From assembly GCA_900314525.1 (NCBI GenBank), contig OMVN01000004.1:1-64000 (forward strand): DNA of 64,000 bases, given 5' to 3'. This stretch comes from an uncultured Eubacteriales bacterium. Lineage in GTDB: Bacteria; Bacillota; Clostridia; Lachnospirales; Lachnospiraceae. The notes under the pieces are model-generated. The model was given only the letters and a program-made list of their open reading frames with translations. It searched no databases and was not told the DNA's origin. Position numbers and translations under genes: made by a program. Shown here piece after piece: positions 1 through 64,000 of the stretch (positions are counted from its first letter, which is position 1; the number at the start of each line of letters is the position of its first letter).

Positions 1-199
1 TGAATTAATTGAATCAAATACATTATAATGTCCATAGTGATTACCTTTCTATCCGGATATTGTTTTTTCACAGATTCAATTATACTGGTTATTTAGGGGA
101 TAGTCACTTTTTTTGTGCAAATCCCTTTGAAATAAAGAAAATATATAGAAAAATGGTGGTATCATTTGACACTACCTTAATATTATATGGAGAATGAAA

Positions 200-718
200 A
201 TGAAATTAAGAAAAGTATTAGGTGTAGTGGTATTATCAGGAATGGCTATTTCTTTGGTAGCATGTGGTAATTCAGATAAGAAAACAAAAAACAATTCAGA
301 GACCTCAGCAGAAACTACAGTTCAGGAAAGTATTTCTGACAAACAGAGTGTAGATAAAAGCATAGCCAATGGTCTTGTGGGAACATGGGCTGAAAAAATT
401 GCCGGTCGTGGGGTGATAGAAATCTCTGAAGGTACCAAAGAAGGTACGTACAATATTGAAATTAACTGGGCAGATAGCGCTTTTGAATACTATCAGTGGG
501 AAATCAAGAATGCTCCTGCTACAGATAATGATGTTATCAGCTATGATAACTGTAAATTGACAATTCATACTTACAAGAGTGAGGATGAGGAAACAGTAAA
601 GGTTAAATATGAAAATGGAACAGGAAAGCTTTCTATTAATAGTGCAGGCGAAGTGGTTTGGCAGGATGATGTAGATAATTCTGGAGAGGATACTTCATTT
701 GTAAAGAATCAAAGATAA
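200..718 (+). CDS. Small secreted lipoprotein of unknown function
   Basis: The product has a lysine/arginine start, a hydrophobic stretch and a lipobox ending Leu-Val-Ala-Cys, so it should be lipidated and anchored on the outer face of the membrane. A Ser/Thr/Glu-rich linker follows (about residues 27-55), then a compact domain rich in Trp, Tyr and Asp of about 110 residues that I do not recognise. The ATG at 200 is chosen over the one at 194 because the GGAG at 189-192 is 7 bases from it and only 1 base from the other. The gene lies 10 bases before the zinc-ribbon membrane gene and probably shares its transcript, so a cell-envelope role is inferred. Confidence 0.8.
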   Translation: MKLRKVLGVVVLSGMAISLVACGNSDKKTKNNSETSAETTVQESISDKQSVDKSIANGLVGTWAEKIAGRGVIEISEGTKEGTYNIEINWADSAFEYYQWEIKNAPATDNDVISYDNCKLTIHTYKSEDEETVKVKYENGTGKLSINSAGEVVWQDDVDNSGEDTSFVKNQR

Positions 719-728
719 GGAGGTACAT

Positions 729-2327
729 ATGTATAGGTGTTTAGGTTGTGGTGCAAATCTTCGGTTTGACATTGAAAAACAGCTTCTCAAATGTGACAGC
801 TGTGACTCCGAATATCAAGTTGATGAGTACGACCAAAAATATAAGATAGAGGAAGAATCAGATATTGAAGGTGATGAATATCAAGCATATATTTGCACTT
901 GTCCCAATTGTGGTGGTGAGATAATTACCAATGATGAGAATACCATAGCTTCTTATTGTAGTTATTGTGGAGCTTCGGCAATACTAGAAAGAAGAATGAA
1001 AGGGATAAAAAAACCTCAGAGAATTATTCCATTTTCTATTTCAAGAGAAAAATGTAAAGAAAGATATAAACAGTTTGCAGGCAAAGTATATTTACTGCCT
1101 AAGGAATTGAAAGACAAAAATAGTTTGGAAAAATTCAGAGGAATTTACATGCCATACTGGTCATATTCCATTAATCATGAGGGAACGATTGAAACTGCAG
1201 CTGACGGTGAAGAAGTTAGAAAAGGAGACTACCTCTATACAGATCATTATAATGTAAAAGCAGATATAAAGGATGAACAGAGTGGGATTTCCTATTACGC
1301 ATCATCAAGTTTTGATGATGAATTTTCTCAGACAATTGCTCCTTTTGATTATAAAAAGAGCAAGGATTTCTCTTCTGCATATTTGTGTGGATTTTTTGCA
1401 GATATGGCAGATGTCGAGGAGAACACATATGCTAAAGAAGCGGGAAAAGTAGCTGACGAAATTACTTATCGCAGCCTGTCTGATAACGAGAAACTAAAAA
1501 AATTGAAACTTCATGATAACACTGAGGGTAAGATAAAGAAGACCAGAGCCATGGAGAATGGAGAGGCATCATTGTTTCCAGTATGGTTCATGACATATAA
1601 TAAAAATGACAGGGTTGCATATACAATTGTTAATGGTCAGACTGGAAAAACTTTTGGAGATATGCCTGTATCGGTTTCAAAATATATTCTGTTCACACTG
1701 CTATTTTCCATACCAGTATATATATTATTTGAGATTTTTCTGACAGTAATTCCAGGAACCCTCCTTACATATTCCACATATATATCTATGATTACAACGG
1801 TTACATACCTCATAAATATGAAAAAGCTAGAAAAACGAGAGAGGCATTGTGGGGACAAAGGTTTCAAAAATGCAGCTAAGGTTAGTGGGAATTATGATAA
1901 AGTAAAAGAAAATAAGGAAGACAGTGATGATGGAAATTATACGGGAACAATCGCCGTTATTACAATACTCATGATTGTTGGCATAGGAGTAATTTACTGC
2001 GATGGCAGTGACATAGTGAATTTCTTTACACCATTTTTACTGATAATTGAGGCGGGTGCAACAATAGTAGCTAATTATGTTAAGAGAAGTAAAAAATTGA
2101 TTCGCAAGTACAGACGGTCTTCTGGAATCTTGCTGCACATTATTTCTATGATAGTCGCTGCACTGCTCACTATTTCAACACCAGCCCAAGATATGTATTA
2201 CTACATAGCTACAGCAATTTTGCTCCTGGGAATAGCGGCAAGTAATATTTCGTTAATCAATAAATACAATGTGAGAACCACAAGACCACTTCCACAGTTT
2301 AACAGGGAAGGAGGGGAACAGAAATAA
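729..2327 (+). CDS. Zinc-ribbon membrane protein of unknown function
   Basis: The N-terminus carries two Cys4 zinc ribbons: CLGC with CDSC (residues 3-27) and CPNC with CSYC (about 58-82). A middle region of about 230 residues (PYWSY, then a conserved-looking SLFPVWFMTY motif) leads into several hydrophobic segments from about residue 320 to 520, with a Lys/Glu/Asp-rich cytoplasmic loop near 370-400. Similar zinc-ribbon plus membrane proteins occur in clostridia, often beside TPM-domain proteins, but their biochemical role is not known to me. AAGGAGG sits 6 bases before the ATG. The stop overlaps the start of the next gene (TAATG), a sign of translational coupling with the TPM protein. Confidence 0.8.
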   Translation: MYRCLGCGANLRFDIEKQLLKCDSCDSEYQVDEYDQKYKIEEESDIEGDEYQAYICTCPNCGGEIITNDENTIASYCSYCGASAILERRMKGIKKPQRIIPFSISREKCKERYKQFAGKVYLLPKELKDKNSLEKFRGIYMPYWSYSINHEGTIETAADGEEVRKGDYLYTDHYNVKADIKDEQSGISYYASSSFDDEFSQTIAPFDYKKSKDFSSAYLCGFFADMADVEENTYAKEAGKVADEITYRSLSDNEKLKKLKLHDNTEGKIKKTRAMENGEASLFPVWFMTYNKNDRVAYTIVNGQTGKTFGDMPVSVSKYILFTLLFSIPVYILFEIFLTVIPGTLLTYSTYISMITTVTYLINMKKLEKRERHCGDKGFKNAAKVSGNYDKVKENKEDSDDGNYTGTIAVITILMIVGIGVIYCDGSDIVNFFTPFLLIIEAGATIVANYVKRSKKLIRKYRRSSGILLHIISMIVAALLTISTPAQDMYYYIATAILLLGIAASNISLINKYNVRTTRPLPQFNREGGEQK

Positions 2328-3139
2328 TGAAAAAAGAAATCAAAAAATCATTAGGGTTATTCTTCCTTGGAATTATTATTTGTGTTTTTTCTGTTTTTCT
2401 ATCGAACTACAGTGCATACGCAAAAAATAAGAGTTCATCAAAAAATAATAATGAAAATAGTGATGCAGAGTATTATTACAAAAACGAAAAGACAGGATAT
2501 GAGGCGTATATTTTTGATGAGTCAGATCCAGGTCTATTAACTGAAAAAGAGAAGGAAAAACTGCTAGATGATATTAAAGGAGTAACAACTTATGGTAACG
2601 TTATTTTCTACAGTAATGATAACTCGGACTATGAAGGCAGCGCAAAAAAGAGATATACAAAGTATTTTGGAGAAGAAAGCGGAACAATATTTGCAATAAA
2701 TATGAATAAGAGAAAAATAACATTGTGGAGTTATGGAGATGTTTTGGATGTCATCTCTAAAGGAAGGTCCGATGTTATTGTATCAAATACGTATTCATAT
2801 GCAACTAAAAAGAAATACTATAAATGTGCATCTGAAGTATTTGCAGAAACTGAGACATTGCTAAAAGGCGGACACGTTAGCATGCCTATGAAACACATGT
2901 CCAATGCACTGCTGGCACTGGCGGTTGTGGCATTTATAAACTTTATAATTATTCTGGTAAGCAGAAGCAGGGAAGAACCTGCTATTTGGGAGATAATTAA
3001 ATCAATAGATTACAAACATGATGGAGATGTAAATGTAAAATTTACACATACAACAAAAAAATATGATCCCCCTTCTAGTTCCTCATCTGACAGTGGTGGA
3101 GGCGGAGGCGGAGGCGGCGGAAGCAGCCATAGTTTCTAA
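2327..3139 (+). CDS. TPM-domain membrane protein with Gly-rich tail
   Basis: An N-terminal membrane segment or signal (about residues 9-30) is followed by a TPM-type domain (about 55-175, with LTEKEKEKLLDDI and the GTIFAINM/ITLWSYGD region). A second membrane helix lies at about 193-212. The C-terminus is a Ser-rich then poly-Gly stretch ending in SSHSF, a tail seen repeatedly in TPM proteins. TPM domains are linked to envelope processes and photosystem repair in other lineages; the role in Firmicutes is unclear. It is translationally coupled to the zinc-ribbon protein, so the two may form one membrane complex (inference). Confidence 0.8.
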   Translation: MKKEIKKSLGLFFLGIIICVFSVFLSNYSAYAKNKSSSKNNNENSDAEYYYKNEKTGYEAYIFDESDPGLLTEKEKEKLLDDIKGVTTYGNVIFYSNDNSDYEGSAKKRYTKYFGEESGTIFAINMNKRKITLWSYGDVLDVISKGRSDVIVSNTYSYATKKKYYKCASEVFAETETLLKGGHVSMPMKHMSNALLALAVVAFINFIIILVSRSREEPAIWEIIKSIDYKHDGDVNVKFTHTTKKYDPPSSSSSDSGGGGGGGGGSSHSF

Positions 3140-3218
3140 GAATCTATAATGAATAATATTTGACATCAAAATAATACCATGTTAGAATACAGAAAATAGT
3201 TACAGAATATGAATTGTC

Positions 3219-3318
3219 ATTACGGTTCACCGGAACGGTAATATAAAGGCATCTAGACCTAGGTCGTAGGTACGGCGCGAAAGCGTTATAAGACTTGGGT
3301 CTGGATGCTTATTTTTTT
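3219..3318 (+). ncRNA. Structured leader RNA, terminator-type riboswitch candidate
   Basis: Two hairpins lie in the leader of the GNAT gene. The first pairs ATTAC/GTAAT and GTTC/GAAC (3219-3242) around an ACCG tetraloop, with one G-G mismatch. The second is a 17-pair stem (3249-3265 with 3292-3308, several G-U pairs) enclosing an asymmetric loop with GTAGGTACGG and a small GAAA-capped hairpin. The 3' arm runs straight into a U-rich tract (3309-3318) just before the GGAGG of the next gene, so the second hairpin can act as a terminator. Loop bases CCG (3230-3232) could kiss CGG (3273-3275). Two hairpins with loop contact and a terminator-forming second hairpin recall the guanidine-IV (mepA) class, and the downstream exporter remnant fits; the class is not proven. 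Confidence 0.5.
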
Positions 3319-3328
3319 GGAGGTACAA

Positions 3329-3748
3329 ATGAAAATAAAATTATTTAATGAACTGACATCGGATTCAATTTTAGTAAGAGAGGAAGTTTTTATAAGGGAA
3401 CAGGGATTTATAGAGGAGTTTGATGATACAGATAAAATTGCATGTCACTTAGTTGCCTTTGATGGTGATAAACCAGTAGGAACATGTCGTTTTTTCTTTA
3501 ATAAATACAGACAGAGCTGGATAATTGGAAGAGTAGCTGTCCTAGAGATTGCAAGAGGGCTTAATGTTGGCAGTCTGATAATAAATGAAGCAGAGAAACA
3601 TATACGAGAAATGAATGGAAAGTTAATTGAATTAGCAGCACAGAAACAGGCAGAACATTTTTATGCAAAAAATGGTTATGTATCCTTTGGAGAACTGTTT
3701 TATGATGAACACTGTTTGCACACATGGATGAGAAAGGAACTTGTATAA
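3329..3748 (+). CDS. GNAT-family N-acetyltransferase
   Basis: This is a single-domain GNAT protein of about 139 residues, close to the ElaA/YjcF type. Visible features are the N-terminal REEVFIREQGF motif typical of this subgroup, the VGTCRFF strand, a GRVAV strand followed by ARGLNVGSLI (the acetyl-CoA pyrophosphate loop region) and the C-terminal AEHFYAKNGY motif. The acetyl acceptor is unknown. The ATG at 3329 is preferred because GGAGG lies 6 bases upstream; a start at 3305 would lie inside the RNA terminator stem. The downstream exporter remnant begins at the base after its stop codon, so both were one transcript under the leader RNA. Confidence 0.8.
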   Translation: MKIKLFNELTSDSILVREEVFIREQGFIEEFDDTDKIACHLVAFDGDKPVGTCRFFFNKYRQSWIIGRVAVLEIARGLNVGSLIINEAEKHIREMNGKLIELAAQKQAEHFYAKNGYVSFGELFYDEHCLHTWMRKELV

Positions 3749-4043
3749 ATGAATAAATTAATATCAATATTTCCTCTTATTATGGAAAGAGAGTCTGAGT
3801 GAAGGCATATCTCATCTTGGAGTAGGTAATTTTGCACTTGGTGCAGTGATTATTTTGTTGGAGGGAGGATGGATACTTGTGTATAGAAGCGGGTTTCAGA
3901 TTAGTAATACCTCACTTATGGCTAATATTATTCTAGCAATAATTCTTTTTCTGATTGGAATAATATTTTTGCATGAGCCAATTACTGCAAGAAAAGTGAT
4001 TGGAATTGTAGTATGTATTGCAGGTGTATACCTGATAAAGTGA
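3749..4043 (+). pseudogene. Decayed DMT/EamA-type small transporter
   Basis: An ATG directly after the GNAT stop, with AAAGGA 9 bases upstream, opens a 17-codon peptide that stops at 3800-3802. From about 3780 a different frame encodes the C-terminal part of a DMT/EamA-like exporter: GVGNFALGAVIILLEGG, then VYRSGFQISNTSLMANIIL, then the helix IGIIFLHEPITARKVIG and a final helix ending VYLIK. Intact relatives are about 140 residues with four helices, so roughly the first helix and its following loop are missing. A deletion with a frameshift explains this best. A GTG at 3846 could start a 65-residue remnant, but no good ribosome site is seen there. Confidence 0.65.
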
Positions 4044-4076
4044 TAGTCTTATCTGTTGCTTAGATTAAATAAACAG

Positions 4077-4105
4077 TTGATTTTTAAAAAATACTCTGCT
4101 ATAAT
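4077..4105 (+). promoter_or_regulatory. Sigma-A type promoter for the leuA leader
   Basis: TTGATT at 4077-4082 and TATAAT at 4100-4105 are separated by 17 bases. Transcription would begin near 4112, just before the T-box stem I. Confidence 0.75.
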
Positions 4106-4111
4106 CGATAA

Positions 4112-4390
4112 ATAAAGGTTATGAAGAGGAATATTAGTCATAGGACTGATTTCAGAGAGCCATCGGCAGGTGTGAGATGGCAGAGGAAATATGATGAACT
4201 CGCCTTGGAACTGTCATCCGAAATGCACCGCAGAGTAGAAATGAACGGAAACCCACCGTTACAGGGGTAGGGCATATAAGTGTCTGATGAGTGTATAAGT
4301 TTTTACTTATGAATTAGAGTGGTACCGCGGAGCATATCCTTCGTCTCTAGTTGCTTACGGAGCAGCTGAAGACGGAGGTTTTTTTATAGT
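4112..4390 (+). promoter_or_regulatory. Leucine T-box leader of leuA
   Basis: The leader shows an AGTA-box (near 4234-4240), a specifier region GAACTC with CTC at 4199-4201 (a leucine codon) and the T-box core AGAGTGGTACCGCGG (about 4316-4330). It ends in a terminator: CCTTCGTCT pairs with AGACGGAGG, followed by seven T (about 4340-4386). Uncharged tRNA-Leu would pair with CTC and, through its NCCA end, with the T-box bulge, opening the terminator. The leucine specifier matches the biosynthetic gene downstream. Confidence 0.93.
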
Positions 4391-4464
4391 AATTGCTTCT
4401 GAAAACCAGTACTTGGCTGCCACAAAATAATAAATTATAAATAATCGAAAAGGAGATTGATACT

Positions 4465-6123
4465 ATGGAAAGTTACAAGAAATATTCGAGATCATATTTT
4501 TTACCACCTGTTGTTACTTATGACTGGGTAAAAAAGGACTATGTAGATAAAGCACCAATGTGGTGCAGCGTAGATTTGAGAGATGGAAATCAGGCGCTTA
4601 TTGAGCCAATGAGTCTTGAAGAAAAACTGGAGTTTTTTAAACTTCTTGTAAAGATTGGATTTAAGGAAATAGAGATTGGTTTCCCAGCAGCATCAGATAC
4701 AGAATTTGAATTTACAAGAGCCCTGATTGAGAGAAATATGATACCTGAGGACGTTACAATTCAGGTTCTTACACAGGCAAGAGAACATATAATCAAGAAG
4801 ACATTTGAGGCAGTTAAGGGTGCTCCAAGAGCTGTTATACATGTATATAATTCTACATCTGTATGGCAGAGAGAGCAGGTATTTAAGAAATCTAAAGAGG
4901 AAATTAAGCAGATTGCAATTGATGGTGCTGCTTTATTAAAGAAACTTGCTGACGAGACAGATGGTAATTTTGCATTTGAATACAGTCCAGAAAGTTTTTC
5001 ACAGACAGAGATGGACTATGCTCTTGAGGTTGTAAATGCAGTACTTGATGTATGGCAGCCAAAGGCAGAAAATAAGCCAATAATAAATCTTCCAATGACA
5101 GTTGAAAATATGATGCCACATGTTGCAGCATGCCAGATAGAATATTTTAATAAAAACATGAAATATAGAGATAATGTTGTTTTATCTCTTCACCCACATA
5201 ATGACAGAGGATGTGGTGTTGCAAATGCAGAGATGTGTCTTCTTGCAGGAGCTGACAGAGTAGAAGGAACAATATTTGGTAACGGAGAGAGAACAGGTAA
5301 TGTTGATATAGTAACTATCGCAATGAACATGTTCTCACAGGGTGTTGATCCTGAACTTGATTTCAGCAATATGCCAGAAATAAGAGAAACATATGAGAGA
5401 CTTACAAGAATGGATGTATCTCCAAGACAGCCATATGGTGGAGATTTAGTATTTACAGCATTTTCAGGTTCTCATCAGGACGCAATCGCTAAGGGTATGA
5501 CATGCAGAGAGGAAAGCGGAAAACCAGACTGGAAAGTACCTTATCTCCCAATTGACCCAGTTGATGTTGGACGTACTTATGATTCTGATGTTATCAGATT
5601 TAACAGCCAGTCAGGTAAAGGCGGAATGGGATATATCTTAAAGAATTCTTTCGATATTGTTCTTCCTAAGAATATGAGAGATGATGTGAGCTATTTCCTT
5701 AAGGGAGTTTCAGATGAGACACATAGTGAACTTACACCAGATGTTATTTATGATGAATTCAAGAAAGAATTTATTGATAAGGAATCAGAATTTAAGATTG
5801 CAGATGTTCACTTCAAACAGGAAGAGGGAATTGTTGCAACTGTATCAATAAAGAGCAAAGATGGAAAAACAGTCGATGTTGTATCTGCAGGTAATGGACG
5901 TCTTGATTCAGTAAGTAATGCACTTAAGAAACACTTTGGAATTACTTACAAGCTCACAGAGTACCAGGAACAGGCAATGAGTTCAGGTTCTCAGTCAAAT
6001 GCCATTGCATATGTATCAATTAATTACAACGACAAGATGTACTGGGGTGCTGGAATTGATCCTGATATCATCAAAGCTTCAATAAATGCTTTAGCTGTAG
6101 CAGTAAATAGAGCAATGCAGTAA
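4465..6123 (+). CDS. leuA: 2-isopropylmalate synthase
   Basis: This enzyme condenses acetyl-CoA with 2-oxoisovalerate in the first committed step of leucine synthesis. The 552-residue product has the DmpG/HMGL-like TIM barrel with VDLRDGNQAL (residues 36-45, metal and substrate binding), the metal-binding LHPHNDRG motif (about 242-249) and GNGERTGNVD (about 273-282). The C-terminal part (about 430-552) contains the LeuA dimerisation/leucine-feedback domain, including GAGIDPDII. The length matches the longer LeuA form found in many bacteria and fungi. AGGAG lies ahead of the ATG. It stands alone, without leuB, leuC or leuD, and is controlled by the leucine T-box. Confidence 0.95.
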   Translation: MESYKKYSRSYFLPPVVTYDWVKKDYVDKAPMWCSVDLRDGNQALIEPMSLEEKLEFFKLLVKIGFKEIEIGFPAASDTEFEFTRALIERNMIPEDVTIQVLTQAREHIIKKTFEAVKGAPRAVIHVYNSTSVWQREQVFKKSKEEIKQIAIDGAALLKKLADETDGNFAFEYSPESFSQTEMDYALEVVNAVLDVWQPKAENKPIINLPMTVENMMPHVAACQIEYFNKNMKYRDNVVLSLHPHNDRGCGVANAEMCLLAGADRVEGTIFGNGERTGNVDIVTIAMNMFSQGVDPELDFSNMPEIRETYERLTRMDVSPRQPYGGDLVFTAFSGSHQDAIAKGMTCREESGKPDWKVPYLPIDPVDVGRTYDSDVIRFNSQSGKGGMGYILKNSFDIVLPKNMRDDVSYFLKGVSDETHSELTPDVIYDEFKKEFIDKESEFKIADVHFKQEEGIVATVSIKSKDGKTVDVVSAGNGRLDSVSNALKKHFGITYKLTEYQEQAMSSGSQSNAIAYVSINYNDKMYWGAGIDPDIIKASINALAVAVNRAMQ

Positions 6124-6150
6124 AATTATAGAAATGACATTATTGAAATA

Positions 6151-6230
6151 AAAAACTGTGAGAGCAGGTGCACTTGGAACAAAATAGTTCCAGTGCAAGA
6201 CCTGTAATCTCACAGTTTTATTTTTTTTGC
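6151..6230. terminator. Bidirectional terminator between leuA and the NUDIX gene
   Basis: A long near-perfect hairpin pairs AAAACTGTGAGA with TCTCACAGTTTT and, inside it, GCACTTGGAAC with GTTCCAGTGC. Flanking A and T runs allow termination from both sides. It overlaps the stop codon of the converging NUDIX gene. Confidence 0.85.
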
Positions 6231-6796
6231 ATCAGCCAGGCCATAATGTGTACTGACTGTTTAAATTGACCGTTTTGAATCATGTCATCAATTTCCTCTG
6301 GTTTAAATTTATGACAGTTTAAAAATTCAATATCATCTAAATGTAAGTCGGAAACTTTTCGGCAATTTTTTGCCACAAATATGTATGCGTAATTGCTAGA
6401 AACAGTGGCACAGTCGGGAACAGTAAAGAGGTGAGTGAACGAGTCTGAGACATAGCCAGTTTCTTCTTTTAATTCTCTTTTGGCAGCGGGCAATGCAACT
6501 TCATCTAAATATTTCTGTGTAAACATTTCTGAGTAGTCATCACTGTCAATTGCACCTGCCGGAAATTCTGTTATTACTTCTCCTATTCCATGTCTGAATT
6601 GTCTGACACACAGGCAGTTTCCTTCGGTGTCATATGCAATAATTACAACATAATTTTTTCTTGTAAAATTGTAATATGGCTCAAATACAGTTCCATCAGG
6701 TAGCTCATACACATTGCTCCTAAAATCTATCCACTTGTCGGTAACAAGGTGAGTTGTCTTTACAAGTTTCCAGTTAAGATTTTCTTCTTCTTTCAT
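6218..6796 (-). CDS. NUDIX hydrolase, ADP-ribose pyrophosphatase type
   Basis: The product (192 residues) hydrolyses a nucleoside diphosphate linked to another group; the substrate is not determined. The NUDIX box is split: an AGAID segment, then an insertion with FTQKYLDEVALPA, then AAKRELKEETGY, which provides the REUXEEXG catalytic helix. Upstream strands (NYVVIIAYDTEGN, CVRQFRHGIGEVITEFPAG) fit the ADP-ribose pyrophosphatase subgroup. The start at 6796 is chosen because GAAGG lies 8 bases upstream; a start at 6826 has no ribosome site. It converges with leuA and lies just outside the insertion sequence. Confidence 0.85.
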   Translation of the reverse strand: MKEEENLNWKLVKTTHLVTDKWIDFRSNVYELPDGTVFEPYYNFTRKNYVVIIAYDTEGNCLCVRQFRHGIGEVITEFPAGAIDSDDYSEMFTQKYLDEVALPAAKRELKEETGYVSDSFTHLFTVPDCATVSSNYAYIFVAKNCRKVSDLHLDDIEFLNCHKFKPEEIDDMIQNGQFKQSVHIMAWLMQKK

Positions 6797-6893
6797 CAGT
6801 AATACCTTCAATCGTAAATTTTGCAACTATTCAAAATAGATTTTAAAAAGCTGCAATTTTTGTTTTATTTTACAACATAAAACAGTATTTATC

Positions 6894-6920
6894 TGAACTT
6901 CCAGTAAAATTAACTCTCGT
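6894..6920 (+). repeat. Left terminal inverted repeat of the IS
   Basis: The segment begins TGAACTTCC and ends TTAACTCTCGT. Its reverse complement matches 9420-9446 at 25 of 27 bases; the two differences are in the middle of the repeat. Confidence 0.85.
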
Positions 6921-6937
6921 TATGCTTAAATAGTGCA

Positions 6938-7360
6938 TTATTCATCGTCCCATTCATCCTCATCCCAGTCTGGATACTGTTGAATATTTCCTTTTGATTT
7001 GATTATACGAGATTCCATTTTTTCTGGAATTTCGTTGATTTTTGACACTGTAATTGTGAACATCCAGTCATCTCCAAAATCATAATGAAGTGAAAATTTC
7101 TGTCCCTTGCTAAGTCCAAGTTCATCAAGCGTTATGTCTGTCGAAGGCTCATCCCCTTCCGGATCAGACTGATAACTATATTCACTATACATACGATTAT
7201 CCATACAAAATTCATACAGATGCTCGTCTATAAAATCAAACGCTTCAAGAATAATCTGACATAACTGGTTCAATGTATTATCACCGCAGATCTCGATATT
7301 TCTATAAACTTCACGTCCTCTGCCAGCAGGATATACTTTCATCAAATACTGTTTATTCAT
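6938..7360 (-). CDS. Plasmid pRiA4b ORF-3-like protein, IS passenger
   Basis: This acidic protein of about 140 residues fits the pRiA4b ORF-3/IS1096 passenger family. Typical features are the N-terminal strand with a YLMKVYP-like motif, LNQLCQIILEAFDF, the YEFCMDN segment and the LHYDFGDDWMFTITV motif near residues 99-113, which is the family hallmark. The tail is Asp/Glu/Trp-rich. Its molecular function is unknown. AGAGGAG precedes two adjacent ATG codons (7363 and 7360); the second gives better spacing. Its start overlaps the end of the coiled-coil gene, and it lies inside the IS repeats, so it travels with the element. Confidence 0.75.
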   Translation of the reverse strand: MNKQYLMKVYPAGRGREVYRNIEICGDNTLNQLCQIILEAFDFIDEHLYEFCMDNRMYSEYSYQSDPEGDEPSTDITLDELGLSKGQKFSLHYDFGDDWMFTITVSKINEIPEKMESRIIKSKGNIQQYPDWDEDEWDDE

Positions 7361-7577
7361 CATTCTCCTCTTTCCCAGCAAGAAATCTCATTACCTCTTC
7401 AAAAGACCGCTCGCTGTTAGTAAATGCATCCATCAGTTCCTTGCTGCGGAGCTCATCTCGCTTCCGCATTAATTTCTCCAGCTTAGCCAGCTCCGCTTCA
7501 TATCTGTCCTTCGTTTTCGAAACCTGTTCTTTCTGTATTTCAATCTTTTCTTCTATTGGGATGCTTCTTCTTGCCAT
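7353..7577 (-). CDS. Short coiled-coil protein of the IS
   Basis: The 74-residue product is highly charged, with Lys/Glu heptad-like spacing over most of its length (about residues 8-50), which predicts a coiled coil. It starts 6 bases after the transposase stop, with AAGGATAAAA upstream, and overlaps the next gene by 8 bases. I do not recognise a family. Position between transposase and passenger gene suggests a transposition accessory or regulatory role (inference). Confidence 0.7.
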   Translation of the reverse strand: MARRSIPIEEKIEIQKEQVSKTKDRYEAELAKLEKLMRKRDELRSKELMDAFTNSERSFEEVMRFLAGKEENDE

Positions 7578-7582
7578 ACTTT

Positions 7583-9289
7583 TTATCCTTCTTTCTCTAT
7601 TTTCATAAGGTCTTCATTGATCACTGCCGCCTGCGTCCTGACATTTGCTGCCGTCATATTAAATGCTTTTAGGATTTCCTTTTGTACAGCTGTAACTGCA
7701 TAATCCATCCGGTATCCACGGTCACTCTGCCGGATCAGTTCTATCTTTTCCAGTTCCCTGATCGCTGCCGGAACTGTCATATAGTTTTTCTTCCCGCTTT
7801 TTTGCATCTGTTCTTTCAGGCAGCTGTAAAACCTGTTGCGGATGATCAATGCAACAAACTCTATAAATATCTTTGCATGTACCGATTCATTTGCATGTAC
7901 ACGAAAGCTCTTATTTCCAAGATATGACTTATCCCCACGGAACAGTTTTTCCGATACATCCCTGCTTTTATAATGCTCAAGTGCCTGTGCTGCTGTCATT
8001 TTTTCTGACGTTATGATAACAAAGTATCCGCATAGACGTATCTCCTCATTGATCACATCATGGCGTTCCCGTCCATACATGAATTTTTCGTCTTTTTTCC
8101 CTTTATGGTAATAGATCAGATCAAAGTATCTGGCAAAGCCTCCTGTAACTTCGTATTTTGTTCCTTCATGCTTGTGGAGACATTCCGCCATCCGGTCAAT
8201 CTTTGCTTCAATTGCCTCATGTTCGCTGCTTTTCTTTCTGTCATTGTAAAACACATGGAAATACCGTTCTTTTTCATCCGATGGATAAAGCTGCCTTTTT
8301 ACTGTAATTCCGCTTACTCTGTAATCCCTGATGCTATATCTGCGGTCTTCTTCAAAAGTACCCTTCACTTCAAGGACAAGACTTTTCACAAGTTCTTTCA
8401 TTCCCTTCATCATAATGACAAAGTCATAGCCGCATTTGTCCATGTAATGTATATTTTCTTTGCTGAAATATCCCCTGTCCAGGATAAATCCAACATTTTT
8501 ATAGCCATAACCACCGGCCTTTTCCAGTGTATACTGCAGTTGGGATACATCTACAATACTGCCTGGATAGTCTTCATAATACAATGGTTTTGCATTGTTT
8601 TCATCATAGCCAACCGAATAATTAATGACTGGTGCTCCTGTATCTTCTTTTGGATGGCCGTATTCTACAAAGTCTATATCACCTGCCTGACAGTTCTTAT
8701 TTGTTGAATCATAAGAAATATAAATTTTCTGTTTATGATCCTGTTTTGCATTCCATCCGTCTAAAAATGCAAGACTATGGTCTCTTGTAATGCTGTTAAT
8801 AAACTCAGAAACCTTTGAATCACTGTATATCTTCATCTGCTCCGTAAATAATGGATGATTAAATGCATACTCAGGATAATACTGTCCGGCATTATTTTCA
8901 GCAATGACCGAATACACAGCCAGATCCAGAAACAGACCGCTGTCCTTTCCGATTATGTTCCCGATCATCTCATCCAGATGATACTCTGAAATGATCCTGC
9001 GTAAGACTAGATATGTCCCTACCCTGAGACATCCGCTTCTATAGGCTTCCGCTTTCGTCTCAGGTAATTCCTCCGAGGGAAAGAATTTCAGAAAATTTGT
9101 ATTCGGATACATCATTTCCGGATCATCCTCCGTACACTTCCCAATGGATGTATTCCGGGGAATCGTATATCTTTTTTCAGGATTGTAATTATGTTCATAC
9201 GCATAATAAATATATGTGATCCCTTTAATTTTCTTGCGGGTAATTCCCGCTGCATCATACGGTATTTTCACTTTAAAATCAAGGTACAT
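7583..9289 (-). CDS. IS4/IS1634-family DDE transposase
   Basis: The 568-residue protein has the RNase H-like DDE core of the IS4 superfamily. YISYDSTN (about residues 191-198) carries the first Asp, FILDRGYFS (about 268-276) the second, and YKSRDVSEKLFRGDK (about 442-456) matches the Y(2)R(3)E(6)K signature with the catalytic Glu. A long insertion between the second Asp and the Glu is typical of IS1634-like members. AAGAAGG lies 6 bases before the ATG. The frame is intact, so the transposase may be functional. It is the first gene of the three-gene minus-strand unit. Confidence 0.9.
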   Translation of the reverse strand: MYLDFKVKIPYDAAGITRKKIKGITYIYYAYEHNYNPEKRYTIPRNTSIGKCTEDDPEMMYPNTNFLKFFPSEELPETKAEAYRSGCLRVGTYLVLRRIISEYHLDEMIGNIIGKDSGLFLDLAVYSVIAENNAGQYYPEYAFNHPLFTEQMKIYSDSKVSEFINSITRDHSLAFLDGWNAKQDHKQKIYISYDSTNKNCQAGDIDFVEYGHPKEDTGAPVINYSVGYDENNAKPLYYEDYPGSIVDVSQLQYTLEKAGGYGYKNVGFILDRGYFSKENIHYMDKCGYDFVIMMKGMKELVKSLVLEVKGTFEEDRRYSIRDYRVSGITVKRQLYPSDEKERYFHVFYNDRKKSSEHEAIEAKIDRMAECLHKHEGTKYEVTGGFARYFDLIYYHKGKKDEKFMYGRERHDVINEEIRLCGYFVIITSEKMTAAQALEHYKSRDVSEKLFRGDKSYLGNKSFRVHANESVHAKIFIEFVALIIRNRFYSCLKEQMQKSGKKNYMTVPAAIRELEKIELIRQSDRGYRMDYAVTAVQKEILKAFNMTAANVRTQAAVINEDLMKIEKEG

Positions 9290-9302
9290 GATAGCCTTCT
9301 TT

Positions 9303-9314
9303 CGAGAGTTAATT
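9303..9314 (+). repeat. Internal copy of the IS end motif
   Basis: CGAGAGTTAATT occurs here and again at 9421-9432 within the right inverted repeat, in the same orientation about 118 bases away. It may be an extra transposase-binding site or an autoregulatory site between the IS end and the transposase gene. Confidence 0.5.
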
Positions 9315-9419
9315 ACTTCTCTTTCATTCTACCATATTCACCACTTTTTTCAAGAAAAATTGCTTGGTTTTTGCTGAAATCATGCGGTTTTTAGCACTTT
9401 CTACCTTCTTCATGAACAT

Positions 9420-9446
9420 ACGAGAGTTAATTTTTCAGGAAGTTCA
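9420..9446 (+). repeat. Right terminal inverted repeat of the IS
   Basis: The segment starts ACGAGAGTTAATT and ends GGAAGTTCA, the inverse of the left repeat with two mismatches. Confidence 0.85.
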
Positions 9447-9481
9447 CAATTTAACAAGTTCACAAAATCTTCACAAAAAAA

Positions 9482-9523
9482 TTAGCACTCAACACTTGAC
9501 TTGGCTAATATAGGTGTTATAAT
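9482..9523 (+). promoter_or_regulatory. Hsp20 promoter with a degenerate CIRCE operator
   Basis: TTGACT (9496-9501) and TATAAT (9518-9523) are 16 bases apart. Overlapping the -35 box is TTAGCACTC, nine bases, then CTTGGCTAA (9482-9508). The first half is a perfect CIRCE half-site; the second keeps only GCTAA of the consensus GAGTGCTAA. HrcA repression of the heat-shock gene is therefore plausible but perhaps weak. Confidence 0.65.
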
Positions 9524-9619
9524 ACATATAGAACAAAGAAAAAGATATATATCATATCTAAAGGTTCAGATTTACAGGTAACATTGTATGATTGAATGAA
9601 TAAAAAGGAGGAATGACTT

Positions 9620-10045
9620 ATGATGATGCCTAGTATTTTTGGAGAAAATTTATTTGATGATTTCTTTGATAACTCTTTTAGAGATTATTCAGGAACACAG
9701 GAATTAATGAAGACAGATGTTAAGGAAAACGAGAATGATTTTGAAATCGATATGAGTCTTCCAGGAGTAAATAAAGAAGACATTAAGGCTGAACTGAATG
9801 ATGGATACTTAACAGTAAGTGCTTCTACATCTAATGTAAAAGAAGATAATGATGAGAAAAAGAGATATGTCCGCAGAGAACGTTATTATGGATCATGCAG
9901 CAGAAGCTTTTATGTAGGCGATCAGGTTAAACAGGATGAAATAAAGGCCAGATACGAAAATGGTGTACTTTCACTTAATATACCTAAGAAGGAAGAGAAG
10001 AAAACAGAAGTAGAACAGAATAATTACATTGCAATTGAAGGATAA
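9620..10045 (+). CDS. Small heat-shock protein, Hsp20/alpha-crystallin family
   Basis: The 141-residue product is an ATP-independent holdase that binds unfolding proteins. The alpha-crystallin domain spans about residues 33-130: DVKENENDFEIDMSLPGV begins it, and ARYENGVLSLNIPKKE supplies the conserved GVLxxxxPK-type motif. The N-terminus starts MMMPSIFGENLFDDFFD, typical of clostridial Hsp18-like proteins. AAAGGAGG lies ahead of the first ATG. It is a single-gene transcript with its own promoter, a CIRCE-like site and a terminator. Confidence 0.92.
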   Translation: MMMPSIFGENLFDDFFDNSFRDYSGTQELMKTDVKENENDFEIDMSLPGVNKEDIKAELNDGYLTVSASTSNVKEDNDEKKRYVRRERYYGSCSRSFYVGDQVKQDEIKARYENGVLSLNIPKKEEKKTEVEQNNYIAIEG

Positions 10046-10063
10046 AGATATAAAAATATAAAT

Positions 10064-10104
10064 CGGATGTTTAGGGTCGATAATCTTAAACATCCGTTTT
10101 TTAT
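10064..10104 (+). terminator. Terminator of the Hsp20 gene
   Basis: CGGATGTTTA pairs with TAAACATCCG (10064-10073 with 10087-10096), followed by a T-rich run. Confidence 0.85.
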
Positions 10105-10129
10105 TTACAAAATATTTTAAAAATAAATA

Positions 10130-10200
10130 TTGAACTTTTTGAAACACAGGTATATAATTACAGAAAGAAATTGAACCAAAGTTCAATTTTAAAATTGAAC
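10130..10200 (+). promoter_or_regulatory. Promoter and palindromic operators of the HTH-aminotransferase gene
   Basis: TTGAAC (10130-10135) and TATAAT (10153-10158) are 17 bases apart. Downstream lie TTGAAC-CAAA-GTTCAA (10171-10186) and, sharing its right half, the perfect 20-base palindrome GTTCAATTTTAAAATTGAAC (10181-10200). The half-site TTGAAC thus occurs in the -35 box and three more times around the start of transcription, a layout expected for repression by a dimeric HTH protein, most simply the one encoded directly downstream. Confidence 0.7.
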
Positions 10201-10219
10201 TTTTTAGGAGATGAGCGAA

Positions 10220-11746
10220 ATGGACAAAAATTTATTTGCCGAGAGACTAAATAAGTGCATGAAAGGAAAAGGTCTTAAGCAGATTGATATAGTTAATGCG
10301 GCGGCGGATAAAAAAATTAAATTAGGAAAAAGTCATGTGAGCCAGTATGTCAGTGGCAAGACGATTCCAAGGGACAATATAATGCAGTTCCTGTCAGAAT
10401 TATTCGGAGTAACAACAGAGTATTTGAGCGGCAGTGACTTAGAGACTGAAAACAGCAATCAGGCAGAGAATAAAAACGAAGAAGAATCGGAAAATGATAT
10501 ATTGAATAGACAAAAAGGAGAAGTAAAAATGAGAGAATTTAAAAAATCAACTAAACTTAATAATGTATTATATGATGTAAGAGGACCTGTTGTAGAGGAA
10601 GCTGCAAGAATGGAAGCCAATGGAACTCAGGTGTTAAAGCTTAACATTGGTAATCCAGCACCATTTGGATTCAGAACTCCTGATGAAGTTATCTATGATC
10701 TTAGCAGACAGCTTACAGACTGTGAGGGATATTCAGCATCAAAGGGTATGTTCTCAGCAAGAAAAGCAATTATGCAGTATGCCCAGAACAAAAACCTTCC
10801 AAATGTTACAATAGAGGATATTTATACAGGAAACGGTGTAAGCGAGTTAATAAATTTAAGCATGCAGGCACTTCTTGACGATGGAGATGAAGTACTTGTA
10901 CCATCACCGGATTATCCGCTCTGGACAGCATGTGTTACACTTGCAGGAGGTAAGGCAGTTCATTATATCTGTGATGAAGAGAGTGACTGGTATCCAGACA
11001 TTGATGATATGAGAAAGAAAATAAATGATAATACAAAAGCAATTGTTATTATCAACCCAAATAACCCTACAGGTGCACTTTACAATAGAGAGGTTTTACA
11101 GCAGATTGTTGACCTTGCAAGAGAGAAACAACTCATGATTTTCTCTGATGAAATATACGACAGACTTGTAATGGACGATCTTGAACATGTTTCAATAGCT
11201 TCACTTGCACCAGATTTATTCTGCGTAACATTTAGTGGACTTTCAAAATCCCATATGATTGCCGGATTTAGAATCGGATGGATGGTATTAAGTGGAAATA
11301 AAGAACTTGGAAAAGATTATATCCAGGGAATCAATATGTTATCAAACATGAGACTTTGTTCAAATGTTCCAGCACAGTCTATAGTACAGACTGCACTTGG
11401 AGGTTACCAGAGTGTAACTAACTATATTGTTCCAGGCGGAAGAATATATGAGCAGAGAGAATATATTTACAAGGCTTTAAATGACATACCTGGAATTACA
11501 GCAGTAAAGCCTAAGGCAGCATTCTACATTTTCCCTAAGATTGATGCGAAGAAATTTGGAATAGTCAATGATGAGAAATTTGTACTTGATCTTCTTAAAG
11601 ATAAAAAAATTCTTATGATTCATGGAGGTGGATTCAACTGGGGTCAGCCAGATCACTTCAGAGTTGTATATCTTCCTAGAATAGAAGTGCTCCAGGAGGC
11701 TATGGGAAAACTTGGCGATTTCTTAAGTTATTATAAACAATCATAA
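10220..11746 (+). CDS. HTH-XRE domain fused to a class I/II PLP aminotransferase
   Basis: The first 70 residues form an XRE/Cro-type helix-turn-helix (FAERLNKCMKGKGLKQIDI, then KSHVSQYVSGKTIP). A Glu/Asn-rich linker (about 75-105) leads to a complete aminotransferase of about 405 residues of the AlaA/AlaT-like group. The PLP lysine lies in TFSGLSKSHMIAGFRIGWM, and VIINPNNPTGALY and SDEIYDR are the usual cofactor motifs. Alanine or a related amino acid is the likely substrate. The start at 10220 is chosen because AGGAG is about 9 bases upstream, whereas the ATG at 10211 abuts it. The fusion resembles MocR/GabR-like regulators in principle, but the DNA-binding part is XRE rather than GntR. Confidence 0.88.
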   Translation: MDKNLFAERLNKCMKGKGLKQIDIVNAAADKKIKLGKSHVSQYVSGKTIPRDNIMQFLSELFGVTTEYLSGSDLETENSNQAENKNEEESENDILNRQKGEVKMREFKKSTKLNNVLYDVRGPVVEEAARMEANGTQVLKLNIGNPAPFGFRTPDEVIYDLSRQLTDCEGYSASKGMFSARKAIMQYAQNKNLPNVTIEDIYTGNGVSELINLSMQALLDDGDEVLVPSPDYPLWTACVTLAGGKAVHYICDEESDWYPDIDDMRKKINDNTKAIVIINPNNPTGALYNREVLQQIVDLAREKQLMIFSDEIYDRLVMDDLEHVSIASLAPDLFCVTFSGLSKSHMIAGFRIGWMVLSGNKELGKDYIQGINMLSNMRLCSNVPAQSIVQTALGGYQSVTNYIVPGGRIYEQREYIYKALNDIPGITAVKPKAAFYIFPKIDAKKFGIVNDEKFVLDLLKDKKILMIHGGGFNWGQPDHFRVVYLPRIEVLQEAMGKLGDFLSYYKQS

Positions 11747-11827
11747 AAATATGAACAAAATGTGGATAAAATTGAAATAATGTGTTATAATGTCTACCAC
11801 TATATATAGAAAGGGAATTAGTGCATT

Positions 11828-12631
11828 ATGAATATTGGAGATGTAGTCGTAGTTCCTGATGTCGAATGTATGGCCAGAATGTTTACCATTACAGAGAAGA
11901 AATTTAGCGAGAGAAAAGATGTAAACGAATACAGGGCCGTAGAAAAGGCAAGTGGTGAGGTACTTCCTTTCGACGGAAGAATTAAGAGAAGTAATTTTAT
12001 TATGCCCCTTGATAAGTACAATAAGATTATAGATAAAAACTGTTTCCTTATTGCACAGATTGAAGATGGCGATAGAAATGAGTTTTACATACTAATGGAT
12101 GGAAAACTGACGATGGGAGATAAGGGATGTACATTTGAAAATCAGCGTTATGGTGCGGAATTTTATCACAAATGTGCAACTAAAATTGCTGACGTTACGG
12201 GATCAAAAGTTAACCCATATACTTTTTGGACTAAATGTTCAAAGTTATGTATAGGGATGACACTTGATGAAATATTTAATTTCATTGATGAAGATCCATA
12301 TAAGTTTATGAGACTTCCAGATTATAAGGATGCAATCAGAGATTTGATTGTCACAATCAACAGACCTGAGATATCAAGATATGACAGTGAGGATGGCAAT
12401 AGAGGATTTAACGTAGTTAGAGTAGAAGTACTTCTTAAGAGATACGCTTATCCTGAAATCCTTAAGCATATAGAGGATTATAAGCAGGAGATTATAGATA
12501 TTGTCCTTGAGTCGGTTGCAGAATCAGCAGAATTCAAAAAATTAGATGTTCCTGTGGAGTATCTAGTTCCATACAAATTAAAGAAATTATCAGCAGATGA
12601 TTTGCTCTTTGATTTTAAATTACCTGAATAA
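11828..12631 (+). CDS. Conserved-looking protein of unknown function
   Basis: The 267-residue product is soluble, with no signal or membrane segment. The N-terminus (MNIGDVVVVPDVECMARMFTI) has the look of a small beta-barrel that opens with a G-D-V-V-V strand, and the C-terminal half is alpha-helical and Glu/Lys-rich (from about residue 150). I do not recognise a family; CarD-like was considered but the motifs do not fit. The ATG lies about 10 bases after AAAGGGA. It follows the aminotransferase by 81 bases with a TATAAT at 11788-11793, so it may have its own promoter, and it ends at a shared terminator. Confidence 0.65.
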   Translation: MNIGDVVVVPDVECMARMFTITEKKFSERKDVNEYRAVEKASGEVLPFDGRIKRSNFIMPLDKYNKIIDKNCFLIAQIEDGDRNEFYILMDGKLTMGDKGCTFENQRYGAEFYHKCATKIADVTGSKVNPYTFWTKCSKLCIGMTLDEIFNFIDEDPYKFMRLPDYKDAIRDLIVTINRPEISRYDSEDGNRGFNVVRVEVLLKRYAYPEILKHIEDYKQEIIDIVLESVAESAEFKKLDVPVEYLVPYKLKKLSADDLLFDFKLPE

Positions 12632-12644
12632 TCTATAAAATAGA

Positions 12645-12672
12645 GCCCCGTAATTATATTACGGGGCTTGTT
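12645..12672. terminator. Terminator between convergent genes
   Basis: GCCCCGTAAT pairs perfectly with ATTACGGGGC (12645-12654 with 12658-12667) around a three-base loop. It separates the unknown gene from the converging GGDEF gene. Confidence 0.8.
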
Positions 12673-12694
12673 GTATGTCTAAAATTATGAAAAA

Positions 12695-15559
12695 TTATTT
12701 GCAGGATTTTTCTTTTTTCATTTTATCCTTATCCTGGTACATTTTGAAGTCTGCGATTTTAAGAGATTCTTCTATATTTTCTCCACGGTTTTCGTGCAAT
12801 GCATATCCAATAGCCACCTCGATATTTTTCTCCTTGTATGAGTCTTTTAGTATGGATATAGTTTCATCTGGATCTGGTTTTGAAGACAGTCTGTAAAATG
12901 CCAAAAATTCGTCTCCTCCCATCCTAAATACATTCTTTTTTCCGAAGAATTGGGTAAGAACATCGGAAGTGTCTTTAATTAGCTTGTCGCCTGCTAAATG
13001 ACCAAGATTGTCATTAGTCTCCTTAAGACCGTTAATATCACAGAAAATAAGTACAATATCTGTCTGATTTTCAAGGTAATTCTTATAGCTGTTAAAGGCA
13101 CGTCTGTTGAGGGCACCAGTTAAACCATCTGTTGTACTTTGTATCTCAAGCTTTTCCATTGTATTCCTATTCTGAATAATAATTACAATAAACTGAGAGA
13201 GTGAGTCGAGAATCTTTCTAGTTATATCCTGAGTGTCGGGATTTGGGTGCTCAATGACAACATAACCAATAATTCTATGATTTAATATAAGTTTTTGTAC
13301 CATAAAATTAGTTGTGTCGTTAATCAGGTCATCATTAATATATGTTACAAGCGGGGTGTAATTATCTTTTGTCCACAAGTATGAATTACTGTATTGCTTA
13401 CTATTTTCATCGAGTTCGAATAAGTGTGCGCAGTCACATTCAAATCCGAAACCAATTTTGTCAATCATTTTTCGGAGACCGGCATTAGGGTTGCTTTCCC
13501 TCATTACGATGTGAATGACATCATTTTCGAACTGTTCGAAATATTTGAGTTTCTGATTCATTTTCTCGGTTTCGATAAATTTTGTTGTATCTGTGGCAAT
13601 CTCAAATCTGTAATTTTTGCCATTCCATGGTATAAGTGTATCCCTGATTAAAAATGTTTTTCCAAGAAATTCATTATGAAGTTTCCATTCATAAAATTTA
13701 TCCTGTTTAAGAATGTTGTTGGTGCAGTAATCACAAGGTGAGTCTTGTTTTCTGAAAACATGGTAGCATTTACGCCCGCAAAGTGACTCATCTTCGCCTA
13801 TCCCGAATGTCTTTCGACATAATTTATTGGCATATACCAATGTATGGTCATCAGGATCAGCAATGTAAACAATATCATTCATGTTATCAAATTTTTCTTT
13901 ATCAAAAAACAGTCTTTCATTGTACGGTATAGCATTCTTGATACTAGTATTTATGGATTCAGGATTGCTGTCTGCAAGACGATCATTTAAAATTTGTGAC
14001 AGATTAGTAATACTGTCGGTTTCGCTTCCCATGGCAATGCCGTACTTAGCAAAAACGGTGCATGGAAATCCGTCAATATCATGTATAGTGTGTATATCCT
14101 CAGAAATTTTATGCAGAGTGTTTTGCAGATTTTCGGAATTTGCAAATTTTTGAATTATTATAAATCTACCAGAAATAAATCTTGAAATCACACCATTTAT
14201 CCCTATGTGTTTTCTCAGAATGTCAGCAATTTTCATAAGCAGTTTTTCTGATACTTCTTTTCCATAAGTGTTAAGGATGCGATTATATTCATCTATAACG
14301 AGCAATGCGACGTAGTATTCATCCTTGTTTTTTTGCCTTGATTCTTCGAAAGTTACAAGATTGGTAAAGAAACCAATATCGTTGGATAATCCTGTGACTT
14401 TATCAATTAGTTTACAGGACTCTAATTTTAATGGGGAGTAATTCTCGTCATCACCATCAAAGAAATATCCAAATAGACCAGTGATTTTTCCATTGTGATA
14501 AACAGGAAACTTTGTTGCATAAATAAAATGATTTACACCATTTATGATACATGAACCAGGTGAATTTATTACACATCGGCCAGAGTTTAATACATCCTTT
14601 TCATCCTGAAGATAAGGGATATTATCTGTGTGCCATCCCATGTCCTCGTCTGTTTTCCCAATAAGAATATCCTCAGAATCAATGTTATAATATTTTAGAA
14701 AATTAGTACTTGCCTTTGTAAATTTCCTATTTCTGTCCTTGAAAAACCACATAATATTAGGATGATTTTTTAAGGATTCCCAGATATCCTTGTATGATAA
14801 TCCAAAAGGAATATCGGAGCCAGATAAATTATTTTCGTTTTCAGCATTACCATTTAAAAATGGCGATTCTTCTAAATCTTTTATAAGAATTAGAAAAGTA
14901 TTATTGTTAGTTCTTGGAATGGAAATGATATTTATAGTTTTCTTTTCATAATTTCCATTCTGACGATTCATAATGCGGAAGGAATTACTTATATATCCTT
15001 TTCCTGATGTTCGAATTCTGTCACAGAGTGTTTCTATATCAAAAAATGATAGATATCTGTCGCGGTCCTCCTCATATAATAGTGTGGACGCTGAAAAATC
15101 CAGATTTTTTTGAATTCCATAATATCTGACACAACTATTATCGGAAAAAATTTTGGAGGTCATGATGATATCACACCAGTCTTCTTTAATATTAATTACC
15201 TGGATAACATCATTAATCTTTATTGCATCACGGACATATTTATCAATATGATTTTGCCTTGCGGTATCGGAATCCAGCTCTAAGGTGTCTAATGATACAC
15301 AAAATAAATATTTTTCTTTAAAAGTAGACACTAGATGTGCCGTTACCTTTACATAAACATCTTTGTCTATATAAGTAAATACTTCTTCTTTCTGGCTCTC
15401 GATGACCTTCTTGGCCATATTTCTATACATATAGTAAAGAGGAGAGTCCTCTTTGTTGAGATTAAGACTTGACTCGGTAATTCCCCTTGTGCCAAGTGAT
15501 TTAATCACTTCCAGATTACCATCGTTTAAATATTTCCACTCCATATATCCTTTGTCCAT
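12695..15559 (-). CDS. PAS/GAF diguanylate cyclase (surviving half of an EAL-GGDEF gene)
   Basis: The 954-residue frame holds, in order: a PAS-like region (about 85-235), a second PAS (265-380), a degenerate GGDEF-like domain (385-535, with SGRF where GGDEF should be), a third PAS with a Cys-rich CDYC motif (565-670), a GAF-like region (680-785) and an intact GGDEF domain (795-950, with DGLTGALNRRAF and RMGGDEF). The last should make c-di-GMP; the first may bind GTP or serve regulation. The same reading frame continues upstream without interruption into the EAL remnant, so this ORF is the 3' part of a larger gene. Its own ATG has AGGA about 10 bases ahead and might be used for reinitiation. 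Confidence 0.85.
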   Translation of the reverse strand: MDKGYMEWKYLNDGNLEVIKSLGTRGITESSLNLNKEDSPLYYMYRNMAKKVIESQKEEVFTYIDKDVYVKVTAHLVSTFKEKYLFCVSLDTLELDSDTARQNHIDKYVRDAIKINDVIQVINIKEDWCDIIMTSKIFSDNSCVRYYGIQKNLDFSASTLLYEEDRDRYLSFFDIETLCDRIRTSGKGYISNSFRIMNRQNGNYEKKTINIISIPRTNNNTFLILIKDLEESPFLNGNAENENNLSGSDIPFGLSYKDIWESLKNHPNIMWFFKDRNRKFTKASTNFLKYYNIDSEDILIGKTDEDMGWHTDNIPYLQDEKDVLNSGRCVINSPGSCIINGVNHFIYATKFPVYHNGKITGLFGYFFDGDDENYSPLKLESCKLIDKVTGLSNDIGFFTNLVTFEESRQKNKDEYYVALLVIDEYNRILNTYGKEVSEKLLMKIADILRKHIGINGVISRFISGRFIIIQKFANSENLQNTLHKISEDIHTIHDIDGFPCTVFAKYGIAMGSETDSITNLSQILNDRLADSNPESINTSIKNAIPYNERLFFDKEKFDNMNDIVYIADPDDHTLVYANKLCRKTFGIGEDESLCGRKCYHVFRKQDSPCDYCTNNILKQDKFYEWKLHNEFLGKTFLIRDTLIPWNGKNYRFEIATDTTKFIETEKMNQKLKYFEQFENDVIHIVMRESNPNAGLRKMIDKIGFGFECDCAHLFELDENSKQYSNSYLWTKDNYTPLVTYINDDLINDTTNFMVQKLILNHRIIGYVVIEHPNPDTQDITRKILDSLSQFIVIIIQNRNTMEKLEIQSTTDGLTGALNRRAFNSYKNYLENQTDIVLIFCDINGLKETNDNLGHLAGDKLIKDTSDVLTQFFGKKNVFRMGGDEFLAFYRLSSKPDPDETISILKDSYKEKNIEVAIGYALHENRGENIEESLKIADFKMYQDKDKMKKEKSCK

Positions 15560-16237
15560 GAGCAGAATTCCTAAAGGTCTGTCGGTAATAAGATTTATTC
15601 TTCCGGCATCGCGGTAAAATTTGGATTCAGCTCTGGCTTCTATTGAGAGTAATTTTGCGTGGCAGTTTTTAAGTGCATTTTCAAAAGTCAGAGGTTTGCC
15701 ATAGAAGAATCCTTGAACTTTTTCACAACCAATATCTGATAGAAACTTGAGCTGTTCTGCATTTTCTACCCCTTCAGCTAATGTACCTATTCCAATTTTT
15801 TTGCCATATCAACGATTGATGTGATAATCATCTTTTTGAAGCATGGTTTCAGTGATTTCTATTATAAACAAGTCTCTTGGAACATTGTATTTTTTGATAG
15901 TGTCTTCAATAAAAGAAAAAATATCACATAAGGTAAAGTCCAGTCTGGACAGATTAAATGATACGGGTACCATAGAGAAACCATTCTCTGACTGAACTTT
16001 GTAATTTCTGCAGATCTCATCTATGACATAACAGTCCAGTTTGTGAATTATTTTATTCTGTTCGAGTTCGGGTATAAATAAATCAGGTCCTATAATTCCA
16101 AACTCAGGATCATCCCATCTGGCGAGAGCTACAAAGCCGCAAAGTTTACCGGATAGCGTACGGACAACTGGCTGGTAGTAAATTTTTATGTAGTTGTTTT
16201 TTATGGCATTTTCAAGACGGTCACTAAAAATCCCCAT
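15560..16237 (-). pseudogene. Broken EAL (c-di-GMP phosphodiesterase) domain
   Basis: The EAL domain begins at 16237 (AAAGGAG upstream) and reads well to IIEITETMLQKDD. It then meets a TGA stop at 15809-15811 and resumes in the same frame with GIGTLAEGVEN and CEKVQGFFYGKPL. The middle of the domain, which should hold DDFGSGYSS and the metal-binding KID motif, is absent. A short piece matching the missing helix (IITSIVDMAKK) sits in the +1 frame just before a run of seven A, so a deletion plus loss of one A explains the lesion. The signature EAL also reads VAL (GFVALARW), removing a catalytic Glu. Phosphodiesterase activity is lost. Confidence 0.85.
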
Positions 16238-16345
16238 ATTAAATTCTCCTTTGTTAAATAAGCTCAAAAACTATGTATATATTGTATCATATTTCGTTAA
16301 TAGTTACATCAAAATAAAATTCACTATTTTTTTATAAAATAACAC

Positions 16346-16374
16346 TTGCATAATTCGACATTATATTGTACAAT
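16346..16374 (+). promoter_or_regulatory. Promoter of the candidate small RNA
   Basis: TTGCAT (16346-16351) and TACAAT (16369-16374) are exactly 17 bases apart in a region with no gene on either strand. Confidence 0.55.
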
Positions 16375-16380
16375 CTTGTT

Positions 16381-16490
16381 ATGGAAAGGAATAACCCTTC
16401 AAATGTTCCTTTCCCTTATAACCCCTTATTAATTATTTATACTCCCCTCGAGCAGCTATGTAAACGAAATACATAGCTGCTCATTTTTTG
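16381..16490 (+). ncRNA. Candidate small regulatory RNA with C-rich motifs
   Basis: A promoter upstream and a strong terminator downstream (GAGCAGCTATGT with ACATAGCTGCTC, 16450-16482, then six T) define a transcript of about 110 bases with no convincing reading frame. Its 5' part is a hairpin (GGAAAGGAA with TTCCTTTCC, 16383-16414). The unpaired middle has CCCTT, ACCCCTT and ACTCCCCTC stretches, which are complementary to Shine-Dalgarno sequences, as in several Firmicute antisense sRNAs. No Rfam family is recognised. This occupies most of the 305-base gap between the EAL pseudogene and the HAD phosphatase. Confidence 0.5.
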
Positions 16491-16501
16491 TGTATATGAT
16501 G

Positions 16502-16548
16502 AAAAAATAGACCACAGTCAGGTTGATTATTAGATTAGGACTGTGGTC
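16502..16548 (-). terminator. Terminator of the metH-HAD operon
   Basis: On the minus strand GACCACAGTC pairs with GACTGTGGTC (16539-16548 with 16510-16519) and is followed by a U-rich run (A-run on the plus strand at 16502-16507). Confidence 0.8.
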
Positions 16549-16573
16549 ATATTAATATCAATATTCTAAAAAA

Positions 16574-17287
16574 TTATTTTGTTATCTCGTTAAATAATTC
16601 CATTGCATCAGATACGATTACTGTGGCATTATTCCTTATGAGGAAATCACTGCTTCGGAATCCCCAGTCTACACATATACAGTTAAGACCAGCATTTTTT
16701 GCAGTCAGGATATCGATTTCAGAATCACCAATGTAAACTGTTTCAGATTCTGAAACGTTTAATGATTCAATAGCTTTTAATGTCATATCCTTTGCTGGCT
16801 TTCTTGCAACGCCTTCCATCTCACCGATTGACACGTCAAAAAGATTTTTGAAATGAGTTTCGCAGAGCTTAAGTACTGCTTCATTAGGTTTATTGGATAC
16901 TACTGCAGTTTTTATACCTGCTTTTCTAAGGTTCTCCACAACATTGTTTATGCCAGGAAATGGACCTGTCTTTATTGCACAATTTTCTTCATAGTATGGT
17001 TTGTAAATAGCTTTTATTTTAGATAACTCAGAAGAATCAGTTTTTATTTTGCTGCATTCGTGGTCTGTTCCAATAGAGAGCAGATCGTCTTCTGTAAATC
17101 CCATTTCCATTGCAAGACCTCTTTTTATAGCCACGTCAACACCGCTTCCGAATAAGGTCTTTGTTTCATCTATAGTAAAATCGTGTTTATGACCAGCTTT
17201 TTCAAATGAGTAGTTTATCGCATTACATAAATCAGATAAAGTATCTAAAATTGTTCCATCCATATCAAATATTGCTGCTTTATACAT
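16574..17287 (-). CDS. HAD-family phosphatase, phosphoglycolate phosphatase type
   Basis: This soluble 237-residue HAD hydrolase has motif I FDMDGTILDTLSDL (residues 7-20, nucleophile Asp), motif II VVSNKP, a Lys in the ARKPAKD segment and motif IV YIGDSEIDILTAKNAG. The helical cap between motifs I and II is the size seen in Gph-like enzymes, which remove phosphate from 2-phosphoglycolate or small sugar phosphates. The exact substrate cannot be told from sequence. It starts 20 bases after metH with GGAGG ahead, so the two are co-transcribed; a link with methionine metabolism is not obvious. Confidence 0.85.
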   Translation of the reverse strand: MYKAAIFDMDGTILDTLSDLCNAINYSFEKAGHKHDFTIDETKTLFGSGVDVAIKRGLAMEMGFTEDDLLSIGTDHECSKIKTDSSELSKIKAIYKPYYEENCAIKTGPFPGINNVVENLRKAGIKTAVVSNKPNEAVLKLCETHFKNLFDVSIGEMEGVARKPAKDMTLKAIESLNVSESETVYIGDSEIDILTAKNAGLNCICVDWGFRSSDFLIRNNATVIVSDAMELFNEITK

Positions 17288-17307
17288 CTGTTTTCCTCCT
17301 AAAATGA

Positions 17308-19773
17308 TTATTCTGCCAGAAGTTTTTTGACAAGATTTACACAGTCAGCTGCATCAGTAGAATATCCAGCGGCACCAATCTCGTTTGCAAAACCTTCTGT
17401 TACTGCGGCACCGCCTACTATGATTTTAGATGTGCAGTTTTTGTCTTTTGCCAGAGCAATAACTTTTTTCATGTTCATCATTGTTGTTGTCATGAGGGCA
17501 GAAAGTGCAATTACTTTTGCATTTTCCTTCATGGCACAGTCGATGATATCCTCACTGTCTACATTTTTTCCAAGATCTATTACTTTATACCCATAATTTC
17601 TAAGCATTAGAGCAACAAGATTTTTGCCAATATCGTGAACATCGCCTTCAACTGTTGCTATAACAATTACTGGGGCGTCTTCATTTTCACTGGCACATCC
17701 TAAGAATGGTTCGAGATAAGCTATGGCAGTCTCCATTGCGCCAGCACTGGCAATTAGCTGTGGGAGAAAATATTTTTTCTTGTCAAATAAGTCTCCTACT
17801 TCGTTAATTGCACCGATAAGATTGTTATCTAATATTTCCTTGGCAGATAGTCCAGATGACATTTCTTCCTTTACGAGATTTACAATCTGGTTTTTGTCCC
17901 CATTTAACACTGCATTGAAGACAGCACTGCTATTTGTCTCTTTATCATGGGAATCATTACCTGTATTTTTATTGGTATCTGTACCTGCAGTTGATGCTTT
18001 CTTAGGAGCGGTGCTTGCAATGGTTTCTTTTCGCTTGCTGTAGAACTGCATTCTCTTAATGTATGCAATGTCACTTTCGTGTCTGTTAAGAAGCAAATTA
18101 GCTGCAAATGCAGTATTCATAAGCAGATCCTGGGATGGATTTGCAATTGCCATTGTGAGTCCGCTGGCAATTCCCATGGTGAGGAAAGTAGAGTTAATAA
18201 AGCTTCTTTCTGGAAGACCAAAGGAAATATTTGACAGACCGCACACTGATGCCAAATCATTGGATACACAGAATTTAAAAGTATCCATACATGACAGAGC
18301 TGATGCTTTATCTGCACCTACAGTTGCAACCAGTGCATCTACCACAATATCTTCTTTGGAAAAACCAAATTCTTTTGCAGTTTTAATGGCTTCTTTCACA
18401 ATACCATGTTTTTCTTCGTTTGAAGCAGGTATTCCACTGTCAGAAACAGGAAGGAAGATAAACATTGCTCCGTATTTTTTTGCAACTTCCAAAAGTCTCT
18501 CGAATTTTGCACTTTCATATGAGATTGAGTTAATAAGTGCACGTCCAGGGTATATTCTTAAGGCTGCTTCTATAACTTCAGGGAAACTCGAGTCAATACA
18601 GAGGGGAAGATTTGTTACCTGTGTTACTTCATCAATAACTTTTAACATTGTTTCCTTTTCATCTATTCCGCCCATGCCTACATTTACATCTAATACTCTG
18701 GCACCCAGAGCTTCCTGATCTCTTGCCATTTCACGTACAAGTTCAAAATCACCGTCAATTAACTGGGCTTGAAGTTTCTTTTTTCCTGTTGGATTAATTC
18801 GCTCGCCAATTACAAAGAAATCATTTCCGACACTGATTTCTGCAGAGTCTCGCTCTGAACATATGATTCTTCGTTTTTCTTTTAATACTGGTTTTGGAGT
18901 GACGTCTTTCAGAACATTAATGAGTGCCTCTATATGCGCAGGGGTAGTTCCGCAGCATCCTCCAATGATTCTTACACCTTCGTTAACTAGATTCTTGCAA
19001 GAAATTGCAAAGTCATCTGGAGTCATTTTGTATACAGTTTCGTCGTTTTCTATTTCAGGAAGGCCTGCATTTGGTTTGGCTATGACTGGAATGTTAGAGT
19101 AAGAATACAATTCTTTTACAATATCCGTCATTGTGTCAGGACCAGTAGAACAGTTCAAACCGATAGCATCAACACCAAGGCCCTGTAAGATAACAGGGAC
19201 ATTTCTTGCAGGGGTACCAAAGAGAGTTCTTCCATCTGCTTCGAATGTGAGAGTTGCCATTATTGGAAGATCGCATACCTCCCTGATGGCAATGACTGCG
19301 GCTCTTGTTTCTTGGATGCTCATCATTGTCTCAACGACAAATAAATCAACACCAGCATTATAAAGAGAAATAGCCTGTTCTTTGTATATGTCTACAAGCT
19401 CCTCAAACTGCAAATCTCCCATTGGAGCAATCTGATGACCGGTCATGGTCATGTCGCCGGCAACATAAGCTCTGCCGTTTACGGCTTCCTTTGAGAGGGC
19501 AACTAATGATGAATTTATTTCATCTAATCTGTCTTCCAAACCATATTCGGAAAGTTTTAGCCTGTTACCTGTAAATGTAGGAGCATAAACAATGTTTGTT
19601 CCCGCATCTACAAAATCGGACTGAAGTTTTTTTATTGTATCGGGATTTTCTATAATCCAGCTTTCGGGACAAACACCTATCGGCATGCCCATTTTCTGGA
19701 GATTAGTACCTGTGGCACCGTCTAAAAATACAAGACCTGATTCACAAAGTTTTCTAAATTCGTCTCTAGTCAT
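17308..19773 (-). CDS. metH: Cobalamin-dependent methionine synthase without reactivation domain
   Basis: MetH transfers a methyl group from methyltetrahydrofolate to homocysteine through cobalamin. Domain order: homocysteine-binding barrel (1-290) with zinc ligands in GLNCSTGPD and GGCCGTTPAHI; pterin-binding barrel (about 315-565, IGERINPTGKKKLQ and DVNVGMGGIDEKE); a long Ser/Thr/Lys linker (about 580-612); cobalamin cap (615-690); and B12-binding domain (695-821) with DVHDIGKNLV, where His is the lower cobalt ligand. The C-terminal AdoMet reactivation domain of E. coli MetH is absent, as in many clostridia, so a separate reactivase is expected. No S-box is visible upstream. The HAD gene follows. 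Confidence 0.93.
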   Translation of the reverse strand: MTRDEFRKLCESGLVFLDGATGTNLQKMGMPIGVCPESWIIENPDTIKKLQSDFVDAGTNIVYAPTFTGNRLKLSEYGLEDRLDEINSSLVALSKEAVNGRAYVAGDMTMTGHQIAPMGDLQFEELVDIYKEQAISLYNAGVDLFVVETMMSIQETRAAVIAIREVCDLPIMATLTFEADGRTLFGTPARNVPVILQGLGVDAIGLNCSTGPDTMTDIVKELYSYSNIPVIAKPNAGLPEIENDETVYKMTPDDFAISCKNLVNEGVRIIGGCCGTTPAHIEALINVLKDVTPKPVLKEKRRIICSERDSAEISVGNDFFVIGERINPTGKKKLQAQLIDGDFELVREMARDQEALGARVLDVNVGMGGIDEKETMLKVIDEVTQVTNLPLCIDSSFPEVIEAALRIYPGRALINSISYESAKFERLLEVAKKYGAMFIFLPVSDSGIPASNEEKHGIVKEAIKTAKEFGFSKEDIVVDALVATVGADKASALSCMDTFKFCVSNDLASVCGLSNISFGLPERSFINSTFLTMGIASGLTMAIANPSQDLLMNTAFAANLLLNRHESDIAYIKRMQFYSKRKETIASTAPKKASTAGTDTNKNTGNDSHDKETNSSAVFNAVLNGDKNQIVNLVKEEMSSGLSAKEILDNNLIGAINEVGDLFDKKKYFLPQLIASAGAMETAIAYLEPFLGCASENEDAPVIVIATVEGDVHDIGKNLVALMLRNYGYKVIDLGKNVDSEDIIDCAMKENAKVIALSALMTTTMMNMKKVIALAKDKNCTSKIIVGGAAVTEGFANEIGAAGYSTDAADCVNLVKKLLAE

Positions 19774-19859
19774 TTAACCACCTCTGATAATATTTGTTAT
19801 CTTTATACCATAAAATAGGCTTCAATGCACATGATTTATCATTTATTTTTGATTTTTTG

Positions 19860-19966
19860 TTGAAAAATAAAATTTGCAATGTTAAAATATGAAAAATTCC
19901 CGCCGGGGAAATCGCATGAAATATATCATTAGGCCTTAGAAGATATATTCCATGCTTTTTATTTTT
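19860..19966 (+). promoter_or_regulatory. MATE promoter with terminator-like leader
   Basis: TTGAAA (19860-19865) and TAAAAT (19883-19888) are 17 bases apart. The 5' leader holds a small CCC-GCC-GGG hairpin (19899-19907) and a long stem, GCATGAAATATATC (19914-19927) with GATATATTCCATGC (19942-19955), containing one mismatch. It runs directly into TTTTTATTTTT (19956-19966), and the AGGAG of the MATE gene comes right after. Such a terminator inside a leader suggests attenuation, perhaps by a ligand-sensing RNA. The class is not recognised. Confidence 0.55.
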
Positions 19967-19981
19967 AAATCAGGAGAAATT

Positions 19982-21262
19982 ATGGATATAAGATTAAAGA
20001 GTTACCTAAAATATACGACCCTTAATATTCTTGGAATGCTGGGTCTTTCGTTATATATACTTGCCGATACTTTTTTTGTATCAAAGGGAATGGGAACTAA
20101 GGGTCTCGCTGCACTGAATTTTGCAATTCCTGTATACAATTTTATTAATGGAACAGGACTTATGTTCAGCATTGGCGGTGGTAGCCTTTATTCTCTAAAA
20201 AAATACCAGAGTAAAAATGAAGGGGATAAAATATTTACAAATTCCATTTCTATGGCTGTGGTAACGGCGGTCATATTCATGGTGATAGGTATTTTATTTC
20301 CGGGGAAAATTGCAAGTCTTCTTGGGGCATCAGGAACCGTTGGAAGAATGACCACAATCTATATAAGGATGATTTTACTGTTTTCACCAGCATTTTTAAT
20401 AATTAATATTCTTATATGCTTTGGCAGAAATGATGGAAGACCTGGACTTGCGATGGTTGCCATGGCCTTAGGAAGCTTATTTAATATTGTGTTTGACTAT
20501 ATCTTTATCTTCCCAATGAAACTGGGGATATTTGGTGCGGTGCTGGCAACTGGGTGTTCCCCGGTTGTTGGAATTATTACAATGATGACACATTTTATGA
20601 ACCCTAGAAGAAGACAGGTAAAGACGGTCAGGAAAATACCAGAAAAAGACATTTCTCTAAAAATTATTTCCCTGGGGGCAGGAAGTCTTATCACGGAGAT
20701 GTCTGCAGGGATTGTGATGATTGTATTTAATTTTCTGATGTTAAAGGGTGGTGGAAATACTGCAGTAGCAGCATATGGAATTGTGGCAAATATATCCCTT
20801 GTGGTGATAGCGGTTTTTACGGGACTTGCACAGGGTATACAGCCACTTGCAAGCTCCTCCTATGGAAATCATGGGGAAAAGGAAGCAAAAATATTTCGGA
20901 AATATGGGATAATTAACGTATTTGTAATTTCTGCAATTATAAGTTCAGGGATATTTCTGTTTGCAAATGAAATAGCGGCTATTTTTAACAGTGAAAAGAA
21001 TATTTCTCTTCAGAAACAGGCTGTATTTGGACTGAAAATTTATTTTGCGGCAACGCTATTCATGGGAATTAATATTATGATGTCAATTTATTATGCAGCT
21101 ATTGGCAGGGAGAAAATGGCCCAGATAATTGCACTTTTAAGGGGGATAGTTCTCGTTATTCCAGTTATGATACTGCTATTTACAATTTTTGGTATCGATG
21201 GAGTTTGGTTTGGGGTAGTGGTTACGGAAATAATTACAATGTTAGTGGGATTTATGAGTTGA
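19982..21262 (+). CDS. MATE-family multidrug/organic cation exporter
   Basis: The 426-residue product has about 12 hydrophobic helices in two repeats, as in MATE antiporters (MepA/NorM type), which export cationic drugs using sodium or proton gradients. The N-terminus LGLSLYILADTFFVSKGMG and the LNFAIPVYNFINGTGLMF segment are typical of the clostridial MATE group. The start at 19982 has AGGAG 6 bases ahead; the ATG at 19952 lies inside the terminator stem of the leader. The protein is slightly short at its C-terminus (usual length about 440-450). Its substrate is unknown; the leader hairpin suggests inducible expression. Confidence 0.9.
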   Translation: MDIRLKSYLKYTTLNILGMLGLSLYILADTFFVSKGMGTKGLAALNFAIPVYNFINGTGLMFSIGGGSLYSLKKYQSKNEGDKIFTNSISMAVVTAVIFMVIGILFPGKIASLLGASGTVGRMTTIYIRMILLFSPAFLIINILICFGRNDGRPGLAMVAMALGSLFNIVFDYIFIFPMKLGIFGAVLATGCSPVVGIITMMTHFMNPRRRQVKTVRKIPEKDISLKIISLGAGSLITEMSAGIVMIVFNFLMLKGGGNTAVAAYGIVANISLVVIAVFTGLAQGIQPLASSSYGNHGEKEAKIFRKYGIINVFVISAIISSGIFLFANEIAAIFNSEKNISLQKQAVFGLKIYFAATLFMGINIMMSIYYAAIGREKMAQIIALLRGIVLVIPVMILLFTIFGIDGVWFGVVVTEIITMLVGFMS

Positions 21263-21321
21263 AAATAATGCCCCCAAGGGCTAAAATGAACTATAGAAAT
21301 AACGATTAGGAGGAACATATA

Positions 21322-22938
21322 ATGGCTTGGTACGATGAAGCTGTGTTTTATCACATTTATCCACTTGGACTTACAGGGGCACCCGCAGAAAATAATTACG
21401 GGGAGCCTGTTCACAGACTTAATACCCTGATTCCATGGATTGATCATATTAAGGAAATAGGATGTAATGCTTTATATATAGGACCACTTTTTGAATCTGT
21501 GGGACACGGATATGAGACAACTGATTATAAAAAATTAGATTCAAGACTGGGAACAAATGAGGATCTTAAGAATTTCGTAAAGGAATGTCATGACAGAGGT
21601 GTAAAAGTAGTATTTGATGGTGTGTTCAATCACACAGGACGTGATTTCTTTGCTTTTCAGGATATCAAGAAAAACAGGGAGAATTCAAGATACACCGGAT
21701 GGTACTGTAATATAAATTTCTGGGGGAACAATGAATACAACGACGGATTTTCGTATGAAAACTGGGGAGGATATAATCTTTTAGTTAAACTTAACCAGAG
21801 AAATCCAGAGGTCAGAGATTATATTTGTGATGTTATCAGATACTGGGTAAGCGAATTTGACGTGGATGGTATAAGACTTGATGCTGCAGACGTTCTTGAT
21901 TTTGACTATATGAAAGCAATGAGACATGTGGCAAATGAAGTGAAACCAGATTTCTGGCTTATGGGAGAGGTTATACATGGTGATTATACAAGATGGGTAA
22001 ATGGTGAAACTCTTCACGCTGTTACAAATTATACACTTCATAAAGCTCTCTATTCGGGACACAATGAGCATAATTATTTTGAAATTGCTCATACAGTGAG
22101 AAGACTTTATGACATGGCTGGAAACAATCCACTTGGACTCAGACTTTATAATTTTGCGGACAATCATGATGTGGAGAGAATATACACAAAACTTTCCAAT
22201 AAGGCCCATATGATACCAGTTCATATTTTGATGTATACACTTCCTGGAGTTCCATCTATTTACTATGGTTCAGAGTTTGGCATAGAGGGCAGAAAAGAAA
22301 GAAGTTCTGATGCTTCCTTAAGACCAGCATTAAACCTTGAAGACTTTAAGGATGCAGTTGATTCTAATGTTGTAACTAAGGTAATTGCAGCACTTGGAAA
22401 AGTAAGACAGAATGTATTAGCGCTTTCTTATGGTGGATTCAGAGAACTCAAATTAACTAACAGACAGTATGCATTTTCAAGAAGACTTGAAAATGAAAAT
22501 GTTATAGTAGCAGTAAATAATGATGATAATGATTCATGGTTTAATCTTCCAGCAGATGGTGTCTCAGAATATTTGTGCGTATTATCAGGAGAGAGAATAA
22601 AAGCAGAAAACGGAATGGTTAACTTTCTTATAAGGGCAAATTACGGAGATATTCTGATCCCTGTAAATGGTGAAACAGGGGATTACAAACCCGTTGAGTA
22701 TAAAGAAGTTAAGGAAGCAGTTAAAAAGGAAGAAGAAAAAACTGCACAGGCACAGCCAAAACTTCCAGAGCATGTGAGACCAGGGGTGTCATATGAAGAA
22801 ATGACAGTTGAAGAATTACAGCTTTCAATTCTTGAAAAAATGGCGGCAAATGGACCTGTAACTGACCAGATGAAGAAAACAGTAACGGATAATGTATATC
22901 ACGATTCGCTGGTTAACTGGGTAAAGAGCTTTAGATAA
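21322..22938 (+). CDS. GH13 alpha-glucosidase/amylase-family enzyme
   Basis: This cytoplasmic enzyme (no signal peptide) has the four GH13 regions: DGVFNHTG (region I), GIRLDAADVL with the nucleophile Asp (II), LMGEVIHGD with the acid/base Glu (III) and FADNHDVERI with the transition-state Asp (IV). It should cleave alpha-1,4 or alpha-1,6 glucosidic bonds of maltodextrins. The catalytic core and beta domain cover about residues 1-450. A Lys/Glu-rich linker (about 455-480) then leads to an extra helical tail of about 55 residues (from HVRPGVSYEEM) that I do not recognise. AGGAGGAACATATA precedes the ATG. A role in intracellular glycogen/maltodextrin use fits the debranching enzyme at 28.2 kb. 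Confidence 0.88.
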   Translation: MAWYDEAVFYHIYPLGLTGAPAENNYGEPVHRLNTLIPWIDHIKEIGCNALYIGPLFESVGHGYETTDYKKLDSRLGTNEDLKNFVKECHDRGVKVVFDGVFNHTGRDFFAFQDIKKNRENSRYTGWYCNINFWGNNEYNDGFSYENWGGYNLLVKLNQRNPEVRDYICDVIRYWVSEFDVDGIRLDAADVLDFDYMKAMRHVANEVKPDFWLMGEVIHGDYTRWVNGETLHAVTNYTLHKALYSGHNEHNYFEIAHTVRRLYDMAGNNPLGLRLYNFADNHDVERIYTKLSNKAHMIPVHILMYTLPGVPSIYYGSEFGIEGRKERSSDASLRPALNLEDFKDAVDSNVVTKVIAALGKVRQNVLALSYGGFRELKLTNRQYAFSRRLENENVIVAVNNDDNDSWFNLPADGVSEYLCVLSGERIKAENGMVNFLIRANYGDILIPVNGETGDYKPVEYKEVKEAVKKEEEKTAQAQPKLPEHVRPGVSYEEMTVEELQLSILEKMAANGPVTDQMKKTVTDNVYHDSLVNWVKSFR

Positions 22939-22952
22939 TACAATAAGAAAGC

Positions 22953-22981
22953 TTGAAAAAACAGTGAATACAAGGTATGAT
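22953..22981 (+). promoter_or_regulatory. Promoter of the metG operon
   Basis: TTGAAA (22953-22958) and TATGAT (22976-22981) are 17 bases apart, about 45 bases before the metG start. Confidence 0.65.
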
Positions 22982-23023
22982 ATAACATATTTGCTTTCAT
23001 ACTAAGAAAAGGAGATGGATTAT

Positions 23024-24988
23024 ATGTGCAATAATTGTAAAAATAAACCATATTATATAACAACAGCAATAGCTTACGCATCAGGAAAACCTCATATTGG
23101 TAATACATATGAAGTGGTTCTTGCAGATGCAATAGCTAGATATAAAAGATTTCAGGGCTATGATGTAAGATTTCAGACAGGAACTGATGAGCATGGACAG
23201 AAAATAGAATTAAAGGCAGAGGAAGCAGGAATATCTCCAAAGGAATATGTAGATAATGTATCTGCAGAGATTAAAAGACTCTGGGATATTATGAATACTT
23301 CTTATGACAGATTTATCAGAACAACAGACGAGGATCATGAAAAACAGGTTCAGAAGATTTTTAAGAAACTTTACGATCAGGGAGATATCTACAAGGGAAC
23401 ATACGAAGGTATGTACTGTACACCATGTGAATCTTTCTTTACAAGCTCACAGTTAGTTGATGGAAAATGTCCAGACTGTGGAAGAGAAGTACAACCTGCA
23501 AAAGAGGAGGCATACTTCCTTAAATTGTCTAAGTATCAGGACAGATTAAAAGAGTATATAAATGAGCATCCACAGTTTATACAGCCAGAGGCACGTAAGA
23601 ATGAGATGCTTAATAACTTCATTAATAAAGGACTTCAGGATCTCTGCGTATCGAGAACATCGTTTAAGTGGGGAATTCCAGTGACATTTGATGATAAGCA
23701 TGTTGTATATGTATGGATTGATGCATTATCAAACTATATAACAGGACTTGGATATGATGCAGATGGAAACCACGGAGACTTATATAATAAATACTGGCCA
23801 GCTAATTTACATCTGATTGGAAAAGATATTTTGAGATTCCACACAATATACTGGCCAATTATGCTTATGGCACTTGATATTCCGCTTCCAGAGCAGGTAT
23901 TTGGACATCCATGGCTTCTCCAGTCTGATGGAAAAATGAGTAAATCTAAGGGAAATGTGATTTATGCAGATGACGCAGTCGATTTATTTGGAGTAGATGC
24001 AGTCAGATATTTCTTTATTCATGAGATGCCATTTGAGAGTGACGGAATAGTTGGATGGGATACAATGATTGAGAGATACAATTCAGATCTTGCTAATGTA
24101 CTTGGAAATCTTGTGAATCGTACAATATCAATGACAAATAAATATTTCGATGGAGTTTTATCTAATAAGAATGTCAATCCTGACCCATGGGATGAAGAAC
24201 TTAAAAATTTAGCTCTTGAGACAGTTAAAACGGCAACAGAAAAAATGGATAATTTAAGGGTTGCAGATGCTCTTACAACAATCTTTAATCTGTTTAAGAG
24301 ATGTAATAAATATATTGATGAGACAACACCTTGGATTCTTGCAAAAGATGAGGCTAATAATGACAGACTTATGACAGTTCTCTACAACCTTACAGAGAGC
24401 ATAACAATTGGAGCCTCACTTCTTGCGTCATTTATGCCTGAGACAACTGATAAAATAGCTGCACAGTTAAATACAACACTCAGAGATATTGACAGTCTTG
24501 ACACATTTGGTTTATATGCTGATGGCACAAAGGTAATAGAGAAACCCGAGATGTTATTTGCAAGACTTGACGCAGATAAAGTTATGGAGAGAGTTGAGGA
24601 AATAAAGGCTGCCCAGAAAGCTGAGGCAGGTGTACCTGAATATCCAAAGGTTGAGAAAAAACCTGAGATAACATTAGAGGATTTTGATAAAGTCCAGATT
24701 CAGGTTGGTGAAGTATTAAAATGTGAAAAAGTTAAAAAAGCAAAGAAACTTCTCTGCTCACAGATAAGAGTAGGTGATGAAGTAAGACAGATAGTATCAG
24801 GAATATCACTTCATTACACTCCTGAAGAAATGGTTGGAAAGAAGGTTGCAGTTATTACAAATCTTAAACCAGCAAAATTATGTGGACTTCTTTCAGAAGG
24901 TATGATTCTTGCAGCAGCAGATGACGATGGAAATATGTCAGTTCTCACACTTGATAAAGATATTATCAGTGGATCAGAAATCTGCTAA
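23024..24988 (+). CDS. metG: Methionyl-tRNA synthetase
   Basis: A class I aminoacyl-tRNA synthetase that charges tRNA-Met. The HIGH motif reads PHIGNTYE near residue 24, a zinc-knuckle insertion has CTPC and CPDC (about 126-150), and the KMSKSKGN loop lies near residue 300. The anticodon-binding helical domain follows (about 350-510), and a C-terminal EMAP/Trbp111-like tRNA-binding domain covers the last 105 residues (DKVQIQVGEVLKCEKV to the end), as in dimeric bacterial MetRS. The start at 23024 is favoured since AAAGGAG is 9 bases upstream and abuts the alternative ATG at 23015. It heads a run of closely spaced genes. Confidence 0.95.
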   Translation: MCNNCKNKPYYITTAIAYASGKPHIGNTYEVVLADAIARYKRFQGYDVRFQTGTDEHGQKIELKAEEAGISPKEYVDNVSAEIKRLWDIMNTSYDRFIRTTDEDHEKQVQKIFKKLYDQGDIYKGTYEGMYCTPCESFFTSSQLVDGKCPDCGREVQPAKEEAYFLKLSKYQDRLKEYINEHPQFIQPEARKNEMLNNFINKGLQDLCVSRTSFKWGIPVTFDDKHVVYVWIDALSNYITGLGYDADGNHGDLYNKYWPANLHLIGKDILRFHTIYWPIMLMALDIPLPEQVFGHPWLLQSDGKMSKSKGNVIYADDAVDLFGVDAVRYFFIHEMPFESDGIVGWDTMIERYNSDLANVLGNLVNRTISMTNKYFDGVLSNKNVNPDPWDEELKNLALETVKTATEKMDNLRVADALTTIFNLFKRCNKYIDETTPWILAKDEANNDRLMTVLYNLTESITIGASLLASFMPETTDKIAAQLNTTLRDIDSLDTFGLYADGTKVIEKPEMLFARLDADKVMERVEEIKAAQKAEAGVPEYPKVEKKPEITLEDFDKVQIQVGEVLKCEKVKKAKKLLCSQIRVGDEVRQIVSGISLHYTPEEMVGKKVAVITNLKPAKLCGLLSEGMILAAADDDGNMSVLTLDKDIISGSEIC

Positions 24989-25003
24989 TTATAAGGAGCA
25001 GTT

Positions 25004-25771
25004 ATGATTTTTGATACACATGCACATTATGATGATGAGGCTTTTGATGGCGACAGGGATACCCTGTTGTCATCAATGAATGAAAATGGAATCGCAAATA
25101 TAGTAAATGTAGGAGCCAGTATGGAATCCTCAGCTGAAAGTGTGAGACTTTCAGAAAAATATGATTTTATCTATGCAGCAGTGGGCGTTCATCCAAATGA
25201 TACTGGAAATTTGACAGAAGGTGACATGGAGACGCTAATGAACTGGTGTAAAAGGGATAAGACAGTTGCAATAGGTGAAATTGGACTTGAATATCACTAT
25301 TTGGAACCAGATAAAGATATTCAGAAGAAATGGTTTCTTAGACAACTTGATCTTGCGGCAGAGTTAAATATGCCAGTAATCATTCACAGCAGAGATGCCG
25401 CAGCAGAGACTTTTGATATTATGAAACAGTACGCAGGCAGATTGAGCGGAGTTATACACTGTTATTCATATAGTCAGGAGATGGCTAAGGAATATGTGAA
25501 GATGGGATTCTATATCGGAGTTGGCGGTGTGGTTACATTTAAGAATGGAAAGAAACTAAAAGAGACAGTTGAACAGATTCCATTGGACAGAATCGTTCTT
25601 GAGACCGACTGTCCTTATCTTTCACCAGAGCCAAACAGGGGAAAGAGGAATTCATCTCTTAATCTCCCTTATGTGGCAGCAGAGATTGCTAGGATTAAGG
25701 GAATCAGTGACAAGGAAGTTATAGACAGGACATTTGAAAATGCCCGTTTATTATATCGTATTATGGAGTAA
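25004..25771 (+). CDS. tatD: TatD-family metal-dependent nuclease
   Basis: A TIM-barrel hydrolase of 255 residues with the metal ligands of the family: FDTHAHYDDEAF at the start, the AIGEIGLEYHY motif (Glu ligand), PVIIHSRDAAAETFD, and LETDCPYLSPEPNRGKRN near the C-terminus. TatD proteins act as 3'-5' DNA exonucleases or D-aminoacyl-tRNA deacylase-like enzymes; the exact role here is open. The metG-tatD-rsmA order is common in Firmicutes. Spacing is 15 bases from metG and 5 bases to rsmA. Confidence 0.93.
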   Translation: MIFDTHAHYDDEAFDGDRDTLLSSMNENGIANIVNVGASMESSAESVRLSEKYDFIYAAVGVHPNDTGNLTEGDMETLMNWCKRDKTVAIGEIGLEYHYLEPDKDIQKKWFLRQLDLAAELNMPVIIHSRDAAAETFDIMKQYAGRLSGVIHCYSYSQEMAKEYVKMGFYIGVGGVVTFKNGKKLKETVEQIPLDRIVLETDCPYLSPEPNRGKRNSSLNLPYVAAEIARIKGISDKEVIDRTFENARLLYRIME

Positions 25772-25776
25772 AATAT

Positions 25777-26640
25777 ATGGCATACCTTGGAATACCAAAA
25801 AACACTATTGAAGTGTTACAGAAATATAATTTTAATTTTCAGAAAAGATTCGGACAGAACTTTCTGATAGATACACATGTACTTGAAAAAATAATCAGAG
25901 AGGCGCATATAACAAAAGATGATGTGGTGTTAGAGATTGGACCTGGAATTGGTACCATGACTCAGTACCTTTGTGAAAGTGCGTCTAAAGTATTTGCAGT
26001 AGAGATAGATAATACATTAATACCAATTTTAAATGATACTCTCAGTGAGTATGATAATGTTACAATAATCAATGAAGATATTCTAAAAGTTAATATAAAT
26101 AAATTAGTTGAGGAAGAGTGTGGAAACAGACCAATAAAGGTTGTAGCCAATCTTCCTTATTATATTACTACACCAATTATTATGTCGCTTTTTGAAAATG
26201 ACGTAAATATCGACAACATAACGGTAATGATTCAGAAGGAAGTTGCTGAGAGGATAGTTTCAAAACCTGGAACAAAGGACTATGGAGCACTTACTCTTGC
26301 TGTTAATTTCTATTCAACACCTGAAATAGTGGCAAATGTACCTCCTAATTGTTTTATGCCAAGACCAAATGTAAGTTCCGCAGTAATCAGAATGACAAAA
26401 GATGTTGAGCCAAAGGTTAAAGTGGCTGACAAAGAACTTTTATTTAAATTAATAAAGGCATCATTTCTTCAGAGAAGAAAAACCCTTGTAAATGGAATTG
26501 GGAATTTTAAAGAACTTAATATTACAAAGGACAGAGTAGCAGAGGCGCTTAAGGAAATGGGACTTGATGAGAATATAAGGGGAGAGAGATTATCTCTTTC
26601 CGAATTTGGAGAACTTTCAGACCTGCTATCTGAAAAATAG
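25777..26640 (+). CDS. rsmA: 16S rRNA dimethyladenosine transferase RsmA
   Basis: RsmA (KsgA) dimethylates two adjacent adenosines in the 3' hairpin of 16S rRNA using SAM, a late check in small-subunit assembly. The 287-residue product has FGQNFLID, the SAM-binding VLEIGPGIGTMT, the catalytic motif NLPYYITTPI (residues about 126-135) and the C-terminal helical domain with FLQRRKTL. The length is normal. It follows tatD with 5 bases between, in the standard arrangement. Confidence 0.96.
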   Translation: MAYLGIPKNTIEVLQKYNFNFQKRFGQNFLIDTHVLEKIIREAHITKDDVVLEIGPGIGTMTQYLCESASKVFAVEIDNTLIPILNDTLSEYDNVTIINEDILKVNINKLVEEECGNRPIKVVANLPYYITTPIIMSLFENDVNIDNITVMIQKEVAERIVSKPGTKDYGALTLAVNFYSTPEIVANVPPNCFMPRPNVSSAVIRMTKDVEPKVKVADKELLFKLIKASFLQRRKTLVNGIGNFKELNITKDRVAEALKEMGLDENIRGERLSLSEFGELSDLLSEK

Positions 26641-26695
26641 AATAAATATATAATGTTTCGCATAGATTGTAATATCTTATACTATGGGAGGCATT

Positions 26696-27676
26696 ATGGG
26701 AGATTATAAAAGATTTATTTCATATATTTATTCGTATGAGAAGGGAATTAAGTCCAAAAATTCTGGATTTGCAAAGGTTGAATCCAGAGATGGCATATGT
26801 AAGATTAATATTTCTCTGAGAATAGATGATATATTAATGGGCGACTCATCAGACAATACACTTATCGTGTTTCTTTACAGGCAGATGGATAATGAATTTA
26901 GAAAGATTAAAATTGGCAACATAGAGATATCGAAAGCTGCCAGTGTATTTAAGGCACAAGTTGATTCAAAAAATATCTGCGATTCAGGGATGGAAATAGA
27001 TGAGATTGACGGTATTTTTATATGCACAGAGACTTATGTACGGTGTAAAAATATGGTTGATATTGTATATGGTTCGGAGTGGAAAGACATAGCAATAGAT
27101 GTTAAAAAATTTATTGTAAATGAAGAAAATATAGAGAACAAGACGGAACTAAAAGCTGCCAATAGTTCAGAAGATGAAAAAAGAGAACTGATGGATATCC
27201 TTGATGAAAATGAAATGTCTTCAGGTAAAGATGAGGAAGAAGAGGATAACAAAAAGGAAAGTGATAAACAAGATTCAGGCGTGGAGGATATTGGCAAAGA
27301 GATGACAGAAAATCTGACCAAAGATTCGGATTTTAGAAGAGAACCAGAAATTGCTGATTATTATGCTATGCTTACAAGATGTTATCCTATGGTCAGAAAT
27401 GCTGGAATAAAAGGGGAGTGCATCAAGATAACTCCACATGATATATCGTATCTGCCAAGAAAGTACTGGCATCTTGGAAGTAACAGTTTTTTGCTTCATT
27501 CATTTTATAACTATGGATACATACTACTCTTGAAGGAAAGCGATAGATCTTATGCAATACTTGCGCCAGGAAGCAAAAATAATAAAGAGCAGTCTATGGC
27601 CAAAATATATGGTTTTAGCAGATTTGAAAATAGAGATGAAAACGGTAATAGGGGATACTGGTTTCTATACTTGTAG
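26696..27676 (+). CDS. Clostridial protein of unknown function
   Basis: The product (326 residues) is soluble and has three parts. The N-terminal domain (1-145; ISYIYSYEKGIKSKNSGFAKVE) is beta-rich. A strongly acidic, low-complexity linker of Asp, Glu and Lys covers about 150-215. The C-terminal domain (about 220-326) has AMLTRCYPMV, then KITPHDISYLPRKYWHLGSN and ends in GYWFLYL. The whole layout is familiar from Lachnospiraceae proteins of a DUF6128-like kind, but I cannot confirm the family. GGGAGG lies close before the ATG at 26696. It sits between rsmA and tadA, two RNA-modification genes, which is suggestive only. Confidence 0.7.
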   Translation: MGDYKRFISYIYSYEKGIKSKNSGFAKVESRDGICKINISLRIDDILMGDSSDNTLIVFLYRQMDNEFRKIKIGNIEISKAASVFKAQVDSKNICDSGMEIDEIDGIFICTETYVRCKNMVDIVYGSEWKDIAIDVKKFIVNEENIENKTELKAANSSEDEKRELMDILDENEMSSGKDEEEEDNKKESDKQDSGVEDIGKEMTENLTKDSDFRREPEIADYYAMLTRCYPMVRNAGIKGECIKITPHDISYLPRKYWHLGSNSFLLHSFYNYGYILLLKESDRSYAILAPGSKNNKEQSMAKIYGFSRFENRDENGNRGYWFLYL

Positions 27677-27734
27677 TATAAAATGAGCAAATTAATAATA
27701 TGTGCGTGCATGATGACCTGGAAAGGAGTACCTG

Positions 27735-28229
27735 ATGGAGAGAGAAGAAAAATACATGAAGATGGCCATAGCACAGGCAAAGAAAGCATGGAAAATTGAT
27801 GAAGTCCCAATTGGATGTGTGATTGTATTTCAGGACAAAGTAATAGCCAGAGGATATAACAGAAGAAATACAGATAAAAATACACTCTCCCATGCTGAAT
27901 TAAATGCAATAAGAAAGGCAAGCAGGAAACTGGGAGACTGGAGACTAGATGACTGTGAAATGTATATTACTCTTGAACCATGTCAGATGTGTTCAGGGGC
28001 TATAGTTCAGTCTAGAATAAAAAAAGTATATATAGGGTGCATGAATCCTAAAGCGGGATGTGCAGGATCTGTGTTGAATCTTTTACAGGTTGAGAAATTT
28101 AATCACAAGGTAATTATTGAAAATGGAATTTTAGAAGAAGAGTGCAGCAATATGCTTAAAAGCTTTTTTAGGGAACTAAGAGAGAAAAAAAGAGAAGAGA
28201 AAGAAGTAAAATTAGCACAGGATGAGTGA
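27735..28229 (+). CDS. tadA: tRNA-specific adenosine deaminase
   Basis: TadA deaminates adenosine 34 of tRNA-Arg(ACG) to inosine. The zinc-binding, catalytic motifs are present: HAELNAIRKA (His ligand and Glu proton shuttle, near residue 55) and PCQMCSGAIVQSRI (two Cys ligands, near 85). The length (164) is normal, and the Lys/Glu-rich tail is non-conserved. AAAGGAG precedes the ATG. The debranching gene follows after 16 bases. Confidence 0.95.
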   Translation: MEREEKYMKMAIAQAKKAWKIDEVPIGCVIVFQDKVIARGYNRRNTDKNTLSHAELNAIRKASRKLGDWRLDDCEMYITLEPCQMCSGAIVQSRIKKVYIGCMNPKAGCAGSVLNLLQVEKFNHKVIIENGILEEECSNMLKSFFRELREKKREEKEVKLAQDE

Positions 28230-28245
28230 TCGGAAAGGATAGCAT

Positions 28246-30255
28246 ATGATATTTGGAAAAGGTTTTTACAAGAAAATAGAAGATGGTGTTGAGAGAGAGT
28301 GGGTTATCACAAATGGTATAGGAGGATATGGCGGAAGCACAATAATTAATGCAAGGTCGAGAAAACATCATGCATATCTTGTGGCGAGCCTTCATGCTCC
28401 TGTAATGAGATATGCCATACTGGACAAGACAGATGAGGAAGTAAATATTGGAGACAGGAACTATTCTTTTGCTACTAATATGAGAGCTGGAGGATGGAAT
28501 GATGAGGGACAGAGATATCTGCAGAGTTTTTCCTATGATGAACTGCCACATTTTAAATACCAGGCAGAGGGATTTTTTGTTACAAAAACAATTGCAATGG
28601 AATGGGAAAAAAATACAGTTTGTATAGGATATGACATAATGAATGGGGATAAACCTGCAGAATTTATTATAAGACCTATGCTCACATTCAGGGATCACAA
28701 TCTGAGATTGAAAGACAATGAATTTAAATTCAAAGAGGAATTTGAAAATAGCAAGACATTAAAGCTGGTTCCAAAGAAGAATAAAGATGTAAACATAAGC
28801 GTGTACTGCAGTGATGGAAAATTTAAAAAGAGTGAAGAAAAGTTTGATGTAGATGCAATTCTCCAGACAGAGGTGAAGACTGGGGGAGACGCAGTAATAA
28901 ACAGTTATACTCCATATGAAATCAAAATTAAAATCAAGCCTTTTGAACACAAAAAGGTTTCCTTTGTATGTAGTACGGAGAAGAAATTCTGTAAAGATGC
29001 ATTTAAGACAATAGAAAATGAGACAGACAGAATCAGGAATCTTGTAAAAACAGCAGAGTATAATGATGAATTTGCAGATACTCTTGTTAAGGCTGCAGAT
29101 CAGTTTATTGTAAACAGAGAATCTACAGGCAAAAAAACAATTCTTGCAGGATATCCATGGTTTACAGACTGGGGCAGGGACACTATGATTGCATTTACCG
29201 GACTTACCCTGTCTACAAAGAGGTTTGAAGATGCCAGGGGAATACTTAAATCTTTTGCAATGTATGTCAAAAACGGTCTTGTCCCAAATATGTTTCCAGA
29301 TGAGGGGTTAGACCCAATATATAATACTGCGGATGGTTCAATGTGGTATTTTTATGCAGTTTATCAGTATCTGAAATATACAGGGAGCAGAGAAGATTAT
29401 GATTTTGTTGAGAAAGAAATATATGAGAAACTAGAGGAAATCATTTATTTCTATGAACATGGAACTGATTTTTCTATTTACATGGATAAAGATGGACTTA
29501 TTTGTGCTGGTGACGGGTATGACCAGGTGACATGGATGGATGTAAGAGTGGGAACATGGGTTGTGACGCCAAGACATGGTAAACCAGTAGAAATAAACGC
29601 CCTTTGGTACAATGCTCTTAAAATAATGGAAGAGCTGAGTGCTAAGTTTGGCAAAAAAAGTAAATATGGCAGAACATGTAAAGAGTACGGAGAGATGGCC
29701 GAGAAAACAAGGACAAGCTTTGCGGAAAAATTCTATAACAAGGATAAAAAATGTCTTTATGATGTAATCTCTGATACGGAAAAAGATGATAAAATAAGAC
29801 CTAATCAGGTATATGCGGTATCACTTCCGTTTGGAATACTAGATCTTGAAAAGGAAAAGAATATCGTAAACAGAGTGATTGATGATTTGTATGCAACATA
29901 TGGACTTAGAACACTTGATAAAGATAATTCGGAATACAAGCCTTATTATAAGGGAAAACTTCATGACAGAGATGGCGCTTATCATCAGGGAACAGCCTGG
30001 GCATTTCCTCTCGGAGCACTAATAAGCGCATACGTAAAGGTAAACAGGGATAATAAGGACAGGGAATATGTAAGAGAGTATGCTAAAAATCTTATTATGC
30101 CACTAAAGGATCATTTAAATGATGGATGTATCGGACAGATAGCGGAAATATTTGATGGGAATGAGCCAAATATTTCCAGAGGAACATATGCTCAGGCCTG
30201 GAGTGTTGGAGAAATATTAAGAGCATATACAGAAGATGTTATTAACATAAAATAG
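28246..30255 (+). CDS. Glycogen debranching enzyme (amylo-1,6-glucosidase)
   Basis: The 669-residue protein has the N-terminal GDE-type beta domain (WVITNGIGGYGGSTI, then the RKHHAYLVASL motif) and the C-terminal alpha/alpha-barrel amylo-1,6-glucosidase domain from about residue 260. The latter shows YPWFTDWGRDTMIAFTGL and NMFPDEGLDPIYNTADGSMW, and near the end HDRDGAYHQGTAWAFPLG, all typical of GH133. It would remove alpha-1,6 branches from glycogen. There is no signal peptide, so it acts in the cytoplasm, alongside the GH13 enzyme at 21.3 kb. GGAAAGGATAG lies before the ATG. Confidence 0.92.
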   Translation: MIFGKGFYKKIEDGVEREWVITNGIGGYGGSTIINARSRKHHAYLVASLHAPVMRYAILDKTDEEVNIGDRNYSFATNMRAGGWNDEGQRYLQSFSYDELPHFKYQAEGFFVTKTIAMEWEKNTVCIGYDIMNGDKPAEFIIRPMLTFRDHNLRLKDNEFKFKEEFENSKTLKLVPKKNKDVNISVYCSDGKFKKSEEKFDVDAILQTEVKTGGDAVINSYTPYEIKIKIKPFEHKKVSFVCSTEKKFCKDAFKTIENETDRIRNLVKTAEYNDEFADTLVKAADQFIVNRESTGKKTILAGYPWFTDWGRDTMIAFTGLTLSTKRFEDARGILKSFAMYVKNGLVPNMFPDEGLDPIYNTADGSMWYFYAVYQYLKYTGSREDYDFVEKEIYEKLEEIIYFYEHGTDFSIYMDKDGLICAGDGYDQVTWMDVRVGTWVVTPRHGKPVEINALWYNALKIMEELSAKFGKKSKYGRTCKEYGEMAEKTRTSFAEKFYNKDKKCLYDVISDTEKDDKIRPNQVYAVSLPFGILDLEKEKNIVNRVIDDLYATYGLRTLDKDNSEYKPYYKGKLHDRDGAYHQGTAWAFPLGALISAYVKVNRDNKDREYVREYAKNLIMPLKDHLNDGCIGQIAEIFDGNEPNISRGTYAQAWSVGEILRAYTEDVINIK

Positions 30256-30280
30256 CAGTTGTAAATGGAGATGATTTGAC

Positions 30281-32701
30281 ATGAAAGCTACAGTAAGCAA
30301 AATATTAATATTATTACTCCTGTTTCTGGCTGTGACGGCGGTGGGGATTCTGCTTGGCAGAGAAAAGGAGAATAAAACAGAAATTATAATGGGAGAACCC
30401 ACACTTCCAACAGTTACGCTTTATGGATCTACAGGAAATAGCGACGAAACTATGGAGATAAATGAGCTGTTTGGATATAAGTCACAGATGGAGGCAAAGT
30501 ATATGAGAGATACAATTACTCCGATTTGTGGCAGCAGAAATCTAACGATTCATGTTAAAAATTATAATAATTACATTATGGGTGCAAGTTTTGAACTTAG
30601 AAGTTTGGACTGTGAGAGACTTATTGAGAATACAACAGTAGACTCATCTATGATAAAAGCTAAAGGTGATTATACAGATATATCTTTAACATTTCAGGAT
30701 ATGATTGATATGAATACAGAATATGTATTTGTTCTGCATCTGAACACAGATCATGCATCAGATGTTTATTATTATACAAGAGTTATTCAGCTTGGCGAAA
30801 ATCATATTGTTGATGATGTAAATTTCCTCAATGGATTCTCTGATGCTACATTTGCAAAGGAATCAGACAAAATCTCCAAGTATATAGAGCCAAATGATAC
30901 CATGGATAATTCGAATTTTGGACATGTTAATATTAATTCCACATATACAATGATAACATGGGATAACTTAAAACCAGAAAAGGTCACTACTCCAATTGTT
31001 TCAGTAAAAGAAATTCTTGGAAATATTGGATGTTTTCAGTTGTCTTATAAGATAAAAGCATTAAATGATGCAAAAGAATATGACTATTATGATGTTAAAG
31101 AATATTTCAGAATTAAGTGTGATTCTGGAAATATGTATCTTTTGGATTATGACAGGACAACAAACCAGATATTTGATATGAGTAACGTATCAACTTCAAG
31201 AGTTAATCTGGGAATTTCAGAAAATTCTAATAACGAGTTTAAGGCCAGTGAATCCGGCAAATATATTGCTTTTGCAAAGAAAAATGGTTTGTGGCTTATG
31301 GATATCAAGAATAACAAATTAAAATCGCTTTTTGCCTTTGAAAGTCCTGAAGATGATGATAAGAGAGACAATAACACCGATTCGGATGTCCACATAGTTT
31401 CTGCTGATGACAAGGGAAATGTAAAATTCATTGTCTGTGGATATATGAACAGAGGAGAGCATGAGGGCATGGTAGGGGTGAGTCTCTACAATTATGATGC
31501 TGAAAAAAATGTAATTAATGAAAAGATATTTATACCATTTGCTAGACAGTATGGAATATTAAAACAGATGATGGGCAGAATGTTCTATGTAAACGATAAA
31601 GATATAATGTATATAATGTTAAGTGATAACGTGTATTCGGTTGAGCTTTCGGGAAGTGAATATGTATCTATAGTAACGGATGCAGAGGCAAATCATTTTG
31701 CCTCAAATGAGAGCAGTAGTCTTATAGCATGGGAAGATGAATCATCTGATAATACTAAAATTAATATTCTCAATCTTGATACAGGCAAGAAGAGTGAAAT
31801 TAATGCAGAGAGCGGCAAGAAGATTAATGTTGTGGGATTCATAGGAAATGATTTTGCTTATGGAATATCTGAGGCTGAGGATATTATTTCCGGAGCAACA
31901 ACAAAATATGCTATGAACAGGCTGGTTATATTAGACGAAGATGGTAATGAACAAAAAGACTATCAAAAAGATGGATACTATTTTTCTAATGCAACCATAG
32001 AGAACAATATGATAAATGTATCGCGATTTGTCAGAGAAGATGGCGGTGCAGGATTTGCGAAAGCTGATGATTATCAGATTTTTGGAAATGAGGAACAGGA
32101 ATCGTCAGTAGCTGCTTCTAAGATAATAACTACAGAGAGTAAAAAACAGGAGCATACAATAACGTTTGCAAAGAAAGTGACAACATCAAAACAGTTAAAG
32201 AATGTTTATCCAAAAGATATTACATTTACAAATACAAATGCCCTTAATATGCATGAACTATTATCTGACTCAGAAAATTATTATGTATATACAAAAGGAA
32301 GATTAACACAGGTAACAAAATATCCTGCACAGGCGGTAGCTATGGCAGATGAAGCTGCCGGAGTTGCAATAGGGGAAAATGGAGATTATTTTTACGCCAG
32401 AACAGAGAAACCTAAGACCTATGAGATATCTTCACTTAACTTGAATATGGAAAATATACCTTCTATGATTTCAAAAGATATGACTGGAATTAACCTTCAG
32501 GAGGCACTGTATTTTATAAGCCACGATAATCCAGTGATGGCGATGACATCAGACACAGAATATGTAGTAATAAAAGGATATGATTTTGCAAATGTAACTC
32601 TTGTAAATCCATCATCTGGAGAGACCTATAAAATGGGTCAGGAAGAGGCTGCGGCCGCATTTGCAAATGCCTCAAATAGATTTAGTTTATTGATAAGATA
32701 A
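30281..32701 (+). CDS. Large membrane-anchored protein of unknown function
   Basis: A signal-anchor helix (residues about 7-24) is followed by about 780 extracytoplasmic residues. From about 330 to 620 there are repeated short blocks such as GKYIAFAKKNGLWLMD and SLIAWEDESSDNTKINI, resembling beta-propeller repeats of the WD40-like/TolB kind, though I cannot count blades reliably. The N-terminal 300 residues look like beta-sandwich domains. No catalytic motif is recognised. It follows the debranching enzyme by 25 bases and is followed by two further unknown genes, which together may form an envelope complex (inference). Confidence 0.65.
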   Translation: MKATVSKILILLLLFLAVTAVGILLGREKENKTEIIMGEPTLPTVTLYGSTGNSDETMEINELFGYKSQMEAKYMRDTITPICGSRNLTIHVKNYNNYIMGASFELRSLDCERLIENTTVDSSMIKAKGDYTDISLTFQDMIDMNTEYVFVLHLNTDHASDVYYYTRVIQLGENHIVDDVNFLNGFSDATFAKESDKISKYIEPNDTMDNSNFGHVNINSTYTMITWDNLKPEKVTTPIVSVKEILGNIGCFQLSYKIKALNDAKEYDYYDVKEYFRIKCDSGNMYLLDYDRTTNQIFDMSNVSTSRVNLGISENSNNEFKASESGKYIAFAKKNGLWLMDIKNNKLKSLFAFESPEDDDKRDNNTDSDVHIVSADDKGNVKFIVCGYMNRGEHEGMVGVSLYNYDAEKNVINEKIFIPFARQYGILKQMMGRMFYVNDKDIMYIMLSDNVYSVELSGSEYVSIVTDAEANHFASNESSSLIAWEDESSDNTKINILNLDTGKKSEINAESGKKINVVGFIGNDFAYGISEAEDIISGATTKYAMNRLVILDEDGNEQKDYQKDGYYFSNATIENNMINVSRFVREDGGAGFAKADDYQIFGNEEQESSVAASKIITTESKKQEHTITFAKKVTTSKQLKNVYPKDITFTNTNALNMHELLSDSENYYVYTKGRLTQVTKYPAQAVAMADEAAGVAIGENGDYFYARTEKPKTYEISSLNLNMENIPSMISKDMTGINLQEALYFISHDNPVMAMTSDTEYVVIKGYDFANVTLVNPSSGETYKMGQEEAAAAFANASNRFSLLIR

Positions 32702-32755
32702 TGAAAATGTGGTATTATTGTATTTTATAAAAGAATGAAATAGGATGCGAAACGG

Positions 32756-33886
32756 ATGAATAACAAAAAGTTAAAGATAAAAAATTTTTTGAAAGAATTT
32801 TCTAAAATAGCTGGCATGCTTCTTGCGTGTGCAGCACTTGGTTTCTTTCTTGCCATAGGTATAAGATCCAGCTCACCTGACAGGATAGCAAAAAAATATT
32901 TCTCATATTATGTAACTAATAATTATGAGGAAATGTATAAGATGATAGATGTGAAGGAATCAGAATTTATCAATCTCGAAAACTTTAAAATAAAGTGTGA
33001 GGGTGAGAAGATTTATGGATCAATAAAAGATTATAAAATCAGCAAGCCTGTAAAACAGGGAGATACAATCACTTATGTGGCAACATACAAGATGAATGAC
33101 AGCGATTCTGAACACACATATACAATAACTCTAGACAAGCAGGATTATAATAATTTCCTTTTCTTCACTGCGTGGAGAGTGTCTGTTAAGAGAGTTATGA
33201 TAAATGATTTTAAGATAAGTGTCCCTGTTAATACTTCTGTAAATTTAGATGGAGTTGATGTATCTAAATTCAAGACACAGACATCTAAAGATGGAACACA
33301 GGATATTTATAAAATAAATAATATCTTTTCTGGAGATCACACAGTTTCTGTAAATCTCGATGCAACAGGGGAGATTACAAAGACACAGTATATTACAAAT
33401 GACAGCAAGGAAATGGTTCTTACGACAAGTGATTTTGCAATGAAACCTGATGTTCAGAAGAAACTTTTTGAGTACTCTACTTTTGTAGTAAATGCAATGT
33501 ATCAGTACTCTATGGATGCGACTAAGAATTTTGATGATATAAGTATATTATATAACAACACAGATGATGCCCAGAAATCTGCAAAATCTACATTTGACAG
33601 CATAAATAAGGCTGTTGTCAGAGAAGATGGCGGATATATAAAACAGCTGGAAATCAAAGACATTAATCCACAGATAGCTGCATTTACCTATCCAGATAAG
33701 GTAACAGTTACTGTTAATTATAATTATGGATATACTGCATTAACTGCTATGACAACACTAAGCGGAATTACATCAGAATATTCTGGAGAGGGTAGTGATT
33801 TCGCAAATGTATACTTTAACCTGGTTGATGGGGACTGGAAAATAGTTAAAGTAGACATGAAATGTATTGATTACAATCAGCAGTAA
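32756..33886 (+). CDS. Membrane-anchored protein, TcaA-like
   Basis: After a Lys-rich N-terminus and one membrane helix (residues about 17-34) comes an extracytoplasmic region of about 340 residues. A first domain (45-155) looks like an NTF2/DUF4878-type fold (YFSYYVTNNYEEMYKMI). A short beta domain (about 155-225) with VNLDGVDVSKFKT and the FSGDHTVSV motif resembles the repeated domains of TcaA and related proteins. A third domain fills the rest (240-376). TcaA proteins are envelope-associated and affect glycopeptide response in staphylococci; function here is unknown. It is 54 bases after the large anchored protein. Confidence 0.6.
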   Translation: MNNKKLKIKNFLKEFSKIAGMLLACAALGFFLAIGIRSSSPDRIAKKYFSYYVTNNYEEMYKMIDVKESEFINLENFKIKCEGEKIYGSIKDYKISKPVKQGDTITYVATYKMNDSDSEHTYTITLDKQDYNNFLFFTAWRVSVKRVMINDFKISVPVNTSVNLDGVDVSKFKTQTSKDGTQDIYKINNIFSGDHTVSVNLDATGEITKTQYITNDSKEMVLTTSDFAMKPDVQKKLFEYSTFVVNAMYQYSMDATKNFDDISILYNNTDDAQKSAKSTFDSINKAVVREDGGYIKQLEIKDINPQIAAFTYPDKVTVTVNYNYGYTALTAMTTLSGITSEYSGEGSDFANVYFNLVDGDWKIVKVDMKCIDYNQQ

Positions 33887-33907
33887 TTAAGGATATGGAG
33901 GTTTTTT

Positions 33908-34900
33908 ATGGGACTGTTAAATACTGCAATTAAGAAATCTGAAGCGAAACTTGGTACCACGGGAACATCGGCAGATGAGAGAAAAATTTTATTAAATATT
34001 AATTCGAGAATAGAAGATCTGAAAAATCAGAATGCGGAGAATGCCAGATTTTTAAAAGGAATAAGCAAGCGAATAGAAGATGAACTTGTTACCATGAAGG
34101 GCATTGAGGAAAACAAAACGGTTGAAGTTTTTGATGATTCTGAAATTTTAGACAGTATAGAGAGAATAGAACAGTCTATAAATGGCATGAATAACGATGA
34201 GGTATTAAATGCCATTCAGAGGATAAATGATTCTATAAGCACCAGTGCTGAGTCGAAGGAAAAAGTGAGTCAGGAAGATATTGAAAATCTCAGAGGCGGG
34301 ATAATAAGTCTGGGCGACAATATGGAAAAACTAAGCACTGGAACTGATAGACTTGAGGAAAATGTAAATCAGATCAAGGACAGTACTATGCAACTTGGGG
34401 ATGATGTAAACTGGATAAAAGGAAGCACAGTTCAACTTGAAAATGATATAAACAGACTTAAAGATAATACGGTAAAATTAGATGAATTTACAGTTGGAAT
34501 TAAAGATGAAATAAGCCTTGTAAATACAAAAATTGAGAGAATAACCAACAATGATGTATTAGAGGAACTCCAGAAGATAGAATATCAGTTAAAGAATGGA
34601 AGTCAGAAAGATTACTCTGACAAGCTTCAGGAGATAAAGCAATTATTAGAACAAAATAAGGATAATCAGGACGAGCTAAAGAAGAAGGTTGATAGAATAT
34701 CCACTATGCCTAATACTCTGAGATCCATGATGGAACAACTGAATAATGATAATCTTGCTAAAATAGAGGAAAAGATTCAGAAAGTTACAGATAGGGAGAA
34801 GAGAGTAAACGAGAAACTTACAAAACTCATAAATATTAATCTTTGGGTATCTATATTTACACTTATATTATTTATAGCAAAGGTAATGGGAAAATTATAA
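33908..34900 (+). CDS. Long coiled-coil protein with C-terminal membrane anchor
   Basis: Almost all of the 330 residues are predicted coiled coil: heptads with Ile/Leu and charged residues, including near-repeats such as RLEENVNQIKDSTMQLGDDV and NWIKGSTVQLENDINRLKDN (about 155-200). A single hydrophobic helix near the C-terminus (about 310-328, NLWVSIFTLILFIAKVMG) should anchor the protein with the coiled coil in the cytoplasm. GGAGG precedes the ATG. Possible roles are a scaffold or a chain-length/partner sensor for the two anchored proteins upstream; nothing in the sequence decides. Confidence 0.7.
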   Translation: MGLLNTAIKKSEAKLGTTGTSADERKILLNINSRIEDLKNQNAENARFLKGISKRIEDELVTMKGIEENKTVEVFDDSEILDSIERIEQSINGMNNDEVLNAIQRINDSISTSAESKEKVSQEDIENLRGGIISLGDNMEKLSTGTDRLEENVNQIKDSTMQLGDDVNWIKGSTVQLENDINRLKDNTVKLDEFTVGIKDEISLVNTKIERITNNDVLEELQKIEYQLKNGSQKDYSDKLQEIKQLLEQNKDNQDELKKKVDRISTMPNTLRSMMEQLNNDNLAKIEEKIQKVTDREKRVNEKLTKLININLWVSIFTLILFIAKVMGKL

Positions 34901-34916
34901 AAAATGAAATTACAAC

Positions 34917-34955
34917 AAAGACTTTGATCACACAGATGATCGGAGTCTTTTTTTT
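34917..34955 (+). terminator. Terminator after the coiled-coil gene
   Basis: AAAGACTTTGATCA pairs with TGATCGGAGTCTTT, followed by eight T. It ends the long run that began at metG. The next 230 bases to moxR are AT-rich leader with no feature I can support. Confidence 0.88.
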
Positions 34956-35187
34956 GTGCACCTTATTAACTAGATGAAATGTTTGAAAAAATTTGTAACC
35001 TAATATGAAGAATAAACATCATCAAAATAGAAAAAATATACAAATAATTTATAAAAAATAAATAAAATATGTGCATGTTTCATAATAAAATGTTGTGTAG
35101 GTGGCATAAATATGATAAAATTGATATAGGTTTTAAAGTAAAAAACAATATGATCTTGATAATTAACACAGAAAAAGGGAGATTTAA

Positions 35188-36162
35188 ATGGAATTTAACG
35201 AGATAAAATTAATTAGTGGAAGAATAAAGGAAAACGTAGAGAAAGTAATCATCGGTAAGGGAAAAGTAATTGATTATATGGTGACTGCAATTATTGCAGG
35301 TGGTCATGTGTTACTTGAGGATACACCTGGTACTGGTAAGACAATGCTTGCAAAATCAATTGCAAAATCTATAGATGGTAAATTTAATAGAATACAGTTT
35401 ACACCAGATTTACTTCCTACAGATATCACTGGATTGAATATTTATAACCAGGACACACATGCATTTGAATTTGTGGCTGGTCCAGTATTTTCAAATATTC
35501 TTTTGGCAGATGAGATTAACAGAGCAACACCAAGAACTCAGTCAAGTCTTCTTGAGTGTATGGAAGAGAAACAGGTTACTATTGACGGAAATACAAGAAT
35601 CCTTGATAGACCATTTCTTGTTATTGCAACACAGAACCCAATAGAGACAGCTGGAACATATACACTTCCAGAAGCACAGTTAGACCGTTTTATGATGCAG
35701 CTTTCTATGGGATTCCCTACAGAAGATGAGGAACTCTCAATTATAGACAGATTCATCCAGAATAACCCAATAGATTCATTGTCTGCAGTGTGCACAAAGG
35801 AAGACATAATTCTTATGGGTGAGATGTGCAAACAGGTGTATGTTGATGCGTCTGTAAGAAAATATATGGTTGACATCATTAATGCTACAAGAAATAACCC
35901 AGCTATATCAGCAGGTGTAAGCCCTAGAGGAACTCTGGCATTGTTAAAGACTACTCAGATTTATGCAGCTATAAATGGCAGAGATTACGTAACACCTGAA
36001 GATGTAAAGGCCCTTGCAATTCCTGTTCTGTCACACAGAATTGTGTCATATACAAATATGGCAAAGAACTCTAATAAAGAGGCAATTATACAGACAATTA
36101 TCGACAGAATTGCAACTCCAACAGAAGATTTTAGTATTAAAGGCGCAAATAACAATTTCTAA
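35188..36162 (+). CDS. MoxR-family AAA+ ATPase
   Basis: The 324-residue product has Walker A GTGKTML (about residue 50), Walker B LLADEINRA, sensor 1 ATQNPIE and the C-terminal lid with SPRGTLALLK, the standard layout of MoxR ATPases. MoxR proteins act as chaperones that activate or assemble partners in the envelope, often with a DUF58 protein that recruits VWA-type partners. AAAGGGAG lies before the ATG. It heads the MoxR-DUF58-DUF4129 set here; no VWA gene lies nearby. Confidence 0.93.
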   Translation: MEFNEIKLISGRIKENVEKVIIGKGKVIDYMVTAIIAGGHVLLEDTPGTGKTMLAKSIAKSIDGKFNRIQFTPDLLPTDITGLNIYNQDTHAFEFVAGPVFSNILLADEINRATPRTQSSLLECMEEKQVTIDGNTRILDRPFLVIATQNPIETAGTYTLPEAQLDRFMMQLSMGFPTEDEELSIIDRFIQNNPIDSLSAVCTKEDIILMGEMCKQVYVDASVRKYMVDIINATRNNPAISAGVSPRGTLALLKTTQIYAAINGRDYVTPEDVKALAIPVLSHRIVSYTNMAKNSNKEAIIQTIIDRIATPTEDFSIKGANNNF

Positions 36163-36181
36163 TTAGAAATGGAAGAGATAT

Positions 36182-37303
36182 ATGATATTAATAATAGCAT
36201 TTGCCTGTATTTTGATTCTTATGGGACTTCAGCGTATTGTATATACAAAATACTGGGATGACAAATTAAATGTAAAAATCAGTTATAAATATGTAGACTG
36301 CATGGCAGATGAGGAAAATGAGCTTGTTGAGGTCATTACAAATGAAAAATGGCTGCCTCTGCCAATGATGCATGTTAAGTTTGATATGCCAAAAAGTTTT
36401 GTGTTTGAAAATGAAAAAAATTCATCTATATCTGATAATTATTACAGAGATGATGTGTTCTCAATTAATGGAAATCAGAAGATTATCAGAACACTGAAAT
36501 TTAAGTGTACAAGCAGAGGATGCTTTTATATGAATGATATAAATCTTACTTCTAGTGATTTGTTTTTGAAGACAATATTGTCAACTAGGAGAAAAAATCC
36601 TGCTGTAATACATGTGTTTCCAAAGAAAATAGCACTGGATTTCTTTGAGGTTCCTTTTAATACAATTACAGGTAATTTTTCAACAAACAAAACAATGATT
36701 GAAGATCCTTTTGAATTCAGAGGAATTAGGCCTTATCAGCAGTTTGACAGCATGAAACACATAAACTGGAAGAGTTCAGCTAAAAATGGAGAACTCAAAG
36801 TAAATACTTTTTTTATGACTTCTTCACAGGATGTGAAAGTGCTTCTAAATATGGACACTCATGTTTATGCATACAATGAAAGACTTATTGAAAAGATTGT
36901 TAGCATAGCCAGCTCAATATGTGAAAAAGTAATAGAGGCTGGAATTCCAGTTGGACTTATTTCAAATGGAAAAGATATCTATACCCATGAGAGAATAGTA
37001 AGAGAATCTGGAAGCGGAGTAAAACACATGAGGGTTCTCGATACAGCACTTGCAAGAATTGATGCCAAGGCAGAAAATTATAATTTTGCAGATGTTTTAA
37101 AAGATGAGATGATCTCTAACACAGATGGACTTTCATCTAGAACATATTATATTATTATTTCAAATAATAGAAGCAAAGAACTTATAGAGAACTATAGAGA
37201 AACTAAGAAACTTGGAATATTATCATATTTTATCATTCCAGAATATACACAGTATGAAATTACTGAGCAGATTCCTGATATGATAAAATGGGATATAGAT
37301 TAA
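36182..37303 (+). CDS. DUF58 family membrane protein
   Basis: A short hydrophobic N-terminus (residues 1-16) anchors a mostly extracytoplasmic or cytoplasmic body of 373 residues. The DUF58 signature is clear: EDPFEFRGIRPYQQFDSMK and INWKSSAKNGELKVN (about 178-212). This family regularly pairs with MoxR ATPases. It is 20 bases after the MoxR gene and 11 bases before the DUF4129-like gene, so all three are co-transcribed. Confidence 0.9.
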   Translation: MILIIAFACILILMGLQRIVYTKYWDDKLNVKISYKYVDCMADEENELVEVITNEKWLPLPMMHVKFDMPKSFVFENEKNSSISDNYYRDDVFSINGNQKIIRTLKFKCTSRGCFYMNDINLTSSDLFLKTILSTRRKNPAVIHVFPKKIALDFFEVPFNTITGNFSTNKTMIEDPFEFRGIRPYQQFDSMKHINWKSSAKNGELKVNTFFMTSSQDVKVLLNMDTHVYAYNERLIEKIVSIASSICEKVIEAGIPVGLISNGKDIYTHERIVRESGSGVKHMRVLDTALARIDAKAENYNFADVLKDEMISNTDGLSSRTYYIIISNNRSKELIENYRETKKLGILSYFIIPEYTQYEITEQIPDMIKWDID

Positions 37304-37313
37304 GGAGGCCGGC

Positions 37314-38579
37314 ATGAGAAAAAAAGTAGAACGCTTCCGCACAGTTACATTTCTGCTTATGACGGCACTATTTACTATACTGCTATTTGTATATGCAGAT
37401 GGATTTACAACTAAGTCATCTTCCTTCCTTGCACTTGGAAGTCTTGTGTGCGCTGGGATTGTAGTTGTTGATTATCTTTCAAGAAGATATATTAAAAATG
37501 CAATTTTGTTTTTTGGAATACATCTGGCAATGATTGCAGGTGCATTTTTTGTGGCACCTGGAGATATGGATAAAGTAATAATGGTCATTGTATCTGCTTC
37601 GTATCTGTATCTTGGAATAGGATTCTGGAGAACAGAAATAGCAGAGAGATCATTGTATGAAATAAATATACCTGGATCCCTTCTGTTTATGTTCATCATA
37701 GTATATATACATGCATCGCTATCAAAAACAATGCCAGATTCAATTGCGGTATATGCATATATTGCAGGAATTTCATATGTTATTTTGTATTACATAAGAG
37801 AATATCTCAATAAATTTCTTGCATATTCTCTTGCTAGAGACAATATATCCAAAGAGATGGAAGAGACATTTGTTCTAAACATATCTTTTATAGGATTATT
37901 TGGACTGGTTTCTGTATTTGGAATTATGGTAGCAAATCTGTTCTTCTCAGATAGCTCATTTAATTTTGTGGGAAGATTTCTAAGATATATCGCCAGAGCA
38001 ATTGTTGGACTTATTGGAACTGGAAAGGCTGAGGTACAGGAAATTGTTACAGAGCAGGAAACTACCACAGAAATAAGGAGTACAGAAATTGCCACCAGAG
38101 AGACTGTAAAGAGAGCAGCAAAACCTATACAGGATGGAATAGATAAGTCTCTTGAAATATTTATAATACTTCTGTTTATTTTGGCACTTATAGCTATAGT
38201 AATAGCTGTATATAAATTTATAAAACATTATATGCACAAACATGGAAGAGCCGGTGATATAGTCGAAAAGATAACATATGGCGATCAGAAGGAAAAAATG
38301 GCTAAAAACGAGAATAAAGAAAAAGCTGGACTCTTTGGATCAAACGATACTAAGGTAAGGAAAATATATAAAGCGTATATACTGTCTGCAATAAAGAAAA
38401 ATAGCGGACTTCACATAATTGACAGTAATACAACTGATGAGATACAGGAAAAGGCAGAAAATGTGGTTGATAAGAACAATCTGATGTGTCTCACAAAGGT
38501 TTATAAAAAAGCCAGATATTCAGGAAAAGAAATTACTAAGGAAGATGTTGCTTTTGCGAAAAAATTCTCAAAATTCTAG
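37314..38579 (+). CDS. Multi-pass membrane protein with DUF4129-like tail
   Basis: Seven or more hydrophobic segments fill residues 10-215, followed by a Thr/Glu-rich extracytoplasmic stretch (245-270, EQETTTEIRSTEIATRET), another membrane helix (about 278-300) and a cytoplasmic C-terminus ending in TKVYKKARYSGKEITKEDV, which resembles the DUF4129 domain. In related operons this position is occupied by a transglutaminase-like membrane protein with DUF4129; no transglutaminase domain is seen here. It presumably works with the MoxR and DUF58 proteins at the envelope. Confidence 0.78.
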   Translation: MRKKVERFRTVTFLLMTALFTILLFVYADGFTTKSSSFLALGSLVCAGIVVVDYLSRRYIKNAILFFGIHLAMIAGAFFVAPGDMDKVIMVIVSASYLYLGIGFWRTEIAERSLYEINIPGSLLFMFIIVYIHASLSKTMPDSIAVYAYIAGISYVILYYIREYLNKFLAYSLARDNISKEMEETFVLNISFIGLFGLVSVFGIMVANLFFSDSSFNFVGRFLRYIARAIVGLIGTGKAEVQEIVTEQETTTEIRSTEIATRETVKRAAKPIQDGIDKSLEIFIILLFILALIAIVIAVYKFIKHYMHKHGRAGDIVEKITYGDQKEKMAKNENKEKAGLFGSNDTKVRKIYKAYILSAIKKNSGLHIIDSNTTDEIQEKAENVVDKNNLMCLTKVYKKARYSGKEITKEDVAFAKKFSKF

Positions 38580-38586
38580 CACTAGC

Positions 38587-38615
38587 TTGTTAAATTATCT
38601 GTTTTAAGCTACAAT
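38587..38615 (+). promoter_or_regulatory. Promoter upstream of the small membrane protein gene
   Basis: TTGTTA (38587-38592) and TACAAT (38610-38615) are 17 bases apart and lie between the DUF4129-like gene and the ATG at 38646. Confidence 0.55.
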
Positions 38616-38645
38616 ATATAGAAATTCAAAGAAAGGCAGATAATT

Positions 38646-39158
38646 ATGTCAAAATATTTTGTAAATTATCAGGAATTAAATGACAAAGAAAAACAAGAGT
38701 ATAATCTTATGATTAAGCAGTTATATACTATGCTTGCATTTGCTACACTTTTGTATTACGGACTTCCATTTGCCCTGGGTTTTCTTGGAGAAAAATTAGG
38801 CGGGGGAATTCTCGTAGTTTCACTGATGAGTGTTTTTCCGGTATATGTTTTTGCATGTGGAATGATTAACTCGGCTAAATATGGAACTAGTGTAGTGGTT
38901 CCACTGGCATTGGGAATATTTTTTATACCAACAGCACTGATATTTTATGGTAATCCTGCAATGGCAGCATTCGGACTTGTTTATTTTATAATGGGAATGT
39001 TCGGGGAATTTACAGGATTTCTCTTTAAACTCAGAAAGAAAAGTAAAAGAGGACTGTTTGGAATAGGAAAGCTTGGAAATGATCAGAATGGCAAAACAAA
39101 CAGATCTAAGAGCGGAAAAATCAGTAAGAAAAACGGGAATGCTAGAAAAAGCAGATAA
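38646..39158 (+). CDS. Membrane protein of unknown function
   Basis: The 170-residue product has four hydrophobic segments (about 25-45, 50-75, 80-100 and 105-130) and a strongly basic, Lys/Arg/Gly/Asn/Ser-rich cytoplasmic tail (about 130-170). No family is recognised. AAAGAAAGG lies before the ATG. The next small membrane gene begins after 12 bases. Confidence 0.75.
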   Translation: MSKYFVNYQELNDKEKQEYNLMIKQLYTMLAFATLLYYGLPFALGFLGEKLGGGILVVSLMSVFPVYVFACGMINSAKYGTSVVVPLALGIFFIPTALIFYGNPAMAAFGLVYFIMGMFGEFTGFLFKLRKKSKRGLFGIGKLGNDQNGKTNRSKSGKISKKNGNARKSR

Positions 39159-39170
39159 TGGAGGTGTGAA

Positions 39171-39386
39171 ATGGCAAGAGTAAGAGGAAGAAGAAATTTC
39201 AAAAAGTGGGCAGCCAGTAATAGAGCTGGTCTTTTGGCAATCACCATAACTCTGATTTATACAACAATAATGCTGCTCATTGTTCTTATATTTGGAAATG
39301 ATGTAAAAAGTCCAGATTCATATGAAACATCAAAAGAATCGGTTACTATAGAACAGCAGTCCACATCAGTAAATCAGGGGGAATAA
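39171..39386 (+). CDS. Small single-pass membrane protein
   Basis: The 71-residue product starts with a basic, Arg-rich segment (residues 2-20), one membrane helix (about 23-46) and a short Ser/Thr/Glu-rich tail, i.e. N-in/C-out topology by charge. GGAGG lies before the ATG, and the pyrophosphatase gene follows by 3 bases. Function unknown. Confidence 0.75.
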   Translation: MARVRGRRNFKKWAASNRAGLLAITITLIYTTIMLLIVLIFGNDVKSPDSYETSKESVTIEQQSTSVNQGE

Positions 39387-39389
39387 GTT

Positions 39390-41039
39390 ATGGCAATGAG
39401 AAATAATAAGATTTATGTGGTGGGACATAAAAATCCGGATACGGATTCGATTTGTTCTGCCATTTCCTATGCATATTTAAAAAATCAGCTTAGTGATGAG
39501 AAATATGTAGCAAGGAGAGCTGGACAGCTAAACGAAGAGACACAATATGTGCTTGACTATTTTCATGTTCAGGTGCCTGGATATATAAATGATATTGGAA
39601 CACAGGTAAAAGATATAGAGATTAGAAATACTGAAGGTGTCAGCAGAGAGATTTCCCTTAAAAGAGCATGGAATCTCATGAAAGAACTAGGTGCAGTAAC
39701 ACTGCCAGTTACAAAACATGGCAGACTTGAAGGACTCATTACAACTGAAGATATTGCTGAGGCATATATGGATGTTCACGACAGCAAAATATTATCAACT
39801 GCACATACTGCATACAAGAATATAGTAGATACTGTTGATGGTGAACTTCTGTGTGGAAATATTGATGCATATTTTACAGATGGCAAGGTGCTTATTGCAG
39901 CAGCAAATCCTGATCTTATGGAGGATTACATAGAGACAGGGGACTTGGTTATACTTGGCAACAGATATGAGTCACAGCTTTGTGCGATTGAGATGAATGC
40001 AGGATGCATAGTTGTGTGTGAAGGTGCAAAAGTTTCGAAGACGATTATGAAGATGGCAGAGGATCATGAGTGTACAATAATTAGTTCACCTCATGATACA
40101 TATACAGTTGCAAGGCTTATAAATCAAAGTATGCCAATAAGTTATTTTATGAGCAGAGAAAATCTGATTAAATTCAGAACTGATGATTTTACAGATGAAA
40201 TAAAGAATGTAATGGCAAAGAAGAGATACAGAGATTTCCCTATTGAAGACAAAAAGGGACGTTATGTAGGAATGATTTCTAGACGAAATCTCTTGAATGC
40301 AGATAAAAACAGGATAATTCTTGTGGATCACAACGAAAAAACACAGGCAGTAGATGGACTGGAAAATGCTGAGATATTGGAGATAATTGATCACCACAGA
40401 CTTGGTTCTTTAGAGACTATGTCGCCAGTATATTTTAGAAATCAGCCACTAGGATGTACAGCTACAATTATTTATCAGATATTTTGTGAAAATGGAATAG
40501 AAATACCTAAGGAAATTGCAGGACTTTTATGCGCAGCAATTTTATCAGATACGCTTATGTTTCGTTCACCAACATGCACTGTTGTTGATAAGGGAGCTGC
40601 TACTGCACTATCAAAAATTGCAGAAATAGATATAGAGGAATTTGCTACAAATATGTTCAGAGCGGGAAGTAATCTGAAAAATAAATCCGCTGAGGAAATA
40701 TTCTATCAGGACTTTAAGAAGTTCTTGGCAGGTGATGCTAGCCTCGGAGTTGGACAGATAAATTCATTAGATGCTCAGGAACTGGCAAATATTAAGGATA
40801 AATTAGAAACATATCTAGATAAGGCGTATAAAGAGCATGGGGAAAAGATGATTTTCTTTATGCTTACAAATATTCTGAGTGAATCAACAGAAGTATTATT
40901 TGTAGGAGATGGAGCAAAAGAATTGTTAGAAGACGCATTTAATATAATCATTGATTCAGACACCGTTATGTTAAAGGGAGTAGTTTCGAGAAAGAAACAG
41001 TTTATTCCTCCAATTTTTGAGAGTTTAGGCGGAAGGTAG
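39390..41039 (+). CDS. Manganese-dependent inorganic pyrophosphatase, CBS/DRTGG type
   Basis: This family II pyrophosphatase hydrolyses PPi. The DHH catalytic motifs are GHKNPDTDSICSAI (residues 12-25) and, after the regulatory insert, IDHHRLG (about 332-338) with a C-terminal DHHA2 region carrying VVSRKKQFIPPI. Between lie two CBS domains flanking a DRTGG domain (about 70-300), which in clostridial homologues bind adenine nucleotides or diadenosine polyphosphates to regulate activity. The full length of 549 fits that subclass. It is followed by the flavoredoxin gene after 7 bases. Confidence 0.92.
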   Translation: MAMRNNKIYVVGHKNPDTDSICSAISYAYLKNQLSDEKYVARRAGQLNEETQYVLDYFHVQVPGYINDIGTQVKDIEIRNTEGVSREISLKRAWNLMKELGAVTLPVTKHGRLEGLITTEDIAEAYMDVHDSKILSTAHTAYKNIVDTVDGELLCGNIDAYFTDGKVLIAAANPDLMEDYIETGDLVILGNRYESQLCAIEMNAGCIVVCEGAKVSKTIMKMAEDHECTIISSPHDTYTVARLINQSMPISYFMSRENLIKFRTDDFTDEIKNVMAKKRYRDFPIEDKKGRYVGMISRRNLLNADKNRIILVDHNEKTQAVDGLENAEILEIIDHHRLGSLETMSPVYFRNQPLGCTATIIYQIFCENGIEIPKEIAGLLCAAILSDTLMFRSPTCTVVDKGAATALSKIAEIDIEEFATNMFRAGSNLKNKSAEEIFYQDFKKFLAGDASLGVGQINSLDAQELANIKDKLETYLDKAYKEHGEKMIFFMLTNILSESTEVLFVGDGAKELLEDAFNIIIDSDTVMLKGVVSRKKQFIPPIFESLGGR

Positions 41040-41046
41040 TAGAAAT

Positions 41047-41628
41047 ATGAAAAGACAATACTGGAAACCGGGAAATATGTTATATCCACTTCCTGTTGTA
41101 ATGGTCAGCTGCAAGAGAAAAGACGAAAGACCAAATATAATAACTGTTGCATGGGCAGGAACAATATGTACAAATCCGGCAATGCTATCGATATCAGTAA
41201 AACCCGAAAGATATTCTTACGACATTATAAAGGAGTCAGGAGAATTTGTAGTTAATCTGGTTACAAAAGATATGGCATATGAGACTGATTTTTGTGGAGT
41301 TAAATCAGGTAAAGATATAGATAAATTTAAAGAACTTGGACTAAAAGAGGCTGAGTCTAAGATTGTGAAGGTACCTGGAATAGATAAAAGTCCAGTGAAT
41401 ATAGAATGTAAGGTTGTGGAAGTAAAGGAATTGGGGAGCCACAGTATGTTTATAGCTAAAGTTGTTTCTGTAAATGTAAATGAGGCTTTGATTGACGAAA
41501 CAGGAAGGTTTAATTTAAACCAGGCAGACTTGCTAACATATTCACATGGAGAATATTATTCTCTTGGAAAGAAAGTGGGTACCTTTGGATATTCTGTAAA
41601 GAGGAAGAAAAATAAAAAAAGAAGGTAA
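41047..41628 (+). CDS. Flavin reductase-like (flavoredoxin family) protein
   Basis: A 193-residue FMN-binding split-barrel protein. The motifs PLPVVMVSCKRKDERPNIITVAW and SISVKPERYSYDIIKESGEFVVN are typical of flavoredoxin/flavin-reductase-like proteins of anaerobes. It likely carries FMN and takes part in electron transfer; partner unknown. The basic tail (KRKKNKKRR) is not conserved. AGGTAGTAGAAAT precedes the ATG. Confidence 0.9.
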   Translation: MKRQYWKPGNMLYPLPVVMVSCKRKDERPNIITVAWAGTICTNPAMLSISVKPERYSYDIIKESGEFVVNLVTKDMAYETDFCGVKSGKDIDKFKELGLKEAESKIVKVPGIDKSPVNIECKVVEVKELGSHSMFIAKVVSVNVNEALIDETGRFNLNQADLLTYSHGEYYSLGKKVGTFGYSVKRKKNKKRR

Positions 41629-41633
41629 AGCCT

Positions 41634-43526
41634 ATGAAAATTTGCGGGATAGAGATTAATAATTTTAAATCAATCAGACATCTTAAAATCGAAAATATTG
41701 ATAATGCGTTTATACTTGTTGGAAAAAACAGCACTGGTAAAACTTCGGTATTGGATGCAATAAGACTAGCGGCGGGAATGTATGAGGTAAGACCAGAAAA
41801 TTTCAGCGAAGATGGAAAAAATATTGAAATAAAAATGTCAATTCAGATTGATGATGATGACATGGTATTGCTTCATGAAAGAGGAATTGTGTCAAAATAT
41901 AGAAATTTCGATTCATGGCTCCGCGATTTTAAAAATAAACTCCCTTCATTCAATAATGGGATTCTGGATTTTACATTTATTATGAACCGTGAAAAGGGCG
42001 GTAGATATTGTGATGGAATTAAGAAAAATAATAAATATATAAAACAGGTTATTCCTAAAATTTATTTTGTAGATAATGAGAGAAACATATCTGAGTATCA
42101 ACATGCAATACTTATGAAACAGGCAGATGCTGATTTATACAAGCTGTTAGACGATAAATGTATGTTTGACAACTCGAAAAACTGCACAAGATGTTTTGAA
42201 TGTATTGGTATGATTAATGATAAGCCTGCAAATGAATTGACAGCAATTCAGACAGCTAAGGTTTTGGAGTACAAACTTTTTAATCAGAATATTGACAGAT
42301 TTGCAGAACAGGTAAATAAATATGTTGCAAAAAACGGACTGCCAGCTCAATATGTAAAGTATGTTGCTGACTGTGATTTTGATAAATATTTTAAATTAAA
42401 AACATATTTATGTAATAAAGACAGAGGCACATACACAGATGTTGAAACAATGAGTGCAGGAACTAAAAGCATTTATCTGCTATCACTTCTTGAGGCGTAT
42501 ATTGATGATCAGGGAGGAATTCCCTGTATAATAATGATTGAAGATCCGGAGAGCTACCTTCATCCGTCGCTGCAGAAAGCAGCAAGTGAAGTGTTATTCA
42601 GACTTTCCAAAAAAAATCAGGTGATATTCTCAACTCACTCACCTAATATGATATTTAATTTTGCTGGAAGGCAGATAAATCAGGTTGTGTTAGATGAAGA
42701 GTGTTACACAGTAATAAATGAAGAGACAGACATTGATGAAATACTTGACGATCTTGGATATACTGCAAATGACTTGATGAATGTCAGCTTTGTATTTATT
42801 GTTGAAGGTAAGCAGGATAGTCAGAGACTTCCTTTGCTTCTTGAAAAATATTATTCTGAAATTTATGATGAAAATGGAATGCTCAAAAGAATTTCAATAA
42901 TAACTACAAATAGCTGTACGAATATAAAGACTTATGCAAATTTAAAGTATATAAATAAGCTTTATATAAAAGATCAGTTTCTTATGATAAGGGACAGCGA
43001 TGGAAAAAATCCTAAATATCTGGTAAAGCAGTTATGTGGATATTACGCACAGAGAAATAATGAAGACGTTGATAAACTTCCAAGGGTTACTCCTAAGAAT
43101 GTACTAGTTTTAAGCTACTATTCTTTTGAAAATTATTTTCTTGACCCAGTAATTATGGCTAAAATTGGAGTAGTAAAGAGTGAAGAGGAGTTCTACAATA
43201 TACTTTGGCAGAAATACAGAGATTATCTATATAAACTCCCAAGTATGAAGAGAATGTGTAGAAGCAAGAATGTTAGAATTAATAACAAAAATGATTTGAA
43301 GAAAAACATGGAAAATATTAAGACATATGTAAGAGGACATAATCTCTATGATATTTTCTATGGCAGATATAGAAATGATTCAGAAAGAGAAATTTTAAAG
43401 AGATATATTGATGTTGCACCAAGGGAAGCTTTTGCTGATATTTTAGATGCTATAGACGGTTTTGTGTATTTTGAAAATAGAAAGAAAAGTGAAGACGACA
43501 TCAGATATGAGATGAAAGGTAAATAA
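41634..43526 (+). CDS. OLD-like AAA ATPase with TOPRIM-type domain
   Basis: The N-terminus is an SMC/RecF-type ATPase: IEINNFKSIRHL, Walker A GKNSTGKTS (residues 34-42), an insert with CTRCFEC (a possible metal-binding knuckle, about 185-190), the signature-like TMSAGTKSIYLL, Walker B MIEDPESYLHP and the H-loop STHSPNMI. After about residue 385 a TOPRIM-like nuclease region follows with FIVEGKQDSQRL (acidic Glu) and MIRDSDGKN (Asp pair). This layout matches OLD-family nucleases, some of which act in phage defence (with or without a UvrD-like partner). No partner gene is adjacent. The gene overlaps aroK by one base. AAGGTAAAG precedes the ATG. Confidence 0.82.
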   Translation: MKICGIEINNFKSIRHLKIENIDNAFILVGKNSTGKTSVLDAIRLAAGMYEVRPENFSEDGKNIEIKMSIQIDDDDMVLLHERGIVSKYRNFDSWLRDFKNKLPSFNNGILDFTFIMNREKGGRYCDGIKKNNKYIKQVIPKIYFVDNERNISEYQHAILMKQADADLYKLLDDKCMFDNSKNCTRCFECIGMINDKPANELTAIQTAKVLEYKLFNQNIDRFAEQVNKYVAKNGLPAQYVKYVADCDFDKYFKLKTYLCNKDRGTYTDVETMSAGTKSIYLLSLLEAYIDDQGGIPCIIMIEDPESYLHPSLQKAASEVLFRLSKKNQVIFSTHSPNMIFNFAGRQINQVVLDEECYTVINEETDIDEILDDLGYTANDLMNVSFVFIVEGKQDSQRLPLLLEKYYSEIYDENGMLKRISIITTNSCTNIKTYANLKYINKLYIKDQFLMIRDSDGKNPKYLVKQLCGYYAQRNNEDVDKLPRVTPKNVLVLSYYSFENYFLDPVIMAKIGVVKSEEEFYNILWQKYRDYLYKLPSMKRMCRSKNVRINNKNDLKKNMENIKTYVRGHNLYDIFYGRYRNDSEREILKRYIDVAPREAFADILDAIDGFVYFENRKKSEDDIRYEMKGK

Positions 43527-44050
43527 TGAGTAATTTAAATAATATAATATTAATAGGTATGCCTGGAGCGGGCAAAAGTACAATAGGAGTAATACTAGCA
43601 AAGGTGTCAGGATATCATTTTGTTGATGCTGACATAGTTATACAGCAGGAAGAAGGAAGACTCTTAAAAGATATAATTGCAAGTGAAGGTGTAGATGGTT
43701 TTATCGATGTGGAAAACAGAATAAATGCTGGAATAAACACAGATAAAACAATTATTGCCACAGGCGGAAGCGTTGTATACGGAAAGGAGGCAATGGAGCA
43801 TTACAAAAAAATAGGCACAATCGTATATTTGAAACTGCAGTATGAAGAACTTGAAAAAAGACTGGGTGACATCAAAAACAGAGGTGTAGTTTTGAGAGAG
43901 GGACAGGATCTCAAGGCTTTATATGAGGAGAGATGTCCTTTATATGAACAGTATGCAGATTTTGTAATTGACGAGACAGGCGAGGGAGTTGAAGAGACCC
44001 TTGAAAAAGTAAATAAAAAACTATTTACAAAAGAAAACAATGTGTTATAA
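43526..44050 (+). CDS. aroK: Shikimate kinase
   Basis: A P-loop kinase of 174 residues that phosphorylates shikimate at the 3-hydroxyl. GMPGAGKSTIG (P-loop, residue 10 on), DADIVIQ (shikimate-binding Asp), the ENR segment after the IASEG helix, the ATGGSV motif, and the lid with a partly changed LREGQDL loop are all present. Translational coupling with the preceding ATPase/TOPRIM gene is indicated by the TAATG overlap. The downstream murA has its own promoter. Confidence 0.9.
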   Translation: MSNLNNIILIGMPGAGKSTIGVILAKVSGYHFVDADIVIQQEEGRLLKDIIASEGVDGFIDVENRINAGINTDKTIIATGGSVVYGKEAMEHYKKIGTIVYLKLQYEELEKRLGDIKNRGVVLREGQDLKALYEERCPLYEQYADFVIDETGEGVEETLEKVNKKLFTKENNVL

Positions 44051-44051
44051 T
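44024..44051 (+). promoter_or_regulatory. Probable promoter for murA
   Basis: TTTACA (44024-44029) and TATAAT (44046-44051), 16 bases apart, lie at the very end of aroK, about 70 bases before the murA ATG. Confidence 0.6.
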
Positions 44052-44120
44052 TTAATTCACTGTGAATAAGATTAAATATGTCATTTTGCACATTTGAAAT
44101 AAATATTAAGGAGCATATGT

Positions 44121-45413
44121 ATGGAACAATATGTAATAAAGGGAGGAACACCTCTTAGAGGTGAGGTTGATATAAGTGGTGCTAAGAATGCTGCATTAGC
44201 ACTTATTGCGGCTGCAATTATGACCGATGAGACGGTTGTAATTGATAATTTACCGGATGTCAGAGATATAAATGTATTGTTGCAGGCTATAGAGGGAATT
44301 GGAGCTGTAGTTGTAAGGCTCACAAGAAATTCAGTCAAAATAAATGCAGGAACTATAAGTTCGGTTACTGTTGACTATGAATACATTAGAAAAATCAGAG
44401 CATCATATTATCTTCTTGGAGCATTACTTGGAAGATTCAATGAGGCTGAGGTTGCACTTCCTGGTGGATGTGATATTGGAACAAGACCAATTGATCAGCA
44501 TATAAAGGGATTTAAGGCCATGGGAGCTGAAGTTAAAATTGAGCACGGAATGATAAAGACTAAAGCAGAGGAGCTCCTTGGAAATCATATTTATATGGAT
44601 GTTGTCTCAGTTGGCGCCACAATCAATATTATGCTTGCTGCAGCATTGGCAAAGGGAAATACAATTCTTGAAAATGCAGCAAAGGAGCCACATGTCGTTG
44701 ATGTTGCCAATATGCTCAATAGCATGGGAGCTAATATTAAAGGGGCCGGTACAGATGTAATCAGAATTAAGGGTGTGGAGAAGTTACACAAAACAGAGTA
44801 TTCGGTTATTCCTGATCAGATAGAGGCTGGAACATTTATGTGTGCAGCAGCAGCTACACGTGGAGATGTTCTTGTGAAAAATGTAATTCCAAAGCATTTA
44901 GAGGCTATAACAGCTAAGCTTTTGGAGATAGGCTGTACAATTGAAGAATATGATGATGCAGTACGTGTAATTGGTACTGATAATTTAAAATGCACACAGG
45001 TAAAAACACTTCCATATCCTGGATATCCTACAGATATGCAACCACAGATAGTAGTTACACTTGCAATCAGCCAGGGAACGAGTATCGTAACTGAGAGCAT
45101 ATTTGAAAACAGATTTAAATATGTTGCTGAGCTGAACAGAATGGGAGCTAATATTAAGGTTGAAGGTAATACAGCTATAATAGATGGTGTTTCTGGATAC
45201 ACAGGCGCTGAGATAAATGCCCCTGATTTAAGAGCAGGTGCTGCACTGGTAATAGCAGGACTTGTTGCAAAGGGATTTACAACGATTGATGATATTAAAT
45301 ATATTCAGAGAGGTTACGAGAATTTTGAAGTAAAGTTAAGAAATCTCGGAGCAAATATTGAAAAAGTTTCATCTGAAAAGGAAGCAATGAAATTTAAGAT
45401 AAAAGTTGGTTAA
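44121..45413 (+). CDS. murA: UDP-N-acetylglucosamine 1-carboxyvinyltransferase
   Basis: MurA transfers enolpyruvate from PEP to UDP-GlcNAc, the first committed step in peptidoglycan synthesis. The 430-residue EPSP-synthase-fold protein has [10 protein letters not shown] near residue 18 and [15 protein letters not shown] near 115, whose Cys is the residue attacked by fosfomycin, so sensitivity is expected. [17 protein letters not shown] near 375 is also standard. GGAGCATATGT precedes the ATG. Confidence 0.96.
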
Positions 45414-45428
45414 GATAAAATAAAATAG

Positions 45429-45457
45429 TTGACAATATAAATTATATTTGTTATCTT
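45429..45457 (+). promoter_or_regulatory. Promoter of the metK riboswitch transcript
   Basis: TTGACA (45429-45434) and TATCTT (45452-45457), spaced 17 bases, lie about 30 bases before the SAM-I aptamer. Confidence 0.65.
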
Positions 45458-45488
45458 ATCCTAAGTAAAAAAGTTCATATTGGTAGTT

Positions 45489-45626
45489 CTCTTATTAAGA
45501 GTGGCGGAGATACAAGGATCTGTGAAGCCCGGCAACCCCCCCGTGAGGAAGGTGCTAACCTGAGCGAGAAATCGAACAATAAGTGGAAGTGAATATACAG
45601 TCTACTTTTGCGGTGGACTTTTTTAG
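45489..45626 (+). promoter_or_regulatory. SAM-I (S-box) riboswitch of metK
   Basis: The aptamer begins CTTATTAAGAGTGGCGGAG and contains GTGAAGCCCGGCAACC, AAGGTGCTAACC and a closing AATAAG that completes P1 (45491-45583). A terminator follows: AGTCTAC pairs with GTGGACT (45599-45619), then TTTTTT. Binding of SAM should keep P1 closed and allow the terminator, switching metK off when SAM is plentiful. Confidence 0.96.
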
Positions 45627-45650
45627 TACACAAAAGAAAGGTAGAATAAA

Positions 45651-46838
45651 ATGGAGAAATTATTATTTACTTCAGAGTCTGTTACAGAAGGACATCCTGA
45701 TAAAATATGTGATCAGATCTCTGATGCTGTTCTTGATGAATTATTAAAACAGGATCCATTAAGCAGAGTTGCATGCGAGACAGCAGTTACAACAGGTCTT
45801 GTGCTTGTTATGGGTGAAATATCATCAAAAGCTCATATCAACATTCAGAAAATTGTAAGAAAAACAATTTTGGATATCGGATACGATGATACTGATAAGG
45901 GATTTGACGGTAATACATGTGGAGTTATGGTTGCTCTTGATAAGCAATCTAAGGATATTGCTATGGGAGTTGACAAGGCATTTGAAGCAAAACAGAACAA
46001 AATGACAGACGAGGAAATTGATGCTATAGGAGCAGGTGATCAGGGTATGATGTTTGGATATGCCTCTAATGAAACAGAGGAATATATGCCATATCCAATA
46101 GCACTTGCACACAAGCTGGCAAGAAGACTTACTGAGGTTCGTAAAGACGGTACACTCCCATATTTAAGACCAGATGGTAAGACACAGGTAACAGTTGAAT
46201 ATGATGAAAATGGAAAACCAGTTCATCTCAATGCGGTAGTATTATCAACACAGCATGACGCAGAAGTTACACAGGAACAGATTCATACAGATATCAAGAA
46301 ATATGTATTTGATCCTATTCTTCCTGAAGAATTAATAGATGATGATACTAAGTATTTTATCAATCCTACAGGAAGATTCGTAATTGGCGGACCAAACGGA
46401 GACAGCGGACTAACAGGAAGAAAAATTATAGTAGATACATACGGCGGATATGCTCGTCACGGCGGTGGTGCGTTCTCAGGAAAAGACCCAACAAAAGTTG
46501 ACCGTTCAGCAGCTTATGCAGCAAGATATGTTGCAAAGAATATAGTTGCAGCAGGACTTGCAGATAAATGTGAAATCCAGTTATCATATGCAATCGGTGT
46601 GGCACATCCAACATCGGTTATGGTTGATACATTTGGAACAGGTAAGTTAAGCGATAACAAAATCGTAGATATCATCAGGGAAAACTTTGATTTAAGACCA
46701 GCAGGAATTATTGAGATGTTAGACCTTAGAAGACCAATCTACAAACAGACAGCAGCTTATGGACATTTTGGAAGAAATGATCTTGATCTTCCATGGGAAA
46801 AGACAGACAAAGTCGATATATTAAAAAGCTATATATAA
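45651..46838 (+). CDS. metK: S-adenosylmethionine synthetase
   Basis: MetK makes SAM from methionine and ATP. The 395-residue product has [20 protein letters not shown] at the start, the pyrophosphate-binding [12 protein letters not shown] and the phosphate loop [19 protein letters not shown]. Length and motifs are fully normal. It is transcribed alone from the riboswitch-controlled promoter and closed by a strong terminator. Confidence 0.97.
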
Positions 46839-46894
46839 ATATTTTTATTAACTTCCAATTATTTGGGAGTTTAGCTCTAAATAGCTGATTAAGT

Positions 46895-46941
46895 GCAGAG
46901 TAGTCATATTTGAAATTATTATGACTGCTCTGCTTTTTTTA
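46895..46941 (+). terminator. Terminator of metK
   Basis: GCAGAG-T-AGTCATA pairs with TATGACT-G-CTCTGC, followed by about eight T. The rest of the 46839-47061 gap is AT-rich promoter sequence for the sensor kinase. Confidence 0.88.
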
Positions 46942-47061
46942 TGAAATTTTAATAATTAAAACGAATTATTTATTAGTATAATAAATTTATATATGATAAT
47001 ATAATATTAGTATTATTATAAGAACGGATAAAAATCGGGGCTAAGTTTTCAGGAGAAAATA

Positions 47062-48588
47062 ATGAAATTCAGAACAAAAATTAAGATTTCTTTTTCATTG
47101 CTCATATCAATACCTATCATGCTTATGATCGTGGCTATGTTTGCAATTTTTAATATGCAGGTTAAAGATGTTGAAGACAGTTATGGAATAAAAGGAGTTG
47201 GACTTGAGGGTCTTGCAAATCAAACAAAAATATATAGCAAGTTAACAGAAAATGAGTATGACACTATAATCAGTGATATAAAGGAAACACCTGAGAAATT
47301 GGCAGATGTAAAGTATATTTCAAAGCTGAATGACAGTCTTAATAAAAAGGATTCATTTATCATTGCAAAACAGGATGGAGTTGTAATTTTTAATGGCTGT
47401 GAGGATAGCGAGGCTGATATGGTGGACAAACTTCCTAATTACAGGGGAAGTTATGAGTATCCTAAAACACCAGAGGGAAATTCATATATTTATGGAGACT
47501 ATAAGTATCTTGTAAAGCAGATCAACTTTAAGGTAAAAGGCGATGATGAGAGTGTATATATTGTGACTCTGATGCAGCCAGTCCTTCCACAGATAAAAAT
47601 AATGATTATCGAGATAGTGGTTTCGTTTATACTTATCACAATATTTACAACAGTTGTGCTGTTATTCTGGTTACAGAGAAGTATAGGAAAGCCTTTGGAA
47701 AAAATGGCAGAAGCCACAACAAGAATTGCACAGGGTGATTTGGATTTTAAAATCCAGACAGATAAAAAAGATGAATTTGGAGATTTGTACAATGATTTTG
47801 AAAACATGAGAATAAGGCTTAAAGAATCCGCAGAAGAGAGAATAAAATTTGATGAGGAGAACAGGGAGATACTTTCAAATATTTCTCATGACTTAAAAAC
47901 TCCACTTACATCTATAAAGGGATATATTGAGGGAATAAGAGATGGTGTGGCAAATACTCCATCTAAGATGGACAAATATATAAAGACCATATATAATAAG
48001 ACAAATGATATGGAAAAACTGATTGCAGAACTTTCTCTTTATACAAAGATTGACAACAATACTGCTACGTATGATTTTAAAAAAGTTAAAGTGGATGAGT
48101 ATTTTTCGGATTGTGTGGAGGAAATATCGGTTGAACTTGAGTCTAAGAATATAATGCTGACATATTTTAATTACACAGATAAGGATTGCATGGTAATTGC
48201 AGATCCAGAGAGATTAAAGAGAGTAATTAATAATATAATAAGCAACTCAGTGAAATATATCGGACACAAAAAAGGCGCCGTTAATATTAGAATTACAGAT
48301 GAAAATGATAAAATCCACGTTGAGATAGAGGACAATGGAAAAGGAATTGCGAAAGAAGAACTTCCATATATTTTTGACAGATTCTATAGGACTGATTCGT
48401 CTAGAAATTCTGACCAGGGTGGAAGCGGAATAGGACTTGCAATAGCTAAGAAAATAATAGAAATGCACGGAGGAAAAATCTGGGCAAGCAGTATGGAGAA
48501 TACTGGAACAATTATTCATTTTGTATTAAACAAATACAGAGAAGAGGAGGAAGCAGTTGAAGATGAGCAAAAAAATATTAACGATTGA
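47062..48588 (+). CDS. Membrane sensor histidine kinase
   Basis: The 508-residue product has two membrane helices (about 9-32 and 177-200) bounding an extracytoplasmic sensor domain of about 145 residues, a HAMP domain (about 205-255), the phosphoacceptor motif ILSNISHDLKTPLTSIKGY (H-box, near 280), NNIISNSVKYIG (N-box), DNGKGIAKEELPYIFDRFYR and GGSGIGLAIAKK (G-boxes). The signal is unknown. AGGAG lies before the ATG. Its end overlaps the response-regulator start, so the two are translationally coupled. Confidence 0.93.
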   Translation: MKFRTKIKISFSLLISIPIMLMIVAMFAIFNMQVKDVEDSYGIKGVGLEGLANQTKIYSKLTENEYDTIISDIKETPEKLADVKYISKLNDSLNKKDSFIIAKQDGVVIFNGCEDSEADMVDKLPNYRGSYEYPKTPEGNSYIYGDYKYLVKQINFKVKGDDESVYIVTLMQPVLPQIKIMIIEIVVSFILITIFTTVVLLFWLQRSIGKPLEKMAEATTRIAQGDLDFKIQTDKKDEFGDLYNDFENMRIRLKESAEERIKFDEENREILSNISHDLKTPLTSIKGYIEGIRDGVANTPSKMDKYIKTIYNKTNDMEKLIAELSLYTKIDNNTATYDFKKVKVDEYFSDCVEEISVELESKNIMLTYFNYTDKDCMVIADPERLKRVINNIISNSVKYIGHKKGAVNIRITDENDKIHVEIEDNGKGIAKEELPYIFDRFYRTDSSRNSDQGGSGIGLAIAKKIIEMHGGKIWASSMENTGTIIHFVLNKYREEEEAVEDEQKNIND

Positions 48589-49255
48589 GGATGATATATC
48601 AATAGCAGAACTTGAGAAGGATTACCTGGAAATAGCAGGCTTTGAGGTAGAAATAGAAAATTCTGGAGAGACAGGATTATTACTTGCATTGGAGAAAGAG
48701 TTTGATCTTATACTTCTTGATATAATGCTTCCAGGTGTAGACGGATTTGAGATATGCAGACAGATAAGGGAAAAAAAGAATACACCAGTGCTGATGGTTT
48801 CGGCAAAAAAAGAAGAGATAGATAAAATCAGAGGACTAGGACTTGGAGCAGACGACTATATTACAAAACCATTTAGCCCAAGCGAACTTGTTGCAAGAGT
48901 TAAAGCACATCTCAAGAGATATGAGAGACTTGTGAATACACAGACACCTCAGAATGAAATAGTTGAAATCAGAGGACTTAAGATAGACAAAACAGCAAGA
49001 AGGGTATTTTTAAACGGAGAAGAGAAGATTTTTACAACAAAAGAATTTGATCTTCTGACATTTCTTGCAGAGCACCCAAACAGAGTATATACAAAAGATG
49101 AACTATTCAAGGAAATCTGGGATATGGAATCTGTGGGTGATATTGCTACAGTTACCGTACACATTAAAAAAATCAGGGAGAAAATTGAATTTTCAACATC
49201 CAAACCACAGTATATTGAGACAATCTGGGGAGTTGGATATAGATTTAAGGTGTAG
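48563..49255 (+). CDS. OmpR/PhoB-type response regulator
   Basis: The receiver domain (1-118) has the acidic pair in IEDD, the phosphorylated Asp in LILLDIMLPGVDG, the Ser/Thr in MVSAKK and the Lys in ITKPFSPSEL. A winged-helix DNA-binding domain follows (about 130-230, with TTKEFDLLTFLAEHPNRV and ETIWGVGYRFKV). Two starts are possible: TTG at 48557, 6 bases after GAGGAGG, or ATG at 48563. The ATG is given here. It forms the two-component pair with the kinase, overlapping its 3' end. Confidence 0.93.
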   Translation: MSKKILTIEDDISIAELEKDYLEIAGFEVEIENSGETGLLLALEKEFDLILLDIMLPGVDGFEICRQIREKKNTPVLMVSAKKEEIDKIRGLGLGADDYITKPFSPSELVARVKAHLKRYERLVNTQTPQNEIVEIRGLKIDKTARRVFLNGEEKIFTTKEFDLLTFLAEHPNRVYTKDELFKEIWDMESVGDIATVTVHIKKIREKIEFSTSKPQYIETIWGVGYRFKV

Positions 49256-49267
49256 ACAGGTGGGAAA

Positions 49268-50503
49268 ATGATTGCGATAGAGATACCAAAAAATGTTAAG
49301 ATCATAATAAATGAATTAAGGAAAAACGGTTACGAGGCATACATTGTAGGGGGATGTGTCAGAGATGCGATTCTGGATAAAGAACCTAATGACTGGGACA
49401 TAACTACAAGTGCAATGCCTGAAGATGTAAAAAGGCTTTTTAACAGAACAATAGATACGGGAATACAGCACGGAACAGTGACTGTAATGATTGATAAGAC
49501 AGGATATGAGATTACAACATACAGAATTGACGGGGAATATGAAGATGGAAGACATCCAAAAGAAGTAATTTTTACCAGAAATCTGTATGAGGATCTCAAA
49601 AGACGAGATTTCACAATTAATGCCATGGCATATAATGATGAAGATGGTCTTGTAGATGAATTTAATGGAATTGGAGATCTCGATAATAAAATAATAAGAT
49701 GTGTTGGAAATCCTGAAGACAGATTTAATGAAGATGCCTTGAGGATTTTGAGAGCGGTAAGATTTGCAGCTAATCTTGGTTTTGATATTGATGAGAAAAC
49801 AAGAGAGGCTGCATTAAAACTGTCATCTAATTTAAAAAAGATAAGTAAAGAGAGAATACAGACGGAACTTGATAAACTAATTATGTCAGATAATCCTGAA
49901 ATGTTAGAGACTGCATGTGAACTTGGAATTACAGATGTTGTCTTGAATGAAATTGATAGGCTGAAATCAGAAAAAGTACTTGATGAGGTTCTTGCATTGA
50001 CAAAAAATATGGAGAAAAACCATTATTTAAGGTGGACATCGCTTTTTGTGTATTCGAGTAGAGAAAAAACAAAGACAATTCTTAGTGGATTGAAATTCGA
50101 TAATAAAACTATAAACATATGCAGCAGAATTGTAGGAGCACTTTCGCGAAAATTGCCTGAAACCAGGGCGGAGATAAGAAAAGATATATTTGAGACGGGA
50201 AATGAAATCTATGATGTTTATGTTAGGTTTCTAAAGGGCTATTTAATGTCTGAATGCAGTAAAGGTACCGGAAAATGTGGAGATAGAGAATATATTGATT
50301 TTCTTCAGAGAGAGTATGAGGATATAAAGAAAAATAATGAGTGCACATCTCTTAAGGGACTTGCTATTAATGGGAAAGATTTAATGGATGCAGGGATTGA
50401 AAAAGGATCTACTATTGGGGAAACACTTAATAGACTTTTATATGCAGTAATGGAAAAACCTGAACTTAATAACAGGAAGGATTTGCTTAATCTCTTAAAT
50501 TAA
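49268..50503 (+). CDS. cca: CCA tRNA nucleotidyltransferase
   Basis: This class II nucleotidyltransferase adds or repairs the 3' CCA end of tRNA. The head domain shows VGGCVRDAILDKEPNDWDITTSA (metal-binding DxD) and the RRDFTINAMAYN motif; RCVGNPEDRFNEDALRILRAVRFAA is the neck region. The C-terminal part (about 260-411) is helical; no intact HD motif is seen there. The length of 411 fits clostridial homologues. It is 12 bases after the response regulator. Confidence 0.93.
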   Translation: MIAIEIPKNVKIIINELRKNGYEAYIVGGCVRDAILDKEPNDWDITTSAMPEDVKRLFNRTIDTGIQHGTVTVMIDKTGYEITTYRIDGEYEDGRHPKEVIFTRNLYEDLKRRDFTINAMAYNDEDGLVDEFNGIGDLDNKIIRCVGNPEDRFNEDALRILRAVRFAANLGFDIDEKTREAALKLSSNLKKISKERIQTELDKLIMSDNPEMLETACELGITDVVLNEIDRLKSEKVLDEVLALTKNMEKNHYLRWTSLFVYSSREKTKTILSGLKFDNKTINICSRIVGALSRKLPETRAEIRKDIFETGNEIYDVYVRFLKGYLMSECSKGTGKCGDREYIDFLQREYEDIKKNNECTSLKGLAINGKDLMDAGIEKGSTIGETLNRLLYAVMEKPELNNRKDLLNLLN

Positions 50504-50555
50504 AAACATATTTCCAAAAATAAGTACATAATATAACCCTATAGGGGGTGTTGTT

Positions 50556-51566
50556 GTGGACGATTTAATAAGTAATCTGATAAGTAATTATGATTTTCAG
50601 GTAAAAAAAATTGGAAGATGTCGAGGAGCGATTGGCATATTCTGTCAGGGAGAAATGTACACTTTAAGAGAATTTAATGGAAGTGAGAGACATTTAAAGT
50701 TTGAAAAACAACTTTTGGAAAATATGTCTGAGCAGAGTGATTTGTATTTTGATGAGATTGTGGCTGACAGAGATGGGGAATTGCTTTCACAAGATATGTA
50801 TGGCAAGAAATATGTGGCGAGAAAGAGTTATCAGTCCAAGGACTTTGATATAAAAAATCCAGGGAATATCCTGAAAGGTGCAAGAATTCTGGGATTGCTT
50901 CATAAGCATTTTGAAATGGGAATACCAGATGGGGTGAATCTTGGCGAATTCTTTCACAAAGAGACGATGAGTAAACCTCTTACGGTGGAGTTTGAAAGAA
51001 AAAACAGAGAACTAAAACGGACTAAAAATTTCATAATAAGAAAGAATAATCGAAACAGATTTGAGTCAATGGCACTTGAGAGCTTTGATGATTTCTATAA
51101 TGACGGGTATAAAGTATGTGAGATGGCTAGGAGTGGAGAAATAGCTAATTATGTAAGTGAGAGCGTTAAAAAAGAAAAACTGATTCACTCAGACTATAAT
51201 TATCATAATATTTTATTTCCAGATAAAGGCAGACCATACTTTGTGACTAATTTTGACAGAGTAAAAATTGGGATTCAGATAAGAGATTTATATGATTATC
51301 TCAGAAAAACAATGGAAAAATATAAGTGGGATGAAAAAACTGGATATGGAATCATAGAAGAGTATGGAAAAGTTATAAATTTGACAAAAGATGACATAAC
51401 GTATCTTAAAATAAAGGTAATGTATCCTGAAAAATATTGGAAGATACTGAACCATTATAACAATAATAATAAATTCTGGCTTCCAGATAAAGATACTGCA
51501 AAGCTTATAAAAGCTGTCTCAGAGAGAAAACTGAGGATAAATTTTGCCAACAGAATTTTAATGTAA
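50556..51566 (+). CDS. CotS-like spore-coat kinase-fold protein
   Basis: The 336-residue product resembles the CotS/YsxE family, which has the aminoglycoside-phosphotransferase fold and occurs in spore-forming Firmicutes. LIHSDYNYHNILF (about 220) corresponds to the catalytic loop HxDxxxxN, here with Ser-Asp rather than Gly-Asp, and FVTNFDRVKIGIQIRDLYDYLRK to the metal-binding region, with DFD-like NFDR. It begins at a GTG with AGGGGGTGTTGTT ahead. This suggests a spore-forming lineage, though CotS paralogues persist in non-sporulating relatives. Confidence 0.82.
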   Translation: MDDLISNLISNYDFQVKKIGRCRGAIGIFCQGEMYTLREFNGSERHLKFEKQLLENMSEQSDLYFDEIVADRDGELLSQDMYGKKYVARKSYQSKDFDIKNPGNILKGARILGLLHKHFEMGIPDGVNLGEFFHKETMSKPLTVEFERKNRELKRTKNFIIRKNNRNRFESMALESFDDFYNDGYKVCEMARSGEIANYVSESVKKEKLIHSDYNYHNILFPDKGRPYFVTNFDRVKIGIQIRDLYDYLRKTMEKYKWDEKTGYGIIEEYGKVINLTKDDITYLKIKVMYPEKYWKILNHYNNNNKFWLPDKDTAKLIKAVSERKLRINFANRILM

Positions 51567-51574
51567 TAAATATT

Positions 51575-51603
51575 TTGACTTTGACAGAGAAATATTATAT
51601 AAT
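51575..51603 (+). promoter_or_regulatory. Promoter of the phosphoglucomutase operon
   Basis: TTGACT (51575-51580) and TATAAT (51598-51603), 17 bases apart, leave a leader of about 135 bases to the ATG. The leader has a weak CGGTT/AACCG pairing near the ribosome site but no class I recognise. Confidence 0.72.
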
Positions 51604-51746
51604 AACTCTGATTTTTTGTATGCTAAGTTGGAAATGGATTGTGAGATATTATGGCACAATCTGTTATTCAAGATATATGTTATACATAGCAGGCACACGG
51701 TTTGACAAAAAATAGATGTTTAACCGGCTTGACAGGAGGTAAAAAA

Positions 51747-53483
51747 ATGAATTACAAAGAGCTTTATGATGAATGGCTTAATAACCCTTGCTTTGATGAA
51801 ACTACAAAAGAAGAACTCAGGAATATCAGTGATGATGATAATGAGATAAAAGAGAGATTTTATAAAGAATTGGAATTTGGTACAGCTGGACTTAGAGGAA
51901 TAATCGGAGCTGGAACAAATAGAATGAATGAGTATACAGTTAGAAAGGCAACACAGGGTCTTGCTAACTATATCTTAAAAGTTGGTGGAAGTGATAAGGG
52001 AGTAGCTATTGCATATGACTCTAGAAGAATGTCCCCAGAATTCGCTGATGTAGCTGCACTTTGCCTGAATGCAAATGGAATAAAGGCTTATGTTTTTGAA
52101 ACACTCAGACCTACACCAGAACTCTCATTTGCTGTAAGAGAACTTAACTGCATTGCTGGAATTAACATCACAGCTAGCCACAACCCAGCTGAATACAATG
52201 GATATAAGGTTTATTGGGAAGATGGTGCGCAGATTACACCACCTCATGACACAGGAATTATGGATGAAGTTAAGGCAGTTACAGATTATGCTTCGCTTAA
52301 GAATATGAGCAAGGATGAGGCAATTGCAGCAGGCCTTTATAATACCATAGAAGGAAAAGTTGATGATGATTATATGTCAGCTTTGAGAAAACAGGTAAAG
52401 AGACAGGACTGTATAGATAAGATGAAAGATCAGATTAAGATTGTCTATACACCACTTCATGGAACAGGTAATATCCCTGCCAGAAGAATTCTTAAAGAAC
52501 TTGGATTTGAAAATGTATATGTAGTAGAAGAGCAGGAAAAACCAGATGGCAATTTCCCTACAGTAAGCTATCCAAACCCTGAGGCAGCTGAAGCATTTGA
52601 AATGGCTCTTAAACTTGCAAAAGAAAAGGATGCAGATCTTGTACTTGCAACTGACCCTGATGCAGACAGACTTGGAGTATATGTAAAGGATACAAAGAGT
52701 GGAGAATATATATCACTTACAGGAAACATGTCAGGATGTCTTCTTGCAGATTATGAGATTTCACAGATCAAAGAGACTACAGGAATTCCAGAAGATGGAG
52801 CACTTATTAAGACTATAGTAACTACAAATATGGCAGATGCAATTGCAAAATATTATGGAGTTAAATTAATAGAAGTTCTCACAGGATTTAAATATATTGG
52901 ACAGCAGATACTTGGATTTGAACAGAGTGGAAAGGGCCAGTATTTATTTGGATTTGAAGAAAGCTACGGATGTCTTATTGGTACACATGCAAGAGATAAG
53001 GATGCGATAGTTGCAACAATGGCACTCTGCGAAGCTGCAGCTTATTATAAAACAAAGAACATGACATTATGGGATGCCATGATTGAAATGTATGAGAGAT
53101 ATGGATACTATAAAGATGGTATTCAGGCTATTACATTAAAGGGAATTGAAGGACTTAACAAGATTCAGGAAGTATTAGAAACACTTAGAAATAATACTCC
53201 GGAAAAATTTGGAAAGTATAAAGTGTTATCAGCAAGAGATTATAAGATGAACACAATCAAGAACATAGCAACAGGCGAGGTAACTGAAACAGGACTTCCA
53301 AATTCAAATGTTCTCTATTATGATCTTGAGGATGGAGCATGGTTATGTGTAAGACCTTCAGGAACAGAACCTAAGATTAAATTCTATTACGGAATAAAAG
53401 GATCTTCATTAGAAGATGCAGATAAATTATCAGAGGAACTTGGAAACGAAGTTGTTAATATGATTCACGATATGATTGGTTAG
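51747..53483 (+). CDS. Phospho-sugar mutase (alpha-phosphoglucomutase)
   Basis: The enzyme interconverts glucose-1-phosphate and glucose-6-phosphate (or mannose phosphates). Catalytic Ser lies in GINITASHNPAEYNGYK, the Mg-binding loop in ATDPDADRLGVYV, the sugar-binding loop in GFEESYGC, and the phosphate-binding loop in RPSGTEPKIKFY. The size (578 residues) and pattern fit the PgcA/YhxB group of Firmicutes. The start at 51747 has AGGAGG 6 bases ahead; the ATG at 51702 lacks a site. It supplies glucose-1-phosphate for galE, the rhamnose/capsule genes and glycogen. Confidence 0.94.
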   Translation: MNYKELYDEWLNNPCFDETTKEELRNISDDDNEIKERFYKELEFGTAGLRGIIGAGTNRMNEYTVRKATQGLANYILKVGGSDKGVAIAYDSRRMSPEFADVAALCLNANGIKAYVFETLRPTPELSFAVRELNCIAGINITASHNPAEYNGYKVYWEDGAQITPPHDTGIMDEVKAVTDYASLKNMSKDEAIAAGLYNTIEGKVDDDYMSALRKQVKRQDCIDKMKDQIKIVYTPLHGTGNIPARRILKELGFENVYVVEEQEKPDGNFPTVSYPNPEAAEAFEMALKLAKEKDADLVLATDPDADRLGVYVKDTKSGEYISLTGNMSGCLLADYEISQIKETTGIPEDGALIKTIVTTNMADAIAKYYGVKLIEVLTGFKYIGQQILGFEQSGKGQYLFGFEESYGCLIGTHARDKDAIVATMALCEAAAYYKTKNMTLWDAMIEMYERYGYYKDGIQAITLKGIEGLNKIQEVLETLRNNTPEKFGKYKVLSARDYKMNTIKNIATGEVTETGLPNSNVLYYDLEDGAWLCVRPSGTEPKIKFYYGIKGSSLEDADKLSEELGNEVVNMIHDMIG

Positions 53484-53494
53484 GGGGAATTATT

Positions 53495-53872
53495 ATGGCA
53501 CTTGTATGGCAGGATAGAAAGAGAATAATTTTTGGACTTCCATGGTCTTTTACAAAGTACAAATTATATGATGACAAATTTCAGATTTGTACAGGATTTC
53601 TCAGCAGAAAAGAGGAAGAAATCCGCCTTTACAGAATAATGGATTTGACACTTCAGAAATCCCTCGGACAGAGAATTTTTGGAATGGGAACAATAAAGGT
53701 CGAGTCAGCAGATAAGACTACTCCTGAGTTTTTAATAAAAAACATCAAAAAACCTGATACAGTAAGAGATTTACTGTCAGACAAGGTTGAGGTAGCAAGA
53801 AGAAAGAACAGAGTATCAGGCCGTGAATATATGAGTGCAGACGACATTGATGATGACGATGATGACAATTAA
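53495..53872 (+). CDS. Bacterial PH-domain protein
   Basis: The 125-residue product contains a short bacterial PH-like domain (about residues 10-95): FGLPWSFTKYKLYDDKFQI, then LYRIMDLTLQKSLGQRIFGMGTI. The tail is acidic, with poly-Asp (DDIDDDDDDN). No membrane segment is present. PH-like domains of this kind usually occur in membrane proteins of the YdbT family, so a soluble single-domain form is a bit unusual. It lies 11 bases after the mutase gene. Confidence 0.72.
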   Translation: MALVWQDRKRIIFGLPWSFTKYKLYDDKFQICTGFLSRKEEEIRLYRIMDLTLQKSLGQRIFGMGTIKVESADKTTPEFLIKNIKKPDTVRDLLSDKVEVARRKNRVSGREYMSADDIDDDDDDN

Positions 53873-53890
53873 TTGATACAGGAGAGAAAA

Positions 53891-54670
53891 ATGAGAAAGA
53901 AATTTTTGTTACTTACAAGTGTAATATGCCTTGCTTCTTCAGTGGCATTTTCGTCATGCGGACTTGTTGAAAGAAAAGCTAGCGTAAAATCTGAGATTGA
54001 GACAACTAAAAAGGCAAAGAAGAATAAAAAGTCTGATGATGAGGAGGAAACAACTAAAAAGAGAACTCATCTGAAAGAAAAAGATGATGATGAGAAGGTA
54101 ACAACTTCCAAAAAAGATTCAGACGAGGAAAAAGAGACAGACGAAGAAGAGACAACAAAGAAGGATGACAAAAAGGACGACAAGAAGGATGACAAAAAGG
54201 ATAATAAGAAATCCGATGTAAAGATTCCAGATGGATATACAGAATACAGCGGCAAAGGCTACACAATTGCAGTTGGTTCGGGATGGTCAAAACTTTCATC
54301 TTCTACAGGCAATCTTCAGTTTAGTCATATGGGAACTGCCACAAACGGATTTGCAGAAAATATAAATGTAACAACACAGGATACATCAGCATATGATATT
54401 GATCTTGATGGTTACAAGGATATTTCAATGGAACAGTATAAGCAGCTAGGATATACCGTTACAAAGACTAATAAAATGACTATTAACGGAAATGACGGAT
54501 ATTATCTTGAAATTGATGGCGTTCAGTCTGGAGTTGACTTTAAGATTATGCAGTTCTTTACACTTAAAGATGATACAGCATATATAGTTACTTTTGCTTC
54601 AGATGAGACAGACTATGAAGGGCTGAAAGAAGAAGTCATGAACATTTTTAATACATTTTCGATAGAATAA
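53891..54670 (+). CDS. Lipoprotein with charged linker and PsbP-like domain
   Basis: The signal peptide ends in a lipobox with FSSCG (Cys near residue 22). A linker of about 85 residues follows, very rich in Lys, Asp, Glu and Thr, with ETTKK motifs and five DDKK-type repeats. The C-terminal globular domain (about 115-259; EYSGKGYTIAVGSGWSKLS, then TKTNKMTINGNDGYYLEI) resembles the DcrB/PsbP/DUF1795-like fold. The ATG at 53891 has AGGAG 6 bases ahead. It probably sits at the outer membrane face; ligand unknown. Confidence 0.8.
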   Translation: MRKKFLLLTSVICLASSVAFSSCGLVERKASVKSEIETTKKAKKNKKSDDEEETTKKRTHLKEKDDDEKVTTSKKDSDEEKETDEEETTKKDDKKDDKKDDKKDNKKSDVKIPDGYTEYSGKGYTIAVGSGWSKLSSSTGNLQFSHMGTATNGFAENINVTTQDTSAYDIDLDGYKDISMEQYKQLGYTVTKTNKMTINGNDGYYLEIDGVQSGVDFKIMQFFTLKDDTAYIVTFASDETDYEGLKEEVMNIFNTFSIE

Positions 54671-54683
54671 AAGAGGGGTCCAT

Positions 54684-55703
54684 ATGAAAATATTATTAGC
54701 AGGGGGAGCAGGATACATTGGAAGTCATACTGCAGTTGAACTTTTGAATGCTGGACTTGAGGTAGTAATCGTAGATAACTACTGTAATAGTTCTCCAGTG
54801 GCAGTAAAGAGGGTTGAAGAAATTACAGGAAAAAAGGTTGAGTCATTTGAAGCTGATATCAAAGATAAGGCAAAAATTCTTGATATCATGAAACAGACAA
54901 AACCAGACTGTGTAATACATTTTGCAGGTCTAAAGGCTGTAGGAGAATCAGTTAAACTCCCAATTACTTACTATAGAAATAATATTGACACAACAATTAC
55001 ACTTTTAGAGTGTATGGCGGAAACAGGGGTTAAGAGTTTTGTATTCTCATCTTCAGCTACTGTATATGGTGAAGAGAATGATATTCCATATGTAGAGACA
55101 ATGAGAAGAGGAAGCTGTTCTAATCCATATGGTTGGACAAAGTATATGATGGAACAGATATTAGAGGATGCGGCAAAAGCAGATGACAAACTGTCAGTTG
55201 TTCTTCTTAGATATTTCAATCCTATTGGAGCACATGAATCAGGAAAAATTGGTGAGGATCCACAAGGAATTCCAAATAACCTTATGCCATATATTGCTCA
55301 GGTAGCTGTTGGAAGAAGAGATCATCTCACAATTTTTGGAAATGATTATAATACAAAAGATGGCACATGCAGAAGAGATTACATACATGTAATGGATCTT
55401 GCAAATGGTCATTTGAAGGCAGTTGAATATGCCGCAGGCAATAAGGGCGTTTCAGTGTTTAACCTTGGAACAGGTCAGCCTTACAGTGTACTTGAAATTG
55501 TGAATGCTTTTGAAAAAGCAAACGGAATAGAAATAAAATATGAATTTGGACCAAGGAGAGATGGGGATCTTCCAGAATTCTGGGCAAATGCTGACAAGGC
55601 AGAAAAGATACTTAACTGGAAGACAACAAAAACTCTAGAAGATATGTGCAGAGATACATGGAACTGGCAGAAAAATAATCCAAAGGGATATGAAACAGAA
55701 TAG
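54684..55703 (+). CDS. galE: UDP-glucose 4-epimerase
   Basis: An extended short-chain dehydrogenase/reductase that interconverts UDP-glucose and UDP-galactose. NAD-binding GGAGYIGSHTAVELL at the N-terminus, SSSATVYGE near 125, and the catalytic YGWTK (YxxxK) near 150 are all visible; CRRDYIHVMDLANGHL supports GalE. The length of 339 is normal. The gene follows the lipoprotein by 13 bases and likely feeds galactose units into the surface polysaccharide made by the downstream locus. Confidence 0.94.
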   Translation: MKILLAGGAGYIGSHTAVELLNAGLEVVIVDNYCNSSPVAVKRVEEITGKKVESFEADIKDKAKILDIMKQTKPDCVIHFAGLKAVGESVKLPITYYRNNIDTTITLLECMAETGVKSFVFSSSATVYGEENDIPYVETMRRGSCSNPYGWTKYMMEQILEDAAKADDKLSVVLLRYFNPIGAHESGKIGEDPQGIPNNLMPYIAQVAVGRRDHLTIFGNDYNTKDGTCRRDYIHVMDLANGHLKAVEYAAGNKGVSVFNLGTGQPYSVLEIVNAFEKANGIEIKYEFGPRRDGDLPEFWANADKAEKILNWKTTKTLEDMCRDTWNWQKNNPKGYETE

Positions 55704-55733
55704 TTACCATAGTTTTTAATAACGGAAAATAAA

Positions 55734-55763
55734 ATGCGACATGAGAATATTCTTATGTCGCAT
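55734..55763 (+). terminator. Hairpin after galE
   Basis: ATGCGACAT pairs perfectly with ATGTCGCAT around a GAGAATATTCTT loop that can pair further. The following T-run is poor, so it may be a weak terminator or an mRNA-stability element before azlC. Confidence 0.55.
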
Positions 55764-55793
55764 TATAAATGTAAAAATATACTGGAGAAAAAA

Positions 55794-56558
55794 ATGAGTC
55801 ATTTAACTAATTTTAAATGTGGAGTCAGACACGGAATTCCAATAGCACTGGGATATTTTGCTGTATCATTCACTTTTGGAATAGCTGCAGCAAAATGCGG
55901 AATGAGTATGGTTCAGTCAGGTGTTTTATCACTGTTAAATGTAACTAGTGCAGGACAGTTTGCAGGTCTTGAGGTAATAAGTGCAGGCGGGGCATATCTT
56001 GAACTCATAATGACACAGATAATAATCAATCTAAGATATTGTCTTATGTCATTTGCGTTGTCCCAGAAATTGGACAGGAAAACAGGAAATGTAAAAAGAA
56101 TGCTGGTGGCGTTTGGAATAACAGATGAGATATTTGGAATAAGTGCATCGAGACCAGGTCCGCTAGATCCGTTTTATAATTATGGAGCAATGGCGGTGGC
56201 AATACCGGGATGGACTATTGGTACAATGGCAGGCACTTTCCTTGGAAGTATAATGCCAAAATTTATTCTGACTTCATTGTCACTGGCAATATATGGAATG
56301 TTTATAGCAATAATTATACCACCGGCAAAAAAAGATAGAAATGTTTTGATTTCCATAATGATAGCTATGTGTGTAAGCAGTTTCTTTGAGTATTTTCCTA
56401 GAATACAGAAGATAACAGGTGGATTTATTTCGGAGATTGCAGGGGCTGCAGGTAAAGTTACAGGTGGATTTGTTATAATAATAGCAACAATTGCTGCAGC
56501 AGGAATTATGGCGCTTATAAGACCAATAGAGGAAACAGGAGATAAAGATGAGCAGTAA
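55794..56558 (+). CDS. azlC: AzlC-family branched-chain amino acid exporter subunit
   Basis: The 254-residue protein has the AzlC layout: RHGIPIALGYFAVSFTFGIAA at the start, the NLRYCLMSFALSQKL motif and FGITDEIFGIS in the middle, and about seven membrane helices. It forms an exporter for branched-chain amino acids (or azaleucine) with AzlD. The ATG at 55794 has GGAG ahead; earlier in-frame starts lie within the hairpin region. The azlD start overlaps its end by 11 bases. Confidence 0.9.
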   Translation: MSHLTNFKCGVRHGIPIALGYFAVSFTFGIAAAKCGMSMVQSGVLSLLNVTSAGQFAGLEVISAGGAYLELIMTQIIINLRYCLMSFALSQKLDRKTGNVKRMLVAFGITDEIFGISASRPGPLDPFYNYGAMAVAIPGWTIGTMAGTFLGSIMPKFILTSLSLAIYGMFIAIIIPPAKKDRNVLISIMIAMCVSSFFEYFPRIQKITGGFISEIAGAAGKVTGGFVIIIATIAAAGIMALIRPIEETGDKDEQ

Positions 56559-56862
56559 AGTATATTTGTATATATTGGTTATGGCAGCAGTTACATACTT
56601 AATCAGAGTGCTGCCTCTTGTGGTTTGGAAAAAGGAGATAAAAAATAAATTTGTAAAATCATTTCTCTACTATGTTCCATATGCATGCCTTGGGGCAATG
56701 ACGTTTCCAGCAGTAATATATGCAACAGGAAATATACTATCAGGACTGGCAGGATTTGCAACTGCGGTGTATATGGCATACAGGGAAAAGAGTCTGCTTG
56801 TTGTTGCACTATCATCATGTGTGGCGGTTTTTATAGTGGAGAGAATAATAGCATTTATGTGA
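56548..56862 (+). CDS. azlD: AzlD-family branched-chain amino acid exporter subunit
   Basis: The 104-residue product has four hydrophobic helices and the typical start VAAVTYLIRVLPL-like (AAVTYLIRVLPLV). It also has YVPYACLGAMTFPAVIY in the middle. It pairs with AzlC, whose gene it overlaps. AGGAGATAAAG lies before the ATG. Confidence 0.9.
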   Translation: MSSKVYLYILVMAAVTYLIRVLPLVVWKKEIKNKFVKSFLYYVPYACLGAMTFPAVIYATGNILSGLAGFATAVYMAYREKSLLVVALSSCVAVFIVERIIAFM

Positions 56863-56903
56863 AATAATGTTACAGGATATGCAGATACACTCAAAATAAT
56901 AAC

Positions 56904-56931
56904 TTGAAAATTTGTCTATTTATGTTATAAT
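56904..56931 (+). promoter_or_regulatory. Promoter of the capsule locus
   Basis: TTGAAA (56904-56909) and TATAAT (56926-56931), 16 bases apart, lie about 34 bases before the cpsB-like ATG. Everything downstream to the window end is co-directional and closely spaced. Confidence 0.68.
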
Positions 56932-56964
56932 TTTTAGGTGTATGTATATAACGGAGGAATAGAA

Positions 56965-57726
56965 ATGACTCATGATGAACTTATCCAAATGAAAAAGGGA
57001 TATATTGATGTACATTGTCATGTTATTCCACATATTGATGACGGTGCGAGAACAACATCTCAGGCACTTAGGATGATTGGCATCGCGTATAAAAATGGAA
57101 TCAGAACCATGGTTGCAACACCACATTATGAAGTTTCCAGGTACGACAATAACATAGAAAAAATTATAAAATATTACAATAAAGTAAAGATGCTTGCAAA
57201 GGAAAAATATCCGGATTTTAATATTTTTCTGGGAAATGAAGTGTTTTACAGTTACGGGGTTATTGATGGATTAAATGAGAAGAGAATTTTCACCTTAGGG
57301 GAAACAGATTACGTGCTGGTTGAATTTTCACCGAATGACAGTCTTGAACATATTGAGAAAAGTCTATATGAATTGATAAATGGGGGGTACAGGCCTATAC
57401 TTGCTCATGTTGAGAGATATGAAAATGTAATTAAGAATCACCGTAATACAGAGAGATTAGTAGAAATGGGAGTATACATACAGACAAATGTATCCACACT
57501 TGCCGGAAAATCAGGACACAGGATAAGAGGTAAAGTGTTGAAATTAATAAAAAGGGATCTGATTCATTTTATTGGGACAGATGCTCACAGTGATGGAAGA
57601 AGAGCACCAGAAGCTGAAAAGGGCCTTGAATATGTTTTGAAGAAGACAGATGAAGAAACCGCATACAGATTATTCAGGGACAATGCATTAAAAATGCTGA
57701 ATAATGAATATTTAGAAGAAGATTAG
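56965..57726 (+). CDS. CpsB/CapC-type metal-dependent tyrosine phosphatase
   Basis: A PHP-domain protein-tyrosine phosphatase of about 253 residues, the usual counterpart to the BY-kinase. DVHCHVIPHIDDGARTT holds the first metal ligands; ATPHYEVSRYD, GNEVFYS, ILAHVERYE and FIGTDAHSDGRR the rest. It would dephosphorylate CpsD and so control polymer length or export. The ATG at 56965 has GGAGG 7 bases ahead; the upstream in-frame start at 56938 lies just after the -10 box. It opens the capsule operon. Confidence 0.92.
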   Translation: MTHDELIQMKKGYIDVHCHVIPHIDDGARTTSQALRMIGIAYKNGIRTMVATPHYEVSRYDNNIEKIIKYYNKVKMLAKEKYPDFNIFLGNEVFYSYGVIDGLNEKRIFTLGETDYVLVEFSPNDSLEHIEKSLYELINGGYRPILAHVERYENVIKNHRNTERLVEMGVYIQTNVSTLAGKSGHRIRGKVLKLIKRDLIHFIGTDAHSDGRRAPEAEKGLEYVLKKTDEETAYRLFRDNALKMLNNEYLEED

Positions 57727-57750
57727 AAACAACAAAAGGAGAATATTGTT

Positions 57751-58491
57751 ATGGATAACACCAATAATGTAAAAAATAGTGATGAGATTGAAATTGATCT
57801 CAGACAGATATTTGCTGTTTTGATGGGTAAGGCTGTTGTCATTTTGGTTGCTGCAATTATTGGAGCATTGGCAGCATTTGTTTACACAAAATTTATGGTA
57901 GAGCCAACATATACATCTAAGACACAGGTGTATGTAAGAAACTCATCATCAAACGACAGTCAGCAGGTGAGCGTAAACGACTTGCAGTCAAGTACATATC
58001 TTACAAAGGATTATTTATTATTATGTAAGAGCAGCCCAGTGTTAAAGAAAGTAATAGAAGAATTAAAACTTGATATCAGTGAGGATCAGCTTGCAGAAAA
58101 AATAGAAGTTACTACTCCAGAGGATACACGTATTTTGAATATTTCAGTTGTAGATAATGATCCGTTTAAGGCTAAAAGTATAGCTGATTCTGTAAGAGAA
58201 GCAGCAAAGGTTCAGATAGTTGAAGTTACAGGAGTTGAATCTGTAGAAAACGTTGATGGAGACAACGGAGCAGAACTTCCAAAGTATCCTACAGGACCAA
58301 ATACGAAACTTAATATTTTAATCGGATTTATACTTGGATTAGTTATCTCAATTTCTATAATCATAATAAGATTCTTACTTGACGATACAATAAAAACTCA
58401 GGATGACATAGAAAATTACTTAGGATTAAGTGTTTTGGGATTAATTCCAAAAACAAGCAGCCCATCTAAGAAGAAGAATGCTAAGGCATAA
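57751..58491 (+). CDS. Wzz/CpsC-type polysaccharide co-polymerase
   Basis: The 246-residue protein has a Wzz-type fold: a cytoplasmic N-terminus with EIEIDLRQIFAVLMGK, membrane helix 1 (about 28-50), an extracytoplasmic region of about 140 residues, a Pro-containing motif before helix 2 (PKYPTGPNTKLNILIGFILG, about 178-205) and a basic C-terminus. It activates the separate BY-kinase CpsD and sets polysaccharide chain length. AAAGGAG precedes the ATG. Confidence 0.92.
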   Translation: MDNTNNVKNSDEIEIDLRQIFAVLMGKAVVILVAAIIGALAAFVYTKFMVEPTYTSKTQVYVRNSSSNDSQQVSVNDLQSSTYLTKDYLLLCKSSPVLKKVIEELKLDISEDQLAEKIEVTTPEDTRILNISVVDNDPFKAKSIADSVREAAKVQIVEVTGVESVENVDGDNGAELPKYPTGPNTKLNILIGFILGLVISISIIIIRFLLDDTIKTQDDIENYLGLSVLGLIPKTSSPSKKKNAKA

Positions 58492-58513
58492 GCTTAGAGT
58501 AAAGGAGTAAAGT

Positions 58514-59230
58514 ATGTTAAATATTAATATCGATAAATTAAAAAAATTAGATAGCAGCTCAAGCGAAGCATACAAGAGACTTAGAACAAATATACAGTTC
58601 TGTGGAAGTGACGTGAAAGTAATTGCAATCACTAGTACAATTCCAAATGAGGGTAAATCAAGTGTCTCATTTAATCTTGCTGTTTCAATGGCAGATGCTG
58701 GCAAGAGAGTTATATTCTTAGATACAGATCTTAGAAAATCCGTATTAGTAGGTAGATACAAAATTAATAAGGCTGTTAAGGGTCTTACACATTATCTTTC
58801 AGGTGTAAACCAATTTGATGAAGTAGTATATGCTACAAATGTTGATAATTTACATGTTGTATTTTCTGGTCCAGTACCACCAAATCCAGCTGAGTTATTG
58901 GGCAATAAGTATTTCAAAAATCTTGTAAAGCAGCTCAGAGAAAATTATGATTATGTAATTATAGATACACCTCCAGTAGGAAGTGTTATTGATGCTGCCA
59001 TTGTAGCACAGGAATGTGATGGAGTTATTTTGGTAGTGTCAAGTGGAGAAATAAGCTATAAGGCTGTCCAGAAATCAAAAGATCAGATGGAGAAATCGAA
59101 TTGCAGGATTTTAGGTGCTGTTCTTAATAAGGTTGAAATAGGCAAGGGCGGATATTATGGCAAGTATTATGGAAAATATTATGGCAAATATTACGGAAAC
59201 TATGGAAATTATGGAGAGTCAGATTCATAG
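58514..59230 (+). CDS. CpsD/CapB-type tyrosine autokinase
   Basis: A bacterial tyrosine kinase of 238 residues. Walker A is STIPNEGKSSVSFN, Walker A' FLDTDLRKS, Walker B VIIDTPPVG. The C-terminus (about 214-238) is a Tyr/Gly/Lys-rich cluster of tandem KYYG units, the autophosphorylation site. It works with the CpsC protein (cytoplasmic activation) and the CpsB phosphatase. AAAGGAG precedes the ATG. Confidence 0.94.
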   Translation: MLNINIDKLKKLDSSSSEAYKRLRTNIQFCGSDVKVIAITSTIPNEGKSSVSFNLAVSMADAGKRVIFLDTDLRKSVLVGRYKINKAVKGLTHYLSGVNQFDEVVYATNVDNLHVVFSGPVPPNPAELLGNKYFKNLVKQLRENYDYVIIDTPPVGSVIDAAIVAQECDGVILVVSSGEISYKAVQKSKDQMEKSNCRILGAVLNKVEIGKGGYYGKYYGKYYGKYYGNYGNYGESDS

Positions 59231-59264
59231 GATATAGTATGGCGAAAGGTGTGGTAAATAACAT

Positions 59265-60035
59265 ATGATTAAGAGGATTGAAGTAATAATTACAGTGGGA
59301 ATAATTGCATTATTATTAATGATATGTTTTATAGCAGTTGCAATGTCTGACAAAGAAGGTCCGGTAATAACTATTGATGATAAGGTAAGTGTTACATATA
59401 TGGAAGGTCAGGACGAGTCAACACTTTTACAGGGGGTAAAAGCACACGACAAAAGAGATGGAGATGTGACATCTTCCCTTGTTGTTGAAAGCACAATAAT
59501 AAAGGACAATGTTATAAAGGTAAGATACGCTGCCAAAGATAAGAGCAATAACGTTACTGTTGCTAAAGAGTACAGAGAAATACCTTATACACCTGCAACA
59601 GGAAGTATTGTGGCAGAGCAGCAGGCAGCACAGGATACAGCACAGGCAGGTCAGGATGTTCAGAATCCAGAACAAACACAGGGTCAGGAAATATTACAAG
59701 CTGATGCACAGATTTCAGATGATGTGAATATAGAAGAAACTACAATGGCCGAAGAGACACAGGCATCAGTAATAGACAGAGCTGCATCTGATGCAACTGG
59801 AATACCTGCGATAAGATTAGCACAGTCAGAAGTTACTATAAATGCTGGAGAGGCATTTGAACCACTCAGTATGGTTGCAGAGACTTATGATGCATCAGGT
59901 GATGTATCAAGAAGAATTCAGGTATATGGTGAATACAACCGAAAGAAGGCAGGGGATTATCAGCTCACATATTATGTCACAAATCCTATGGGAGTTCAGT
60001 CACAGCCTGCTATCTTAACCTTACATGTAAGATAG
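59265..60035 (+). CDS. Membrane-anchored Ig-like (DUF5011-type) protein
   Basis: An N-terminal membrane helix (about residues 8-28) is followed by a DUF5011-like Ig domain (about 32-110; DKEGPVITIDDKV and KAHDKRDGDVTSSLVV, the DGD-containing motif, then VRYAAKDKSNNV). A Gln/Ala/Glu-rich linker (about 115-180) leads to a second Ig-like domain (about 185-256; SEVTINAGEAFEPLSM). Such proteins are surface-exposed. Its place between the kinase and the priming transferase suggests a locus-specific role in polymer attachment or display (inference). Confidence 0.72.
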   Translation: MIKRIEVIITVGIIALLLMICFIAVAMSDKEGPVITIDDKVSVTYMEGQDESTLLQGVKAHDKRDGDVTSSLVVESTIIKDNVIKVRYAAKDKSNNVTVAKEYREIPYTPATGSIVAEQQAAQDTAQAGQDVQNPEQTQGQEILQADAQISDDVNIEETTMAEETQASVIDRAASDATGIPAIRLAQSEVTINAGEAFEPLSMVAETYDASGDVSRRIQVYGEYNRKKAGDYQLTYYVTNPMGVQSQPAILTLHVR

Positions 60036-60084
60036 AAGTGATATTGGATTAAGATATAAACAATAAATTGGGGAAGAATTAATT

Positions 60085-61533
60085 ATGTACAGAGAAAGAG
60101 TGCCAAGCTGGCTTAAAAGATTTGATTTTTTGTTATTTGATATTTTTGCACTTGAGATATCCTTTGTAATATCATATATGATTAGACGCGGATTTATCAG
60201 TGAAGATTATTATATGCCCGAATTATATATTAATACAGCAATGGCACTAGTGATAATAAGTGTGATTGAGTCGATTTTTTTTCAGAATTATGATCAGATT
60301 CTTAAAAGAAATGAGTATAATGAATTTAAATCGTCTTTCAAAAGGGCTACATATATTACGGTCATGCTGATTGTATATCTTTACCTGATAAGAAAGTCAT
60401 CATGTTATTCAAGAACAATATATGTGATAACCTGGGAACTTACGATAATTTTTACATTTACATTCAGACAACTTTGGAAAAGAGTAGTTAAAAGTGTTAT
60501 CAAGGGTGATGACAAGACATTGTCAAAGTTTATTGTAGTAACAAACTATGAGAGGGCTCTAAATATTATCAAATCGGTTTCAGGAAGTGATAGTGTATTT
60601 CAGGTTGCCGGTATTGTCATTGTAGATAAAGAAATGATTGGCGATAAAATTGGACATGTGGATGTAGTTGCTTCCGGAACAGATATTGAAGATTATCTCT
60701 GCAGAAACTGGGTTGATGAAGTATTTGTCTGCCTTGATGATAATAACAAGAATTTAGAAGAGAAAATTATTGAAGACTGTATTATAATGGGAATAACAGT
60801 ACACAGATACTTAGCTAGCGATCTGAAAATAACAAGCAGTGGTGTGAAATTTGTGTCATCAATTGGTGACTATTCAGTGCTCTCATACAGTATGAAAATA
60901 TTGACTTTCAGACAGATAGTGTTAAAGAGATGTATGGATATCGTCGGTGGTCTAGTAGGCATGATTATCACTATAATCATTGGAATTTTTATTGCTCCGG
61001 TCATTTTCATAAAATCTCCAGGACCTGTTATTTTTAAACAATGGAGAATAGGAAGAAATGGTAAAAAATTCCAGATATATAAATTCAGAAGCATGTATCT
61101 TGACGCTGAAGAGAGAAAAGCTGAACTTATGGCTAAGAATAAGATAAAAGATGGAATGATGTTCAAGCTTGAAAATGATCCAAGAATTATTGGGGGCGAG
61201 AATGGAAAAGGAATTGGTAATTTCATAAGAAATACTTCACTTGATGAGTTTCCTCAGTTTCTGAATGTACTAAAAGGTGACATGAGTCTGGTAGGAACAA
61301 GACCACCTACAATGGATGAGTGGGAAAAATATAAACTTCACCACAGAAAGAGAATGGCCATTAAACCAGGATTAACAGGGCTATGGCAGGTAAGTGGAAG
61401 AAGTGATATAACAGATTTTGAGGAAGTTGTAAAACTTGATACAGAATATATAAATAACTGCAGTATATCTTATGATATATTAATAATACTAAAGACAATT
61501 AAGGTTGTTTTATTTAGAAAAGGTTCATACTAA
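60085..61533 (+). CDS. Priming polyprenyl-phosphate sugar-1-phosphate transferase
   Basis: The 482-residue enzyme starts polysaccharide synthesis by transferring a sugar-1-phosphate to undecaprenyl phosphate. Four or five N-terminal helices (about 10-140), a CoA-binding-like middle domain (about 145-250) and a C-terminal catalytic domain (about 285-482) are seen. Catalytic features are KRCMDIVGG, the SPGPVIFKQWRIGRNGK and FQIYKFRSM motifs, TSLDEFPQFLNVLKGDMSLVG-like sequence and KPGLTGLWQVSGRS near the end, as in WcaJ/CpsE proteins. The sugar (glucose or galactose) is not decided. Confidence 0.94.
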   Translation: MYRERVPSWLKRFDFLLFDIFALEISFVISYMIRRGFISEDYYMPELYINTAMALVIISVIESIFFQNYDQILKRNEYNEFKSSFKRATYITVMLIVYLYLIRKSSCYSRTIYVITWELTIIFTFTFRQLWKRVVKSVIKGDDKTLSKFIVVTNYERALNIIKSVSGSDSVFQVAGIVIVDKEMIGDKIGHVDVVASGTDIEDYLCRNWVDEVFVCLDDNNKNLEEKIIEDCIIMGITVHRYLASDLKITSSGVKFVSSIGDYSVLSYSMKILTFRQIVLKRCMDIVGGLVGMIITIIIGIFIAPVIFIKSPGPVIFKQWRIGRNGKKFQIYKFRSMYLDAEERKAELMAKNKIKDGMMFKLENDPRIIGGENGKGIGNFIRNTSLDEFPQFLNVLKGDMSLVGTRPPTMDEWEKYKLHHRKRMAIKPGLTGLWQVSGRSDITDFEEVVKLDTEYINNCSISYDILIILKTIKVVLFRKGSY

Positions 61534-61561
61534 TAACAATAAAGATTAAAGGAGATTGGAT

Positions 61562-62476
61562 ATGAAGGTTTTGGTAACAGGCGTTGCCGGTCAGTTAGGT
61601 TTTGACGTTGTAAATGAATTAGCAAAGAGAAATCATGAGATAGTTGGAAGCGATGTGGCAACAGAATACAACGGCATTACAAATGATGAGACAACTAAAA
61701 ATATGCCATATGTATCAATGGATATAACAGACAAAGAATCTGTAGAAAAAATAATTTCAGAAGTGAACCCTGATGCGGTTGTTCACTGTGCTGCATGGAC
61801 AGCTGTTGATATGGCAGAAGATGACGATAAAGTATCAAAAGTAAGAGCGGTAAATACTGATGGAACACAAAATATTGCAGACGTATGTAAGAAGCTTGAC
61901 TGCAAGATGATGTATATTAGTACAGACTATGTATTTGATGGACAGGGTGAGACTCCATGGGATCCAGACTGTAAAGATTACAAGCCAATGAACGTATATG
62001 GAGAGACAAAACTTGGAGGAGAACTTGCAGTATCAAATACAATTGATAAATATTTTATTGTCAGAATTGCCTGGGTATTCGGAGTTAATGGAAAGAATTT
62101 CATTAAGACAATGTTAAATGTTGGTAAGACACATGATACAGTAAAGGTTGTAAATGATCAGATAGGAACACCAACTTATACTTACGACCTTGCAAGACTT
62201 CTTGTTGATATGATTGAATCAGACAAGTATGGTTATTATCACGCAACTAATGAGGGCGGATACATTTCATGGTATGATTTTACATGTGAAATATATAAAC
62301 AGGCTGGATACAGTACTAATGTTGTTCCAGTTACAACTGCTGAATACGGACTTTCAAAGGCAGCAAGACCATTTAACTCAAGACTTGATAAGAGCAAGCT
62401 TGTAAAGAATGGTTTTGAGCCACTTCCAACATGGCAGGATGCACTCTCGAGATATTTAAAACAGATTGAATATTAA
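61562..62476 (+). CDS. rfbD: dTDP-4-dehydrorhamnose reductase-like protein
   Basis: An SDR-family reductase of 304 residues that makes dTDP-L-rhamnose. It has VTGVAGQLGFDVV (NAD(P)H-binding), HCAAWTAVDMAEDD, MYISTDYVFDGQGETPW and the catalytic YGETKLGGE, all typical of RfbD. The ATG at 61562 has AAAGGAG 8 bases ahead. RfbA, RfbB and RfbC are not in view and are expected elsewhere or beyond the window. The 3' end precedes the glycosyltransferase start by 16 bases. Confidence 0.92.
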   Translation: MKVLVTGVAGQLGFDVVNELAKRNHEIVGSDVATEYNGITNDETTKNMPYVSMDITDKESVEKIISEVNPDAVVHCAAWTAVDMAEDDDKVSKVRAVNTDGTQNIADVCKKLDCKMMYISTDYVFDGQGETPWDPDCKDYKPMNVYGETKLGGELAVSNTIDKYFIVRIAWVFGVNGKNFIKTMLNVGKTHDTVKVVNDQIGTPTYTYDLARLLVDMIESDKYGYYHATNEGGYISWYDFTCEIYKQAGYSTNVVPVTTAEYGLSKAARPFNSRLDKSKLVKNGFEPLPTWQDALSRYLKQIEY

Positions 62477-62492
62477 TAGTTTGGCGAAAAAT

Positions 62493-63413
62493 ATGAAAAA
62501 AGTTTTAGTACTTATGAGCACATACAATGGAGAAAAATATCTAGGCCAGCAGATTGAATCAATACTTGCCCAAGAGAAGGTGGATGTACATCTTATGATT
62601 AGAGATGATGGATCCACAGACAATACGCGTAATGTGCTTAAGCGGTATGAAAATAATGATAGAATTACAATTAAATACGGAAAAAATACAGGTGTAGGAG
62701 TTTCTTTTTTGAAACTCCTATATGTGAATATGGATGCGGATTATTATGCATTTTCAGATCAGGATGATGTTTGGAAAAAGGATAAGCTGATTGCCGGTAT
62801 CAGAAAACTTGAAGAAATTAATGGCCCTGCATTATATGCCTCAAATCAGACTGTCACCGATAAAGATTTAAAAATTATTGGAACAAGATACGATACGGAA
62901 CCTAAATGTAATTTGGCAAGTGCTATTATGTCGTGTAAAATATGTGGATGTACAATGGTTATGAATTACCAATTAAAAAGATTACTGAGTCAAAAGAGAT
63001 GTAGACCATCAAAACAGATAGTGAGAGCTAGAAATCATGATGCATGGGTTCTGGCATTTGCAAATACAGCAGCCAAGTTTGTTTTTGATATGGATTCTCA
63101 TATACTATATAGGCAACACGAACAAAATGTGGTAGGAGCATATGAAAGTAACAAGATTGATAAAATACTATCATATTTTACGACAGCCAGGTTTCTTGAT
63201 AGGGAAAGCACCAGAAGAGTTATGGCCAGAGATCTTATCAGGGCAACTTATGAAATAAATATAAGCAACGAAAATAAAAACATATTAAAACTTTTTAGTA
63301 ATACTGATTCTGTGAAGGGTAAGATAGATATAATTCGAAACAGAGAAATAGCAGAAATGATTGGAAAAGGCAGAATTAAATTTGCAATAGAAGTTTTCAT
63401 GGGATTAGTCTGA
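62493..63413 (+). CDS. Family 2 glycosyltransferase
   Basis: A GT-A-fold inverting transferase of 306 residues. VLMSTYNGEKYLGQQIESI and IRDDGSTDNTRNVL are the nucleotide-sugar-binding part, and YAFSDQDDVWKKDKL gives the DXD-like motif, in the RfbF/rhamnosyltransferase subgroup. The ATG at 62493 is chosen over an upstream TTG frame; the ribosome site (GGCGA) is weak, which may lower its expression. Together with RfbD it suggests rhamnose in the polymer (inference). Confidence 0.88.
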   Translation: MKKVLVLMSTYNGEKYLGQQIESILAQEKVDVHLMIRDDGSTDNTRNVLKRYENNDRITIKYGKNTGVGVSFLKLLYVNMDADYYAFSDQDDVWKKDKLIAGIRKLEEINGPALYASNQTVTDKDLKIIGTRYDTEPKCNLASAIMSCKICGCTMVMNYQLKRLLSQKRCRPSKQIVRARNHDAWVLAFANTAAKFVFDMDSHILYRQHEQNVVGAYESNKIDKILSYFTTARFLDRESTRRVMARDLIRATYEINISNENKNILKLFSNTDSVKGKIDIIRNREIAEMIGKGRIKFAIEVFMGLV

Positions 63414-63426
63414 AAGGAGAAAGGGT

Positions 63427-64000
63427 ATGAACATAGCAGTAATTTTTGCTGGTGGAATGGGCACCAGAATGAACAGAAAAGACAATATACCAAAGCAGTT
63501 TCTTACAGTATGCGATAAACCAATTATTGTTCATACTATCGAAATTTTTCAGAACACAAAAGAGATAGATGCAATAGTGGTGTCTTGTATAGAAGACTGG
63601 ATTCCACATATGGAAGATTTGAAAAACAGTTATAATTTAGATAAGATAAAGAAAATTGTTAAGGGAGGAAGTACAGGACAACTCTCTATTTACAATGGGT
63701 TGGAGGCAGCGAAGGAAGTATCTGTTGAAATGAGACAGGGAAAATTTTTGGGTAATTCGGATCTAAACAAAGATATAGTACTCATTCATGATGGTGTAAG
63801 ACCAGTAATAGATTCAGACCTTATTGTCAGAAATATTGAAAATGTAAAGAAATACGGTTCGGCAATCACTTCATCGGAGGCAAAGGAGACATTTGTGCTG
63901 GTAGATGATGAGGGTGAAGTTAAGGAAATTCCAAGTAGGGCCCACTCAAAGATTGCAAAAGCACCACAGAGTTTTTACTTAGATGACATATTAGAAGTGG
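63427..64000 (+). CDS. IspD/TarI-type cytidylyltransferase, cut by the window end
   Basis: The first 191 residues are visible; the gene runs past the end of the window. The N-terminus (VIFAGGMGTRMN) and the KQFLTVCDKPIIVHTIEIF segment, then VLIHDGVRPVI, are the CTP-binding and catalytic parts of the IspD family. Because it lies inside the capsule locus, it more likely makes a CDP-polyol (CDP-ribitol, TarI-like) or CDP-sugar precursor than methylerythritol. AAAGGAG precedes the ATG. Confidence 0.88.
   Translation, partial: MNIAVIFAGGMGTRMNRKDNIPKQFLTVCDKPIIVHTIEIFQNTKEIDAIVVSCIEDWIPHMEDLKNSYNLDKIKKIVKGGSTGQLSIYNGLEAAKEVSVEMRQGKFLGNSDLNKDIVLIHDGVRPVIDSDLIVRNIENVKKYGSAITSSEAKETFVLVDDEGEVKEIPSRAHSKIAKAPQSFYLDDILEV

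Follow-up and report, generated by a model that had tools for sequence, protein, structure and literature searches.

The question raised by positions 3219 to 3318 of the window (the whole stretch of DNA analysed here, 64,000 nucleotides in length) is what kind of RNA stands ahead of the acetyltransferase gene that begins at 3329. The initial annotation compared this leader with the guanidine-IV (mepA) riboswitch. Lenkeit et al. (2022; PMC9788692) have described a variant of that motif, the orphan riboswitch candidate Gd4v. We conclude, with a probability of about 0.88, that the leader is a Gd4v-motif riboswitch candidate and most likely a transcriptional ON switch. Its anatomy, conservation, covariation, class features and gene context are what the analysis itself shows.

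All of the features of the leader lie on the forward strand. There is a promoter-like match at 3160 to 3188 (TTGACA, a 17 nt spacer and TAGAAT, with TG preceding the second hexamer), which has 11 of the 12 consensus letters and is the best of eight matches in the region 3100 to 4500, where shuffled sequences gave 5.5 matches of any quality. The first predicted hairpin, P1, runs from 3219 to 3242 and carries the loop ACCG (3229 to 3232) on the closing pair C3228-G3233; below it the minimum free energy (MFE) fold also pairs 3214-3217 with 3243-3246. The second, P2, occupies 3247 to 3310 and would act both as the second half of the aptamer and as the terminator stem. Its long stem had been given as 17 pairs, but we count 19 (3247-3265 with 3292-3310). 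Within P2 the inner loop has a conserved 5' side, GUAGGUACG (3266 to 3274), and a 3' side, UAUAA (3287 to 3291), and between the two lies the D2 mini-hairpin (3275 to 3286; GCGC-GAAA-GCGU, with GAAA as the cap). The MFE fold places three weak extra pairs in this loop (3270-3272 with 3287-3289). After the P2 stem and one A there is a U-tract of seven T (3312 to 3318), followed directly by a ribosome-binding site that we read as GGAGG (3319 to 3323) and then by an ATG at 3329. Folding of 3213-3320 gave an MFE of -46.8 kcal/mol. The 200 shuffled sequences averaged -23.4 (sd 2.86), which places the leader at z -8.17, and none of them was equally stable. The two hairpins first read by eye, one capped by ACCG and one running into the U-tract and the ribosome site, are therefore beyond chance. 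P2 was absent from the output of a simple terminator scan with a loop limit of 8 bases, so the label 'terminator' rests on the stem and the U-tract.

When 98 genomes were compared at the DNA level, the window was the sole match. A covariance model, R1, was made from the window sequence alone with the three weak inner-loop pairs omitted. Among 299 genomes of the family, R1 found the window and relatives in 10 of the 298 others (E 8e-15 to 4e-8). The pattern CACCGG...GYAGGTACGG...TATAAG, derived from the conserved letters of these relatives, was scanned over the genome contigs of 84,980 species and gave 107 loci, of which 98 were taken as real. R1 was run on the 11 loci found before and on 81 of the 107; at E < 1e-5 it matched all 11 and every one of the 81 except L073, leaving 80, and L074 to L076 were accepted on this basis. 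The other 26 pattern loci were judged by eye, 18 as real-looking and eight as chance (L027, L043, L072, L083, L100, L114, L115 and L119). Nine of the 107 genome loci are excluded from the counts, as are all four pattern matches in viral contigs, which look like chance by eye; a search for GNAT genes in the viral contigs confirmed none. An earlier pattern, ACCGGAAN{15,45}GTAGGTACGG, was rejected: it gave six matches in the 299 family genomes, the five outside the window look like chance (four by their sequences and L005 by its match line), and the control columns with the reversed pattern likewise gave five.

The 91 leaders matched by R1, window included, were used to build a second model, R2. 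With R2, plain Gd4v RNA was seen in one of 10 genomes of the window's genus, its own, and the other match in the genus (L140) is of the guanidine-IV type; in a phylum sample five of 398 genomes matched and plain Gd4v was again confined to the window's own, these genome counts being lower bounds because weak matches are lost to the stricter filtering that applies once more than 40 genomes are searched. Rfam 15 gave nothing at gathering score over 3219-3318. Over 3140-3350 at E <= 10 it listed mir-3204 (E 0.004), PrrF and SNORD44, all unrelated and far under their gathering scores. A further 12 guanidine-IV-type, Gd4v and variant loci were also without a match, which suggests that Rfam 15 lacks both Gd4v and guanidine-IV. 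The Rfam scan that the initial annotation had proposed thus does not discriminate, since it misses guanidine-IV-type loci as well.

Covariation in homologous leaders had been named as another check, and it is present. In the alignment of the 91 leaders, changes on both sides are found at 29 of 32 pairs and 94.7% of 2870 cells are paired, in comparison with 33-51% when partners are slid by 1-3 columns. Covariation scores 0.752, compared with 0.307 after shuffling and no more than 0.173 after sliding, in an alignment that was fitted to the window's structure through R1 and is biased that way, and with shuffles that ignore relatedness. Double changes affect eight of the nine P1 pairs (the closing C-G is invariant), 18 of the 19 P2 pairs (95.1% of cells paired) and three of the four D2 pairs (99.4% paired). 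The covariation of the mini-hairpin and of the terminator stem is clear and stands despite the structure-fitted alignment.

The unpaired letters are conserved too. ACCG is found in 88 of the 91 leaders, GYAGGUACG in 90 and UAUAA in 88, where the pattern itself fixed most letters in 80 rows; in the 10 relatives found without the pattern the same letters are present in nine, nine and seven, respectively. Two of the three exceptions to ACCG (L026 and L090) are mis-threaded rows in which the pattern had matched CACCGG. The conserved inner loop with a GAAA-capped mini-hairpin, suspected from the window by itself, is thus borne out across the relatives.

The loops may also pair with each other, as the initial annotation had suggested. 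ACC at 3229 to 3231 is complementary to GGU at 3269-3271, and this pairing is possible in the window and in 88 of the 91 leaders; of the remaining three, two are mis-threaded rows. Compensated changes occur in two divergent RNAs, L134 (AUC:GAU) and L150 (GCC:GGC), and one pair of the kiss is broken in L013 and in L151 (AGCU). Taken together, the data support an ACC:GGU kiss between the P1 and P2 loops but do not prove it. The alternative kiss CCG:CGG was set aside because its last L2 base, G3275, is already taken up by a pair of the covarying D2 hairpin; the base before it may extend D2.

The next question is the class of the RNA. In the description given in PMC9788692, Gd4v has two hairpins and a pseudoknot and its terminator hairpin is topped by a D2 hairpin that is missing from guanidine-IV; base D1 separates the two subsets, being G in guanidine-IV and always some other base in Gd4v. 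We assign D1 in the window to U3289 from mutant numbering, because its position matches the placement of G72 relative to U67 in the Lactococcus lactis guanidine-IV RNA, where a change of G72 abolished the response to guanidine (PMC7736828). At this position 89 of the 91 Gd4v leaders carry U; the other two are L011 with C and L016, which is otherwise Gd4v-like, with G.

As a yardstick we used nine guanidine-IV-type leaders. Five (L135 to L139) come from five of 148 genomes, besides L133's own, of the order reached via Secundilactobacillus, three (L151 to L153) from the window's phylum and one (L140, at L140:1501-1583) from its genus. The first eight all stand before MATE-like proteins by ORF reading (the L152 ORF is short). 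L140 stands before a PnuC gene (63.1 bits, cut-off 42.45), an arrangement already published for guanidine-IV (PMC7736828). D2 is absent from all nine, L140 included, and all nine have a G five letters past GGU (or GCU), right before AAG or GAG. The window is the opposite in both respects, with D2 present and U at the assigned D1, which argues that its leader is not guanidine-IV itself, although it probably functions in a similar way.

The models point the same way. R2, whose 91 rows include the window, scores it at 86.6 bits and the nine guanidine-IV-type leaders at 30-47 bits. With a model made from those nine, R3, both the window leader and L134 are missing from the matches at E <= 1; R3 scores three of its own members at 59-77 bits, the hybrid L150 at 40 bits and six of seven other Gd4v leaders at 38-55 bits (L071 is unlisted). 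Run on the window's own genome at E <= 1, R3 gave no match, so that no second RNA, of the guanidine-IV type, was seen there. Gd4v and guanidine-IV are closely related, with a soft border, because L016 has G at D1 and R3 lists six of the seven other Gd4v leaders, and by these comparisons the window falls on the Gd4v side.

A guanidine-IV riboswitch that senses free guanidine would share the two-hairpin plan and the same ACC and GGU loop letters, GNAT genes are found under guanidine-IV too (PMC9788692), and the window's genus does hold a guanidine-IV-type leader, L140. Given D2, the U at D1, the R2 and R3 results and a downstream gene that is not sugE, MATE or PnuC, we regard this explanation as very unlikely. 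Of the resemblance proposed by the initial annotation, the two-hairpin plan, with loops that can kiss and with P2 as both aptamer half and terminator, stands, and the class does not: the leader belongs with Gd4v.

The genes behind the leaders were compared for the 105 that have a downstream ORF (four leaders have none in the retrieved sequence), using BLAST clusters of which one or two members each were profiled. Aminotransferases number 53 (47 that cluster with L018 and six with L016), and there are 30 GNAT proteins, eight proteins with an HD-like motif, seven MATE, three LysO, one OCD and three single ORFs, making GNAT the second commonest class. The 105 contain six duplicate pairs (L009/L094, L010/L038, L012/L088, L014/L125, L015/L053 and L018/L102), and without the duplicates there are 99 leaders with 26 GNAT, 52 aminotransferase and six MATE genes. 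Among the profiled members, the L018 aminotransferase is PRK07324 (524.6 bits, cut-off 476), and L099, L071 and L026 match MatE, Lys_export and OCD, respectively. The commonest of these classes agree, as published, with the common Gd4v genes of PMC9788692, namely aminotransferase (PRK07324), GNAT and MATE. The HD-like motif was recognized by eye (L101, L037, L060, L079, L085, L096, L103 and L107), several of these loci being from genomes titled Collinsella or Slackia; the one such protein that was profiled, L101, matches nothing in Pfam or NCBIfam at 1e-5.

The single ORFs are those of L013, L050 and L077. The last two are odd, are probably read in wrong frames and are left outside the class counts. 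L013 was considered as a Gd4v-linked aminoacyl-tRNA editing gene (PF04073) and rejected: its leader (L013:1501-1594) is similar to that of L039, but both loops are changed and the U-tract is absent. It looks like a decayed Gd4v leader related to that of L039.

In the window the downstream gene (3329 to 3748, forward strand, 139 aa) is a GNAT N-acetyltransferase gene, as the initial annotation had it. Pfam PF13673 (49.7 bits, cut-off 23.6), PF00583 and PF13508 are all above cut-off, no NCBIfam cut-off is reached, and among solved structures the closest to it are 1q2y and SACOL1063 (5jph, 5jq4). The protein is 38-49% identical over at least 130 aa to 24 of the 29 other Gd4v-linked GNATs; L009/L094 (27%) and L116 (32%) are more distant, and L047 and L090 align partly.

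The GNAT gene is followed at 3749 to 4043, on the same strand, by a broken gene for an EamA-like small transporter, with most of the N-terminal part missing and the frame interrupted. Its open piece (3846-4040) matches EamA with 23.5 bits, short of the cut-off of 28.2. At 11 of the 30 Gd4v-GNAT loci the next ORF encodes an EamA-like membrane protein of 140-141 aa, and seven of these 11 genes overlap the preceding GNAT gene by 4 bases. All 11 intact proteins align to 3749-4043 of the window (E 5e-13 to 3e-17, 33-42% identity), from residue 51-57 through to the C-terminal end. By this alignment the decayed exporter noticed earlier is a broken relative of the 140-141-aa gene. 'EamA-like' is a cautious name, because the match in the window is below cut-off and Pfam gives nothing at 1e-5 for the intact protein of L036.

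The broken transporter could mean that the leader is itself a decaying Gd4v RNA that has lost useful regulation; the plain RNA was seen in only one of the 10 genomes of the genus, and a decayed leader is known elsewhere (L013). We consider this very unlikely, since the conserved letters, the 19 terminator pairs, the U-tract, the promoter match and the open GNAT frame are all intact in the window. As for a ligand-free, factor-independent terminator or attenuator, the long stem and U-tract would suffice for termination, but the conserved unpaired letters, the double changes of P1 and D2 in distant genomes and the recurrent placement ahead of the same few gene classes make it the least credible explanation.

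We return to the Gd4v switch. In guanidine-IV, a ligand-stabilized kiss blocks completion of the terminator (PMC7736828; PMC11611296), and a Gd4v RNA without ligand gave the terminated product only (PMC9788692). An ON direction is likely for Gd4v because of this product and the analogy with guanidine-IV, and it is from these papers that we infer ligand binding, the direction of switching and the linker-strain step for the window. When ligand is absent, P2 would form fully, meet the U-tract and halt RNA polymerase ahead of the GNAT gene. When ligand is present (probably a guanidine-like compound or other basic amine), ACC of the P1 loop would kiss GGU of P2, and the conserved bases surrounding this contact would form the pocket, their shape being set by the D2 mini-hairpin. 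The short linker between P1 and P2 would then keep the outer P2 pairs open and transcription would continue into the GNAT gene. The GNAT enzyme may acetylate the amine, with the small EamA-like protein that comes next in relatives, and is broken in the window, as a putative exporter.

For the ligand there are published assays. Guanidine binding was very weak for one of three Gd4v RNAs and absent for the other two; the best substrate of a Mitsuokella GNAT was agmatine, with less acetylation of arginine and canavanine, and none of these switched the RNA. None of the compounds tried in 2022 was the ligand (PMC9788692). The motif is reported there as enriched in mammalian guts. We found no later report naming the ligand in a literature survey that drew little on subscription journals, and Gd4v is absent from the passages of a 2025 review that we consulted. 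One speculative suggestion, which we hold to be doubtful, is that the ligand is an amino acid of the gut with a guanidino or other basic group, either toxic or a nutrient (a hydroxylated arginine would be one example), and that the regulated genes acetylate, export or break it down. GNAT would then acetylate it, the small EamA-like protein, MATE and LysO, together with the LysE controlled by a variant RNA, would export it, and the PRK07324 aminotransferase would break it down with a second aminotransferase or OCD. The next-closest NCBIfam families to the L018 PRK07324 protein are GntC (282.8 bits) and VioD (243.1 bits), both below cut-off and named hydroxy-arginine cyclodehydratase and capreomycidine synthase, respectively. 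The GntC pointer is weak because the L016 aminotransferase matches GntC too (289.8 bits). Two of the exporter families found downstream carry lysine-based names.

If the ligand is a basic amino acid, the RNAs before LysE (L134) and before a Small Multidrug Resistance gene (L150) would be further ligand switches. In Secundilactobacillus similis one contig carries, some 6 kb apart, a Gd4v leader and a divergent second RNA, L134 (L026:861-954). L134 has the loop AUCG and GUAGAUGCG, with the compensated kiss change, and precedes a LysE translocator gene (PF01810). A pattern for this variant gave nine matches in eight of 295 genomes of the order and, by the match lines, only L134's own looks real. 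L150 (L150:1501-1590), from the window's phylum, is a hybrid in which the loop GCCG goes with GUAGGC and a D2-like GAAA-capped hairpin, and its gene is of family PF00893; in the account of PMC9788692 the Gd4v motif was never linked to sugE.

Elsewhere in the window there is a T-box leader (4112-4351, 131 bits) ahead of a 2-isopropylmalate synthase gene (4465-6123; PRK03739), a SAM riboswitch (45489-45585, 66.7 bits) ahead of metK (45651-46838; TIGR01034) and, on the minus strand at 7583-9289, a DDE-domain transposase gene (PF01609).

Each gene partner of Gd4v narrows the choice of ligand. The GNAT gene with its small EamA-like neighbour is a gene-context clue of this kind, and the compact pair can be tested as a set. 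The text of PMC9788692 available to us makes no mention of a small EamA-like second gene at Gd4v-GNAT loci.

In comparison with guanidine-IV (GGAM-1, mepA; PMC7736828; PMC11611296), the window leader has the same overall plan, the same ACC and GGU loops, AAG past the inner loop and, by analogy, terminator-based ON switching. It differs in having D2, in reading UACGGC...UAUAAG where guanidine-IV has UCUUNGAAG, and in lacking a sugE, MATE or PnuC gene downstream. With Gd4v as described in PMC9788692 it has in common the two hairpins, the possible pseudoknot, a terminator as the second hairpin with D2 on top, a base other than G at the assigned D1 and a downstream GNAT gene; no distinguishing feature was found in this comparison, which covered the hairpins, D1, D2 and the downstream gene. 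The initial annotation had foreseen a new regulatory RNA if the leader was not guanidine-IV. It matches the published sister motif instead, and is clearly a further member of the already described, still orphan Gd4v class of riboswitch candidates.
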